Virus record (IMG/VR): IMGVR_UViG_3300017951_000042
Coordinates: 1 to 37,334 of that record
Direction: 5' to 3' (one strand)
Length of the DNA stretch: 37,334 nucleotides
From: a virus
Numbering within the stretch: the first letter of the stretch is position 1; every line of letters begins with the position of its first letter. The position numbers and the translations under genes are program-made. Positions 1 to 37,334 of this stretch are shown here, in pieces. The notes below the pieces were generated by a model. It saw only the letters and a program-made list of their open reading frames with translations. It did no database searches and had not been told where the DNA came from.

Positions 1-2417
1 CTGGCTTCCTCTTCCCCGCCAACAGGATGTATGACCGGATCCCCTACCTCGTACCCGTTACCATTTGCATACGCGGGAGCTTGGGTTGTTGGGTCCCCTG
101 CTCCCACAACCTTCAGGTTCTTGGAAGTGTTTACTTCCCAGGATAGCATCCGGTAGGGTGTAGTAATGGTGGCGTCGCCGCTAGTAAAAGTGGCCGATAC
201 CGCAGCACCCCATCGCTCCGGCTGGTTGAAAGGAGACCCGATTATCTGAAAGCGGATCCGGGCATACGCACTGGGGTCAGCGTCATTACGGACAGGCCCG
301 TAGGCCCCATGCCCGTCTGTTAGATTATACCCTAACGGTTTGCTTCGGTGGTAGGTTGAGTTCCCCCGAAGCAGTTGGGCCTGCGTGTCAATCAACTCCG
401 CTACATCGTGGAAGGTTAACACCCCTCCAAGTACAGACATTGTGTCACAGAAGGCATAGCCATTCTCCCGCAGCTCATAGATTAAGTGGCCTCGGTAGTT
501 GCTGGTATCTGAAAGGTCATAGACAAACGGAAGGTCGTACCCGTTGTTGAAAACTGCGTACCCGTCGATGTCTACCATCTGCCAACGTAAAGGGGTTCGG
601 TCCGGGTCCCAGCCAACCCCAAACAAATACTGTCCCCCGCTCGGGTTGGAAGGATCTTCCGACGGGTTGATTCGGGCATACGTGAAGTTATGGCGTGTCT
701 CATAAACAGGCAGCCCTGTATCCGCAACAAACCCAGAACTATCCCCGTTAAGTTTTTCCACAGAAGAAACGACGGAGTTCTCGTCCACGTCAGCTATATC
801 ACCAATCCCTGAAACAATATCGGCAGTGTTAAAATTAAATTCCGTCACCCAACCAAACTCTTCTAAAGGTTCTGCGTGACTGGCCCCTACCACCTCCGCA
901 TCCACAACAACGATCGTTTGCTTAGAGGTAAGGAGACTTATCTGAACCGTCGTACTATTTGGGTTCTGTAAAGCAAATGTCCAGTCACCCCATAGCTTCA
1001 AGGCGTACGGGCCGCTCCCTGTGATACTATGGACCATGCGTTCCGCAGAATACACTGCGTCCGCTCCGACAAGGATCCCACTAGGGAGTCGTGTCTCTGT
1101 ACCGGCTACGATCTCGGAAGCTGTACCGGTGAACCAGTACCAGTCCCCTGTGTCGGAAGCGGTTCGGGCGATGTGGCCTTTGAAAGAGACAGTCGCGCCG
1201 GTCACCTCATTATCTCCCCGGTAAGAGACAAACCAAACACCCAGACTGTCCTCATAAAACCCAAGGGCTCCGTCTGCGGGGGCACCATACACCCGTAAGA
1301 AAACCCCGTCTGTCCATAGATAACCTCCTCTGTTGCGATCGTCTACGAAGTAGGTTAGGTACACAACTCCAAAGTCCGGGTCCTCGTACCACCCACCCCC
1401 AAGGTCAGTGGCGTCAGGGAACAGGGCTACCAACTCGCTCAGGTCATTCGGTTCCGTCTGGAAAGGGACGGTTGTGAGGTGGAATCTAATCTTGGATACT
1501 TGGGCAGTCTGGGTGTCCGGAGCTGTAAGGGGAGAGGACCAAGTGCCTCCGACAACAGGGGTGCGATTGTTGGTCACGTCATAGCTCTCTACCACTGCGT
1601 TGGAGAGATTACTGTTCCCAATCCGCACATCGACCCGGCGGTTAACAAACTCTGCCCAGTCCCCTGGTAGGTGGAGTTCTGAAGTAGTGGAGGTGGCAAG
1701 GGTAGTCACTGCCCAGTCCTCCGTCCCAAGTTCAGTGTAAATATCTGTATCCGACCTCCCGGCAAAAGAAAGATCCAGTGTGAGATTGCCACCTGTTAAA
1801 GTTGACCGGGGGGCTGCGTGGGTGAGGCTAACAACCCCAACAGACCTGCCCAGCCCTTTACTGTACTGGTGGACACTCAACCCCACTTTATACCGGGGAG
1901 CCTTATCATAGTCTACGCTCCCTGGGCCTTGCAAATGATAGATCTTCAGCTGAGCTGTCGATGAGGCTGTTCGGGTTGGTAAGTCCCCCGCTGCCCGAAG
2001 TGTGATGGTGTCATCCTCTGTGGTATTTGCAGTCAGGTAAACATCTGCCCACTCTCCATAGATAGGATAATATTCAGAGCGTGGCCCGTACTTCGACCTC
2101 CCGTAAACACCAAAGTCTTCCACCTCTGCGGAACGCCCCAACTCCAAACTGCCAAGGAATCGGTATATCGCAGAAGGGGTACATAGAAAAATAACGGGGG
2201 TCCCGTTCGGGTGTCTCGCATGGAACACACCGGTTATCGGCTCCCGTAAATCAATAGGGTCTGCCCTGTTGAAGATAACGTCCCCTTCACGGGTGACCTC
2301 CTGCCCATCCTCATGCCTCCAGTTGAGCCTACCAACCCAGTTGGCTAACCCCACTTGGTCTTGCGGTAGAGAGGTGACAAGATCTCCCCCCTTTGAAGCT
2401 GGAAGGGTAGTTATCAT
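1..2417 (-). CDS. Large tail/structural protein, C-terminus beyond window
   Basis: The frame is open from an ATG at 2417 to the left edge (805 codons, no stop), so the C-terminus lies outside the window. The start overlaps the stop of the upstream gene as TAATG, which supports translational coupling. I do not recognise a domain. The composition is rich in Gly, Thr, Ser, Asp, Tyr and Trp, with short beta-strand-like stretches and few charged helices, as in secreted or virion-surface beta proteins. It is the last gene of the leftward structural block, directly after two fibre-like genes. I infer a large tail, baseplate or receptor-binding protein. No catalytic motif was found. Confidence 0.75.
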   Translation of the reverse strand, partial: MITTLPASKGGDLVTSLPQDQVGLANWVGRLNWRHEDGQEVTREGDVIFNRADPIDLREPITGVFHARHPNGTPVIFLCTPSAIYRFLGSLELGRSAEVEDFGVYGRSKYGPRSEYYPIYGEWADVYLTANTTEDDTITLRAAGDLPTRTASSTAQLKIYHLQGPGSVDYDKAPRYKVGLSVHQYSKGLGRSVGVVSLTHAAPRSTLTGGNLTLDLSFAGRSDTDIYTELGTEDWAVTTLATSTTSELHLPGDWAEFVNRRVDVRIGNSNLSNAVVESYDVTNNRTPVVGGTWSSPLTAPDTQTAQVSKIRFHLTTVPFQTEPNDLSELVALFPDATDLGGGWYEDPDFGVVYLTYFVDDRNRGGYLWTDGVFLRVYGAPADGALGFYEDSLGVWFVSYRGDNEVTGATVSFKGHIARTASDTGDWYWFTGTASEIVAGTETRLPSGILVGADAVYSAERMVHSITGSGPYALKLWGDWTFALQNPNSTTVQISLLTSKQTIVVVDAEVVGASHAEPLEEFGWVTEFNFNTADIVSGIGDIADVDENSVVSSVEKLNGDSSGFVADTGLPVYETRHNFTYARINPSEDPSNPSGGQYLFGVGWDPDRTPLRWQMVDIDGYAVFNNGYDLPFVYDLSDTSNYRGHLIYELRENGYAFCDTMSVLGGVLTFHDVAELIDTQAQLLRGNSTYHRSKPLGYNLTDGHGAYGPVRNDADPSAYARIRFQIIGSPFNQPERWGAAVSATFTSGDATITTPYRMLSWEVNTSKNLKVVGAGDPTTQAPAYANGNGYEVGDPVIHPVGGEEEA

Positions 2418-3628
2418 TACGCCCAGTACCCATACAGGTCAACATAACCAATTCCAAAAGTATTATTATCACCCTCACTACTAGTTATACGGAAGGAGAC
2501 GTAAGGTTTTGCGGGACAGAAGTCTGTCCAGGAATAGTCCCCCAACCCCTCCTCTGGGTCGGTGGTTTTTGCGGCCCCGTTGATCCTGTACTGATGCCTG
2601 ATCTCTTGATAGGAAAGCGACTCCCCTGTCTTCACTTGGTATACGCGGGTGGGCCACTCGTTTACCCAGCTATCCCCGACTGCTGACTGCAAATTACCCT
2701 GCCATTCATCAGATATAAAAGGGACTAAAGGTCGCTCTAAAGGAAAAACATTGATACCTGAAGCATTACCTGTCGCGAGATGGATAGTCCTACCAATAGC
2801 TACTGTACCCCCAAAAGTAAGAAAATCCTCCTCCAGGCAGTAGGAAAAAACGGCTTCGTTAATGTTCCAACCCATAAGGACGGCTTTTGCAGTATCCGGC
2901 ACGTAGGGGCCGAACTGAACCCGTACAGGGTGTGTATAGCCTGTACCAGAACCACCGGAGCCATTCTTAAAGTACTGAGCGTTTCCCCAATCTTCAACAG
3001 GCGCCCCGCCTTCAAACCCCGTAGCTCCCCAATAGTGCCCTGTAGGGGAGGGGAGCCGAACCGCCGAGTAGTGCCCAAACAAACTTTGAAAAGTATCGTG
3101 GAGGGGGTTGTTGGCCCCTAACGAGTATGTAGGAAAAGCACTAGTATCAATGGGGTGCCAAGTTAAACCTGCCGCAGCGTCGGCAGTATAGGCTGCCACC
3201 GAGTCAAACAACCCGTCTTCCTTTACAACACTGCCAGGTAATTCTATACCAGATACACGACCTTGTTCATCTACCGTGAAGCGTGTCTGTTCTCCTGGGT
3301 ACGTACCAGCCACATCTGCAACATTGGAAAGCTGGGTCCCTGTAACTGTATCATCTGCTATCTTTGCCCCCGTGACCGATTGGTCTACCAGCTTAGCAGT
3401 AGTAATCTTCCCATCTGTCAGATGGTCTGTGTCGATTGCGTTGGCCTCGATGTTAACACCGCTTTTCAGTTTGTTAACAAAGGAAACAAGCTCTGCTACT
3501 TTTGCTTCAAGGGACGCGATGTTCTGGTCGTGGGTTGTGGGGGACAAGGGGCCTCCGTACCCCACCCGTTTGACGAGGGAGGGGTTTAAATCTGGGGATA
3601 AGTCTTCGTCTGGGTTTGGGACTGCCAT
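2417..3628 (-). CDS. Tail-fibre-like protein with collar-type repeats
   Basis: A 403-aa protein. After a Pro/Asp-rich start there is a short coiled-coil segment (about residues 38-56), then degenerate repeats such as GKITTAKLVD, VTGAKIADD and VTGTQLSNV (about 72-105), of the kind found in trimeric phage fibre shafts. The C-terminal 250 residues are aromatic and Gly-rich with no recognised enzyme motif, and may be a receptor-binding tip. The start has no Shine-Dalgarno. It follows a 76-bp gap holding a small hairpin and overlaps the next gene by one base. Fibre assignment rests on repeats and position. Confidence 0.7.
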   Translation of the reverse strand: MAVPNPDEDLSPDLNPSLVKRVGYGGPLSPTTHDQNIASLEAKVAELVSFVNKLKSGVNIEANAIDTDHLTDGKITTAKLVDQSVTGAKIADDTVTGTQLSNVADVAGTYPGEQTRFTVDEQGRVSGIELPGSVVKEDGLFDSVAAYTADAAAGLTWHPIDTSAFPTYSLGANNPLHDTFQSLFGHYSAVRLPSPTGHYWGATGFEGGAPVEDWGNAQYFKNGSGGSGTGYTHPVRVQFGPYVPDTAKAVLMGWNINEAVFSYCLEEDFLTFGGTVAIGRTIHLATGNASGINVFPLERPLVPFISDEWQGNLQSAVGDSWVNEWPTRVYQVKTGESLSYQEIRHQYRINGAAKTTDPEEGLGDYSWTDFCPAKPYVSFRITSSEGDNNTFGIGYVDLYGYWA

Positions 3629-3646
3629 GGTCAGTAAGGTTTATCT

Positions 3647-3664
3647 GCCTCCGTTGGCGGAGGC
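3647..3664 (-). other. Short GC-rich hairpin in leader
   Basis: A perfect 7-bp stem (GCCTCCG with CGGAGGC, 4-nt loop) lies in the 76-bp gap upstream of the 403-aa fibre gene. No T-run follows on either strand, so it is not an obvious terminator. A leader hairpin or RNA-processing site is possible. Confidence 0.4.
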
Positions 3665-3704
3665 GGTGGTGGTTTCGTAGGGAGTTGAGTTGTTGGAGGT
3701 TCCA

Positions 3705-4724
3705 TTAACGGGGGATTGTTATGCGGATCTCATCAATATACCCCCAGGCAAGTGAGTTTGCTAATCCTGAAGAGGCTTCATGATAAACTGCAAGATCTTG
3801 AAGGAATAGAAATAAATTTCTGGTATCTGTTTCATACCTCACATGGGCGCCTACTGTATTTGTTACACTTCCTTGAGCTACAGCACTTACTATTCTGTAA
3901 ACGTCCTCGGGAATAGAAGATGATCTCCCCCAGATAACAACTTCAAAAGGGAAATACGTGGCCTGATCTAAACTGAGGGTCTCGTAACCTATAGCGTTAG
4001 CTGCTAAAGTAACAGGGGAGCCTCCAGTAGCAAGCTCAGTAATCCACCCACTATCATAGGCGTACCTGGACATGTTCTTCCACTTACCCTCAGAGCCATC
4101 ATATACCAGCCTGTCCAGGTCGGTAGTAGGGCCAAAATTGGTGTCGTCTGCCTGGCTTAACAAGTTTGCCGCACTCTCCCACCGACTGTTACCAGCCACC
4201 CATTTCAACAGGTGTCCGTCGGTAGGGGTGGGTGCGTGGACGTTGAAAATATCTGTCAGGTTGAGGAGAACTTCGCGAGAGATAGGCTCATATTCCCCCG
4301 AGCTTGCATTGTACCGGAGAATATCTAAGTTGTTGGGGGTCCCCGACGCTACATTCGATAGGTCCTGGAGGGTGGGGGTAAAGTTAGCAAACGCTGACCC
4401 GTTCCACTTTAGAAACTGTCCTGGCGCTGGTGTAGTGATAGTTACATCAGTCAAAGTATCGAGAGCCGCTGGAGTATTACCCTCCATAATAAAGCCCCCA
4501 CTCTTCCACAACTGACCTGCATTGCTTGGGTCTGACGTAGGGAGGGTGGCGACTTCCAAAGTCCCCCCACTCTTCACTCCCGTAGTGCTAACCTGGAGGG
4601 CAGACGATGTACCCTCCCCATCAAATACAGACCTCATGGTTGCATCTACTCCAGCATTCCCGTTAGGGACGTGGAGGAGGTCTTTATAGGTAGCGGTGAT
4701 ATTCTTTCCTGTTAATGCTGACAT
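3705..4724 (-). CDS. Tail-fibre-like structural protein
   Basis: A 339-aa protein with a Gly/Asn/Thr-rich, low-charge composition. It has repeats of the type GQFLKWNGSAF (about 101-111) and DGHLLKWVAGNSRWE (about 168-182), plus LTDV/LSNV segments, a pattern common in phage tail-fibre and fibre-connector proteins (the [GD]xxLKW[ND]G motif). The C-terminal half looks like a beta-sandwich without a known motif. The ATG starts one base after the stop of the 484-aa gene, and the sequence before it (CTGGGCGTAAC) has no Shine-Dalgarno. The role on the particle is inferred from repeats and context. Confidence 0.7.
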   Translation of the reverse strand: MSALTGKNITATYKDLLHVPNGNAGVDATMRSVFDGEGTSSALQVSTTGVKSGGTLEVATLPTSDPSNAGQLWKSGGFIMEGNTPAALDTLTDVTITTPAPGQFLKWNGSAFANFTPTLQDLSNVASGTPNNLDILRYNASSGEYEPISREVLLNLTDIFNVHAPTPTDGHLLKWVAGNSRWESAANLLSQADDTNFGPTTDLDRLVYDGSEGKWKNMSRYAYDSGWITELATGGSPVTLAANAIGYETLSLDQATYFPFEVVIWGRSSSIPEDVYRIVSAVAQGSVTNTVGAHVRYETDTRNLFLFLQDLAVYHEASSGLANSLAWGYIDEIRITIPR

Positions 4725-4725
4725 G

Positions 4726-6180
4726 TTACGCCCAGTTGATTTGAAGTTGTTCCCATAGCTCGTCTTGGGTGTCCCACAAGAGGTGTTGAGAATTGATAAT
4801 TGTTGGAATTGATTTAATTGTGTTGGTTTTATTTGTCAACCCACAGAGAGGGTCAAGCTTGTCCCCATCTTCCAGACGGTTCTGAAGTTCAACAAAAGCA
4901 AGACGCCTCAACCGACGATGCTGCTCTAAAGCGAGGGCGGCTTCACGATCCCTACCGCCGACCTTCATCAGGGAATGGTACCGGATACCTGCCCCTATTG
5001 TCTGGGCAAGGAGTTCTGTGTACTTAACTTCCTGTGCGTCGTTCGGGATACTTGTAACCCGATACCAGATCCATAACTCAACAGGCCGGGTCTGGTCTAT
5101 GTACTCCCACAGAACACTGATGTCCTGAGCGGGAGATGGGCCATTTGAAGTACCGGAACTGACTGCTTTATAGTACGTACCTTCGAACTCAACAAGATCC
5201 CCATCTGTGTACTCAGTCCCAGATGCCCACACAGGGAAGCCGGACACAATCTTGGGATAGATAACAAACCCACCATCCCCATCGAAGGCGATCTTGGGTT
5301 CTTCGTTGCGGGTATCGTAGTAGCGAGTGATAAGTTCTCTGTGAGACCAGGGGAGCACATTAACTCCTGACTCTTCCCGGTCAATGTTTCCATCCGAGTT
5401 GGTGACCGACCACCTGAGCCTCACTCGCTCAACAGGCCCCGGGATTGCGTTCCCCGACGTCGGGGCGGAAGCTTCCCCTTCATCCTGCACCCTGGTAAAG
5501 TCATACATCTTGAAAGATACAGGCGTGTACTCTGGGATCATTACGTGGATCTCGTGGAGAAGTTCCTGTAGCTTCTGGTCATACCACGCCTTGGATTGCT
5601 CAAGGTCTTCCTGCCCTGAGAGAATCAGCTGGTCAACTTGGGCAGTTAGCGTGTCGTGCTCGGCAAGGAAAGTCTCAACCAAAGCATCCAACAACCCACC
5701 AGGCTCACTGAAGTTTCTCCGGCTGTTATCTACTGGCAGGAACGCTCGCACCGCTGCATTAAATTCAGAAGGCGTACCCGTATAGGTGTGCCCCACAGCT
5801 TTAAGTCGGGCTGCTTGGTACAAAGCCCCAAGAGTCGTTGCGAGTTTATCATCCCGATCAACTTCCGCCCGCGTTTGGTACGCCACGTACTTAGACCCCG
5901 CCTCTACCAAGAGCCGGTCCAAGTTGTCAGAAGTCCCCCGGAGGCGAAGGTAGGCAGCTGCTTTTAGGCTGGCCAGATCTTTACCGTAGGTGTACCCTGT
6001 GACCGTCATCCGTAGGCTGCGGTAAGAGCCTCGATAGGTCTTAAACCGTGTCATATCTCCCCCCAAACGGGACAGCTCTGACTGAACAAAGGCCGCTATT
6101 GCGTCTTCGAACAGAGTGTCAGAGGGTACCTTATCGGGGTACGACTTGAGAACAAGATCTTTGAAGGCAGAGAAAAGCAT
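4726..6180 (-). CDS. Tail/adsorption protein with carbohydrate-binding-like module
   Basis: 484 aa. The N-terminal 220 residues are mostly alpha-helical. Residues about 315-362 resemble a CBM5/12-type chitin/cellulose-binding module: W318, Y324, GD at 327-328, a Tyr pair at 336-337 and W358, in the spacing W-x5-Y-x2-GD-x-V-x4-Y-Y. Such modules occur in phage tail and adsorption proteins that bind surface polysaccharide. The C-terminus is helical again and Arg/Leu-rich. The start overlaps the stop of the 219-aa gene by one base (TAATG). I infer a tail or adsorption-apparatus component; no enzymatic domain is visible. Confidence 0.65.
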   Translation of the reverse strand: MLFSAFKDLVLKSYPDKVPSDTLFEDAIAAFVQSELSRLGGDMTRFKTYRGSYRSLRMTVTGYTYGKDLASLKAAAYLRLRGTSDNLDRLLVEAGSKYVAYQTRAEVDRDDKLATTLGALYQAARLKAVGHTYTGTPSEFNAAVRAFLPVDNSRRNFSEPGGLLDALVETFLAEHDTLTAQVDQLILSGQEDLEQSKAWYDQKLQELLHEIHVMIPEYTPVSFKMYDFTRVQDEGEASAPTSGNAIPGPVERVRLRWSVTNSDGNIDREESGVNVLPWSHRELITRYYDTRNEEPKIAFDGDGGFVIYPKIVSGFPVWASGTEYTDGDLVEFEGTYYKAVSSGTSNGPSPAQDISVLWEYIDQTRPVELWIWYRVTSIPNDAQEVKYTELLAQTIGAGIRYHSLMKVGGRDREAALALEQHRRLRRLAFVELQNRLEDGDKLDPLCGLTNKTNTIKSIPTIINSQHLLWDTQDELWEQLQINWA

Positions 6181-6839
6181 TACAGGCCAGTGTCTGAGAG
6201 TTTTGCCTCCTCAGACTCAACCGCTTCCTGCTCGTCCACCTGTCCTTCAAGGAATATCTTCCAATCCTGAATACTGTGTCCACGAACATTCTTCTTCGGT
6301 GAGTTCTTTCGGCGGGCGTAAAGTTTAATGTCATCCTCAGTAATCCCTTCAGGTAAGAAAGGCACGAGGTCTGCATGGGTACGGACGTACTCAGGGATCT
6401 CTTCGACCTCTTCATCCGGGTCCGGTTTGGGTTCTTTAACCTCTTCGGTAGCAGAAAGATCTTCCAAGTCCTGTTCATGCTGCTCAGCGTCCGCTACTGC
6501 CAGGGGTGTGTCTGCCTCTTCAGCAATGGGGAGTTCCTTCACCCCTACCGCCTTAGTAGCAACAGACCCGGCAAGAGGGGCTTGGGTTCGGGCTGGGTCG
6601 TAGGATACAGAAGCCTGGATCAACTCCCGTTTGGAAATAAGCTGGTTGTAGCGATCCACACTGATCTCCCGGACACCATACTGCTCGGCTACGTCTGCAA
6701 GCTCAAGCTGTTGTTTAACATTATCGGTGGCGTGGACTCCCCGAAGGATACCACCTACCCTGTCCGCCGGTGTAAAGCGGATAGTAGCACTTGGGGTTTC
6801 AACAGGGGTGGTAGCGTTGGTCGTAATGTAATATTTCAT
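6180..6839 (-). CDS. Unrecognised acidic structural-region protein
   Basis: 219 aa when started at the ATG preceded by GCACCT, the recurrent start context of this phage. A TTG 13 codons upstream lies inside the terminator hairpin and is unlikely. The middle (about residues 95-150) is a Glu/Asp/Pro-rich, probably disordered linker. The last 70 residues form a more ordered, charged domain containing SPKKNVRGHSIQDWK. Position directly after the capsid block and before the tail proteins suggests a head-completion, neck or assembly factor. No family was recognised. Confidence 0.7.
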   Translation of the reverse strand: MKYYITTNATTPVETPSATIRFTPADRVGGILRGVHATDNVKQQLELADVAEQYGVREISVDRYNQLISKRELIQASVSYDPARTQAPLAGSVATKAVGVKELPIAEEADTPLAVADAEQHEQDLEDLSATEEVKEPKPDPDEEVEEIPEYVRTHADLVPFLPEGITEDDIKLYARRKNSPKKNVRGHSIQDWKIFLEGQVDEQEAVESEEAKLSDTGL

Positions 6840-6879
6840 AGGTGCATACAGGAAACGGTAGTTTAACAATGCAGTCAAT

Positions 6880-6906
6880 AAAAAAGGCCAGCCCGAAGGC
6901 TGACCT
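6880..6906 (-). terminator. Rho-independent terminator
   Basis: Read on the minus strand, an 8-bp stem (GGTCAGCC with GGCTGGCC, one G-U) is capped by a TTCG tetraloop and followed by six T. It lies just after the stop of the 213-aa gene and before the 219-aa gene, so it would end or attenuate capsid-gene transcription. Confidence 0.85.
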
Positions 6907-6929
6907 TTTAGTGAAGGTTTAGGGGTAAA

Positions 6930-7571
6930 TTATACCGGTTCGTTGGCGAAGTAGTCCACGTCGAAGTAGCCTTCTACAACAGTATCGGCAGTAGCTGCTG
7001 TGGCTCGGAACCGAACACTCTTGTCCGTAGTCGTGGCAGGGGCTGCAACAACAATCGCGGGTGTACCTGCGGCTACGTCGTCCAGTTTGACGTCCTCTGT
7101 GTTGCCTACAATGGCAATCGTAACGACGTCAGAAGGTAGGAGTGTGTACGTGGCATTTGCCCCGCCTCCGGTAACAGTAATAACATCTCCGGGTTTATAG
7201 CGATCACCGGCCGCGTTAACAGTAAGAGCGGTGATCGCCCCGTCAACTGCAGTAAAGTCCACGGTAAGTCCAGTCCCGTCAGAAGCAGACCCGTCTTGGC
7301 TGACAACAGTAGTTGCTACTCCGGTATCAGTAGTGTACCCAGTGCCCCCACTGTCAGGGGCAGTAGATGCCGCAAAAGCAACAGCTCCCGGACCGTTACG
7401 TACAACTGAGATCGTTTCTCCGTAGAAACTTTTGTCAGCGGCTGCACCCCGAAGGCATGTTTTGATGCGGGCAGACTGCCCGTACGGTACTGGGAAGGTG
7501 GCCACAGTTGCTGTAGCTGCCCCCGTCACCGTAGCTTTTGGGATTTTGAAACGTTTAGTATTTAGATTCAT
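6930..7571 (-). CDS. Ala/Thr/Gly-rich capsid-associated protein
   Basis: 213 aa, low in charged residues and very rich in Ala, Thr, Val and Gly. The central part (about 75-145) contains GTGYTTDTG and the longer motif AGDRYKPGDVITVTGGG. These match the G-x-G-Y-x2-G-D-x-V-V-x-G-G-G pattern seen in phage decoration, head-fibre and tail-appendage proteins. It is encoded immediately downstream of the major capsid gene and is followed by a strong terminator, as expected of a highly expressed head protein. I infer a capsid decoration or head-fibre protein; no specific family can be named. Confidence 0.65.
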   Translation of the reverse strand: MNLNTKRFKIPKATVTGAATATVATFPVPYGQSARIKTCLRGAAADKSFYGETISVVRNGPGAVAFAASTAPDSGGTGYTTDTGVATTVVSQDGSASDGTGLTVDFTAVDGAITALTVNAAGDRYKPGDVITVTGGGANATYTLLPSDVVTIAIVGNTEDVKLDDVAAGTPAIVVAAPATTTDKSVRFRATAATADTVVEGYFDVDYFANEPV

Positions 7572-7580
7572 GGTAAATAG

Positions 7581-7610
7581 GAAGGGGGCAGGAGTTAACC
7601 TACCCCCTTC
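7581..7610 (-). other. GC-rich hairpin between capsid genes
   Basis: GAAGGGGG pairs perfectly with CCCCCTTC (8 bp) across a 14-nt loop that can extend the stem further. It fills the leader of the 213-aa gene. The minus-strand 3' side is followed by CTATTTACC then ATG, so there is no T-run. It may be a partial terminator, an mRNA-stabilising hairpin or a regulator of start-site access. Confidence 0.5.
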
Positions 7611-7638
7611 GGTTGGTGGGTGGGATTGGAAGTTTCAA

Positions 7639-9363
7639 TTAGCTGGTTGGAGCAGCATCCTGCCAGGTATAAGAAGGTACTTCGTCAGAGAAGTTCTCCC
7701 ATACGAGGGACTTACGTGGATCATTGATCATCGGTGTCCAGGACACAGACTCCATCTCAGTCTTGGTGGTGTTCGCAGCAATCACATGCTTGTAATCCGG
7801 ATCGGTTTCAAGATGTGGGGTAGTGCTGGTACGGGAACCGACCTTTGTCACACCGAACTGGACATCAGACCAGTCAATGAACCAGAGGCAGTTACCACGG
7901 TTAGAGAGGCCGGAAGCTCCAGGCACGCTGGCGGCTTGAGAGAACTGAGCTTTGTGGTCAGCGAAGAACGGTTCAGTAATGACGTTCAAACGGACTTGAG
8001 CTTCATCCAACTCGTAGGTGTTATAGTTCCAAACAGTGAGATCATTGTAGGAAACCTTACCACTTTGCAGCTCACGCTGCCAAGCGATGCCGTAGCGTTG
8101 CTGGTAATACCCAGCCATGAGAGTCTTGATGCGGTTCGCAGTAGACTTATCGGTCAATACATCGATGTCGTCCACAGAACCACCGTTGACTTCACGGTGA
8201 CGTTTAAGGATATACACCTGTTCCTCAAGGGTGTTGAGGTTCAACGCCTGAGAGTTCTGGTCAATAACCCGTCCCGTTGCATTGAGTTGGGTGCGGAGGC
8301 CGAGGGCATCACACTTGTACTCAAGGAAGGAACCGACTCCACGAGGGTCGTTGACCTTCGGCAAGTTGCGGTAACCCTCAACGGTTTGGTTCTCATTGAT
8401 CGCTTCCCCGTAGAAGAAACTGTTCAACATGTTATGCTGATAGCGAGCGTATTGTTGACGGTTCTGTTCTGCCAGAGGAAGTTCACGGAAACGCTGGAGG
8501 TAAGGGTTGACCTTGCCAGACATAATCTGACCGAGGTAGTCCTCATACGCATCGTCCCACTGGCGGGTAAACCGGGAGGTTTGTGGCCAGAAGGCAAGCA
8601 TCCTGCGGGATAGCTCGGACGGGTGATTGTATGACCAGGACTCAAAGTCCGAGACACTGTTCACTCCGAGCTGTACCAGACCATTGGTAGGTTGATAAGC
8701 TGCGAGGTCATCGCCAGTCAGGTAGCCTTCAGTAAATTTCGGCTCAACAATAACATAAGCGGAATCGTTGTTTGTGTTACCAGAAGTACCCCCGAACTCA
8801 GAGTCGACCACACGGAATGTGAGAGTCTGACCAGCATTACCATTCTTGGTCAGGACGTAAATGTCAGAACCTGGAAGGAAGTAGCGTTGGGGATTCTTAA
8901 CAGGCGAGGTGAGTGCCAGTTCACTGACTCCATAAGAGGGGGTAGTAACCGTAAGTCGCCAGGTATCTGTGCGGTGGTAGACACCACCGACCATTTCACC
9001 AGCATTAGGGTTAGCACCACCAGCCTCAAGAATGAACGAGTTGACATTGATATAGTCTTCCTGTTCACGGAGGATGAATGGCAGGAAATATGATTTGTTC
9101 TCCCCAACAGATTGTGGAGTAATCTCATTACCTACGTTTTTGATGCGGGACATCATGAGGTCCCACAGTCCATGGGAGCGTACACCACTGATACCCGCAA
9201 GGGTAGTTTGGCGGTAAAGGAATGCCTCGTCGATTGCTGTATCTTTAAGATTCTCAATCTCCGAGGGGGTCATTCCCTGGATGTCAACTTTCGTCAACGA
9301 CCCGTCGGAAGAGGAACTGACGTCCATAATCCGGGGTCCGATTTGGCTTAGAATATCAGGCAT
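7639..9363 (-). CDS. Major capsid protein (probable)
   Basis: 574 aa from the ATG in AACTATG; a TTG seven codons upstream is an alternative start. It lies directly after the portal and an acidic scaffold-like gene, in the classic portal-scaffold-capsid order. The sequence is well ordered, with many aromatic, Asn and Gln residues and no membrane or enzyme motif, and it is followed by a hairpin and a candidate decoration protein. I saw no HK97-specific signature, and the length is large for a simple HK97 fold, so an inserted domain is possible. The call rests mainly on gene order; tail tube or sheath is less likely. Confidence 0.65.
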   Translation of the reverse strand: MPDILSQIGPRIMDVSSSSDGSLTKVDIQGMTPSEIENLKDTAIDEAFLYRQTTLAGISGVRSHGLWDLMMSRIKNVGNEITPQSVGENKSYFLPFILREQEDYINVNSFILEAGGANPNAGEMVGGVYHRTDTWRLTVTTPSYGVSELALTSPVKNPQRYFLPGSDIYVLTKNGNAGQTLTFRVVDSEFGGTSGNTNNDSAYVIVEPKFTEGYLTGDDLAAYQPTNGLVQLGVNSVSDFESWSYNHPSELSRRMLAFWPQTSRFTRQWDDAYEDYLGQIMSGKVNPYLQRFRELPLAEQNRQQYARYQHNMLNSFFYGEAINENQTVEGYRNLPKVNDPRGVGSFLEYKCDALGLRTQLNATGRVIDQNSQALNLNTLEEQVYILKRHREVNGGSVDDIDVLTDKSTANRIKTLMAGYYQQRYGIAWQRELQSGKVSYNDLTVWNYNTYELDEAQVRLNVITEPFFADHKAQFSQAASVPGASGLSNRGNCLWFIDWSDVQFGVTKVGSRTSTTPHLETDPDYKHVIAANTTKTEMESVSWTPMINDPRKSLVWENFSDEVPSYTWQDAAPTS

Positions 9364-9391
9364 AGTTGCTTTTTGATTCGCCAATAACGAT

Positions 9392-9433
9392 AGGTTAACA
9401 CCCAGAGAATGTGCAAATAAAAAGTGTTAACCT
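9392..9433. repeat. Perfect 10-bp inverted repeat upstream of capsid gene
   Basis: AGGTTAACAC at 9392-9401 and GTGTTAACCT at 9424-9433 are exact inverted copies separated by 22 AT-rich bases. They sit in the 70-bp gap between scaffold and capsid genes. As DNA this could be a dimeric repressor site; as RNA it forms a leader hairpin or processing site. No T-run follows, so it is not a typical terminator. Confidence 0.6.
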
Positions 9434-9434
9434 T

Positions 9435-10832
9435 CTACAATCTCGAACGGTTCGGTATTTTGAGCGTCGATTCTACTGCAATAGGTTTACTAAAAAAAGA
9501 CGAATCACCTGCTGTGTTAGGGGGCGTACCCTCAGACGGCGTGGGGGATGGGCGGGTCTTAACAGGGCGAGGTGGTGGTTCCTGTGTCGGAGGGTTTTGA
9601 GATACATTCGTCCCCTCGTTCTGCCCCGAAGGTCGGGAGAGCCCGTATTTGGCAAGGATTCTATCCTCTTCTGCCAATAGATTTTTTCTACCTTCTTCGA
9701 TCCCGACGTTAATTCTCAACCGCATATCCTCAGCAAATAAACTGAGTATGTGTTCAGGAGTAAAAGTCCAATGTGACTCCCGTTCCTCTGCGGACATGGA
9801 AACAAACTTCTCACGGGGAACAAACTGCTTCCCGTCCTGCACCAAAGCTTCTTTATCCGGACGGGCTTCCATCTGCTTCCCAAACTCTACAACCTTTGCG
9901 GCGGCTGCGGAGTGTGAGGGGTTCTCAGGGTCGTAGGTTTCGAGCCCACGGGTTACGTTGAGGTAGGCCATAACCTGGTCTCGGGTCTCCGTGTAGGCTT
10001 GGTTGGATACAGAAGTCTCAACCGGAAGTTCTTCCATGAGTTTCTGTTGGTCCTCCGGCCCGTATTTCTCAAGCCCCTCCAATACCTCTTTAGGTAGCTG
10101 GCTGACCAGGGTATCTGTAATGCGGGCACGTTGAGCTTCAAGCTCGGGACGTACCTCAAGCTCACGAAGCTTATGCTGCTGCTCACGGGTCTCTGTCCGC
10201 ATCTCTTCCTGGATCTGGTGCTTCAGGTAGCCCCGCTCCCACTGTTTAACTTGATGGGGGTCAAGGTCAGGACGGTTCTCTTTGAGCCACTCCTCGTGCT
10301 CGTATGAACCAACCTCAACGTCTTCCGACTTCAGGAACTGCTGGTGTTTTTTAAGAAAGTCTACGTAGGCAGTTGACTTACCGTCAGCTTTCCCTGCCCT
10401 CTCTGCCCAGCGCAAGGTCTCAACAAGCTCCTTCTCCTCTTCAGGCTGAGCAGCAAGGAACTCTTCTTCCTCCTGCTCAAACAAGGGTTCAGGTTCTGGG
10501 GCGGTGTCGTGGACAGGAGAGAAGTCCTCATCTTTGAACTTGTCTTTCAGATCGGGCGTACCTTCCTCTGGGCTAGGGTCAGGTGTACCTTCCTCTGGGC
10601 TAGGGTCAGGTGTACCTCCCTCTGAGCTAGGGTCAGGTGTACCTTCTCCTTCCTCTTCCTCTCCATCCTCTTCCTCTTTACTTTCTTTCAAGTTTCGAAG
10701 CAAGGAGGGGACGTCGTCTGCCGCGTAAAGATCCCTTTTGGGCGGCTCTGGGCGGGAGTCCGCCGAGACGTCGATCGGGGAACTTAGGAAGGATGCGGTT
10801 ACGGGATCGGGTGGTGTATTATCTCCGGACAT
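9435..10832 (-). CDS. Scaffold-like acidic protein
   Basis: 465 aa, very rich in Glu, Pro, Lys and Gln. The N-terminal third is probably disordered and holds nine-residue repeats GTPDPSPEE (about residues 64-92). The middle is strongly predicted helical/coiled coil, and the Pro-rich C-terminus ends in a short basic tail (KIPNRSRL), as in capsid-binding C-termini of scaffolds. It lies between portal and major capsid, where scaffolds are usual, and no protease is seen. The start is ACCTATG, and a second ACCTATG lies 10 bp upstream, opening a 7-codon out-of-frame reading frame that overlaps this start. Confidence 0.65.
   Translation of the reverse strand: MSGDNTPPDPVTASFLSSPIDVSADSRPEPPKRDLYAADDVPSLLRNLKESKEEEDGEEEEGEGTPDPSSEGGTPDPSPEEGTPDPSPEEGTPDLKDKFKDEDFSPVHDTAPEPEPLFEQEEEEFLAAQPEEEKELVETLRWAERAGKADGKSTAYVDFLKKHQQFLKSEDVEVGSYEHEEWLKENRPDLDPHQVKQWERGYLKHQIQEEMRTETREQQHKLRELEVRPELEAQRARITDTLVSQLPKEVLEGLEKYGPEDQQKLMEELPVETSVSNQAYTETRDQVMAYLNVTRGLETYDPENPSHSAAAAKVVEFGKQMEARPDKEALVQDGKQFVPREKFVSMSAEERESHWTFTPEHILSLFAEDMRLRINVGIEEGRKNLLAEEDRILAKYGLSRPSGQNEGTNVSQNPPTQEPPPRPVKTRPSPTPSEGTPPNTAGDSSFFSKPIAVESTLKIPNRSRL
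10555..10645. repeat. 27-bp tandem repeat in scaffold gene
   Basis: About three and a third copies of a 27-bp unit, two nearly identical, encode GTPDPSPEE repeats in frame. Near identity suggests recent slippage or recombination and possible copy-number variation between relatives. Confidence 0.8.
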
Positions 10833-10856
10833 AGGTTATCATAGGTTGTGTGTGTT

Positions 10857-13250
10857 TTAGGCTGGGGCTAGAGCTGCCCCGTCAGGTGGGGTGTCGGACG
10901 GGGGTAGCTCTTTTGCTTCTGCTACCGCGGCACCGATCGCCCCTTGAAGTTGTTGAAGTAGTTGGCTGTTCTGCTGGACCTGTTGTACCAGCTGGTCAAG
11001 TACCTGTTGTGGAGGGACAAACCCACCGCCTTCAGGATCAATCTTCAAATTCAATGTGGTTCCAAGCAGGCGGAACACTTCGGCCATGAGTTTACCCATC
11101 TGCTCAGGACCGATCATACCGAGGAAGGTATCGTTCCCGGCAATCGCACCAAGGAACTGAAGGATAGAGCTGGCTACCTCCTTAGAGACTGTACGCTCTG
11201 TGCCGTCACGGGAGTTGAATACGTGGTCGTGTACCAGGGCAACGGGGGAGCCGGTAATGAACTTCCCCTGGTGGAGCTGTCCATCGATGGAGACATCCTG
11301 TGCCTCGCTTGCAACCTTGAACCCTGCCTCTTCAATGACCTTGTCCTGGAAAGAGTCTACAACAGGTACGTCCACAGCCCCCTGCCCTTTGGCAACAAGG
11401 CTTTCATAAATGATCTCCTTCTGGGCAGCACGATACTCGTCCGGCCCGTGTGATAAGAAACCGTGGATAGCGTTGGTGGTAGTCGCTACCGCCATGACCT
11501 CATTGGCAGAAGTCTCCCGCTGGTTGAACTGGGCAAGCTCGTTGCGGGACATCATCTGGTTCCGTTCAAGCAACTCAAGGACCTTGGTGATCCCCTCAAT
11601 GGTGGTCACGATCTGTGATCGCAGGTCGGATGTTAAAAATTCAAACAGGGGCTTACGCCTATCCCCCGGAGTTGTGCCGTGGAGTTCTTCTTCCACTGCC
11701 TCTTTATATTTTACCAGGATGGCTTCACTGTGGTACCTCCCGTTCTTCACCCAATCTTCAATCGTCTTGGCTTCTTCTCCCCCGATACGGGAAGTCTCCA
11801 AAGCAACAATCAACATGGACTCCAGCCGCATCAGGTAGTTTAACTGGGAAAACAGATTGTCTGCCTGGTCTTGGTAAGGCATAATCTCGTGAGCCATCGA
11901 GGACGCACGTTCCCGGCTGTCATCCCTGTTGTACTCCAGTACGCATCCGGGGCGGGAAGGTAGGATCTCAGCATGGACCACAGTATCATCATTGGCGACC
12001 AGCAACCGAACCCATACCGGGTGTGGGTAGGATCCAATACCCCAATCTTTAGGTATGAGTTTCTCAAAGTAGATCGAGACGATTACAGCTTGGTCGTCTT
12101 TGCAGGAGGACAGCAGGCCCTGAAGCTCTTTCCTGTCGTTCCCCTGAGCAACTTGGGTTGCCACATCCACCTGTCGATTCATACTAATCGAGGGGTAGTA
12201 TAGGTCAAAAAAGGTCTTGGCTTTTGTGATAGTCTGGTAAGTCTTGTCCCCTAGCTGGTTGATCTTGTCCTTGTTAAAATACTGGGGGTTGTTGAAATCT
12301 TTCTTCTTCCACACATCCCAGAACCCAATATACTCCAGTCCTGTGTCGTGGTTCAGGGAAGCCAGTGGGTAAGCAGGGTCGTGGAACACCCGTGTAATAT
12401 GGGGGTGGACAAAGTTGACCCCCTCCCGTGTGATGTAGGATTCTTCCTTGTCTCCACGCATGCGGATCTGGTGGTCAACCTGCCAAGGGGACTCCACAAA
12501 AGAAACCACAGAGGTATGGAGATAGGCCCTACGCAAGACCTGTAAGAACTCCTGCCGGTAACCAAACTGGTCAGATATGATCTCCACCTTTTGGGACAGG
12601 GCTGCACTGATCAGGTTACCTTTCTCTGTTTTTGAGCGGGACTCGTATTTGAAAAACGGATAGAGTGGAAGGTACTTCGAAGCCTGTGCCGCAACTCTCC
12701 TGGTGATCAGGGGGCGTACCACATTGATCGCCACGTCTGTTAACCTGCCAAGAGATATATGCTCCTTACCTTCACCATCCTTAACCACGTACTCAGTGGA
12801 TTTGTTTGCAGCTTTGATATCCTTAACACACTGTTCTGCACTCAGCTTCCCCTGAGCGTAGAGGGTGAGTGGGATTTTCTCCTCCAAAGCAGGCTGACCA
12901 TCCCATGCGAGATCAGCGGCGTAATAAAACCGATAGTTCTGAAAGGACTTGATCCGGCCCTCTTCCAGTCTGGACTTGAGCCGTTTAATGAAAGCTTTCT
13001 TCTTACCCCCGTGGATTTTAATATACTCGGCCCACGCCTCGTCCCGCTCCTTTTTTGTTAAACTATCCTTCCCTTCGTCCAGTTCCTCAAGGGACAGACC
13101 GGCCGCCTTCTCAGACTCCAGCCGTTTAACTACAGTATCCTCGAAGACTTTCTTCAGTTCAGGGCTCTCATCATGGTCTCCCTCCCGAAAGAACGCTGTA
13201 AGGGCAACGTCGTCGCTGCCGTACTTTTTTAGAACTTTGTAGTCAATCAT
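10857..13250 (-). CDS. Portal protein (probable)
   Basis: 797 aa, within the size range of large portals of podovirus-like phages. The N-terminal 100 residues are charged and helical. A mixed alpha/beta core follows, with a segment ASSMAHEIMPYQDQADNLFSQL (about 459-480) like the long helices of portal cores. The last 80 residues are Gln-rich coiled coil (PPQQVLDQLVQQVQQ) ending in an Ala/Pro tail. It directly precedes the scaffold and capsid genes. The ATGA overlap with the upstream gene fixes the start. Evidence is length, composition and gene order; no diagnostic motif exists for portals. Confidence 0.7.
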   Translation of the reverse strand: MIDYKVLKKYGSDDVALTAFFREGDHDESPELKKVFEDTVVKRLESEKAAGLSLEELDEGKDSLTKKERDEAWAEYIKIHGGKKKAFIKRLKSRLEEGRIKSFQNYRFYYAADLAWDGQPALEEKIPLTLYAQGKLSAEQCVKDIKAANKSTEYVVKDGEGKEHISLGRLTDVAINVVRPLITRRVAAQASKYLPLYPFFKYESRSKTEKGNLISAALSQKVEIISDQFGYRQEFLQVLRRAYLHTSVVSFVESPWQVDHQIRMRGDKEESYITREGVNFVHPHITRVFHDPAYPLASLNHDTGLEYIGFWDVWKKKDFNNPQYFNKDKINQLGDKTYQTITKAKTFFDLYYPSISMNRQVDVATQVAQGNDRKELQGLLSSCKDDQAVIVSIYFEKLIPKDWGIGSYPHPVWVRLLVANDDTVVHAEILPSRPGCVLEYNRDDSRERASSMAHEIMPYQDQADNLFSQLNYLMRLESMLIVALETSRIGGEEAKTIEDWVKNGRYHSEAILVKYKEAVEEELHGTTPGDRRKPLFEFLTSDLRSQIVTTIEGITKVLELLERNQMMSRNELAQFNQRETSANEVMAVATTTNAIHGFLSHGPDEYRAAQKEIIYESLVAKGQGAVDVPVVDSFQDKVIEEAGFKVASEAQDVSIDGQLHQGKFITGSPVALVHDHVFNSRDGTERTVSKEVASSILQFLGAIAGNDTFLGMIGPEQMGKLMAEVFRLLGTTLNLKIDPEGGGFVPPQQVLDQLVQQVQQNSQLLQQLQGAIGAAVAEAKELPPSDTPPDGAALAPA

Positions 13251-13534
13251 TGTACTGGAGTAGGGATGGGTCTCAATGGGAGATTGTTCCTCCTATGTAT
13301 GTACTGGTTCTCGAACAAGTCAAGCAATAGGCACACAGGTCCGGGGAACTTGTTCTTCTCATAGTGTTGGAACATCCGACCTGTGTCCTCGTTAACATAC
13401 GCTGCCAGTTCCTCCAAAGTTATGTTCAACTGTTGGCAGAAATGGGCAACCTTACCCCTGTCCCACTTCGTAGAGAGGTGGGTGTGGTGTGACCGGATAA
13501 GAACTTCGGCGGGGGATGGAACCCGCTTGGGCAT
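13247..13534 (-). CDS. Small HTH-like protein upstream of portal
   Basis: 95 aa when started at the ATG that shares its A with the TGA stop of the preceding gene; an ATG 20 codons upstream would overlap that gene more. Residues about 28-60 (VAHFCQQLNITLEELAAYVNE then MFQHYEKNKFPGPVCLLLDLFENQY) have the spacing of an XRE/Cro-type helix-turn-helix, including LTxEELA-like recognition. The N-terminus is basic. It could be a small DNA-binding regulator or a head-packaging accessory (small-terminase-like proteins also use HTH domains). No small terminase is otherwise seen next to the large subunit. Confidence 0.55.
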   Translation of the reverse strand: MPKRVPSPAEVLIRSHHTHLSTKWDRGKVAHFCQQLNITLEELAAYVNEDTGRMFQHYEKNKFPGPVCLLLDLFENQYIHRRNNLPLRPIPTPVQ

Positions 13535-14199
13535 CAGTGGAAATCTGCTCGGTACACCCAAGCTCGGTTTGGGAACTGATCCGCAAGACACCATGTTGAG
13601 GTTGTAGCCTGCGGTTCCAAAACAATAATCCCGAACTCATTCTTTTCCCCACCCTCGGACCAGTTGATGAATGGGATAGCGTTGAGTTCGTGGTATCCGT
13701 CAAAGATTCCAGCCCATTCGAATAAGTACCTCACGTCGATCTTCGCACAGAGCATGGGGGCTTCAACCTTCGGGTGGTAATACCACAAGGCTTTCTGGGA
13801 AGCTTTCTGGAAATCGTCGGCGAAATCGTCACAGTCGTTCCCGTTACGGGTATACGTATTACCGATCGACCAATTAAAGTCGGCAATATACCCGATCAAG
13901 CGTAACGCTGAAGCATAGTCAGGGATCGCATACTCCAGATCTTTCAAGGGGCCCGTCTCTACCTTTGGAAACTTCTCCTTCATATAGGCCCTGAGTTCGT
14001 CCGAGGTAACAATCTTTGCAGGTTGGACAAACGGAGGCTTGGGGGCGGTGAACTTGCCCTCCCGAACATAGCCCGTCTCGTAGTTCTCGACGTTACGTTT
14101 GGCTTCTGCCAAAGGTGGGGGTTTGGAATAACCTCCGTCGTTAAGCGTGACTGAGCAAGCGGTGAGAATAAAGGGAATTAGTAGTATTAAGTGTTTCAC
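13534..14199 (-). CDS. Lipoprotein with papain-like Cys-His-Glu motif
   Basis: 221 aa, starting at GTG (GTGA overlap with the preceding stop). The N-terminus is a lipoprotein signal: basic start, hydrophobic stretch and lipobox LTAC with Cys15, so the product should be anchored in a membrane facing the periplasm. The domain at about 85-221 has NDCDDFA (Cys123), GYHELNAI (His170) and VLEPQ (Glu195), the order and context of papain/transglutaminase-like cysteine peptidases and related phage proteins. It sits in the lysis-like block between a second lipoprotein and the portal operon. Likely roles are cell-wall or envelope cleavage or superinfection exclusion; activity is inferred only from the motif. 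Confidence 0.65.
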   Translation of the reverse strand: MKHLILLIPFILTACSVTLNDGGYSKPPPLAEAKRNVENYETGYVREGKFTAPKPPFVQPAKIVTSDELRAYMKEKFPKVETGPLKDLEYAIPDYASALRLIGYIADFNWSIGNTYTRNGNDCDDFADDFQKASQKALWYYHPKVEAPMLCAKIDVRYLFEWAGIFDGYHELNAIPFINWSEGGEKNEFGIIVLEPQATTSTWCLADQFPNRAWVYRADFH

Positions 14200-14690
14200 C
14201 GGATGATAACCTTCCCTCCGTCAAGTAGGTAAACGCCTCCGGGTTTAGAAGCGGGAACTCTGGGGACGAGGGTTCCGTCTCGCATAGACTGGGCAAGGGC
14301 ACGGACAATTTTAAGATAGTCCCCTTCTTCAGTGTCCGGGGCTTTGATATTCACGTCAGCATAAAAGTGAAATACAAGATCGAGGACGTCACGGAGGTCT
14401 GCCCTGTCTGCGGGATCAAGACTCTCCCAGTCAACGGAAGCTATTACAGCCTCCCGAAGTCCCTCAACAGACCAGTCATTCAAAGTGTCAAGAGCGTCTG
14501 CTGCACTGCGAAAATCGTCCCGAAGAGTGGGCTTCTTGTCAACAGCGAGAGCGACAGCTTTACGGAGAGCAATCTTCGCGATCACTTGTCCCGCCAGAGT
14601 CTTTACAACTGGGGCGGTAACAGTGGTTATGGTCGATAGGCATCCGGTTAAGCAGAAGCCCATGAGTATCATAGGGATTACGTGTTTCAT
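14196..14690 (-). CDS. Small lipoprotein of unknown function
   Basis: 164 aa with start context ACCTATG. Residues 1-17 form a lipoprotein signal peptide with lipobox LTGC (Cys17). The remainder is helical and acidic/Ala-rich with no recognised domain. It overlaps the next gene (also a lipoprotein, whose first residues MKH and signal layout are similar) by four bases. The pair could act together at the outer membrane, for example as spanin-like or receptor-blocking proteins, but the length exceeds typical o-spanins and no matching i-spanin was identified. Confidence 0.65.
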   Translation of the reverse strand: MKHVIPMILMGFCLTGCLSTITTVTAPVVKTLAGQVIAKIALRKAVALAVDKKPTLRDDFRSAADALDTLNDWSVEGLREAVIASVDWESLDPADRADLRDVLDLVFHFYADVNIKAPDTEEGDYLKIVRALAQSMRDGTLVPRVPASKPGGVYLLDGGKVIIR

Positions 14691-14693
14691 AGG

Positions 14694-15326
14694 TCAGATT
14701 TTCACAACGATTGAAGTTGGTACGTCAAATCGAAAGTCACTAGACAACAACTTCTTGGATTTGGCAAACACATTCACTGCCTGCTTCTGAACGATTTCCG
14801 GAACCACAGTCTTGTATTTAATAAACGTGCCCAATCGAACTCCAAGGTACACAGCGTAGCAGGAAAACCAGCCCATCCCTACTGCGGCACAGGCAACCCG
14901 AAGGTCGCCGTCTGCTGCGGCCCGTCCGTTAGCCAGCCAGGTGCACAGGAAATCGTGCAGGTATCCGGGGTAGCGAAACTTTTCCGGATCCACCTTTGCC
15001 CGTACCCATGTAGCCAACCAGACCCAGGCAATCGCAAAAGGCCCAAGAGCTGTGTAGGTTAAACCTGCAAGAATACTTCCGATCAAGATGAAAACCCAGT
15101 AGGGTGGGACAGAAGGTCCATCAGATGTGACCCCGGGCGGTACGATAATAACTCCAGGGTACTCCAGCCGAAGAACTGTGTAGTCTCCTGTTTCCTCTGC
15201 GTCATCGATGACATGTTGGGGTGGGCAGGGTCCGGCCCTGTGATAGAACAGGGGTTTTAACAGTACGCGGAACTTACCACCTACGTTGGTGGAAGAACAC
15301 CGGTTAAGGAAAGACGAACTGGTCAT
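14694..15326 (-). CDS. DUF1353-like membrane protein
   Basis: 210 aa. Motifs match the phage DUF1353 family in order: GVTSDGPSVP (about 66-74, family xFxTDxASVP), YLHDFL (122-127, family LHDxL), and R-x2-AD (135-139) followed by a Gly/Tyr-rich helix. Unlike typical DUF1353 proteins it has an inserted hydrophobic segment (about 77-107) that could cross the membrane once or twice, plus another at about 146-168. DUF1353 genes often neighbour lysis genes; the function is unknown. The start ACCTATGA overlaps the upstream stop by four bases. Confidence 0.6.
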   Translation of the reverse strand: MTSSSFLNRCSSTNVGGKFRVLLKPLFYHRAGPCPPQHVIDDAEETGDYTVLRLEYPGVIIVPPGVTSDGPSVPPYWVFILIGSILAGLTYTALGPFAIAWVWLATWVRAKVDPEKFRYPGYLHDFLCTWLANGRAAADGDLRVACAAVGMGWFSCYAVYLGVRLGTFIKYKTVVPEIVQKQAVNVFAKSKKLLSSDFRFDVPTSIVVKI

Positions 15327-15517
15327 AGGTTTTTAAGAAAGGGTGCAATAAAGTTTACTGCCACAGCGAGACCGAAGCCTATGTAAATCATCTTGGACTG
15401 GCTTTTGTTCTCAGCAATGAGGTGCCCTATCTCCGACGACTGCCGTTCGGATTCTTTCTCTTGCCAGTACGCCCGCTCAGCGAGTACCTCTGGCGAAGCT
15501 ACGGGTTTCTCAGGCAT
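15323..15517 (-). CDS. Small single-span membrane protein
   Basis: 64 aa. Residues 1-40 are charged and helical; residues about 43-62 (MIYIGFGLAVAVNFIAPFL) form one transmembrane helix ending in KNL. The topology suits a small holin, antiholin or i-spanin-like accessory. It lies in the membrane-protein block and shares ATGA with the next gene, its last two sense codons AAC CTA forming part of the ACCTATG start context of that gene. Confidence 0.65.
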   Translation of the reverse strand: MPEKPVASPEVLAERAYWQEKESERQSSEIGHLIAENKSQSKMIYIGFGLAVAVNFIAPFLKNL

Positions 15518-15648
15518 GGGTTTATGATTGGTGAGGTGTTAAGTCGAACCTCCCAACTCTCATTGCTGTTTTTTAATGCAAGCTGAAGGGTGCGTTCGTA
15601 CTCCTCTTCCACTGCTTTGATAAATTGGTCTAACTCGGATTCTTTCAT
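15499..15648 (-). CDS. Small 49-aa protein
   Basis: Reads MKESELDQFIKAVEEEYERT at the start and ends in PCLRNP. An ATG in the context CGTCTATG opens a 49-codon frame whose end overlaps the next gene by 19 bp. The N-terminal 30 residues are an acidic amphipathic helix. No family was recognised. It fills what would otherwise be a 180-bp gap in an otherwise tightly packed operon, which supports it being real. Confidence 0.5.
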   Translation of the reverse strand: MKESELDQFIKAVEEEYERTLQLALKNSNESWEVRLNTSPIINPCLRNP

Positions 15649-15696
15649 AGACGGGAAACATCTCCGGCTTGGTCAGGAACGGGGAAAGTGGGAGAC

Positions 15697-16023
15697 TCAT
15701 TTGTTCAGAAAAGCTTCAAAAACCAAAGCGACTGTCGACGTACCGAGTATCGTCCCCACCGTAAAAATAACCTTCCAGAGAAAATCAAAACGTTGATCTA
15801 CGTTGTCAACGTGTTGGTCAAAGAGTACCTTCTCCGTTTTCTTATCGAGGTCCGTTTTAAGACGAGTCATCGACTTTTCTATCTGGTTATCTATGTGTAG
15901 ATAGAGATCCTTCACGCGGGTAATCTCCCGGTCCTCCATAGCTTCAAGTTTACGGGTGATCTCCGTTCGGAAATCCGCCATCAACTTATAGAGGTCCTTT
16001 AGGTCTATAGGAATATCTGGCAT
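15697..16023 (-). CDS. Coiled-coil protein with C-terminal membrane helix (holin-like)
   Basis: 108 aa. Residues about 8-75 are a charged coiled coil (KLEAMEDREITRVKDLYLHID, then KTDLDKKTEKVLFDQHVDNVDQRF), and residues about 83-104 form a single transmembrane helix. This layout resembles XhlA-type haemolysin/holin accessory proteins and phage coiled-coil tail-anchored membrane proteins. It opens the membrane-protein cluster after the fibre genes. The start lies six bases after the stop of the preceding gene, without a Shine-Dalgarno. A lysis role is inferred from topology and neighbours. Confidence 0.6.
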   Translation of the reverse strand: MPDIPIDLKDLYKLMADFRTEITRKLEAMEDREITRVKDLYLHIDNQIEKSMTRLKTDLDKKTEKVLFDQHVDNVDQRFDFLWKVIFTVGTILGTSTVALVFEAFLNK

Positions 16024-16028
16024 CTACT

Positions 16029-16538
16029 TTAAGGAGCGTAGGCTCCGTTGGCAACGAAGATCTCGTCGTCAACGCCGCAGCTAACAAAAACATGATCGCC
16101 TGCAGCAAGACTTGTGAAGTTTACTTGGGTTGTAATGCCGTTCACCGTCGCAACGGATCCAGAACGCTGAAACCCGATACTGTTAGCGGCATTTTTGACC
16201 ACAAAAGTACACCGGAAACCGGCTTGTATTGCTCCATCTGCAAAGGTGAAATCTCTGCTGCCACCTGTAGCGTCGACCGGGACGATCTTGTTATTAAAAG
16301 TCATGTCTACCGCCGTTGACGAGGCTACGACATCGGCGTTACCTTTGAGGGTCCCGATCTCTACTTTCGTAGCGTCAGAAGCTCCTGCGGTACTCGTGGC
16401 GATGAACACCCGGTCCGTGTCAGAGGTCTTAAACAGCTCTCCGTCGATTGCCATCTTGTCGACCTTACCCAGATCGGCGTCAAGACCTGATCCGAGGGCA
16501 ATGCCAAAAGGTTTTCTGAATAGCTTCCAAAGGCTCAT
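16029..16538 (-). CDS. Fibre-associated structural protein
   Basis: 169 aa, Ala/Thr/Gly/Val-rich with regular beta-strand-like segments (VPVDATGGSRDFTFADG, FTSLAAGDHVFVSCG) and no membrane or enzyme motif. It follows the beta-helix protein by one base. It is the only minus-strand gene for which I see a clear Shine-Dalgarno (GGAG, six bases before ATG). The composition suggests a trimeric fibre tip, collar or capsid appendage. Function unassigned. Confidence 0.6.
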   Translation of the reverse strand: MSLWKLFRKPFGIALGSGLDADLGKVDKMAIDGELFKTSDTDRVFIATSTAGASDATKVEIGTLKGNADVVASSTAVDMTFNNKIVPVDATGGSRDFTFADGAIQAGFRCTFVVKNAANSIGFQRSGSVATVNGITTQVNFTSLAAGDHVFVSCGVDDEIFVANGAYAP

Positions 16539-16539
16539 A

Positions 16540-17430
16540 TTACACTCCTAATCCTATCGGTCCTGCGTCCGACGGTCTGAGCCGGTAGTTATCTACAGCG
16601 GGGTCAATAAACAAAGGGTCCGTAGTGGCGATGGATATGCCGGAGAGTCGGCTCCCCCCAGTTTGATACGCCCAGTTATTCGCAGATTCGGGAAAGCTGT
16701 TATAGTTATTTGAGTCGGAGGTAACCCCGTCTTCCCCGTAAAAGATTGAGTTATTTATGTTCGCCGCAAAAGAGGCACCACTTGCGCCTTGAGAAAATGG
16801 TTCTTGGTCGCGAAGGATAAACGTACAAAAATCGATCGTAAGGGGGGACGGTAGGTCTTTCGCATTGGTGTACGTGTGGTTGGTATTTCTACGTTGAAAC
16901 AGGTCGGCGGTACCATTTATTACGAGGCACCGAAGGAAAGAAATCGAAGAGGGTAGCCACCCGTCGGGGGTACTTCCTGGAGCGTATCCCCCCATCTGGA
17001 AGGTTGCATAACCCCCTGATACGGCTGCGTCGATCAAACAGTCAACTATGGCTAACGTCCCTCCGCCAGCTCTGAAAGCACTCGAAGGTTGGAGGTTAAG
17101 GTTACTGAACGTGGTGGTCTCTGAGGAACGCGTCAAGATGTTGCTGGTTAGATCTCCTATGGGCCCAAGTTGGACTAAGGGGAAGTACGCCGCATGGGTC
17201 CCTTCCCCCCGGAACGTCAACCCATCGTGCCCGTCAGCGTTGATCCGCAACCCGGACGCGTACGTGCCGGCCTTGAAAACGTAGACGTCCCCTGACTGGG
17301 CCGCACTTGCGTTTGTGTAACTTCCGTCGAGTATGTCGTCCAAGGCCGTCTGCCCGTCAACATGGAATGGATTTCCGGCAGAACCGTCGCCACTCTCACT
17401 CGCCCCTACTTCTAAGTATATAGTGCTCAT
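16540..17430 (-). CDS. Right-handed beta-helix protein (tailspike/fibre-like)
   Basis: 296 aa from the ATG one base after the preceding stop; a start 13 codons upstream would overlap the fibre gene. The sequence follows the pattern of extracellular parallel beta-helix proteins: NPFHVDGQTALDDIL, GDVYVFKAGTY, then repeated short strands, ending in TTDPLFIDPAVDNYRLRPSD, the C-terminal motif common to pectate-lyase-like and right-handed beta-helix domains. Phage tailspikes often use this fold to bind or cleave polysaccharide. Catalytic residues cannot be assigned. Its neighbour is the 730-aa fibre, so both may form one appendage. Confidence 0.65.
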   Translation of the reverse strand: MSTIYLEVGASESGDGSAGNPFHVDGQTALDDILDGSYTNASAAQSGDVYVFKAGTYASGLRINADGHDGLTFRGEGTHAAYFPLVQLGPIGDLTSNILTRSSETTTFSNLNLQPSSAFRAGGGTLAIVDCLIDAAVSGGYATFQMGGYAPGSTPDGWLPSSISFLRCLVINGTADLFQRRNTNHTYTNAKDLPSPLTIDFCTFILRDQEPFSQGASGASFAANINNSIFYGEDGVTSDSNNYNSFPESANNWAYQTGGSRLSGISIATTDPLFIDPAVDNYRLRPSDAGPIGLGV

Positions 17431-17431
17431 A

Positions 17432-19624
17432 TTAAAAACTTCGTCCTTGGATATATTGTTCCGTTGCAAAACAACCTATGTTCGGTTGCTGAAACCCTGG
17501 CCTAAAAGCATTTCCGTAGGCGTCAACCTCGTCTGAGTCCAAACTTCCCACAGAAACTCGCGACCCGTCTGCAAGTACGACCTCAATGTCCATCTCCCCG
17601 TCATCCTTCTGAACGGCCAACCCTGCGGGAACCTGAAAGTTTCCGGAAGAAGTAGTAATCCACATCACTCCGTTACGTACCCACACATACGCAGAGTTGT
17701 CTAGGTTATCAATCGCCTTGAAGGGTTGGTTAGCGAAAGCCCCTAAGTGGGGGTGGTCAGTACCTCTCACAGTCTCGTTGACCGTTGTTAATACGGGCCC
17801 CTCAAAACCTGTTAAATTCTCCGCACTTAACGCAGGGAGTACCCCGTCCCCTGAGAGTTGAACAACATTGTTGGCACTGGTGCCTACGTCCAATGCCGCA
17901 GCAGTACCGAGTGCAATAGTCGCACGATAAAAATCAAGATCGTCGGTACCAAGAACAAACCCCGCGGGCTCGTCGGCGGTAAAGAATCCAGTTTGGCTAT
18001 CGCCCCGAAGCACAAAAACTACACGTCGCTTACCGGACCACCCGGCAGAGTTACTTAACCCTACTATGCGGGACATCGGTTGTCCGCTGTTCCAAACATA
18101 CACTCCGTTCTCCGAAGCGTCGGTCTGATCCTTGACCAAAATAAGGTCTAGGGCCACGGGTGAGTACCCGTCGTAGGAGGCTAAGGCATTCGCGGATATA
18201 TCCACGTTTGCAGTCGTTGCGGCCATGCAAAGAATGGGCACCCGGCTGTCGTTAGACAAGAGCAACGCGGTAGCGGTTATCTCGTTTAAGTCCGCTGCAC
18301 GAGCAACGCCTTTCTGAATGTTTGATATGTCCGGGAGCCAGTCGATTAACTGAACCGCTGATATGTTGTCGGTGTCTAGCGTAAATGTAGGGGCGCAGGT
18401 GAAGCGGTATAGCCTACCACCTCCAGAAGTACCTAACCCTACACTAACGAGAAAAGATCGTCCCTGAAAGTCCCCACTCGCATCAAAACGAGTGTCGCGG
18501 ACCATCTGTCCACTGGTAAAGATGTAAAACCCGTTTTCGGATTTATCAGACTGATGGCCCAGGAACACCCGCATCCCCTCAACAAACGTAACGCCGTCGA
18601 TACCGGTTGGGGGGCTTGCAAGATTGGAGAGGTTGGTTGTGAAAACCACATCTACATCCACAAAAGAAGGTTTGTTTGTAAGGTCTTCAACGTCGTGAGT
18701 GTGGCCGGTATCCGACTTTCCGTCTAAAGCGGTCTGAAGACCTGTAACGTCTCCAACAACGTGAGCGTGGCCGGTATCCGACTTTCCGTCTAAAGCGGTC
18801 TGAAGACCTGCGACATCGCCAACAACGTGAGCGTGGCCGGTATCCGACTTTCCGTCTAAAGCGGTCTGAAGACCTGCGACATCGCCAATACTCAGGTCAC
18901 GGTAGTCCTCCCATACCATGTCGTCGGTGCCGAGTTCAAAGTCGGAGGCTCCGTCAGTGTGGTAGAGTTGGTCGGCGAGAGTGTCTCCCTCGCGAATAAA
19001 GACTAAAACAGACTTATTCTGGAAATCGGCATCGTTGTCGTAGTCTGTATGACGTTCGAGAGTTCCCGAATTATTTACGTAGATACCATTCTCTGAAGCG
19101 TCCGTCTGAGCAATAAGGAGAACTTCGTCTCCGTCAGAAATTGAAACCCCGTCGGCATTCCCGGGGGAGCCGAGGTCGGCAACATTGGATACATAAGCAG
19201 CTTTGACGGACTGAACCCCGCCCCCACCTCCTCCGGAAGCCAACGAAGTGCCTCCCGCAGTAGAACCGTCTCCGCCCCAGTAGGTTCCTAAATCGGTGTC
19301 GTACACAAGAACTCCCGCTGCCGGCGTAACTGCCTCGCGTTCTGCGGTAGTCATTTTGGTAATGCCGGAGCTACCCCCAACAGTACCGTCCCCAAAAATT
19401 ACAACATTGTTAGTCAGGTCGTAAACCCGTTGACCTTTCGGGTATGTAGTAGCAGCGATCTCCGCAGCAGTTGCGTAAATTGTATCCGATTCAACCAGTA
19501 GACCCCCCGTGGTAACACCATCCCCAGCGTACTCGTTGCCGGTATCCAGGTCGATAGCTCGTTGGCCGATAGGTAGGACTTTATTTACAAAAGCTGCCCG
19601 TGGTTGTTTGAGTACAAGAGACAT
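17432..19624 (-). CDS. Modular tail fibre protein
   Basis: 730 aa. The N-terminal 130 residues contain degenerate Gly-rich units (VYDLTNNVVIFGDG, VYDTDLGTYWGGDGS). Three copies of a module with the signature QTDASENGIYV follow at about 170-180, 355-365 and 510-520, a module frequent in phage fibres. Between the first two are three nearly identical 22-residue repeats GLQTALDGKSDTGHAH (about 245-310), typical of trimeric fibre shafts. The C-terminus is a Gly/Val-rich tip. The gene overlaps its upstream neighbour by one base (TAATG) and is followed by a beta-helix protein. It lies between terminase and portal rather than with the other fibres at the left. Confidence 0.75.
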   Translation of the reverse strand: MSLVLKQPRAAFVNKVLPIGQRAIDLDTGNEYAGDGVTTGGLLVESDTIYATAAEIAATTYPKGQRVYDLTNNVVIFGDGTVGGSSGITKMTTAEREAVTPAAGVLVYDTDLGTYWGGDGSTAGGTSLASGGGGGGVQSVKAAYVSNVADLGSPGNADGVSISDGDEVLLIAQTDASENGIYVNNSGTLERHTDYDNDADFQNKSVLVFIREGDTLADQLYHTDGASDFELGTDDMVWEDYRDLSIGDVAGLQTALDGKSDTGHAHVVGDVAGLQTALDGKSDTGHAHVVGDVTGLQTALDGKSDTGHTHDVEDLTNKPSFVDVDVVFTTNLSNLASPPTGIDGVTFVEGMRVFLGHQSDKSENGFYIFTSGQMVRDTRFDASGDFQGRSFLVSVGLGTSGGGRLYRFTCAPTFTLDTDNISAVQLIDWLPDISNIQKGVARAADLNEITATALLLSNDSRVPILCMAATTANVDISANALASYDGYSPVALDLILVKDQTDASENGVYVWNSGQPMSRIVGLSNSAGWSGKRRVVFVLRGDSQTGFFTADEPAGFVLGTDDLDFYRATIALGTAAALDVGTSANNVVQLSGDGVLPALSAENLTGFEGPVLTTVNETVRGTDHPHLGAFANQPFKAIDNLDNSAYVWVRNGVMWITTSSGNFQVPAGLAVQKDDGEMDIEVVLADGSRVSVGSLDSDEVDAYGNAFRPGFQQPNIGCFATEQYIQGRSF
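18695..18892. repeat. Three 66-bp tandem repeats in fibre gene
   Basis: Copies at 18695-18760, 18761-18826 and 18827-18892 are nearly identical at the DNA level and encode the shaft repeat with GDVAGLQTALDGKSDTGHAH. Near identity in nucleotides, not only protein, implies recent duplication or recombination. Fibre length is probably variable. Confidence 0.9.
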
Positions 19625-19935
19625 TACGAAGGGATCTTTCCTGTTGATCGATAGATAATATTGAAAGTAGTAGATGCCCCCTTCACGTAGAAAGTAGCCA
19701 AATCAAAGTTCTTCCCCTCACGAGACTCAAGGGTGAGCCCTGTGGTGGGTACAGGGAACTCGGCTCCACTGGCAGAAAAAGCAAGTGTACCGTTGGCGTC
19801 CGTAGGTTGGATGATAACAAAATCGGCGACGACCCGTTCAGCAGTTACTTTTGCCAAAGCATTAGTCCCCGCAACTTGTAAAGTTTTAAGGGACTCGAAA
19901 GCTCCAGGAGTTACATTGATGTGTTCGTGGGCCAT
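19624..19935 (-). CDS. Small structural protein
   Basis: 103 aa, uncharged and Thr/Ala/Phe-rich, probably all-beta (VTAERVVADFVIIQPTD, FDLATFYVKGA). It lacks signal or membrane segments. It starts one base after the stop of the 86-aa gene and overlaps the fibre gene start (TAATG), so the three are translated as a unit. A small head- or tail-appendage protein is likely; no family was recognised. Confidence 0.6.
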   Translation of the reverse strand: MAHEHINVTPGAFESLKTLQVAGTNALAKVTAERVVADFVIIQPTDANGTLAFSASGAEFPVPTTGLTLESREGKNFDLATFYVKGASTTFNIIYRSTGKIPS

Positions 19936-19936
19936 T

Positions 19937-20197
19937 TTACATTCCCGGGAAAAGGTTGGTTACTGCAGAGGGAGCAGGTGGGGCTTCCGGCTCACCTGTA
20001 GGAGCGACCCCCGTGTCCACGGCTTCCGACACGATAGGGTCGGGGGTGAAGTCGGCCACGTCAAACTTGGCCATCTCTCCATCCATGCTGTTAAGCACAA
20101 GCGAGACTGTCCCTGTCAGGGAATCTCCGATTGAGAGGCCCGATAGTTTTTCAACCATCACCTCGTTGTTGCCCAAAGATATTACTAGCTCGTCCAC
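19937..20197 (-). CDS. Small acidic/Pro-rich protein
   Basis: 86 aa with a GTG start after a 28-bp gap from the terminase stop. The N-terminal half (about 1-48) looks like a compact beta-rich domain (DELVISLGNNEVMVEKLSGL); the C-terminal half is Pro/Glu/Ala-rich and probably disordered. No family was recognised. Position between terminase and fibre genes suggests a minor virion or packaging accessory. Confidence 0.55.
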   Translation of the reverse strand: MDELVISLGNNEVMVEKLSGLSIGDSLTGTVSLVLNSMDGEMAKFDVADFTPDPIVSEAVDTGVAPTGEPEAPPAPSAVTNLFPGM

Positions 20198-20225
20198 AGT
20201 TTGTTAACAAAATAGGATCAAGGTT

Positions 20226-21770
20226 CTACGAGGCCAGCGGAATGATTTCAAGATTATTTTCTGAATTATTTTTCTTTAGCCACCCTGCGTGCTGCTCATA
20301 ATAGAGAGGTGGGTAGCTGGCAGCATCAAAAGTATGGATCTCGCCGGACGCAGTTTTCATGGGTTTGTCCGGCTTTTTTGGAATCTCCCGAAGTTTACGG
20401 AACATGCTCTCCGTAGCGGTAGCCATCCCGGAAACAAGTATACTGCCGTTTAACAAAAGATCTTTCATCATACGAACTCGTGACTCAACGGATCCGGGTC
20501 CCTTGGACGGAGCCCGCATCATGATCGGGGTCAGGCCCTTGTACGGGTTACTCGGACCAGGTCTGTCAATCAGGTAGCGGGAGATCTCCAACATCCGTTT
20601 ATAGGCCAAGTCCCCCTGGTCATTATATTGTTCCCAGCCCTGAGAGTCCCCGACATGGACGTAGGTAAGGTTAACACCAGTCTGCCTGTTAAACTGCACC
20701 ATCTTATCCAGCACGTCCCGTACCTTCTGCTCAAGGGATACCCGCTGTTTGATACGGACATGGTCATCCAGGTACCGATACAGCCTCTTCTCCCCAAGCT
20801 GGTGGCGTTGCATAAATACCCTGGCACAATTTACGTCACCGGGGTCGTACCCTACAACAATAGGGCAGGGGGACCCATCCTTCTCAAAAGGCAGGATCTT
20901 CATCCCGGACTTCCCGATCTCTCCTTTCAAATGAACCTCGGGATCATAGAACCCTTCGAACATACCCAGCCCGATAACCCGAGCCACCCACTTCCCAAGG
21001 ATGAGCCTGTCATAGGCAGTGGGGTCGAGGTTCGACTCCTGTTCCACAGACTTCAGGTACTCCTCCTTGTTCTCCATGAAGGGGTTTGTCGCCGGGTTAA
21101 GAACCCGTACCGAATACCGGGGGTCTGTGATCGGCCCGTCATCATTCTCTACGAAAGCTTTATATACCCAGTGTTCCTTCCCTTCATCCGCAGGGTTACA
21201 AGTGGCGATAAACTGCTGGTACTTTTCAGGAACCCCACGCCGACGACCCAACTGCTGGATAACTTTGTAGAAGTAAGCCGAGTCACTGGTGTTGGTAAGC
21301 TCCTCGAAAAGAAACATCGAGGGTTTGAAAGTTTTAATCCGGTTGGTAACGACCGAGGCAGCAGGCAAAGACATCTGCATAATCCTGGAGACGCCACCGT
21401 CCTGTGTACGGATATCAATGTATTTATTACCGGCCTTATCCCCGTACTCATCCGTGTACTGAAGGCCGATCCCCTTCGCCCAGATTTCCAAAATCCCGGC
21501 AGGGTTCCCGTTATGATCCTCCGCCAAACTTAAAAGATCTTCCCACGCACCCCCTGCGGTACTACCTGCACGGGTCAGGGTACAAACCATCACCAAGGCG
21601 TCACGGTGTTCATAGGTATGTTTTACACATTTATGCAGGGCTACGAAAGATTTCCCTGAGGCCCGCCCCCCGTACAAAAGCAAATACTTCCGATCGTCGA
21701 AGAAGGCTTCGACTTGCTGGGGGTACATGGGAGGAAGCCAGTCCTCCGGTTGTGGAGCTGCTTTAGGCAT
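20226..21770 (-). CDS. terL: Terminase large subunit
   Basis: 514 aa from the ATG in CAACCTATG; an upstream in-frame ATG lies inside the terminator and would add an unlikely N-terminus. The ATPase domain has Walker A GGRASGKS (34-41), adenine-binding YPQQ (16-19), Walker B FLFEE (153-157, catalytic Glu157) and coupling motif ATCNP (189-193). The RNase-H-fold nuclease shows YDPGD (Asp309) and VGDS (Asp375). The enzyme cuts and translocates concatemeric DNA into the prohead through the portal. It is preceded by a strong terminator, implying its own promoter or read-through for late expression. Confidence 0.93.
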   Translation of the reverse strand: MPKAAPQPEDWLPPMYPQQVEAFFDDRKYLLLYGGRASGKSFVALHKCVKHTYEHRDALVMVCTLTRAGSTAGGAWEDLLSLAEDHNGNPAGILEIWAKGIGLQYTDEYGDKAGNKYIDIRTQDGGVSRIMQMSLPAASVVTNRIKTFKPSMFLFEELTNTSDSAYFYKVIQQLGRRRGVPEKYQQFIATCNPADEGKEHWVYKAFVENDDGPITDPRYSVRVLNPATNPFMENKEEYLKSVEQESNLDPTAYDRLILGKWVARVIGLGMFEGFYDPEVHLKGEIGKSGMKILPFEKDGSPCPIVVGYDPGDVNCARVFMQRHQLGEKRLYRYLDDHVRIKQRVSLEQKVRDVLDKMVQFNRQTGVNLTYVHVGDSQGWEQYNDQGDLAYKRMLEISRYLIDRPGPSNPYKGLTPIMMRAPSKGPGSVESRVRMMKDLLLNGSILVSGMATATESMFRKLREIPKKPDKPMKTASGEIHTFDAASYPPLYYEQHAGWLKKNNSENNLEIIPLAS

Positions 21771-21782
21771 AGGTTGGTTGTT

Positions 21783-21819
21783 GGTAGCAGGTAGGGATTT
21801 GAACTCCCGACCTCCTGCG
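21783..21819 (-). other. tRNA 3'-half-like sequence
   Basis: Read leftward, the segment resembles a variable loop (AGGTC), T-loop (GTTCAAAT) and acceptor ending in ACCA (GCTACCA). It follows the T-run of the terminator and precedes the terminase leader. The T-stem has mismatches, and no D-arm or anticodon arm fits, so this is not an intact tRNA. It could be a decayed tRNA, a tRNA-like fold or an attachment-site core for integration at a tRNA gene. No integrase is visible in the window. Confidence 0.35.
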
Positions 21820-21870
21820 AAAAAAAAAACCTGCGCTCCCGTCTCAAGGCGGGGGAGCGGCCTTCGCAGG
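21820..21870 (-). terminator. Strong rho-independent terminator
   Basis: On the minus strand GCTCCC/GGGAGC plus outer CCTGC/GCAGG form a GC-rich hairpin with a bulge, followed by G and ten T. It ends the early/replication and basic-protein operon just before the terminase gene. Confidence 0.85.
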
Positions 21871-21899
21871 ACTTCCAATCTTCACCCCACCCCCGTTAC

Positions 21900-22022
21900 T
21901 CACTTTTTCTTCTTCATCATCATTTTCTTCTGTGCTGGACTCATTTTCTTCCGCCCCATTGCTTTGGCTTTGTTGGAAGGTCTTCCAACCTTCGATCCGT
22001 AAGTTCCTTTTCCGTATGGCAT
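21900..22022 (-). CDS. 40-aa lysine-rich protein (MPYGKGTYGSK type)
   Basis: Starts at the ATG in AATATCATG and reads MPYGKGTYGSKVGRPSNKAK, ending in a run of Met and Lys (MSPAQKKMMMKKKK). An upstream in-frame ATG would overlap the neighbouring gene and adds unrelated sequence. Tiny proteins with this opening are, as far as I recall, frequent in marine phage genomes; function unknown. The high positive charge suggests binding of nucleic acid, either genome compaction in the head or nucleoid binding. It is the last of four basic genes before the terminator. Confidence 0.7.
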   Translation of the reverse strand: MPYGKGTYGSKVGRPSNKAKAMGRKKMSPAQKKMMMKKKK

Positions 22023-22098
22023 GATATTATTATTATTCCTTTTGATTAAGCGGCCATTGTGTTGGCCAATTAAAGTGTTTTTTGTGTGGCATGTTAAC

Positions 22099-22386
22099 CT
22101 ACCATTTGACCTTGTCAGCCCAATATGCTGCTGACATTTTCCCTTTTGCAATGTTCTTGGCATGTCTGGCTTTGAATGATTTTCTTTTTGCTTTCATTCG
22201 TGCCGACTCACCTGCTTTAGGCTTACCAGCAGTTTTAGCTCCTTTTTCACCAAACCTAATAGTTTTTATCTTATCACCTTCTTTGGCAACGACTATGTGT
22301 GATTTCTTGGGGTGGTTAGGAGTTCTTTTAGGTTTATTGAAACCTGACACGCCTGCCCTCGCTAGTCTTGGGTCTTTCTTGCTCAT
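22099..22386 (-). CDS. DUF6321-like small basic protein
   Basis: 95 aa. It contains GVSGFNKPKRTPNHPKKSHI (about 12-31), then VVAKEGDKIKTIRFG and, near the C-terminus, KSFKARHAKNIAKGKMSAAYWADKVKW. I recognise this as the conserved sequence of a small viral family (I believe DUF6321) found in cyanophages, other aquatic phages and some large viruses. No enzymatic motif; strongly basic. The function is unknown and a virion or DNA-associated role is plausible. It follows the 79-aa gene by six bases. Confidence 0.8.
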   Translation of the reverse strand: MSKKDPRLARAGVSGFNKPKRTPNHPKKSHIVVAKEGDKIKTIRFGEKGAKTAGKPKAGESARMKAKRKSFKARHAKNIAKGKMSAAYWADKVKW

Positions 22387-22392
22387 TTCTAA

Positions 22393-22632
22393 TTATGCCT
22401 TTTTTGTTCTGCGACCCATGCCTACTCTACGCTTTTCAGCCACGAGTGCCTTTTTCTTTTTGCCAACCTGTTTCCAGGTCTTGGGAGTTGATTTAGAAAC
22501 TCTTTTACTGGGACGGCATTTTTTAACGCCTTTAGTTTTTTTGGACCCGCAAGCGTTACCATTTTGATCCGTCCACTTCTCTTTGAACCACCGTTTAAGG
22601 TCTGCCCCGGCTTTGCCTTTACGAACTGCCAT
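22393..22632 (-). CDS. DUF5872-like small basic protein
   Basis: 79 aa from the ATG two bases after the previous stop; an earlier in-frame ATG would read through the neighbouring gene. The core DLKRWFKEKWTDQNG (about 11-25), then CGSKKTKG and KKCRPSKRVSKSTPKTW, matches the W-F-x-E-K-W-x-D then CG and CRPSKRVS-x-x-TP pattern of the DUF5872 family that I know from phages and giant viruses. Two Cys may bind metal. The tail is Arg/Lys-rich. Function unknown. Confidence 0.8.
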   Translation of the reverse strand: MAVRKGKAGADLKRWFKEKWTDQNGNACGSKKTKGVKKCRPSKRVSKSTPKTWKQVGKKKKALVAEKRRVGMGRRTKKA

Positions 22633-22633
22633 A

Positions 22634-22768
22634 TCACTTCTTCTTCCCCGCTTTCTTCTTCCGGCATTTCGCGATCGCACCACTAGCATACGCACTCGGG
22701 AATATCTCATAGCTACGCTTTACCTTATGGTAACATGCGTCCTTTTTAGGCTTTGCTTTTTTCTTCAT
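22634..22768 (-). CDS. 44-aa basic protein with CYHKVK and PSAYASGA motifs
   Basis: Start context CCACCTATG. The protein is MKKKAKPKKDACYHKVKRSY continuing EIFPSAYASGAIAKCRKKKA and ending GKKK. The pattern C-Y-x-K-V-K-x-x-Y-x-(W/F)-P-S-A-Y-A-S-G-A-x-x-K-C-R is a small family I have seen repeatedly in phages and large DNA viruses, often beside DUF5872-like proteins. Two Cys flank the conserved core. It opens the four-gene basic cassette, one base before the DUF5872-like gene. Function unknown. Confidence 0.8.
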   Translation of the reverse strand: MKKKAKPKKDACYHKVKRSYEIFPSAYASGAIAKCRKKKAGKKK

Positions 22769-22807
22769 AGGTGGATACGGTTTATGAGCCTAGCGAGCTG
22801 CGTTAAC

Positions 22808-24943
22808 CTATACTTTCTTTAATTCGTAACGTGTCAAGCCATTAGCTTTCCACTTATGGAGCTGGAACCCGAGGACAGGGTCAGGCTCAAACCCGGAGAG
22901 GTACCTGCCCAAAACAACACTGCTGAGGTTCCTGTCTAACGCGTCTGCCAGCTCGTTACTCTTCAAAGCTTCAACAAGCTGGGTACAGGTGCCAATCCAG
23001 GAAGTTTGTTGCTGTGTTTGGAGGATCGCCCAGAAAGCTGCTATCACCTCAGCAAGTACAGCTTTAGGGGAAATATCCTGTGAATGAGAGTCCAACTCGG
23101 GGTGGACGAATGTTTTCACCCCGAACCGGGTCTGCACCGTTACAGTAGGGTCGGGCTGGTAGTCCAAAAGGAACTTGGCAAAGTGGGGAAGCTCAGTCTC
23201 AAGAGTCCTCATAATCCACCCCTGATCCGAATTGGGGAACTGCATGTCGCTGTAGGTACGGAAAGCAAGGAGTTTATCCCGCACCGCTTCATGCTCGATG
23301 TTCGGAAGTACTGCACGGAGCGAGTCATCGTCCAGATTACAGGCAATCATCACCCGCCCCTGCCAAGGTACAGAGGCTTCTGAGCCAAACTTCTGTCGAT
23401 AGGCGGCTCTACCTGAAGCAACAACGTCTTTTACTTTGGCACTTATCGCAGCACGGGAGCGATAACTACCCTCCCCATCCTCGTCGTCCATCACCCACAG
23501 GGGGCTGGCGACCAACTCGGCAGAGAAACGGGTCTCTCCCCGAAGGAACTCTTTAGCTCTCTCCCCTGCACCAACGAGTCCTCCGACAACTCCGTTCATG
23601 AAGAGAGATTTACCTCCCCCATGATCTCCTGCCAGCACGACCGCCTGCCCCCATAAAGGTTCAAGGTTCAGGTGGGACTGGTAAAATCTTTTCAACCACG
23701 CAAGGATGTAGTCAATCTGCACATCCTCCCTGAACAAACCTTCGATCAGGCTGCAAATAAAAGGCCACTTGCCTACGTCTCCACCCTCCGCAGGTTTGAG
23801 GCAGGTTGCCCTCCCTGTGTTCAGGTATTTCCCGGACGGGAGCTCAATTAACTCATCCTTCTTATTCGGGACAGCTACCGCCCCGACGACAGAGCGTTCC
23901 TCAAAGACCCTGTAAAGAAAAGTATCCGCCGGAGAGTTCCCGTCCTTATCCTTCTTGTTCGTGACTCCGTGGGCATGGTGCAGGATACTCAAAGCCTTTA
24001 ATGCTGTAACCCCCAGCCATCCGTCCGTGTGGCGGTAGTAATATTTATCCCTGTCGGAAACGTAATAGAAGTCCTGGATCATATCCCCGAAAGTCTCCTG
24101 AAGATACCCGTCCGTAAAATCTTTCCCGAAGATGTCAGACCACGGTTGAAACCCCATACAGACACGGGATGAGTGGTCAAAGACCCCACCCTTGAACATC
24201 ACTACGGAGTTCGAAGTCCCCTGGTCGTAGGTGTCATCGTCCCAGAACCTGCAACTACGGATACCTTCTTCAACAGGTTTACCCCATCGGTCCAGCCAGC
24301 CCCTGCGAGCCATCTCTTTCTCGATCTCAGGGAACGGTACCTCTACCCCTGCTGGGAAGTCCCGTTCAGGGTTCATCGTCTCAGACATCACGGAGTAAAG
24401 TAAACTCTCGGGGACAAAGTCTGCACCGGGTACATCTGTCCAGTTCGTCCCTGCCTCATAATAAAGGGAAGGGTCAAGGGACTTTTCGTCAAACCCCGGC
24501 AGCATCCCTGTAAACTTCAGGTGCTTGTCCAGCTTCCTGACAAATCTTTCATAGTGGTCCCACCCTGTAAACAACACAGGCTTCGCAAACAACCACACGG
24601 CACGGGTGTAGCCTGAGAAAGTTGAGGAGAGGAGACCGGGTTTATACCTGTCGTTACACCGTTTCTGTGCGTTCTCTAACGCTTCTTCGATGGACATTTT
24701 GTACCCATCGTAATCCACAACCAGCCCCACGGAGACCACCGGAGGGTTCTCTTTACTGACTCGGATTGATCTGTTTTTGCCACCTACTGCTGAATAGAAG
24801 CAGTGCTGGAAGTCAGGACTGTTAATTTTCTGTGCCCACTTCCCTTTTGGAATGGACGGGTAACCGCTATGGGGAAAATCCCAAGGATATCCGAGGGTTG
24901 TCTCCGGCGTGACGTGATTTGGAATCGTTAAAAAACTGTTCAT
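22808..24943 (-). CDS. PrimPol (AEP)-SF3 helicase replication protein
   Basis: 711 aa from ATG 24943; an ATG eight codons earlier is possible. The N-terminal primase-polymerase-like domain has VVDYDG (Asp77, Asp79; the hDhD metal motif), SGYTRAVWLFAKP (about 110-122, where family proteins have the second motif) and a later DPSLYYEAGTNW region. The C-terminal SF3/D5-type helicase has Walker A GDHGGGKS (439-446) and Walker B WVMDDED (483-489). It should prime and unwind the phage origin. The start overlaps the end of the RuvC-like gene by 77 bp. Confidence 0.8.
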   Translation of the reverse strand: MNSFLTIPNHVTPETTLGYPWDFPHSGYPSIPKGKWAQKINSPDFQHCFYSAVGGKNRSIRVSKENPPVVSVGLVVDYDGYKMSIEEALENAQKRCNDRYKPGLLSSTFSGYTRAVWLFAKPVLFTGWDHYERFVRKLDKHLKFTGMLPGFDEKSLDPSLYYEAGTNWTDVPGADFVPESLLYSVMSETMNPERDFPAGVEVPFPEIEKEMARRGWLDRWGKPVEEGIRSCRFWDDDTYDQGTSNSVVMFKGGVFDHSSRVCMGFQPWSDIFGKDFTDGYLQETFGDMIQDFYYVSDRDKYYYRHTDGWLGVTALKALSILHHAHGVTNKKDKDGNSPADTFLYRVFEERSVVGAVAVPNKKDELIELPSGKYLNTGRATCLKPAEGGDVGKWPFICSLIEGLFREDVQIDYILAWLKRFYQSHLNLEPLWGQAVVLAGDHGGGKSLFMNGVVGGLVGAGERAKEFLRGETRFSAELVASPLWVMDDEDGEGSYRSRAAISAKVKDVVASGRAAYRQKFGSEASVPWQGRVMIACNLDDDSLRAVLPNIEHEAVRDKLLAFRTYSDMQFPNSDQGWIMRTLETELPHFAKFLLDYQPDPTVTVQTRFGVKTFVHPELDSHSQDISPKAVLAEVIAAFWAILQTQQQTSWIGTCTQLVEALKSNELADALDRNLSSVVLGRYLSGFEPDPVLGFQLHKWKANGLTRYELKKV

Positions 24944-25382
24944 ATATACTGTGTCCGTAGTCTGCAATTAAGAAAGCGTCTGCCATTCGCTTAGTATGCT
25001 TACTAAAACGAACAGAAGACGCCTCGTATAGTTTAGTTTTTCTGGCGGCATAGGTAAGCCCTGACGGTATGTTGTAGGGCTTCTGCCATTCGGCAGGCAT
25101 CAGCTGTACGGTAGGGATCTGAAATAACTTCAAAACCATACCCCAAGCATGAAAATTACCACCGAAAGAGAAGGCGGATTTCACTCCCATCTGGCCGGAA
25201 GCGGAAACCTTTTCAATAAAACAAACCGGATTGGTGGCACTTGCCTCCTCAAGAAGTGCCTCCCAATCCGGTTCCCATGGAAATACCCGAACTCTTCCGG
25301 GCGTCAACAATACCGCTCCTCCATCTTTTCCAGGATCTATCCCAAGTACGGGATGGAGTATTTCAAAGCGAGGAGTGGTCAT
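24867..25382 (-). CDS. RuvC-like Holliday-junction resolvase
   Basis: 171 aa with an RNase-H fold typical of RuvC: GIDPGKDGG (Asp16), FIEKVSA (Glu57), a Gln/Met-rich middle (QMGVKSAFSFGGNFHAWGM), substrate segment LMPAEWQK (about 94-101) and MADAFLIADYG (Asp135). Phage RuvC-like nucleases resolve branched replication/recombination DNA before packaging. The last 25 residues overlap the PrimPol gene. The start follows a 23-bp gap and has an anti-Shine-Dalgarno-like CCTCCT before it rather than a Shine-Dalgarno. Confidence 0.85.
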   Translation of the reverse strand: MTTPRFEILHPVLGIDPGKDGGAVLLTPGRVRVFPWEPDWEALLEEASATNPVCFIEKVSASGQMGVKSAFSFGGNFHAWGMVLKLFQIPTVQLMPAEWQKPYNIPSGLTYAARKTKLYEASSVRFSKHTKRMADAFLIADYGHSIYEQFFNDSKSRHAGDNPRISLGFSP

Positions 25383-25405
25383 TGTAGGAGGATGTAAAGG
25401 GTTGG

Positions 25406-25690
25406 CTATTTATTTGTCAAGCGATCTCTCAAAGCTTCACAACAAGCCTTCCCACGATCTATGTACTCTTCCCAACTCATGTGTTCGGAATAGAAAAGCT
25501 CCCACATGACATCTGTCCGGCACACTACCGGACGATCTTCATAGATCGAACAGGCTCCATCCTGTAGGTGCTTGCATACCCCGTCTCCCCGGTTGAACCC
25601 CTCCATACCGGGGAGGGGTTCTTCGGGTAAAGATTTGCAGCAAGCTCCCTTGCAGGAAGATTCGCAAGGGAATGGCTTAGTGATTCCCAT
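25406..25690 (-). CDS. YkgJ-like Cys-cluster (Zn/Fe-binding) protein
   Basis: 94 aa with C9, C13, C17, C18, C39, C47 and C57, followed by C83 and C84. The pattern CxxxCxxxCC then CxxLxxGxCxIYExRPxxC matches the YkgJ/CxxCxxCC family thought to chelate zinc or iron. Its biochemical role is unknown even in bacteria. It overlaps the polymerase gene by 14 bp and is expressed with replication genes, so an accessory role in DNA metabolism or RNA/protein modification is possible. Confidence 0.8.
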   Translation of the reverse strand: MGITKPFPCESSCKGACCKSLPEEPLPGMEGFNRGDGVCKHLQDGACSIYEDRPVVCRTDVMWELFYSEHMSWEEYIDRGKACCEALRDRLTNK

Positions 25691-27467
25691 AACAATCTGC
25701 GGCGACTCCTTCTGCCGCCAAAGGTAGTCCTGGTGCCCAGTCGGGTGTGGTGGACAGGCACTTCACAACTTCCCAGTACGCTTCGTTTACATCCGCTTCG
25801 TCAACTTCGCAGATCAATTCATCGTGGACGTGCCAGAGGAAAGGAATCCCTGCGTCAACAGTCTGGAGAATACCGTGGCCGAATACGTCACGGGCCATCC
25901 CCTGTGTAATGTTCTCTGTTAGTTTGGAACCCCAGAAACGGGTACGTCTTGAGCCGTCAGCACAAGGGGCTGCGGAAACACCACGCCCCTCAGACTGGAC
26001 ATCAAAATAATTCAGCTCGCGACCTGAAGGAATCGTAAAGGCGTAATCATTCGGATCTGCATTGGCAGAAAGTTTGATCGCCTTGTCCAGTCGATCCCAA
26101 AGCCCTGTACCTTTCTTGGCGATAAGCGGGTTGGTACGACGGAACTCCTTGATCTCCTGATTGGCTTCCATTGAAGTCAGGTCCAACCCTGCCATTATTT
26201 TGGCGATCTCTTTGTACCTGCCCCCTGAAGCTCCGTACCCTGCCCCCAGTACCCGTGCCTTAAAGAACTGGCGTAGCTTGGGGTCCACGTCTTTCAACGG
26301 ACGTGGGTCGGTGTATCTTCCTGTTGACCGGGCCGCAGCCTCATAGCAGTCTGCACCATTGGCAACAAAATCAAGGAAGGCTCTGTCCCCTGCAAGGTAG
26401 GCAAGGCAACGGGGTTCAATCTGTGAAAGGTCAACGATCAGGAGTTTCTTACCCGGTCGTGCCTTGAACATGTGGCGTAGGTTAACACCGAATCGTGCTG
26501 CCTTGGTCAGGTTCTGCATGTTAAGGGACTGGTCCCCTGACCACCTCCCTGTAACGGAAGCGCCAAAGTATTTGAGGGAGAACCTCATAACCCCATCGGC
26601 ATCGGCCCGGTTGTACATCTCCTGCATAGTCAACAGTAATTTATTTGCCTGCCGGTGTCGGCCCATTGCCAAAGCCCACGGGCTGGTATTGCCGTATTCC
26701 AACAGCCAGGTCTCAAAAACGTCGCTGTCTTTGGCCATACTGCGAGGGGGAGGTATACCTTGTTTAGCACACTGCTCCTTCACCTGTTTGGTCGAAGTGG
26801 GTTTGTGTCCGTCCTTTACCCAAGGGATCTCTGCCTCAGCTTGCCAGACTTCGTTCTGGATCTTGGTGATCGCTGCTTCCAGTGCGGGCATATCTAATTG
26901 TACTCCCGACCACGCAGCTTCACGAGTCTCTGCTGAGAGACGGCGTTCATGTTCCGGCCAGAAGTTACTGAAGCCATTCCACAAACGAAGGGAGGCACGG
27001 CAGTCCTCAAGGGCATAATCATGCCAGCGTTGTTTCTGCTCGGGGGTACAAGTGTGGTAGTCAAGGTTCTTCATCTCCACATCCCGCACGGTCTTGTCAA
27101 CCTTGTGGTCGAAGGCTACCTCCATCGCTTTATCCAAAGCACGGGGGAGTTGGAGATAGGCACACAGGTCAGCCGTACAATGCCAGGTTTCAGGAATATA
27201 GGGCATCAGTTTCCCTTTATCAATCAGCTCCATGTGGACTGCCATATCAAAGGATACGTTGTGGGAAACCCACAACCCGTCGCTTATCTTATCCCACGGA
27301 GCCTGCTCCGGTGGACCTACATATTCAAATCCATCCGACCCGACGATCCCCACAAGGTAAGGATCGAAACGCTTGTCGGTGACATAGCGTTGGGTGGAGA
27401 GCTTCTTGAGACTGTACTGGGTATTGTAGAACGTCTCGTAATCAATCGCATATACTGTATTGGTCAT
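25677..27467 (-). CDS. polA: Family-A DNA polymerase with 3'-5' exonuclease (Leu762 type)
   Basis: 596 aa. Exonuclease motifs: AIDYETF (Asp9, Glu11), SHNVSFD (Asp74), YALEDCRASL (Tyr151, Asp155). Polymerase motifs: TGRWSGDQSLNMQNL (306-320), motif A VDLSQIEPR (Asp346), motif B R399-x3-K403-x3-L407-x3-Y411-G and motif C HVHDE (Asp549, Glu550). There is no 5'-3' exonuclease domain, as in phage replicases. Position 407 aligns with Phe762 of E. coli Pol I and is Leu, a variant seen in many viral polymerases. Start ACCTATGA overlaps the preceding stop. Confidence 0.95.
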   Translation of the reverse strand: MTNTVYAIDYETFYNTQYSLKKLSTQRYVTDKRFDPYLVGIVGSDGFEYVGPPEQAPWDKISDGLWVSHNVSFDMAVHMELIDKGKLMPYIPETWHCTADLCAYLQLPRALDKAMEVAFDHKVDKTVRDVEMKNLDYHTCTPEQKQRWHDYALEDCRASLRLWNGFSNFWPEHERRLSAETREAAWSGVQLDMPALEAAITKIQNEVWQAEAEIPWVKDGHKPTSTKQVKEQCAKQGIPPPRSMAKDSDVFETWLLEYGNTSPWALAMGRHRQANKLLLTMQEMYNRADADGVMRFSLKYFGASVTGRWSGDQSLNMQNLTKAARFGVNLRHMFKARPGKKLLIVDLSQIEPRCLAYLAGDRAFLDFVANGADCYEAAARSTGRYTDPRPLKDVDPKLRQFFKARVLGAGYGASGGRYKEIAKIMAGLDLTSMEANQEIKEFRRTNPLIAKKGTGLWDRLDKAIKLSANADPNDYAFTIPSGRELNYFDVQSEGRGVSAAPCADGSRRTRFWGSKLTENITQGMARDVFGHGILQTVDAGIPFLWHVHDELICEVDEADVNEAYWEVVKCLSTTPDWAPGLPLAAEGVAADCYGNH

Positions 27468-27682
27468 AGGTTATATTGTTTCTCGAACTCGACTGCCCAC
27501 ACCTCTAATGCGAGCAGTCTCTGATGTAAATTTTTTGGAGGTGGTCCTCCGTTCCTACACCACTCAAAGAACTCTTCTTCGTGGGCCGACATGCGGGGAG
27601 GGAGCGGGGGTGATAAGGTCTTTACCACCCCCGCTTTAGGTTTCTCCCGCAGGAAGTTAATGTTGGCAGTAGGGTTGCCCAC
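27464..27682 (-). CDS. Small protein upstream of DNA polymerase
   Basis: 72 aa from a GTG directly after the preceding TAA. The N-terminus has a Pro-rich segment (SPPLPPRM); the rest is helical (HEEEFFEWCRNGG, HQRLLALEVWAVEFEKQYNL). No family was recognised. Its stop overlaps the polymerase ATG, so it may be a polymerase accessory or act mainly to couple translation. Confidence 0.6.
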   Translation of the reverse strand: MGNPTANINFLREKPKAGVVKTLSPPLPPRMSAHEEEFFEWCRNGGPPPKNLHQRLLALEVWAVEFEKQYNL

Positions 27683-28720
27683 TTATCCAATCAGGCCCTG
27701 GGATCGCATCCAGTCGCTGAACCCTTCCCCGATCTCGTTCTCAGCGAGTTTGAGATTCTTGAGGCGTGGGACTGCGTAAGTGGTGCGTCCGTAGCTGTCC
27801 TCGAAGGAATCCATCTCCCAGAGTCCGAGATGAAGACCACCTTTAAGGATGCCTCTTACGGATTCAGTGACCACCTTTTTAACAGTGGAACCATAACCAC
27901 GGGGGGTACAGGTAAACTTGGCCATCACCCAACGGATGTCACCGAAGCTCAGATCCGTGATAATGTTCGGGTCATCCCCGACAGAGACAAGGAAGTTCAA
28001 GTCACCGACACGGGAAAACTTGTTGGCATCCTTCTCATACCCTTCGGAGAACCCGTCTGCAATCGCCTGATCCTTGGTGTCCCAAGTCTTTGGCATATTG
28101 TCGTCATAACTTTTCTGTTCCTGCCAGTATTTACGACAGTTCAAAGCAACCACGTAGATCGGTTCACCCGCACCACAAAGCTGGTGTTTCTTGTCATAGA
28201 CAAAGGTCCGGAAGTCGAAGTCATCCTTCAGTTCCCCGATTGAGTTGACAAGGTTGAGGCGGGGGATGTCGAAGTCATCCGCATCGTACTCACCTTCCAG
28301 TCCGGCAGGGCGTTCCATTGGGATCGCTGGCATCTGTGGGGTCACAGTTGCAGGGGGTTGGGCTGCCGCTGGACTAGGGGCGGGTGCTGGCGTTGGGGCT
28401 GCTGCCGGAGCTGGTGCTGGTGCTGGAGCAGGAGCAGGTGCTGGAGCCGCTGCCGGGGCGGGAGCGGCTTGTGGCGTGGGGGCTGGGGCAGCCTCCTGTA
28501 CTACTTCAGCCTGCACTGGGATCACTTCCCCGTTAACATTTATCGTCTCAGCAGTGGCAACAGGTGCGGCTGGAGCGGCTGGGGCGGCTGCTACTGGAGC
28601 AGCTGCGGGTGCTGGTTGGGCCGGTGCTGCGGCTACGGGAGCGGCTGCAACAGGTTGGGTAGCTGCTGGTGCAGCTGCGTTTCCGGCTTGGGCGGCTTGT
28701 ATTTTGGCTCTAAGGCTCAT
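27683..28720 (-). CDS. Ala/Pro-linker replication-region protein
   Basis: 345 aa. Residues about 9-128 are almost entirely Ala and Pro (runs of AP repeats) with one short ordered insert (TINVNGEVIPVQAEVVQ), a flexible linker or shaft. The C-terminal 200 residues are a globular domain beginning IPRLNLVNSIGELKDDFDF and containing VYDKKHQLCGAGEPIYVVAL. I have no confident family name. Location between helicase-nuclease and DNA polymerase suggests a replication or recombination accessory such as a single-strand-DNA-binding or annealing-related factor, but that is inference. The repetitive linker creates long spurious open frames on the other strand. Confidence 0.7.
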   Translation of the reverse strand: MSLRAKIQAAQAGNAAAPAATQPVAAAPVAAAPAQPAPAAAPVAAAPAAPAAPVATAETINVNGEVIPVQAEVVQEAAPAPTPQAAPAPAAAPAPAPAPAPAPAPAAAPTPAPAPSPAAAQPPATVTPQMPAIPMERPAGLEGEYDADDFDIPRLNLVNSIGELKDDFDFRTFVYDKKHQLCGAGEPIYVVALNCRKYWQEQKSYDDNMPKTWDTKDQAIADGFSEGYEKDANKFSRVGDLNFLVSVGDDPNIITDLSFGDIRWVMAKFTCTPRGYGSTVKKVVTESVRGILKGGLHLGLWEMDSFEDSYGRTTYAVPRLKNLKLAENEIGEGFSDWMRSQGLIG

Positions 28721-28750
28721 GATATTATTGGTGTTTAGCTGTGTTGTTAG

Positions 28751-31372
28751 TTAACCCTGACGGAGAACAGTCGTCTCCATACCACGGGTAAGATTATCCT
28801 GGTCTTCCAGAAGGACTTCAAAGTCCTTCTTGGCAGACTTGCTTAATGAATGTTTGCAAAATAGTTTTTCAAGTTTGGGGACGCTGACAGTGCAGCAGTC
28901 GAGGATGTCGTTCATCTCTACACCGTGGGGCATGACCGATACAGCCATCACCACGTCCGGGATAGAGCGGCTCCCTTTACGGGTGTAGGGGGTGTACCCA
29001 CGGGGAGCTTTCCCTGTCGACTTCACCCAGTCATGGACGGTCTTCTTCGCATTCTTGCACCACTCGTCCAAAAGACTGGTGGCGTCCATAATCTGCCCCA
29101 TCATGTCAGGATCTCCCATCTTGGTAAAATCAAGGTCTTCAAAGATGGATACCCCTCCATTGACCGCAGCACTGGTGTCGACCTTCTTAATATGGTTGGT
29201 GACAGGGCCATCCAACGCAGGGCAACCGCCCGGTTTATTACGGGCACAGTACTTACAGTTCTTCGCGTCAGGGTTGAATTTCTTCTGGTCGTCCGGTTTC
29301 TCCGCTTCAGTGATCACGTCAATGATCTCTTTCTGTAAGGTCGGAAGATCCCTGCGATGAAAGACATGCTCAGTCAGGTAATCCCTGCGTGGCTGGACAA
29401 AGACAACCTTGACGGTATCAGTGTGGGGGTAGGTTTCAAATACCCCGACAGTGTATCCCTTCCCCTGCCAATTCGTCTTGGCCGGATCTACTTTTGTATA
29501 TCCAAATTTCCAGTCAATGATTGTCGCCTCAGTACCTGCGATCAGCAAACGGTCAACGTGTCCGCTTTGTTGGAACGGGTGACCTTTGAGAATAGTAACC
29601 TCCGGCTCGATGAGGGTGGTGGGGTCCTGTCCGGGATTACTTTTTACGAGCTCGTTGAACTCGACCTGCTCAATCGCACGGCAGTCCTCCAGCATTCCGT
29701 TCTCTTCCTCATCGGTTTCATGGTTCGCGCCGTCCAATACTTCATGGAGCTTAGTCCCCTGAACCGTAATAGGGTGCGGTGGTCCTGAGTTGTCGGCCTG
29801 ATAGCCGGGACATATCGCCTTTGGTTTCAAAGACGAGGGTGAGTGTCTGGAGTGTCCACGGTCACTGTGCTGGGTCTGGGCAGCTACGGTGATCATATCC
29901 TGCAAAGGCATGTGGGACGCTGGTGTCGGTGTTGCGATGGCTTGTTTTAAGTTCATGCTGGTAGGTTCTTGAAAGGGTTGTTCGGTTTGAGGTCCAAGAA
30001 GCTCATCTGGTACGGGTGCAAGATTGCATCCTCTTTCTCCTTCAGTGAGGAGATCTGCATCCGTAAGCGTGTTAATCCTAGCAACTTTCGCCTCGACCTT
30101 CGACCGCACTTGGGACTCGACAGTCTTGGCCGCAAAGATGATCTTGGCGAGCGAGACGGATTTTTGATTTGCACGAAATGTCCTGCCGAGGGCTTGGATA
30201 AGTTCCCTGGCGGAGTAGGATGGGGATATGAGTGCAGTACGAGGGTACTGCCCATCGGTGTCGTGTAGATTGATGGACTGCCCGCCCGCTGACATCGTGA
30301 CCGCAAGGATGCGGATCTCGTTATTCTGGAACGCATCCCTGTCTTTGTTTGAAGATCCGTCAAAGATGCCGGGACTTTGTTTTTTAAGTTTGTTAACATA
30401 CTCTTGGAGGGATGCCTGAAAGTTGAAGAACGCTACCACGGACCTGCCTTCACGGAGGGCATCCTTTGTCATCTCAACAAAGACAGGTACTTTCAGGTAT
30501 TCAGATTCCTGACGGGAGCGTAAGAGAGCGGTGATCGGCAGCGGACGGTCTGCTTCCTTAATCTGTTTAAGGGTCTTCAGGTACGCATTGTCCAAAGCGG
30601 AAGATTTTTTCACGTCAACGGATACTGTCTGTACCTGCTGTCGGGGAAACTCGGGAGGGAAATCAACAGACGTAATCCGCTTTGCAACGGGTTCCATCAT
30701 CTTTTTCAGGAACGGGGTCGCATCCTCATGCTCCACCATAAACTCCTGTCCGTTTTTAGAGAACTTCTTTCCGAAGAACATTCCACCGAACGTGCCTTCG
30801 ATGACTCCGAACTGGTACGCCCAGAGTTTGAAGTTGTTCCAGTTGTGCAGACCGAGGGCGTACCCGATCGCTTTCATTTGCAAAGGGGAGTCCGCATAGG
30901 TAGCAGACAACCCAACTGCCTGAAGGTCAGGGTTATCCCCAACCCCTTTCAGGATATAGGGGGTACGGGTTGTGTGGTCAGGGGAAGCACACTGGTGGAC
31001 TTCATCAAATACCACGACTGTACCTTTAGGCAGGTTCCAGATAAAATCTTTCCGAAGCCATCTTCCATAAGGCAGGACAGGGCGTTTCTTTTTCAACGAG
31101 GGGCGGTAGGTAATCTCCCCGTAGGAATGCACCCCGATAATGTTGATTGGGCGTACCCCGCACGCCTCAAGGGTAACCCTCCACTCCGTTGTGACTGAAG
31201 CAGGGCAGACCACGAATACGTCGTGACCTGTCCGGGCAATCGCTGCGGCAACCTGCACAGTCTTCCCCCGACCTGCATGGGAGCAGTTCAGGTGGAACCT
31301 GCATCCGGGATCGTTCAGGAACCGGACATGGTGGTCAACAGCGGGTTGCTGCCATGTATAGGGTTTAATCAT
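28751..31372 (-). CDS. SF2 helicase fused to RecB/Cas4-like Fe-S nuclease
   Basis: 873 aa. The helicase (1-472) has Walker A SHAGRGKT (31-38), DEVH (123-126), SAT (156-158) and QALGRTFR (393-400). The second part (473-873) resembles DUF2800/RecB-type PD-(D/E)XK nucleases: GTKLHE (539-544), E591, GHVDR with Asp607, IIDWK (Asp620, Lys622), QPRRD (660-664), and Cys521, Cys706, Cys709 and Cys717 spaced as in 4Fe-4S nucleases. Such pairs process DNA ends or reversed forks. The joint has an in-frame Met473 preceded by AACCTACCAGC, so a separate nuclease product is possible. ATGA overlap at the start. Confidence 0.85.
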   Translation of the reverse strand: MIKPYTWQQPAVDHHVRFLNDPGCRFHLNCSHAGRGKTVQVAAAIARTGHDVFVVCPASVTTEWRVTLEACGVRPINIIGVHSYGEITYRPSLKKKRPVLPYGRWLRKDFIWNLPKGTVVVFDEVHQCASPDHTTRTPYILKGVGDNPDLQAVGLSATYADSPLQMKAIGYALGLHNWNNFKLWAYQFGVIEGTFGGMFFGKKFSKNGQEFMVEHEDATPFLKKMMEPVAKRITSVDFPPEFPRQQVQTVSVDVKKSSALDNAYLKTLKQIKEADRPLPITALLRSRQESEYLKVPVFVEMTKDALREGRSVVAFFNFQASLQEYVNKLKKQSPGIFDGSSNKDRDAFQNNEIRILAVTMSAGGQSINLHDTDGQYPRTALISPSYSARELIQALGRTFRANQKSVSLAKIIFAAKTVESQVRSKVEAKVARINTLTDADLLTEGERGCNLAPVPDELLGPQTEQPFQEPTSMNLKQAIATPTPASHMPLQDMITVAAQTQHSDRGHSRHSPSSLKPKAICPGYQADNSGPPHPITVQGTKLHEVLDGANHETDEEENGMLEDCRAIEQVEFNELVKSNPGQDPTTLIEPEVTILKGHPFQQSGHVDRLLIAGTEATIIDWKFGYTKVDPAKTNWQGKGYTVGVFETYPHTDTVKVVFVQPRRDYLTEHVFHRRDLPTLQKEIIDVITEAEKPDDQKKFNPDAKNCKYCARNKPGGCPALDGPVTNHIKKVDTSAAVNGGVSIFEDLDFTKMGDPDMMGQIMDATSLLDEWCKNAKKTVHDWVKSTGKAPRGYTPYTRKGSRSIPDVVMAVSVMPHGVEMNDILDCCTVSVPKLEKLFCKHSLSKSAKKDFEVLLEDQDNLTRGMETTVLRQG

Positions 31373-31578
31373 TTGTTGTGTTTAAGGTCGTCCACTGCCA
31401 GTTCAATTAAATCTCTTGCGAGTCTGGTATTCTTGATCTGGGCACGGTGGATACGGCATTCGATTTTGATAAAGCCAGGGAGTTCTACCACGACACCGGA
31501 GTCGGTGCAGCCTACCTGCTGGCCACCTTTCTTTTCCCTGCGTGGTGTGCTGATAACAAGCTGGTCCAGTTTCTTCAT
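31369..31578 (-). CDS. Small basic early protein
   Basis: 69 aa, basic, with VISTPRREKKGGQQVGC and a helical C-terminus (NTRLARDLIELAVDDLKHNK). Two Cys in the middle do not form a recognised finger. It shares ATGA with both neighbours, so translation is coupled to the helicase-nuclease. Function unknown. Confidence 0.6.
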   Translation of the reverse strand: MKKLDQLVISTPRREKKGGQQVGCTDSGVVVELPGFIKIECRIHRAQIKNTRLARDLIELAVDDLKHNK

Positions 31579-32018
31579 TCTTTTAATTTTTCCAGCCGCT
31601 CTTTGTAAGGGGCAAGGGTTTCGTTGATTTCGCTTTGGTGGTACTGGTCAATGTGGGAGAGGGAGAACAGGGTGAACAGATCCTCTACAAGCAGGATCAG
31701 TGCATCCCGTTTCGCGATATTCACAAGGACAGGGGTTTTTTCTTTCGGTAATTTAATCGGTTCATTGTCGGGGGAGTCTCCAAGGTAGAAGAGGTCCTTT
31801 GCCCGTGGCCATGAGTAGGTTCCGTTGTTGACATTACGGACAACCACACGGGTGAAGCCGGGGTCGGGGATAGTCTCCTTCGAGTACCCCTTGCCTTGGC
31901 GAAAGGGGTAATCCTTTGACGGAAGCTGGCCTTTCCAAGTGATCTCAATGATCTCCTTCGGGTCAGGTTGCTTTTTGTTCTTGGACTTGACGAAGTGTCC
32001 TATCTCCCAACGTGCCAT
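31575..32018 (-). CDS. Unrecognised early protein
   Basis: 147 aa. The N-terminal 100 residues appear beta-rich with conserved-looking Trp/Tyr and a Lys/Pro stretch (KSKNKKQPDPKEI); the C-terminus is helical (LVEDLFTLFSLSHIDQYHQSE). It begins at the A of the previous TAA (TAATG) and ends overlapping the next start (ATGA). No domain was recognised; host takeover or replication support is possible. Confidence 0.6.
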   Translation of the reverse strand: MARWEIGHFVKSKNKKQPDPKEIIEITWKGQLPSKDYPFRQGKGYSKETIPDPGFTRVVVRNVNNGTYSWPRAKDLFYLGDSPDNEPIKLPKEKTPVLVNIAKRDALILLVEDLFTLFSLSHIDQYHQSEINETLAPYKERLEKLKE

Positions 32019-32311
32019 TATTTTTCGATAGGGGTTGCCTCGGAAGGTGTGTGGTGGGGGTCATACTCCCAGCCGGAGACTGTCCAGTGTTTCCAACGGC
32101 TACCTGAAAGCTTCCAGAAGTTGTTGTATTTGTCCCTGTGGGTTGCGTCATCAGGGTCAAGGCCGGAAGTGTCTCCGCCCCTAAGCTGCCCATGTGTCGA
32201 AATCTGCTTGCAGCTTGCACACTGGAAGGCAACGGTTCCCAGACAAGGGAAGGCGTGGAAGTTGGTGTGTCCGCAGGAGGGGCACTTATAGAGGTGTTTC
32301 TCTTTACTCAT
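32018..32311 (-). CDS. Zinc-ribbon early protein
   Basis: 97 aa from the ATG in ACACCTATG; an in-frame ATG 15 codons upstream lacks that context. C10 and C13 (CPSC) with C31 and C34 (CASC) form a classic zinc ribbon at the N-terminus, with Cys23 between. The remainder has several Trp (WKLSGSRWKHWTVSGW). A nucleic-acid- or protein-binding role is likely. It may be a transcription or replication accessory. Confidence 0.65.
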   Translation of the reverse strand: MSKEKHLYKCPSCGHTNFHAFPCLGTVAFQCASCKQISTHGQLRGGDTSGLDPDDATHRDKYNNFWKLSGSRWKHWTVSGWEYDPHHTPSEATPIEK

Positions 32312-32333
32312 AGGTGTTGGTTGAGGGTTTGGC

Positions 32334-32939
32334 TTAAAGAACGGGTCTTCCTTCACTGAGACCAGGGACGTTGAGGTCGTTCAGGTTGTCCGGCTCATCG
32401 TCTTCTTCGGGTTCGGTCGGTGCAGTTGGGGTGATTTCTTCAGGGGCTTCGGTTTCAGTCTCAGGCTGGACCAAATCAAAGAACTTGCTGAACATACTAT
32501 CCAGAGGCTGGAGGTCTCCAGAGTAGCTGCGGAGCTGCCACTGGCCGTACCACATCACGAACAGAGGATTCTCGGGGCTCCACACCAGATAGCTGTAGGT
32601 TCTGCATGAAGTGTACTCCCCCAACGCTTTGAAAGGTTTGGGCAACCCTGTCTGCTTACGGGTAAGCTGGTAAAGGGAAGTGGAGAAGACCTGCTTCGGG
32701 TGCAGCACGTCTATTATATAAGCGGGGCCTCCGGGAGCGATAATCTTCTCACCGTGATAAAAAGGACGGGTCAGGTAAGATTTTACATCGCTATAAGGTA
32801 ACTCACGGTTCACCCCGCTACCCGCAGCCTTCTTCGTACTCACAACATAGCCATCCCCGACATCGGAAACGACGTAACAATAGCCCAAGGGGGTGGCGAC
32901 TTTTTCACCAGCAATGAATTTTTTAGGTGTATTTTTCAT
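32334..32939 (-). CDS. First gene of leftward operon, unknown function
   Basis: 201 aa from the ATG in CAACCTATG; an upstream ATG is rejected because this context recurs at other starts. Residues about 8-70 contain two similar beta-rich units (GEKVATPLGYCYVVSDVGDG and GEKIIAPGGPAYIIDVLHP), suggesting a duplicated small barrel. The C-terminus is an acidic Glu/Pro/Asp tail. It is the promoter-proximal gene of the leftward genome and so probably early. No family was recognised. Confidence 0.65.
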   Translation of the reverse strand: MKNTPKKFIAGEKVATPLGYCYVVSDVGDGYVVSTKKAAGSGVNRELPYSDVKSYLTRPFYHGEKIIAPGGPAYIIDVLHPKQVFSTSLYQLTRKQTGLPKPFKALGEYTSCRTYSYLVWSPENPLFVMWYGQWQLRSYSGDLQPLDSMFSKFFDLVQPETETEAPEEITPTAPTEPEEDDEPDNLNDLNVPGLSEGRPVL

Positions 32940-33066
32940 AGGTTGTGGCATCAAATTGGTATAATATACGAAACCTGTCAATACTTTTTTTAAATTTCCT
33001 GTTTTTTTGAAAATCGGCCTCCAGATCGGGAAGGCTTATATTAGCTAAATTCGTATATTGTGAGGG
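32940..33066 (-). promoter_or_regulatory. Leader and presumptive leftward promoter region
   Basis: Minus-strand sequence contains a perfect TTGACA (32976-32981) about 37 bases before the first leftward ATG and a TATATTAT tract soon after, but spacing does not fit a canonical sigma-70 promoter. A-rich runs flank it. The position strongly suggests that leftward transcription begins in or near here; the exact promoter is not resolved. Confidence 0.35.
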
Positions 33067-33125
33067 ACAATAGAGGGATTTGTGTAAATAGACGAACAAA
33101 CACATTAAACAAATCCCTCTATTGT
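33067..33125. repeat. 17-bp perfect inverted repeat in divergent region
   Basis: Arms ACAATAGAGGGATTTGT (33067-33083) and ACAAATCCCTCTATTGT (33109-33125) with a 25-bp spacer. A TATTGT just to the left (ending at 33061) can pair with the first arm instead, giving alternative structures, and TATTGTGAG occurs both before the left arm and at the end of the right arm. Candidate operator, origin element or RNA switch. Confidence 0.75.
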
Positions 33126-33130
33126 GAGTT

Positions 33131-33160
33131 GGGTAGGGGATGGTAGGGGATGGTAGGGGT
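33131..33160 (+). repeat. 10-bp G-rich tandem repeat (G-quadruplex-type)
   Basis: Three copies of TGGTAGGGGA-like units give four G-runs (GGG, GGGG, GGGG, GGGG) separated by 2-6 bases on the plus strand, meeting the usual G-quadruplex rule. A C-rich relative occurs in inverted orientation at about 33347-33360 and 33410-33425. Confidence 0.65.
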
Positions 33161-33165
33161 GTTTT

Positions 33166-33435
33166 TTGGCTATCCCACCCTTGAGCAATCCCTGTAAGCA
33201 AGCGGGCTGAGAGGCAATGAGTGGGAGATGTAGGAGATGTTTGTCACATACGATAGTGATCTTTCGAAAAAATAATATATAGAGAAAAAGAGATAATAAT
33301 TGTATAATATAAGAGGTACTATAGAGAGAGGGGTTTTAAAGGGATCCCCACCCCTACCATTTTGGCTTTTTTTTGGCTGCCAGCCCACTCTACCACAGGG
33401 ATTGAGGCACGGTAGGGGTCCCCTACTATCCCCCC
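33166..33435. other. Origin-like region: AT core between imperfect inverted repeats
   Basis: Left sequences (including CAATCCCTGT and GTAGGGG) recur inverted on the right (ACAGGGATTG at about 33395, CCCCTAC), flanking an AT-rich core at about 33255-33315 with long A/T runs. The core contains TATAAT and ACTATAGAGAGAG (33318-33330), which resembles T7-type promoter cores. No protein reading frame is credible. Together with the neighbouring repeats this resembles an origin/divergent control region. Confidence 0.5.
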
Positions 33436-33592
33436 TTTATATTATCCTGCCTCGTATATATGGTTGTTTTTCTATAATATAAAAATCCGTTTACGTGCGA
33501 GGGGTTTTCGTGAAGGATTCCGGATTAGCTTTTCGGGTTGGACCGAGTCTCTTTTTGGCAGTAAATATATTCAAGAAAAGCAAAGTTCGTTT

Positions 33593-33618
33593 CCCACCCT
33601 GCCCCCTGCCCTACCCCC
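33593..33618 (-). other. C-rich tract, minus-strand G-quadruplex motif
   Basis: Five C-runs of 3-5 separated by 1-2 bases (CCC, CCC, CCCCC, CCC, CCCCC) give a compact G-quadruplex motif on the minus strand, directly before two inverted repeats. Confidence 0.55.
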
Positions 33619-33624
33619 TAGCTT

Positions 33625-33688
33625 GTTAGCAAAATCACATTTGCTAACGTCTTCGGCTAGGTTTTTTTTTCGGTCGGTCGACCTAGCC
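33625..33688. repeat. Two adjacent perfect inverted repeats with T-run
   Basis: GTTAGCAAA/TTTGCTAAC (9 bp, 6-nt loop, 33625-33648) is followed by GGCTAGGT/ACCTAGCC (8 bp, 33655-33688), whose loop includes eight T and CGGTCGGTCG. The second arm leads into GGTC-type repeats to about 33715. They may be operators, a terminator for rightward transcripts from the origin region, or part of the rightward leader. Confidence 0.6.
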
Positions 33689-33872
33689 CACTTTCGGGTC
33701 GGGTCGGTCGGTCGGATCTCAGATAGAATTTTTCTCACACCATACCAGTAACCATTTAACGAAAGGCTTTTTATAGTAGGTTTTACTTTTCCCCCATATT
33801 TTTACCGATAGGCTAACACCTTGCAATGGTGTGACGTGTTACCTATCACTCAAACCTAAAAATCCAAGGAAA

Positions 33873-34295
33873 ATGGAAACTGAAACCACAACCGAAATCG
33901 AAGAAACTGAAACCAATAACACCGAAAGTACCAACGAAGTGACCTTGTCAGACTTCTCTGACATAGATCTAGCCAAGGAATTGGCTCACCGAAGCGGACT
34001 TAACCTGAATCTGACGGGCTTCACGGCCGTGATCACGGGTCGCCAAGGTGACGAAGTGGGGTTCCAACTCTATCACGTAGGTCAAGCTGGACAAGGCTTA
34101 GGTCAGTGGGTTCGAGCAATCGAAAACACAACCAAACCTGAGAAGAAAGACAGGCTCCGCTCCAAGGCTTGCAACGCAATCGGCAATTTGCTCGATGACG
34201 GCCAAGCTAAGGAAATGGCGAAAGCTATGGATCACCGAACCAAGGTAACTTACGTCTTCTCCGACAAGTCACACTCCAAGGTACACGAAAAATAG
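33873..34295 (+). CDS. First rightward gene, unknown function
   Basis: 140 aa from the ATG in CCAAGGAAAATG (a weak Shine-Dalgarno-like AAGGA); an alternative start 14 codons upstream is less likely. Residues 1-30 are an acidic Glu/Thr/Asn tail. The remainder forms a compact domain (DLAKELAHRSGLNLNLTGFTAVITGRQGD...GFQLYHVG) followed by a basic helical region (KPEKKDRLRSKACNAIGNLLDD). No family was recognised. The coding sequence includes a 7-bp hairpin (TGTCAGA/TCTGACA). As the first rightward gene it may be early and expressed from the divergent region. Confidence 0.65.
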   Translation: METETTTEIEETETNNTESTNEVTLSDFSDIDLAKELAHRSGLNLNLTGFTAVITGRQGDEVGFQLYHVGQAGQGLGQWVRAIENTTKPEKKDRLRSKACNAIGNLLDDGQAKEMAKAMDHRTKVTYVFSDKSHSKVHEK

Positions 34296-34316
34296 ACAGT
34301 AAGTAAGTTGTCAAAC

Positions 34317-34345
34317 GTCTAGCGGAGCATTCCGCTCCGCTAGAC
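34317..34345 (+). other. 12-bp perfect hairpin after first rightward gene
   Basis: GTCTAGCGGAGC pairs with GCTCCGCTAGAC around a 5-nt loop, 22 bases after the stop. No T-run follows, so it is a weak terminator or the 5' hairpin of the structured RNA that follows. A (TA)n tract lies at 34377-34393, possibly promoter-related. Confidence 0.7.
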
Positions 34346-34660
34346 CGACCTTTCGGAAAAGTGTTAACCTACTAAATATATATATATATATATCGAAAAA
34401 ATCCAATATCAATTTCATTCCCATATTGAGGGGATACCGACTTGGCAATCTGAGTATGTTTCTAGCCACGTTGTCAGAAACTGAAAAGTCGGTCACCAAG
34501 CCACGCCAGTCGAGCTAGGCTCTCGCCCCGTTGCCAGACCTAGCGGTAGACAAGAGTCGAGGACAAGTCAACTCCGTTGACCTCCCATGAGACCCCTTAT
34601 GTAGTGTGAGATCACGTTACGATCTCCCGACGAACCCAAACGGGCAGTCACGTTACGATA

Positions 34661-34993
34661 ATGGGAGTAGGACGCCAGTGCCTACGTGGGGTCTACCCAG
34701 ACCGCTGTAACGATTGCAATGTCGCAATCTGTAACCAGCAAACCATACGGACAGAGTGTCGACAAGACCTGAATGGTACACCTGAAAAGTGTGTAAGACA
34801 AGGTTGCTCCCAGAAACGAGTCGGTATGTATGCAGTCTCCGTATTGCCGTATGGTGAGCTATGCCTATGGTGGAAACTGCATCGAAAAAATTTCCTGTCA
34901 AATGAAGTGAAGACCGAAAGGTCGAACCAGCGAAGTTGCAATGCTGGGGGAAATTTGCTTAATGGGAGTACGTCTAGCATATGCTACCAATGA
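34661..34993 (+). CDS. Possible small Cys-rich protein
   Basis: A 110-codon frame with many Cys early on (RCNDCNVAICN, then TECRQD, KCVRQGCSQK), a spacing that could bind zinc, followed by PYGELCLWWKLHRK. It lies wholly inside the structured region and crosses several hairpins, has no Shine-Dalgarno, and I recognise no homologue. Either a genuine zinc-binding protein with structured mRNA or chance. Confidence 0.3.
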   Translation: MGVGRQCLRGVYPDRCNDCNVAICNQQTIRTECRQDLNGTPEKCVRQGCSQKRVGMYAVSVLPYGELCLWWKLHRKNFLSNEVKTERSNQRSCNAGGNLLNGSTSSICYQ

Positions 34994-35197
34994 CACAACT
35001 GTGTCCAGACAACTCCGTAGCGGGAGTCGAGCCTAGTCCGACCCGTTAAGCGAAATTGGTGGAACTCCTATACCCGTAGGAGTCCGTCGAAGGCACTTTG
35101 TCAACTAGGTCGAAGGCTAAAATTCTATATGCAAGGCTAGTACCCTTTGCAAAAAAGCATATAGGCCCGCCCAATTTCAGCTCCGTTACGTGGTAGT

Positions 35198-35329
35198 ATG
35201 GAGCTGGGTTGGATCCGTAACCTTCCAAGTTGCCATAACCTGAGAACGGGTTGCACCACTAATGCCCAAGTTATCCGCAAAGCGGTACAGAAACGGCAAG
35301 CTGGAAAAGTAATCATACCAGCAGAATGA
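35198..35329 (+). CDS. Possible 43-aa microprotein
   Basis: Reads MELGWIRNLPSCHNLRTGCT and continues with VIRKAVQKRQAGKVIIPAE. Its TGA overlaps an ATG of a 21-aa basic frame (35326-35391) as ATGA, as in the leftward operons. It lies across structured RNA, so chance is a real possibility. Confidence 0.2.
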   Translation: MELGWIRNLPSCHNLRTGCTTNAQVIRKAVQKRQAGKVIIPAE

Positions 35330-35421
35330 AACTCTCCTTTGCCCAAAGGAGGACACGTAGGGTGCAGGCGAATAGACCTCGTAGCAGGTAAACTGTAGAG
35401 GTTTATGTACACACAAATATA

Positions 35422-35604
35422 ATGGTTCTGTTTGTGTGCTGCCACACCAAGTACGATGTTAACTTACACGTCGTATATGCCACACGGTGTGGAAATGGAA
35501 AGGTCGTCCATTCCCTAGGTAAAGGGTCCAACCCCGCAGAAGAAGTTAACACACTGGCACTGCGTGTAAACAAAAGCCAGCCACGTCAGCCGCACGGCAG
35601 GTAG
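35422..35604 (+). CDS. Possible 60-aa small protein
   Basis: Reads MVLFVCCHTKYDVNLHVVYA and ends in a Pro/Arg-rich tail. Composition is protein-like, with beta-strand-like hydrophobic stretches, but there is no Shine-Dalgarno and the start region overlaps a perfect 8-bp hairpin (35410-35438). No homologue recognised. Confidence 0.3.
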   Translation: MVLFVCCHTKYDVNLHVVYATRCGNGKVVHSLGKGSNPAEEVNTLALRVNKSQPRQPHGR

Positions 35605-35740
35605 GAAAGCTATTGTACTTCCTACACCTCATCCCTGTCCTCGTAAGCTGGTGACGTTAAACAGGCACAAGCATTAGGTGCCACTTGATCTGGCAAGGTA
35701 TGGTACACCCACGCCAGCGAGTTGTGAAACGTATCCTTAT

Positions 35741-35775
35741 AGACCCGTCAGGTCGAATTATTCCCTGACGGGTCT
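35741..35775 (+). terminator. Terminator-like hairpin
   Basis: A perfect 12-bp stem (AGACCCGTCAGG with its complement, 11-nt loop) followed by TTGAATTT, just 11 bases before the next ATG. It could end an upstream structured RNA or form a leader hairpin for the 77-aa gene. Confidence 0.6.
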
Positions 35776-35786
35776 TTGAATTTCCC

Positions 35787-36020
35787 ATGAGTAACAATAA
35801 TAATCCAATCGGGCAGCCTCACGCTGCCCCAGTATTCGAGGACCTCCCCCACATTGTGGTGGAGGTCCTCCGCACCTTTGAAGGTGCGCAATGCAAGGGT
35901 TTCCCCACGTTCAAAGCGTGGCTGGAAACCCAGATCAAATGGGACGTCGAGTCCCAATCCCTCCAACCCCTCACCCCGCAAGGGGCTGAGATGCTCAGGA
36001 CCTTCAATCCATGGTCCTGA
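35787..36020 (+). CDS. Small protein encoded by hairpin-rich mRNA
   Basis: 77 aa: Asn-rich start (MSNNNNPIG), then an ordered part (VFEDLPHIVVEVLRTFEGAQ, FPTFKAWLETQIKWDV) and TFNPWS at the end. Codon use and composition look like real coding sequence. However the same 234 bp contains at least five perfect 7-13-bp hairpins, including a 10-bp stem enclosing a second 4-bp stem and an 8+5-bp stem, so coding and RNA folding are both under constraint, or the frame is incidental. No family was recognised. It overlaps the next frame by 10 bp. Confidence 0.5.
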   Translation: MSNNNNPIGQPHAAPVFEDLPHIVVEVLRTFEGAQCKGFPTFKAWLETQIKWDVESQSLQPLTPQGAEMLRTFNPWS

Positions 36021-36214
36021 TCCCCCTAACAAGTGTCCACGAGTACACGACCCGTGGACACCACACGCAGAACGATGCACGGGGCAACCTGTGTGTTGTT
36101 CTTCGGGCCGACCGATACCTCGTACTGAGGACGACGGTCCGAATCGCAGGCACCCCGTACCCGAAAGGGACGGAGGTCCGCCTCGACCCCAATGGTGGGG
36201 TCATAACACGATGA
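36011..36214 (+). CDS. Small beta-rich protein, structured mRNA
   Basis: 67 aa from an ATG overlapping the previous gene's end in another frame. The C-terminal half is beta-like (NLCVVLRADRYLVLRTTVRI, PYPKGTEVRLDPNGGVITR). It carries a 9-bp hairpin, a 15-pair GCAA-capped hairpin and a 9-bp nested stem. No homologue was recognised. Confidence 0.45.
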   Translation: MVLIPLTSVHEYTTRGHHTQNDARGNLCVVLRADRYLVLRTTVRIAGTPYPKGTEVRLDPNGGVITR

Positions 36215-36523
36215 CGTGGGTCGGGATGGCCCCCTTTCGTGCAGGCTAACAACCTGCTAGTCGGACACACCCGATGAAGAGAAGCCCCTGTAGTGGGGGT
36301 AAACTGGGCTTGGTAAGCCGAGGTGTAGGTTAACCCCGCACTGTTGAATTACTAGGGCGAAATCCCTGACCGCAAGGTCGAAGCACTGCACAGTGAGACG
36401 AGTAAGTCCGTCGCAGACCTGTGCAGTGTGAACCTTTTAACGAGCGCCCTCAACCCTTACGCCACAGCAGGTTGTTAGGGACGCATTCTATATGCAGTGG
36501 CACAACTACAGAAAGAAAATACC
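36215..36523 (+). other. Non-coding, structured leader of last gene
   Basis: No credible reading frame. Stems include GCAGG/CCTGC (36241-36257), TCGG/CCGA (36261-36274), AAGCCC/GGGCTT (36282-36311), AGGG/CCCT (36354-36367), a GCAA-capped GACC/GGTC (36368-36379) and a perfect 10-bp CACTGCACAG stem (36384-36428). After 36430 the sequence is less structured and leads into ACCATG. Confidence 0.5.
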
Positions 36524-37334
36524 ATGTTAGCTAATAACATCCTCCCATCCGCAAAGTATTCCACACCTGAGCGTCTGCTCATCGCTCAGGTAAACGGTAA
36601 AAGAGACGCCGACGAGCAGGTCGACAAGTCCCTGAAAACACTGCGGGACAACGGCACCTTGACGATCGACACCCTGTCCATCTTGAAGGACGTTCTTGGC
36701 GACGACGCCTATGAATGGGTCCAGTCCGCATACAGAGCATTCCCGACCTTCCCGGACTGTGTAGCAGGTGCGGAGGAGCGCGAGGAGTATTGTTACTCTT
36801 ACGCCCGCCAGCTTGACGTCCGTATTAAAGACGTCGACGTTTTGATAACAGAGCTTCAGGACAACGAGGATAAGGAAGACCTCTCCGAGCAAACTGTCCG
36901 CCCGTTCGTTACCCGCATTGCGGAGGAACCCGCATCGGCGAACGCAATCATCCGGTTCCTCAACCGCCAGTTCGCTGGTGTGTACACTGATGCAAGCTAC
37001 TCCTTGTACGAGGGTGACCTATCCTTCTGGTTCTTCAACTGTGACCAGCTAAGCCTTGAGTTCGGAGGGTGGGGACAGAGGTTCACGATCTTCGACCTCT
37101 TCGGGTCAGGCGTCTACGCAATCTGTATCGCCACAGGCGACGCCGAAGGCGAGTACCTTGTCCACTTCGGGCATTGGTCTGCGGCCATGAGCTGCATGTA
37201 CCAACATATTGTCGACGAGGGCAGCTTGCAGTACGTCCGCAAGCACGGAACCACCTTCAGTAAGGTGTGGCTCCCACACTTTGACACCAACCCCAGCTGG
37301 GATCATACGGAGGGCCGGCACAAAAAGAAAAAAG
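36524..37334 (+). CDS. Unrecognised rightward protein, truncated by window
   Basis: The frame is open from ATG 36524 (context AAATACCATG, no Shine-Dalgarno) for 270 codons to the right edge. The N-terminal 130 residues are helical and acidic (KSLKTLRDNGTLTIDTLSIL, DVDVLITELQDNEDKED). The following part has aromatic Trp/Phe/Tyr-rich segments (LYEGDLSFWFFNCDQL, VHFGHWSAAMSCMYQH) like a globular alpha/beta domain. The visible end is basic (EGRHKKKK). No family was recognised; the C-terminus lies outside the window. Confidence 0.75.
   Translation, partial: MLANNILPSAKYSTPERLLIAQVNGKRDADEQVDKSLKTLRDNGTLTIDTLSILKDVLGDDAYEWVQSAYRAFPTFPDCVAGAEEREEYCYSYARQLDVRIKDVDVLITELQDNEDKEDLSEQTVRPFVTRIAEEPASANAIIRFLNRQFAGVYTDASYSLYEGDLSFWFFNCDQLSLEFGGWGQRFTIFDLFGSGVYAICIATGDAEGEYLVHFGHWSAAMSCMYQHIVDEGSLQYVRKHGTTFSKVWLPHFDTNPSWDHTEGRHKKKK

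Follow-up and report, generated by a model that had tools for sequence, protein, structure and literature searches.

The described systems closest to the locus analysed here are GOLLD, ROOL and OLE. GOLLD is a large, elaborately folded noncoding RNA of phages and prophages, ROOL is a large RNA of phages and prophages with a complex multibranch structure, and the function of both is unknown. Both RNAs often lie close to tRNA islands and form RNA-only cages, and OLE is a large ornate RNA of bacteria (PMC12286853). The DNA that we analysed is an entire linear virus record of 37,334 bases, called the window in the following, which is possibly a genome fragment. Near its right end we see about an even chance that the plus strand encodes a real large structured RNA, with a predicted noncoding core of ~1.36 kb that is followed by a strong hairpin. 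This best explanation is based on a predicted folding that is strand-specific, sharp and stronger than composition or codon constraints would give, as well as on the absence of the RNA from Rfam.

The phage is far from described phages (best match of its DNA polymerase A 27%). Positions 1-32981 are occupied by minus-strand genes, among them those of the terminase large subunit, DNA polymerase A, a helicase/exonuclease and a DUF5906 protein, which support a phage location of the RNA. The DUF5906 protein is a putative primase, and a large minus-strand protein is portal-like as judged from its position and size. For two large proteins of the window the searches returned no match. Starts of the minus-strand genes mostly lack a Shine-Dalgarno sequence and several follow an ACCT-ATG context, a hint at an unusual host. 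Two further features of the minus strand are found at 21900-22800, where the primase and terminase genes are separated by A-rich DNA with small ORFs rich in lysine, and at 31369-31578, which encodes a 69-aa protein. This protein resembles the RF-1 domain, the catalytic part of peptide chain release factors, including GGQ, and by this resemblance may be a phage ribosome-rescue or release factor.

From 33831 onward the gene orientation is that of the plus strand. A gene for a 140-aa protein (33873-34295; coding score 10.7, 0 of 300 shuffles as good) lies upstream of the RNA, and a large coding ORF (36524-37334; coding score 44, 0 of 300 shuffles) runs past the window edge. Family searches gave no match for either of them. 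In between, the plus strand holds a 77-aa ORF (35787-36020) and a doubtful 67-aa ORF (36011-36214). The segment between the minus-strand genes and the plus-strand part (32982-33830) is noncoding and partly AT-rich, with G-rich and C-rich inverted repeats as well as direct repeats. It carries neither a coding signal nor an excess of structure and is possibly an origin or regulatory region. In relatives of the phage G/C-rich repeats are likewise found close to a structured region.

A chain of hairpins at 34317-36428 had been proposed in the initial annotation as a candidate giant structured RNA. Counting perfect Watson-Crick stems of at least 7 bp with loops of 3-15 nt, we found every quoted stem again, at 34317 (12 bp), 35064, 35334, 35410, 35601, 35741 (12 bp), 35811, 35838 (10 bp), 35995 and 36033, together with further ones at 35178, 35871 and 36185. 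The claimed number of more than ten stems held, with 14 in this interval, whereas 200 dinucleotide shuffles averaged 1.17 and had at most 5. Stems of at least 9 bp numbered 4, compared to 0.09 in dinucleotide shuffles, and the remaining window contained 0-4 stems per 2 kb. The 500 nt from 35741 hold 7 stems; across the window and 38 related phage records, 39 in all, the next densest stretch had 5. The larger closing stems proposed before are also present (34582/34661, 34437/34486 and 34830/34876). Those at 34437 and 34830 are high-probability helices, and the stem 34582/34661 is in competition with a predicted long-range helix.

The interval as such needed revision: it is structured, but it starts at an upstream hairpin, has a coding ORF inside and really ends at about 36478, since structured DNA extends beyond 36428 up to a 13-bp closing stem. 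The upstream hairpin (34317-34345, plus strand, 12 bp, perfect) directly follows the gene at 33873-34295 and precedes the RNA proper. It is terminator-like, yet lacks a T run and was not called by the terminator scan, which found the U-run missing after the hairpins of the region. Next comes an AT-rich stretch with a TA repeat (34373-34419, plus strand), from which transcription of block A possibly starts. A promoter scan found no sigma-70-type promoter in it. We divide the remaining part into block A, the noncoding core (34420-35780), block B, a hairpin chain (35776-36245), and block C, a compact element (36246-36478), all on the plus strand.

Block A is a candidate large RNA of ~1.36 kb according to folding z-scores, pair probabilities and the helix map. 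At 34296-35786 the coding signal of the phage is absent in every frame and the codon-based gene finder leaves a gap of 1491 nt in an otherwise dense genome. Reading block A with alternative codes (TAG=Q, TGA=W) gave no long frames that look plausible. Folded as 34394-35740, the plus strand reached a z-score of -6.2, below all 60 shuffles, compared to -3.6 for the minus strand. One coding control of equal length gave -4.35, from 8 shuffles only. The ensemble of the plus strand was sharp: 253 pairs had a probability p>0.9 compared to a mean of 105 and a maximum of 160 in 20 shuffles, and its diversity was 182 compared to a mean of 347 and a minimum of 248 in such shuffles. The minus strand behaved like the shuffles (132 pairs with p>0.9, diversity 348). 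Pairs with p>0.9 that span at least 250 nt numbered 62 (20 shuffles: mean 24, maximum 54); because a coding control reached 43, this count is not decisive by itself. Locally, in windows of 150 nt, stability was only moderate (mean z about -1.7), as would fit a fold that depends on long-range contacts.

A large structured RNA is expected to surpass shuffles on one strand both in folding energy and in the sharpness of its ensemble, and block A does so. The plus-strand preference put forward before is real, but its basis is folding energy and ensemble sharpness rather than GNRA loops, whose excess is weak (5 on the plus strand compared to 1.5 in shuffles, where the maximum was also 5). The strand asymmetry also disfavours DNA palindromes as the sole explanation.

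The multibranch architecture that had been suggested is borne out by the long-range pairing in the helix map of block A, where helices with p>0.9 connect positions separated by as much as 1 kb. Predicted long-range helices of the plus strand are 34559-34564/35637-35642, 34684-34689/35581-35586, 34750-34759/35093-35102 (10 bp, p>0.8), 35126-35133/35561-35568 and 35207-35216/35524-35533 (10 bp, GGTTGGATCC / GGGTCCAACC, p>0.8). A terminal helix (34432-34437/35731-35736, pair probabilities 0.74-0.86) closes the block just before a perfect 12-bp hairpin (35741-35775, plus strand), with which block A ends. The T run after this hairpin is weak. As a separate observation, three hairpins of block A share an ACCC tetraloop (34586-34601, 34690-34703 and 35065-35082), out of 5 such plus-strand hairpins with at least 5 bp in the whole window. 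A fourth block A hairpin (35334-35351) has a CCC-containing loop. Post hoc, the ACCC loops are possibly a repeated binding site.

Block B, with its nearly back-to-back hairpins, is the most extreme part of the structured region (z -9.4 on the plus and -5.4 on the minus strand), such that in blocks A and B alike plus-strand folding was well beyond the shuffled controls. One of its stems (36070-36101) has 14 bp and a GCAA cap. Its 77-aa ORF (plus strand) is coding-like with a codon score of 7.4, a codon bias that was matched by 1 of 300 dinucleotide shuffles and, among 1000 shuffles that preserve the structure, by none. It is within and just past this ORF that the hairpins are densest (35811-36061). 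As its codon usage looks genuine, this part would be a structured mRNA and not a plain noncoding RNA. The overlapping 67-aa ORF (plus strand) has a non-coding-like codon score of -4.9 and a sub-threshold match to DUF7210 (E 0.025).

In 200 codon shuffles that keep protein and codon usage, the fold of the 77-aa ORF had a z-score of -6.7 and that of the 67-aa ORF -4.8. With 30 shuffles each, other genes of this phage averaged -0.8 (sd 1.3, lowest -4.8), compared to -10.5 for the 77-aa and -3.5 for the 67-aa ORF. Since the fold is extreme with respect to protein-preserving codon shuffles, selection in block B appears to act on RNA structure in addition to coding. Second to the 77-aa ORF only, the mRNA of a RuvC-like gene (24867-25382, minus strand) was also tighter than its codon shuffles (z -4.8 and -4.1).

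These controls bear directly on the concern that composition or chance could mimic structure in a region that holds no selected RNA. Such an artefact would agree with the modest local z within block A and with the finding that no homologues turned up (see below). Against it, 0 of the 200 shuffles reached the stem counts, the z-scores of block A, of block B and of the 77-aa ORF with its codons preserved are all strongly negative, and the ensemble sharpness exceeds all 20 shuffles on the plus strand only. The artefact reading is largely refuted by the shuffle and codon controls, and we consider it very improbable.

Block C is a noncoding element with z-scores of -3.9 on the plus and -3.0 on the minus strand. 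A perfect 13-bp stem (CTAACAACCTGCT / AGCAGGTTGTTAG, 36246-36258 with 36466-36478) encloses its 207 nt, and an 11-bp stem (36383-36393/36419-36429) lies inside. A retron-like reading of the 13-bp closing stem was set aside, as a reverse transcriptase was not seen in the window. Two sequence elements recur within the region: blocks A (34912-34929) and C (36368-36385) have a GNRA-loop hairpin GACC-GAAA/GCAA-GGTC-GAA in common, and ATTCTATATGCA is present at 35122 and 36485.

Taken together, we propose that the core would be transcribed rightward from the AT-rich stretch past the upstream gene and would be ended or processed at the hairpin at 35741-35775. It would adopt a multibranch structure whose ends are closed together and may, like the giant ornate phage RNAs, provide a folded RNA scaffold that acts in trans during infection. 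The plus-strand structure would run on through the short coding ORF, as an mRNA formed by a hairpin chain, up to the compact element closed by 13 bp.

A different role follows if the same strand is instead transcribed as one structured leader and messenger from about 34400 to 36524 and beyond, regulating or protecting the downstream genes in cis. The structure is indeed unbroken across the 77-aa ORF up to the next gene, the hairpin at 35741-35775 stands only 11 nt before the ATG of this ORF without a clear U-run, and in relatives a small gene directly follows the RNA as well. Block A, however, closes on itself before this hairpin, which suits an independent RNA. To our knowledge, 1.36 kb moreover far exceeds known leaders, which counts against this reading. 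We therefore prefer a scaffold-like role in trans, which we hold with about even confidence, over a cis-acting leader or messenger, which we regard as possible but rather unlikely. Whether blocks A, B and C form one continuous giant phage RNA of ~2.05 kb (34420-36478) that is bifunctional and belongs to an undescribed class appears doubtful to us. If true, such an RNA would combine a coding ORF in a selected hairpin chain with a self-closed core and would be longer than known ornate phage RNAs.

No known RNA class matched the region, in line with the initial annotation. An Rfam scan of the whole window at gathering thresholds gave no match, and a scan of 33700-36600 with E up to 5 gave nothing of note; an sbcD match with 16 bits at a cut-off of 40 was judged to be chance. 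The covariance models of GOLLD (which we take to be RF01998), ROOL (presumably RF03087) and OLE were each unmatched at the gathering threshold in the window and with E up to 5 in 33700-36600. A scan for tRNA and tmRNA genes in the window found none, so that the tRNA neighbourhood, frequent but not obligatory for GOLLD, is absent. With the Rfam scan empty and no tRNA island, membership in GOLLD or ROOL is not supported.

The size and the long-range pairing would also be compatible with a large ribozyme, i.e. with a self-splicing intron or another catalytic mobile RNA. The Rfam models of group I and II introns and of ribozymes were, however, not matched even at relaxed thresholds, no intron-encoded protein was found, and the flanking ORFs resemble complete genes instead of split exons. 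A catalytic RNA is, in our view, the most improbable of the explanations.

A blastn search with the window RNA in phages and plasmids gave no match. Among about 200 viral loci of relatives, gathered via DNA polymerase A (~40% identity), portal (at most 48%) and terminase, none carried the window RNA or its plus-strand neighbour proteins. Since no homologue was found for a covariation comparison, support for the fold comes from shuffle statistics. Several distant relatives possess a structured noncoding region of their own beside the replication genes. Three of them (G014, G016 and G025) share one of ~600 nt in a gap of ~1.75 kb after the primase gene (L099 8980-9515, L104 3375-4020 and L081 18455-18990, respectively; coordinates given without strand), with a folding z of -4.2 in G016. 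Their alignment contained 6 pairs changed on both sides, 4 of them in the 3' hairpins, compared to 2.0 in shuffles, with three sequences and a structure taken from the same alignment. Covariation in this region is modest. In a fourth relative (G023, L107 8350-10134) a noncoding region of 1.8 kb with G/C-rich repeats adjoins the primase gene and holds 10 stems compared to 1.5 in shuffles. The relatives' regions had no Rfam match at gathering thresholds, and at relaxed thresholds the structured parts of G016 and G023 gave chance-level miRNA matches only.

Like the window RNA, the regions of these four relatives are noncoding and structured, adjoin replication genes, precede a small gene and have a hairpin at the 3' end. 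In contrast, the shared region is shorter (about 600 nt), convincing sequence homology is absent, and identity with the window RNA is not demonstrable. A motif common to the window and G016/G014/G025 (GGTT-GATCC-TAAC-TTCCAA) had an E of 0.004 in a tiny database but of 3.8 in the full set and is not claimed as homology; a 25-nt match of 88% between G016 and the window was likewise rejected (E 3.8 in the full set). Scanning all viral contigs for the motif returned the three known records; further matches fell within long open frames or on the strand opposite to them and were considered chance. On inspection the partner helix of the motif was not evident in the relatives. Using the protein that follows the relatives' RNA as bait returned the same three records only. 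In another related phage record (L112 4987-6330), inspection shows an apparent integrase gene together with the 3'-end sequence of a tRNA, a possible attachment site, which suggests temperate relatives.

A further possibility is that the structure serves replication as part of an origin module near the repeats at 32982-33830, in the form of a primer RNA or of DNA hairpins acting in the single-stranded state. A repeat-rich noncoding region is close by, and in relatives the primase gene, G/C-rich repeats and a small gene surround the structured region. The strand asymmetry, however, speaks for RNA and against DNA hairpins, a gene separates the repeats from block A in the window, and the region is too long for a primer. 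We regard this link as improbable.

As no known RNA family matched, the plus-strand RNA of ~2 kb is probably, judged from its predicted fold, a new giant phage RNA. Giant structured phage RNAs such as GOLLD and ROOL are few in number and their functions are unknown. A larger candidate without sequence relation to them would suggest a repeated origin of large folded phage RNAs, an argument of which the relatives' own, differing structured region beside the replication genes is a part. It is unusual in itself that a coding ORF keeps a hairpin chain to a degree not explained by codon constraints. The window RNA is like GOLLD and ROOL in kind, being large, ornate and phage-borne, but is not a member of either by model. 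Compared to GOLLD, many members of which are over 800 nt, block A is longer with ~1.36 kb and no tRNA is present in the window. Compared to ROOL, block A has about twice the 659 nt of the studied RNA and lies at no tRNA island. OLE is likewise large and ornate; the window RNA differs from it by its location in a phage genome.
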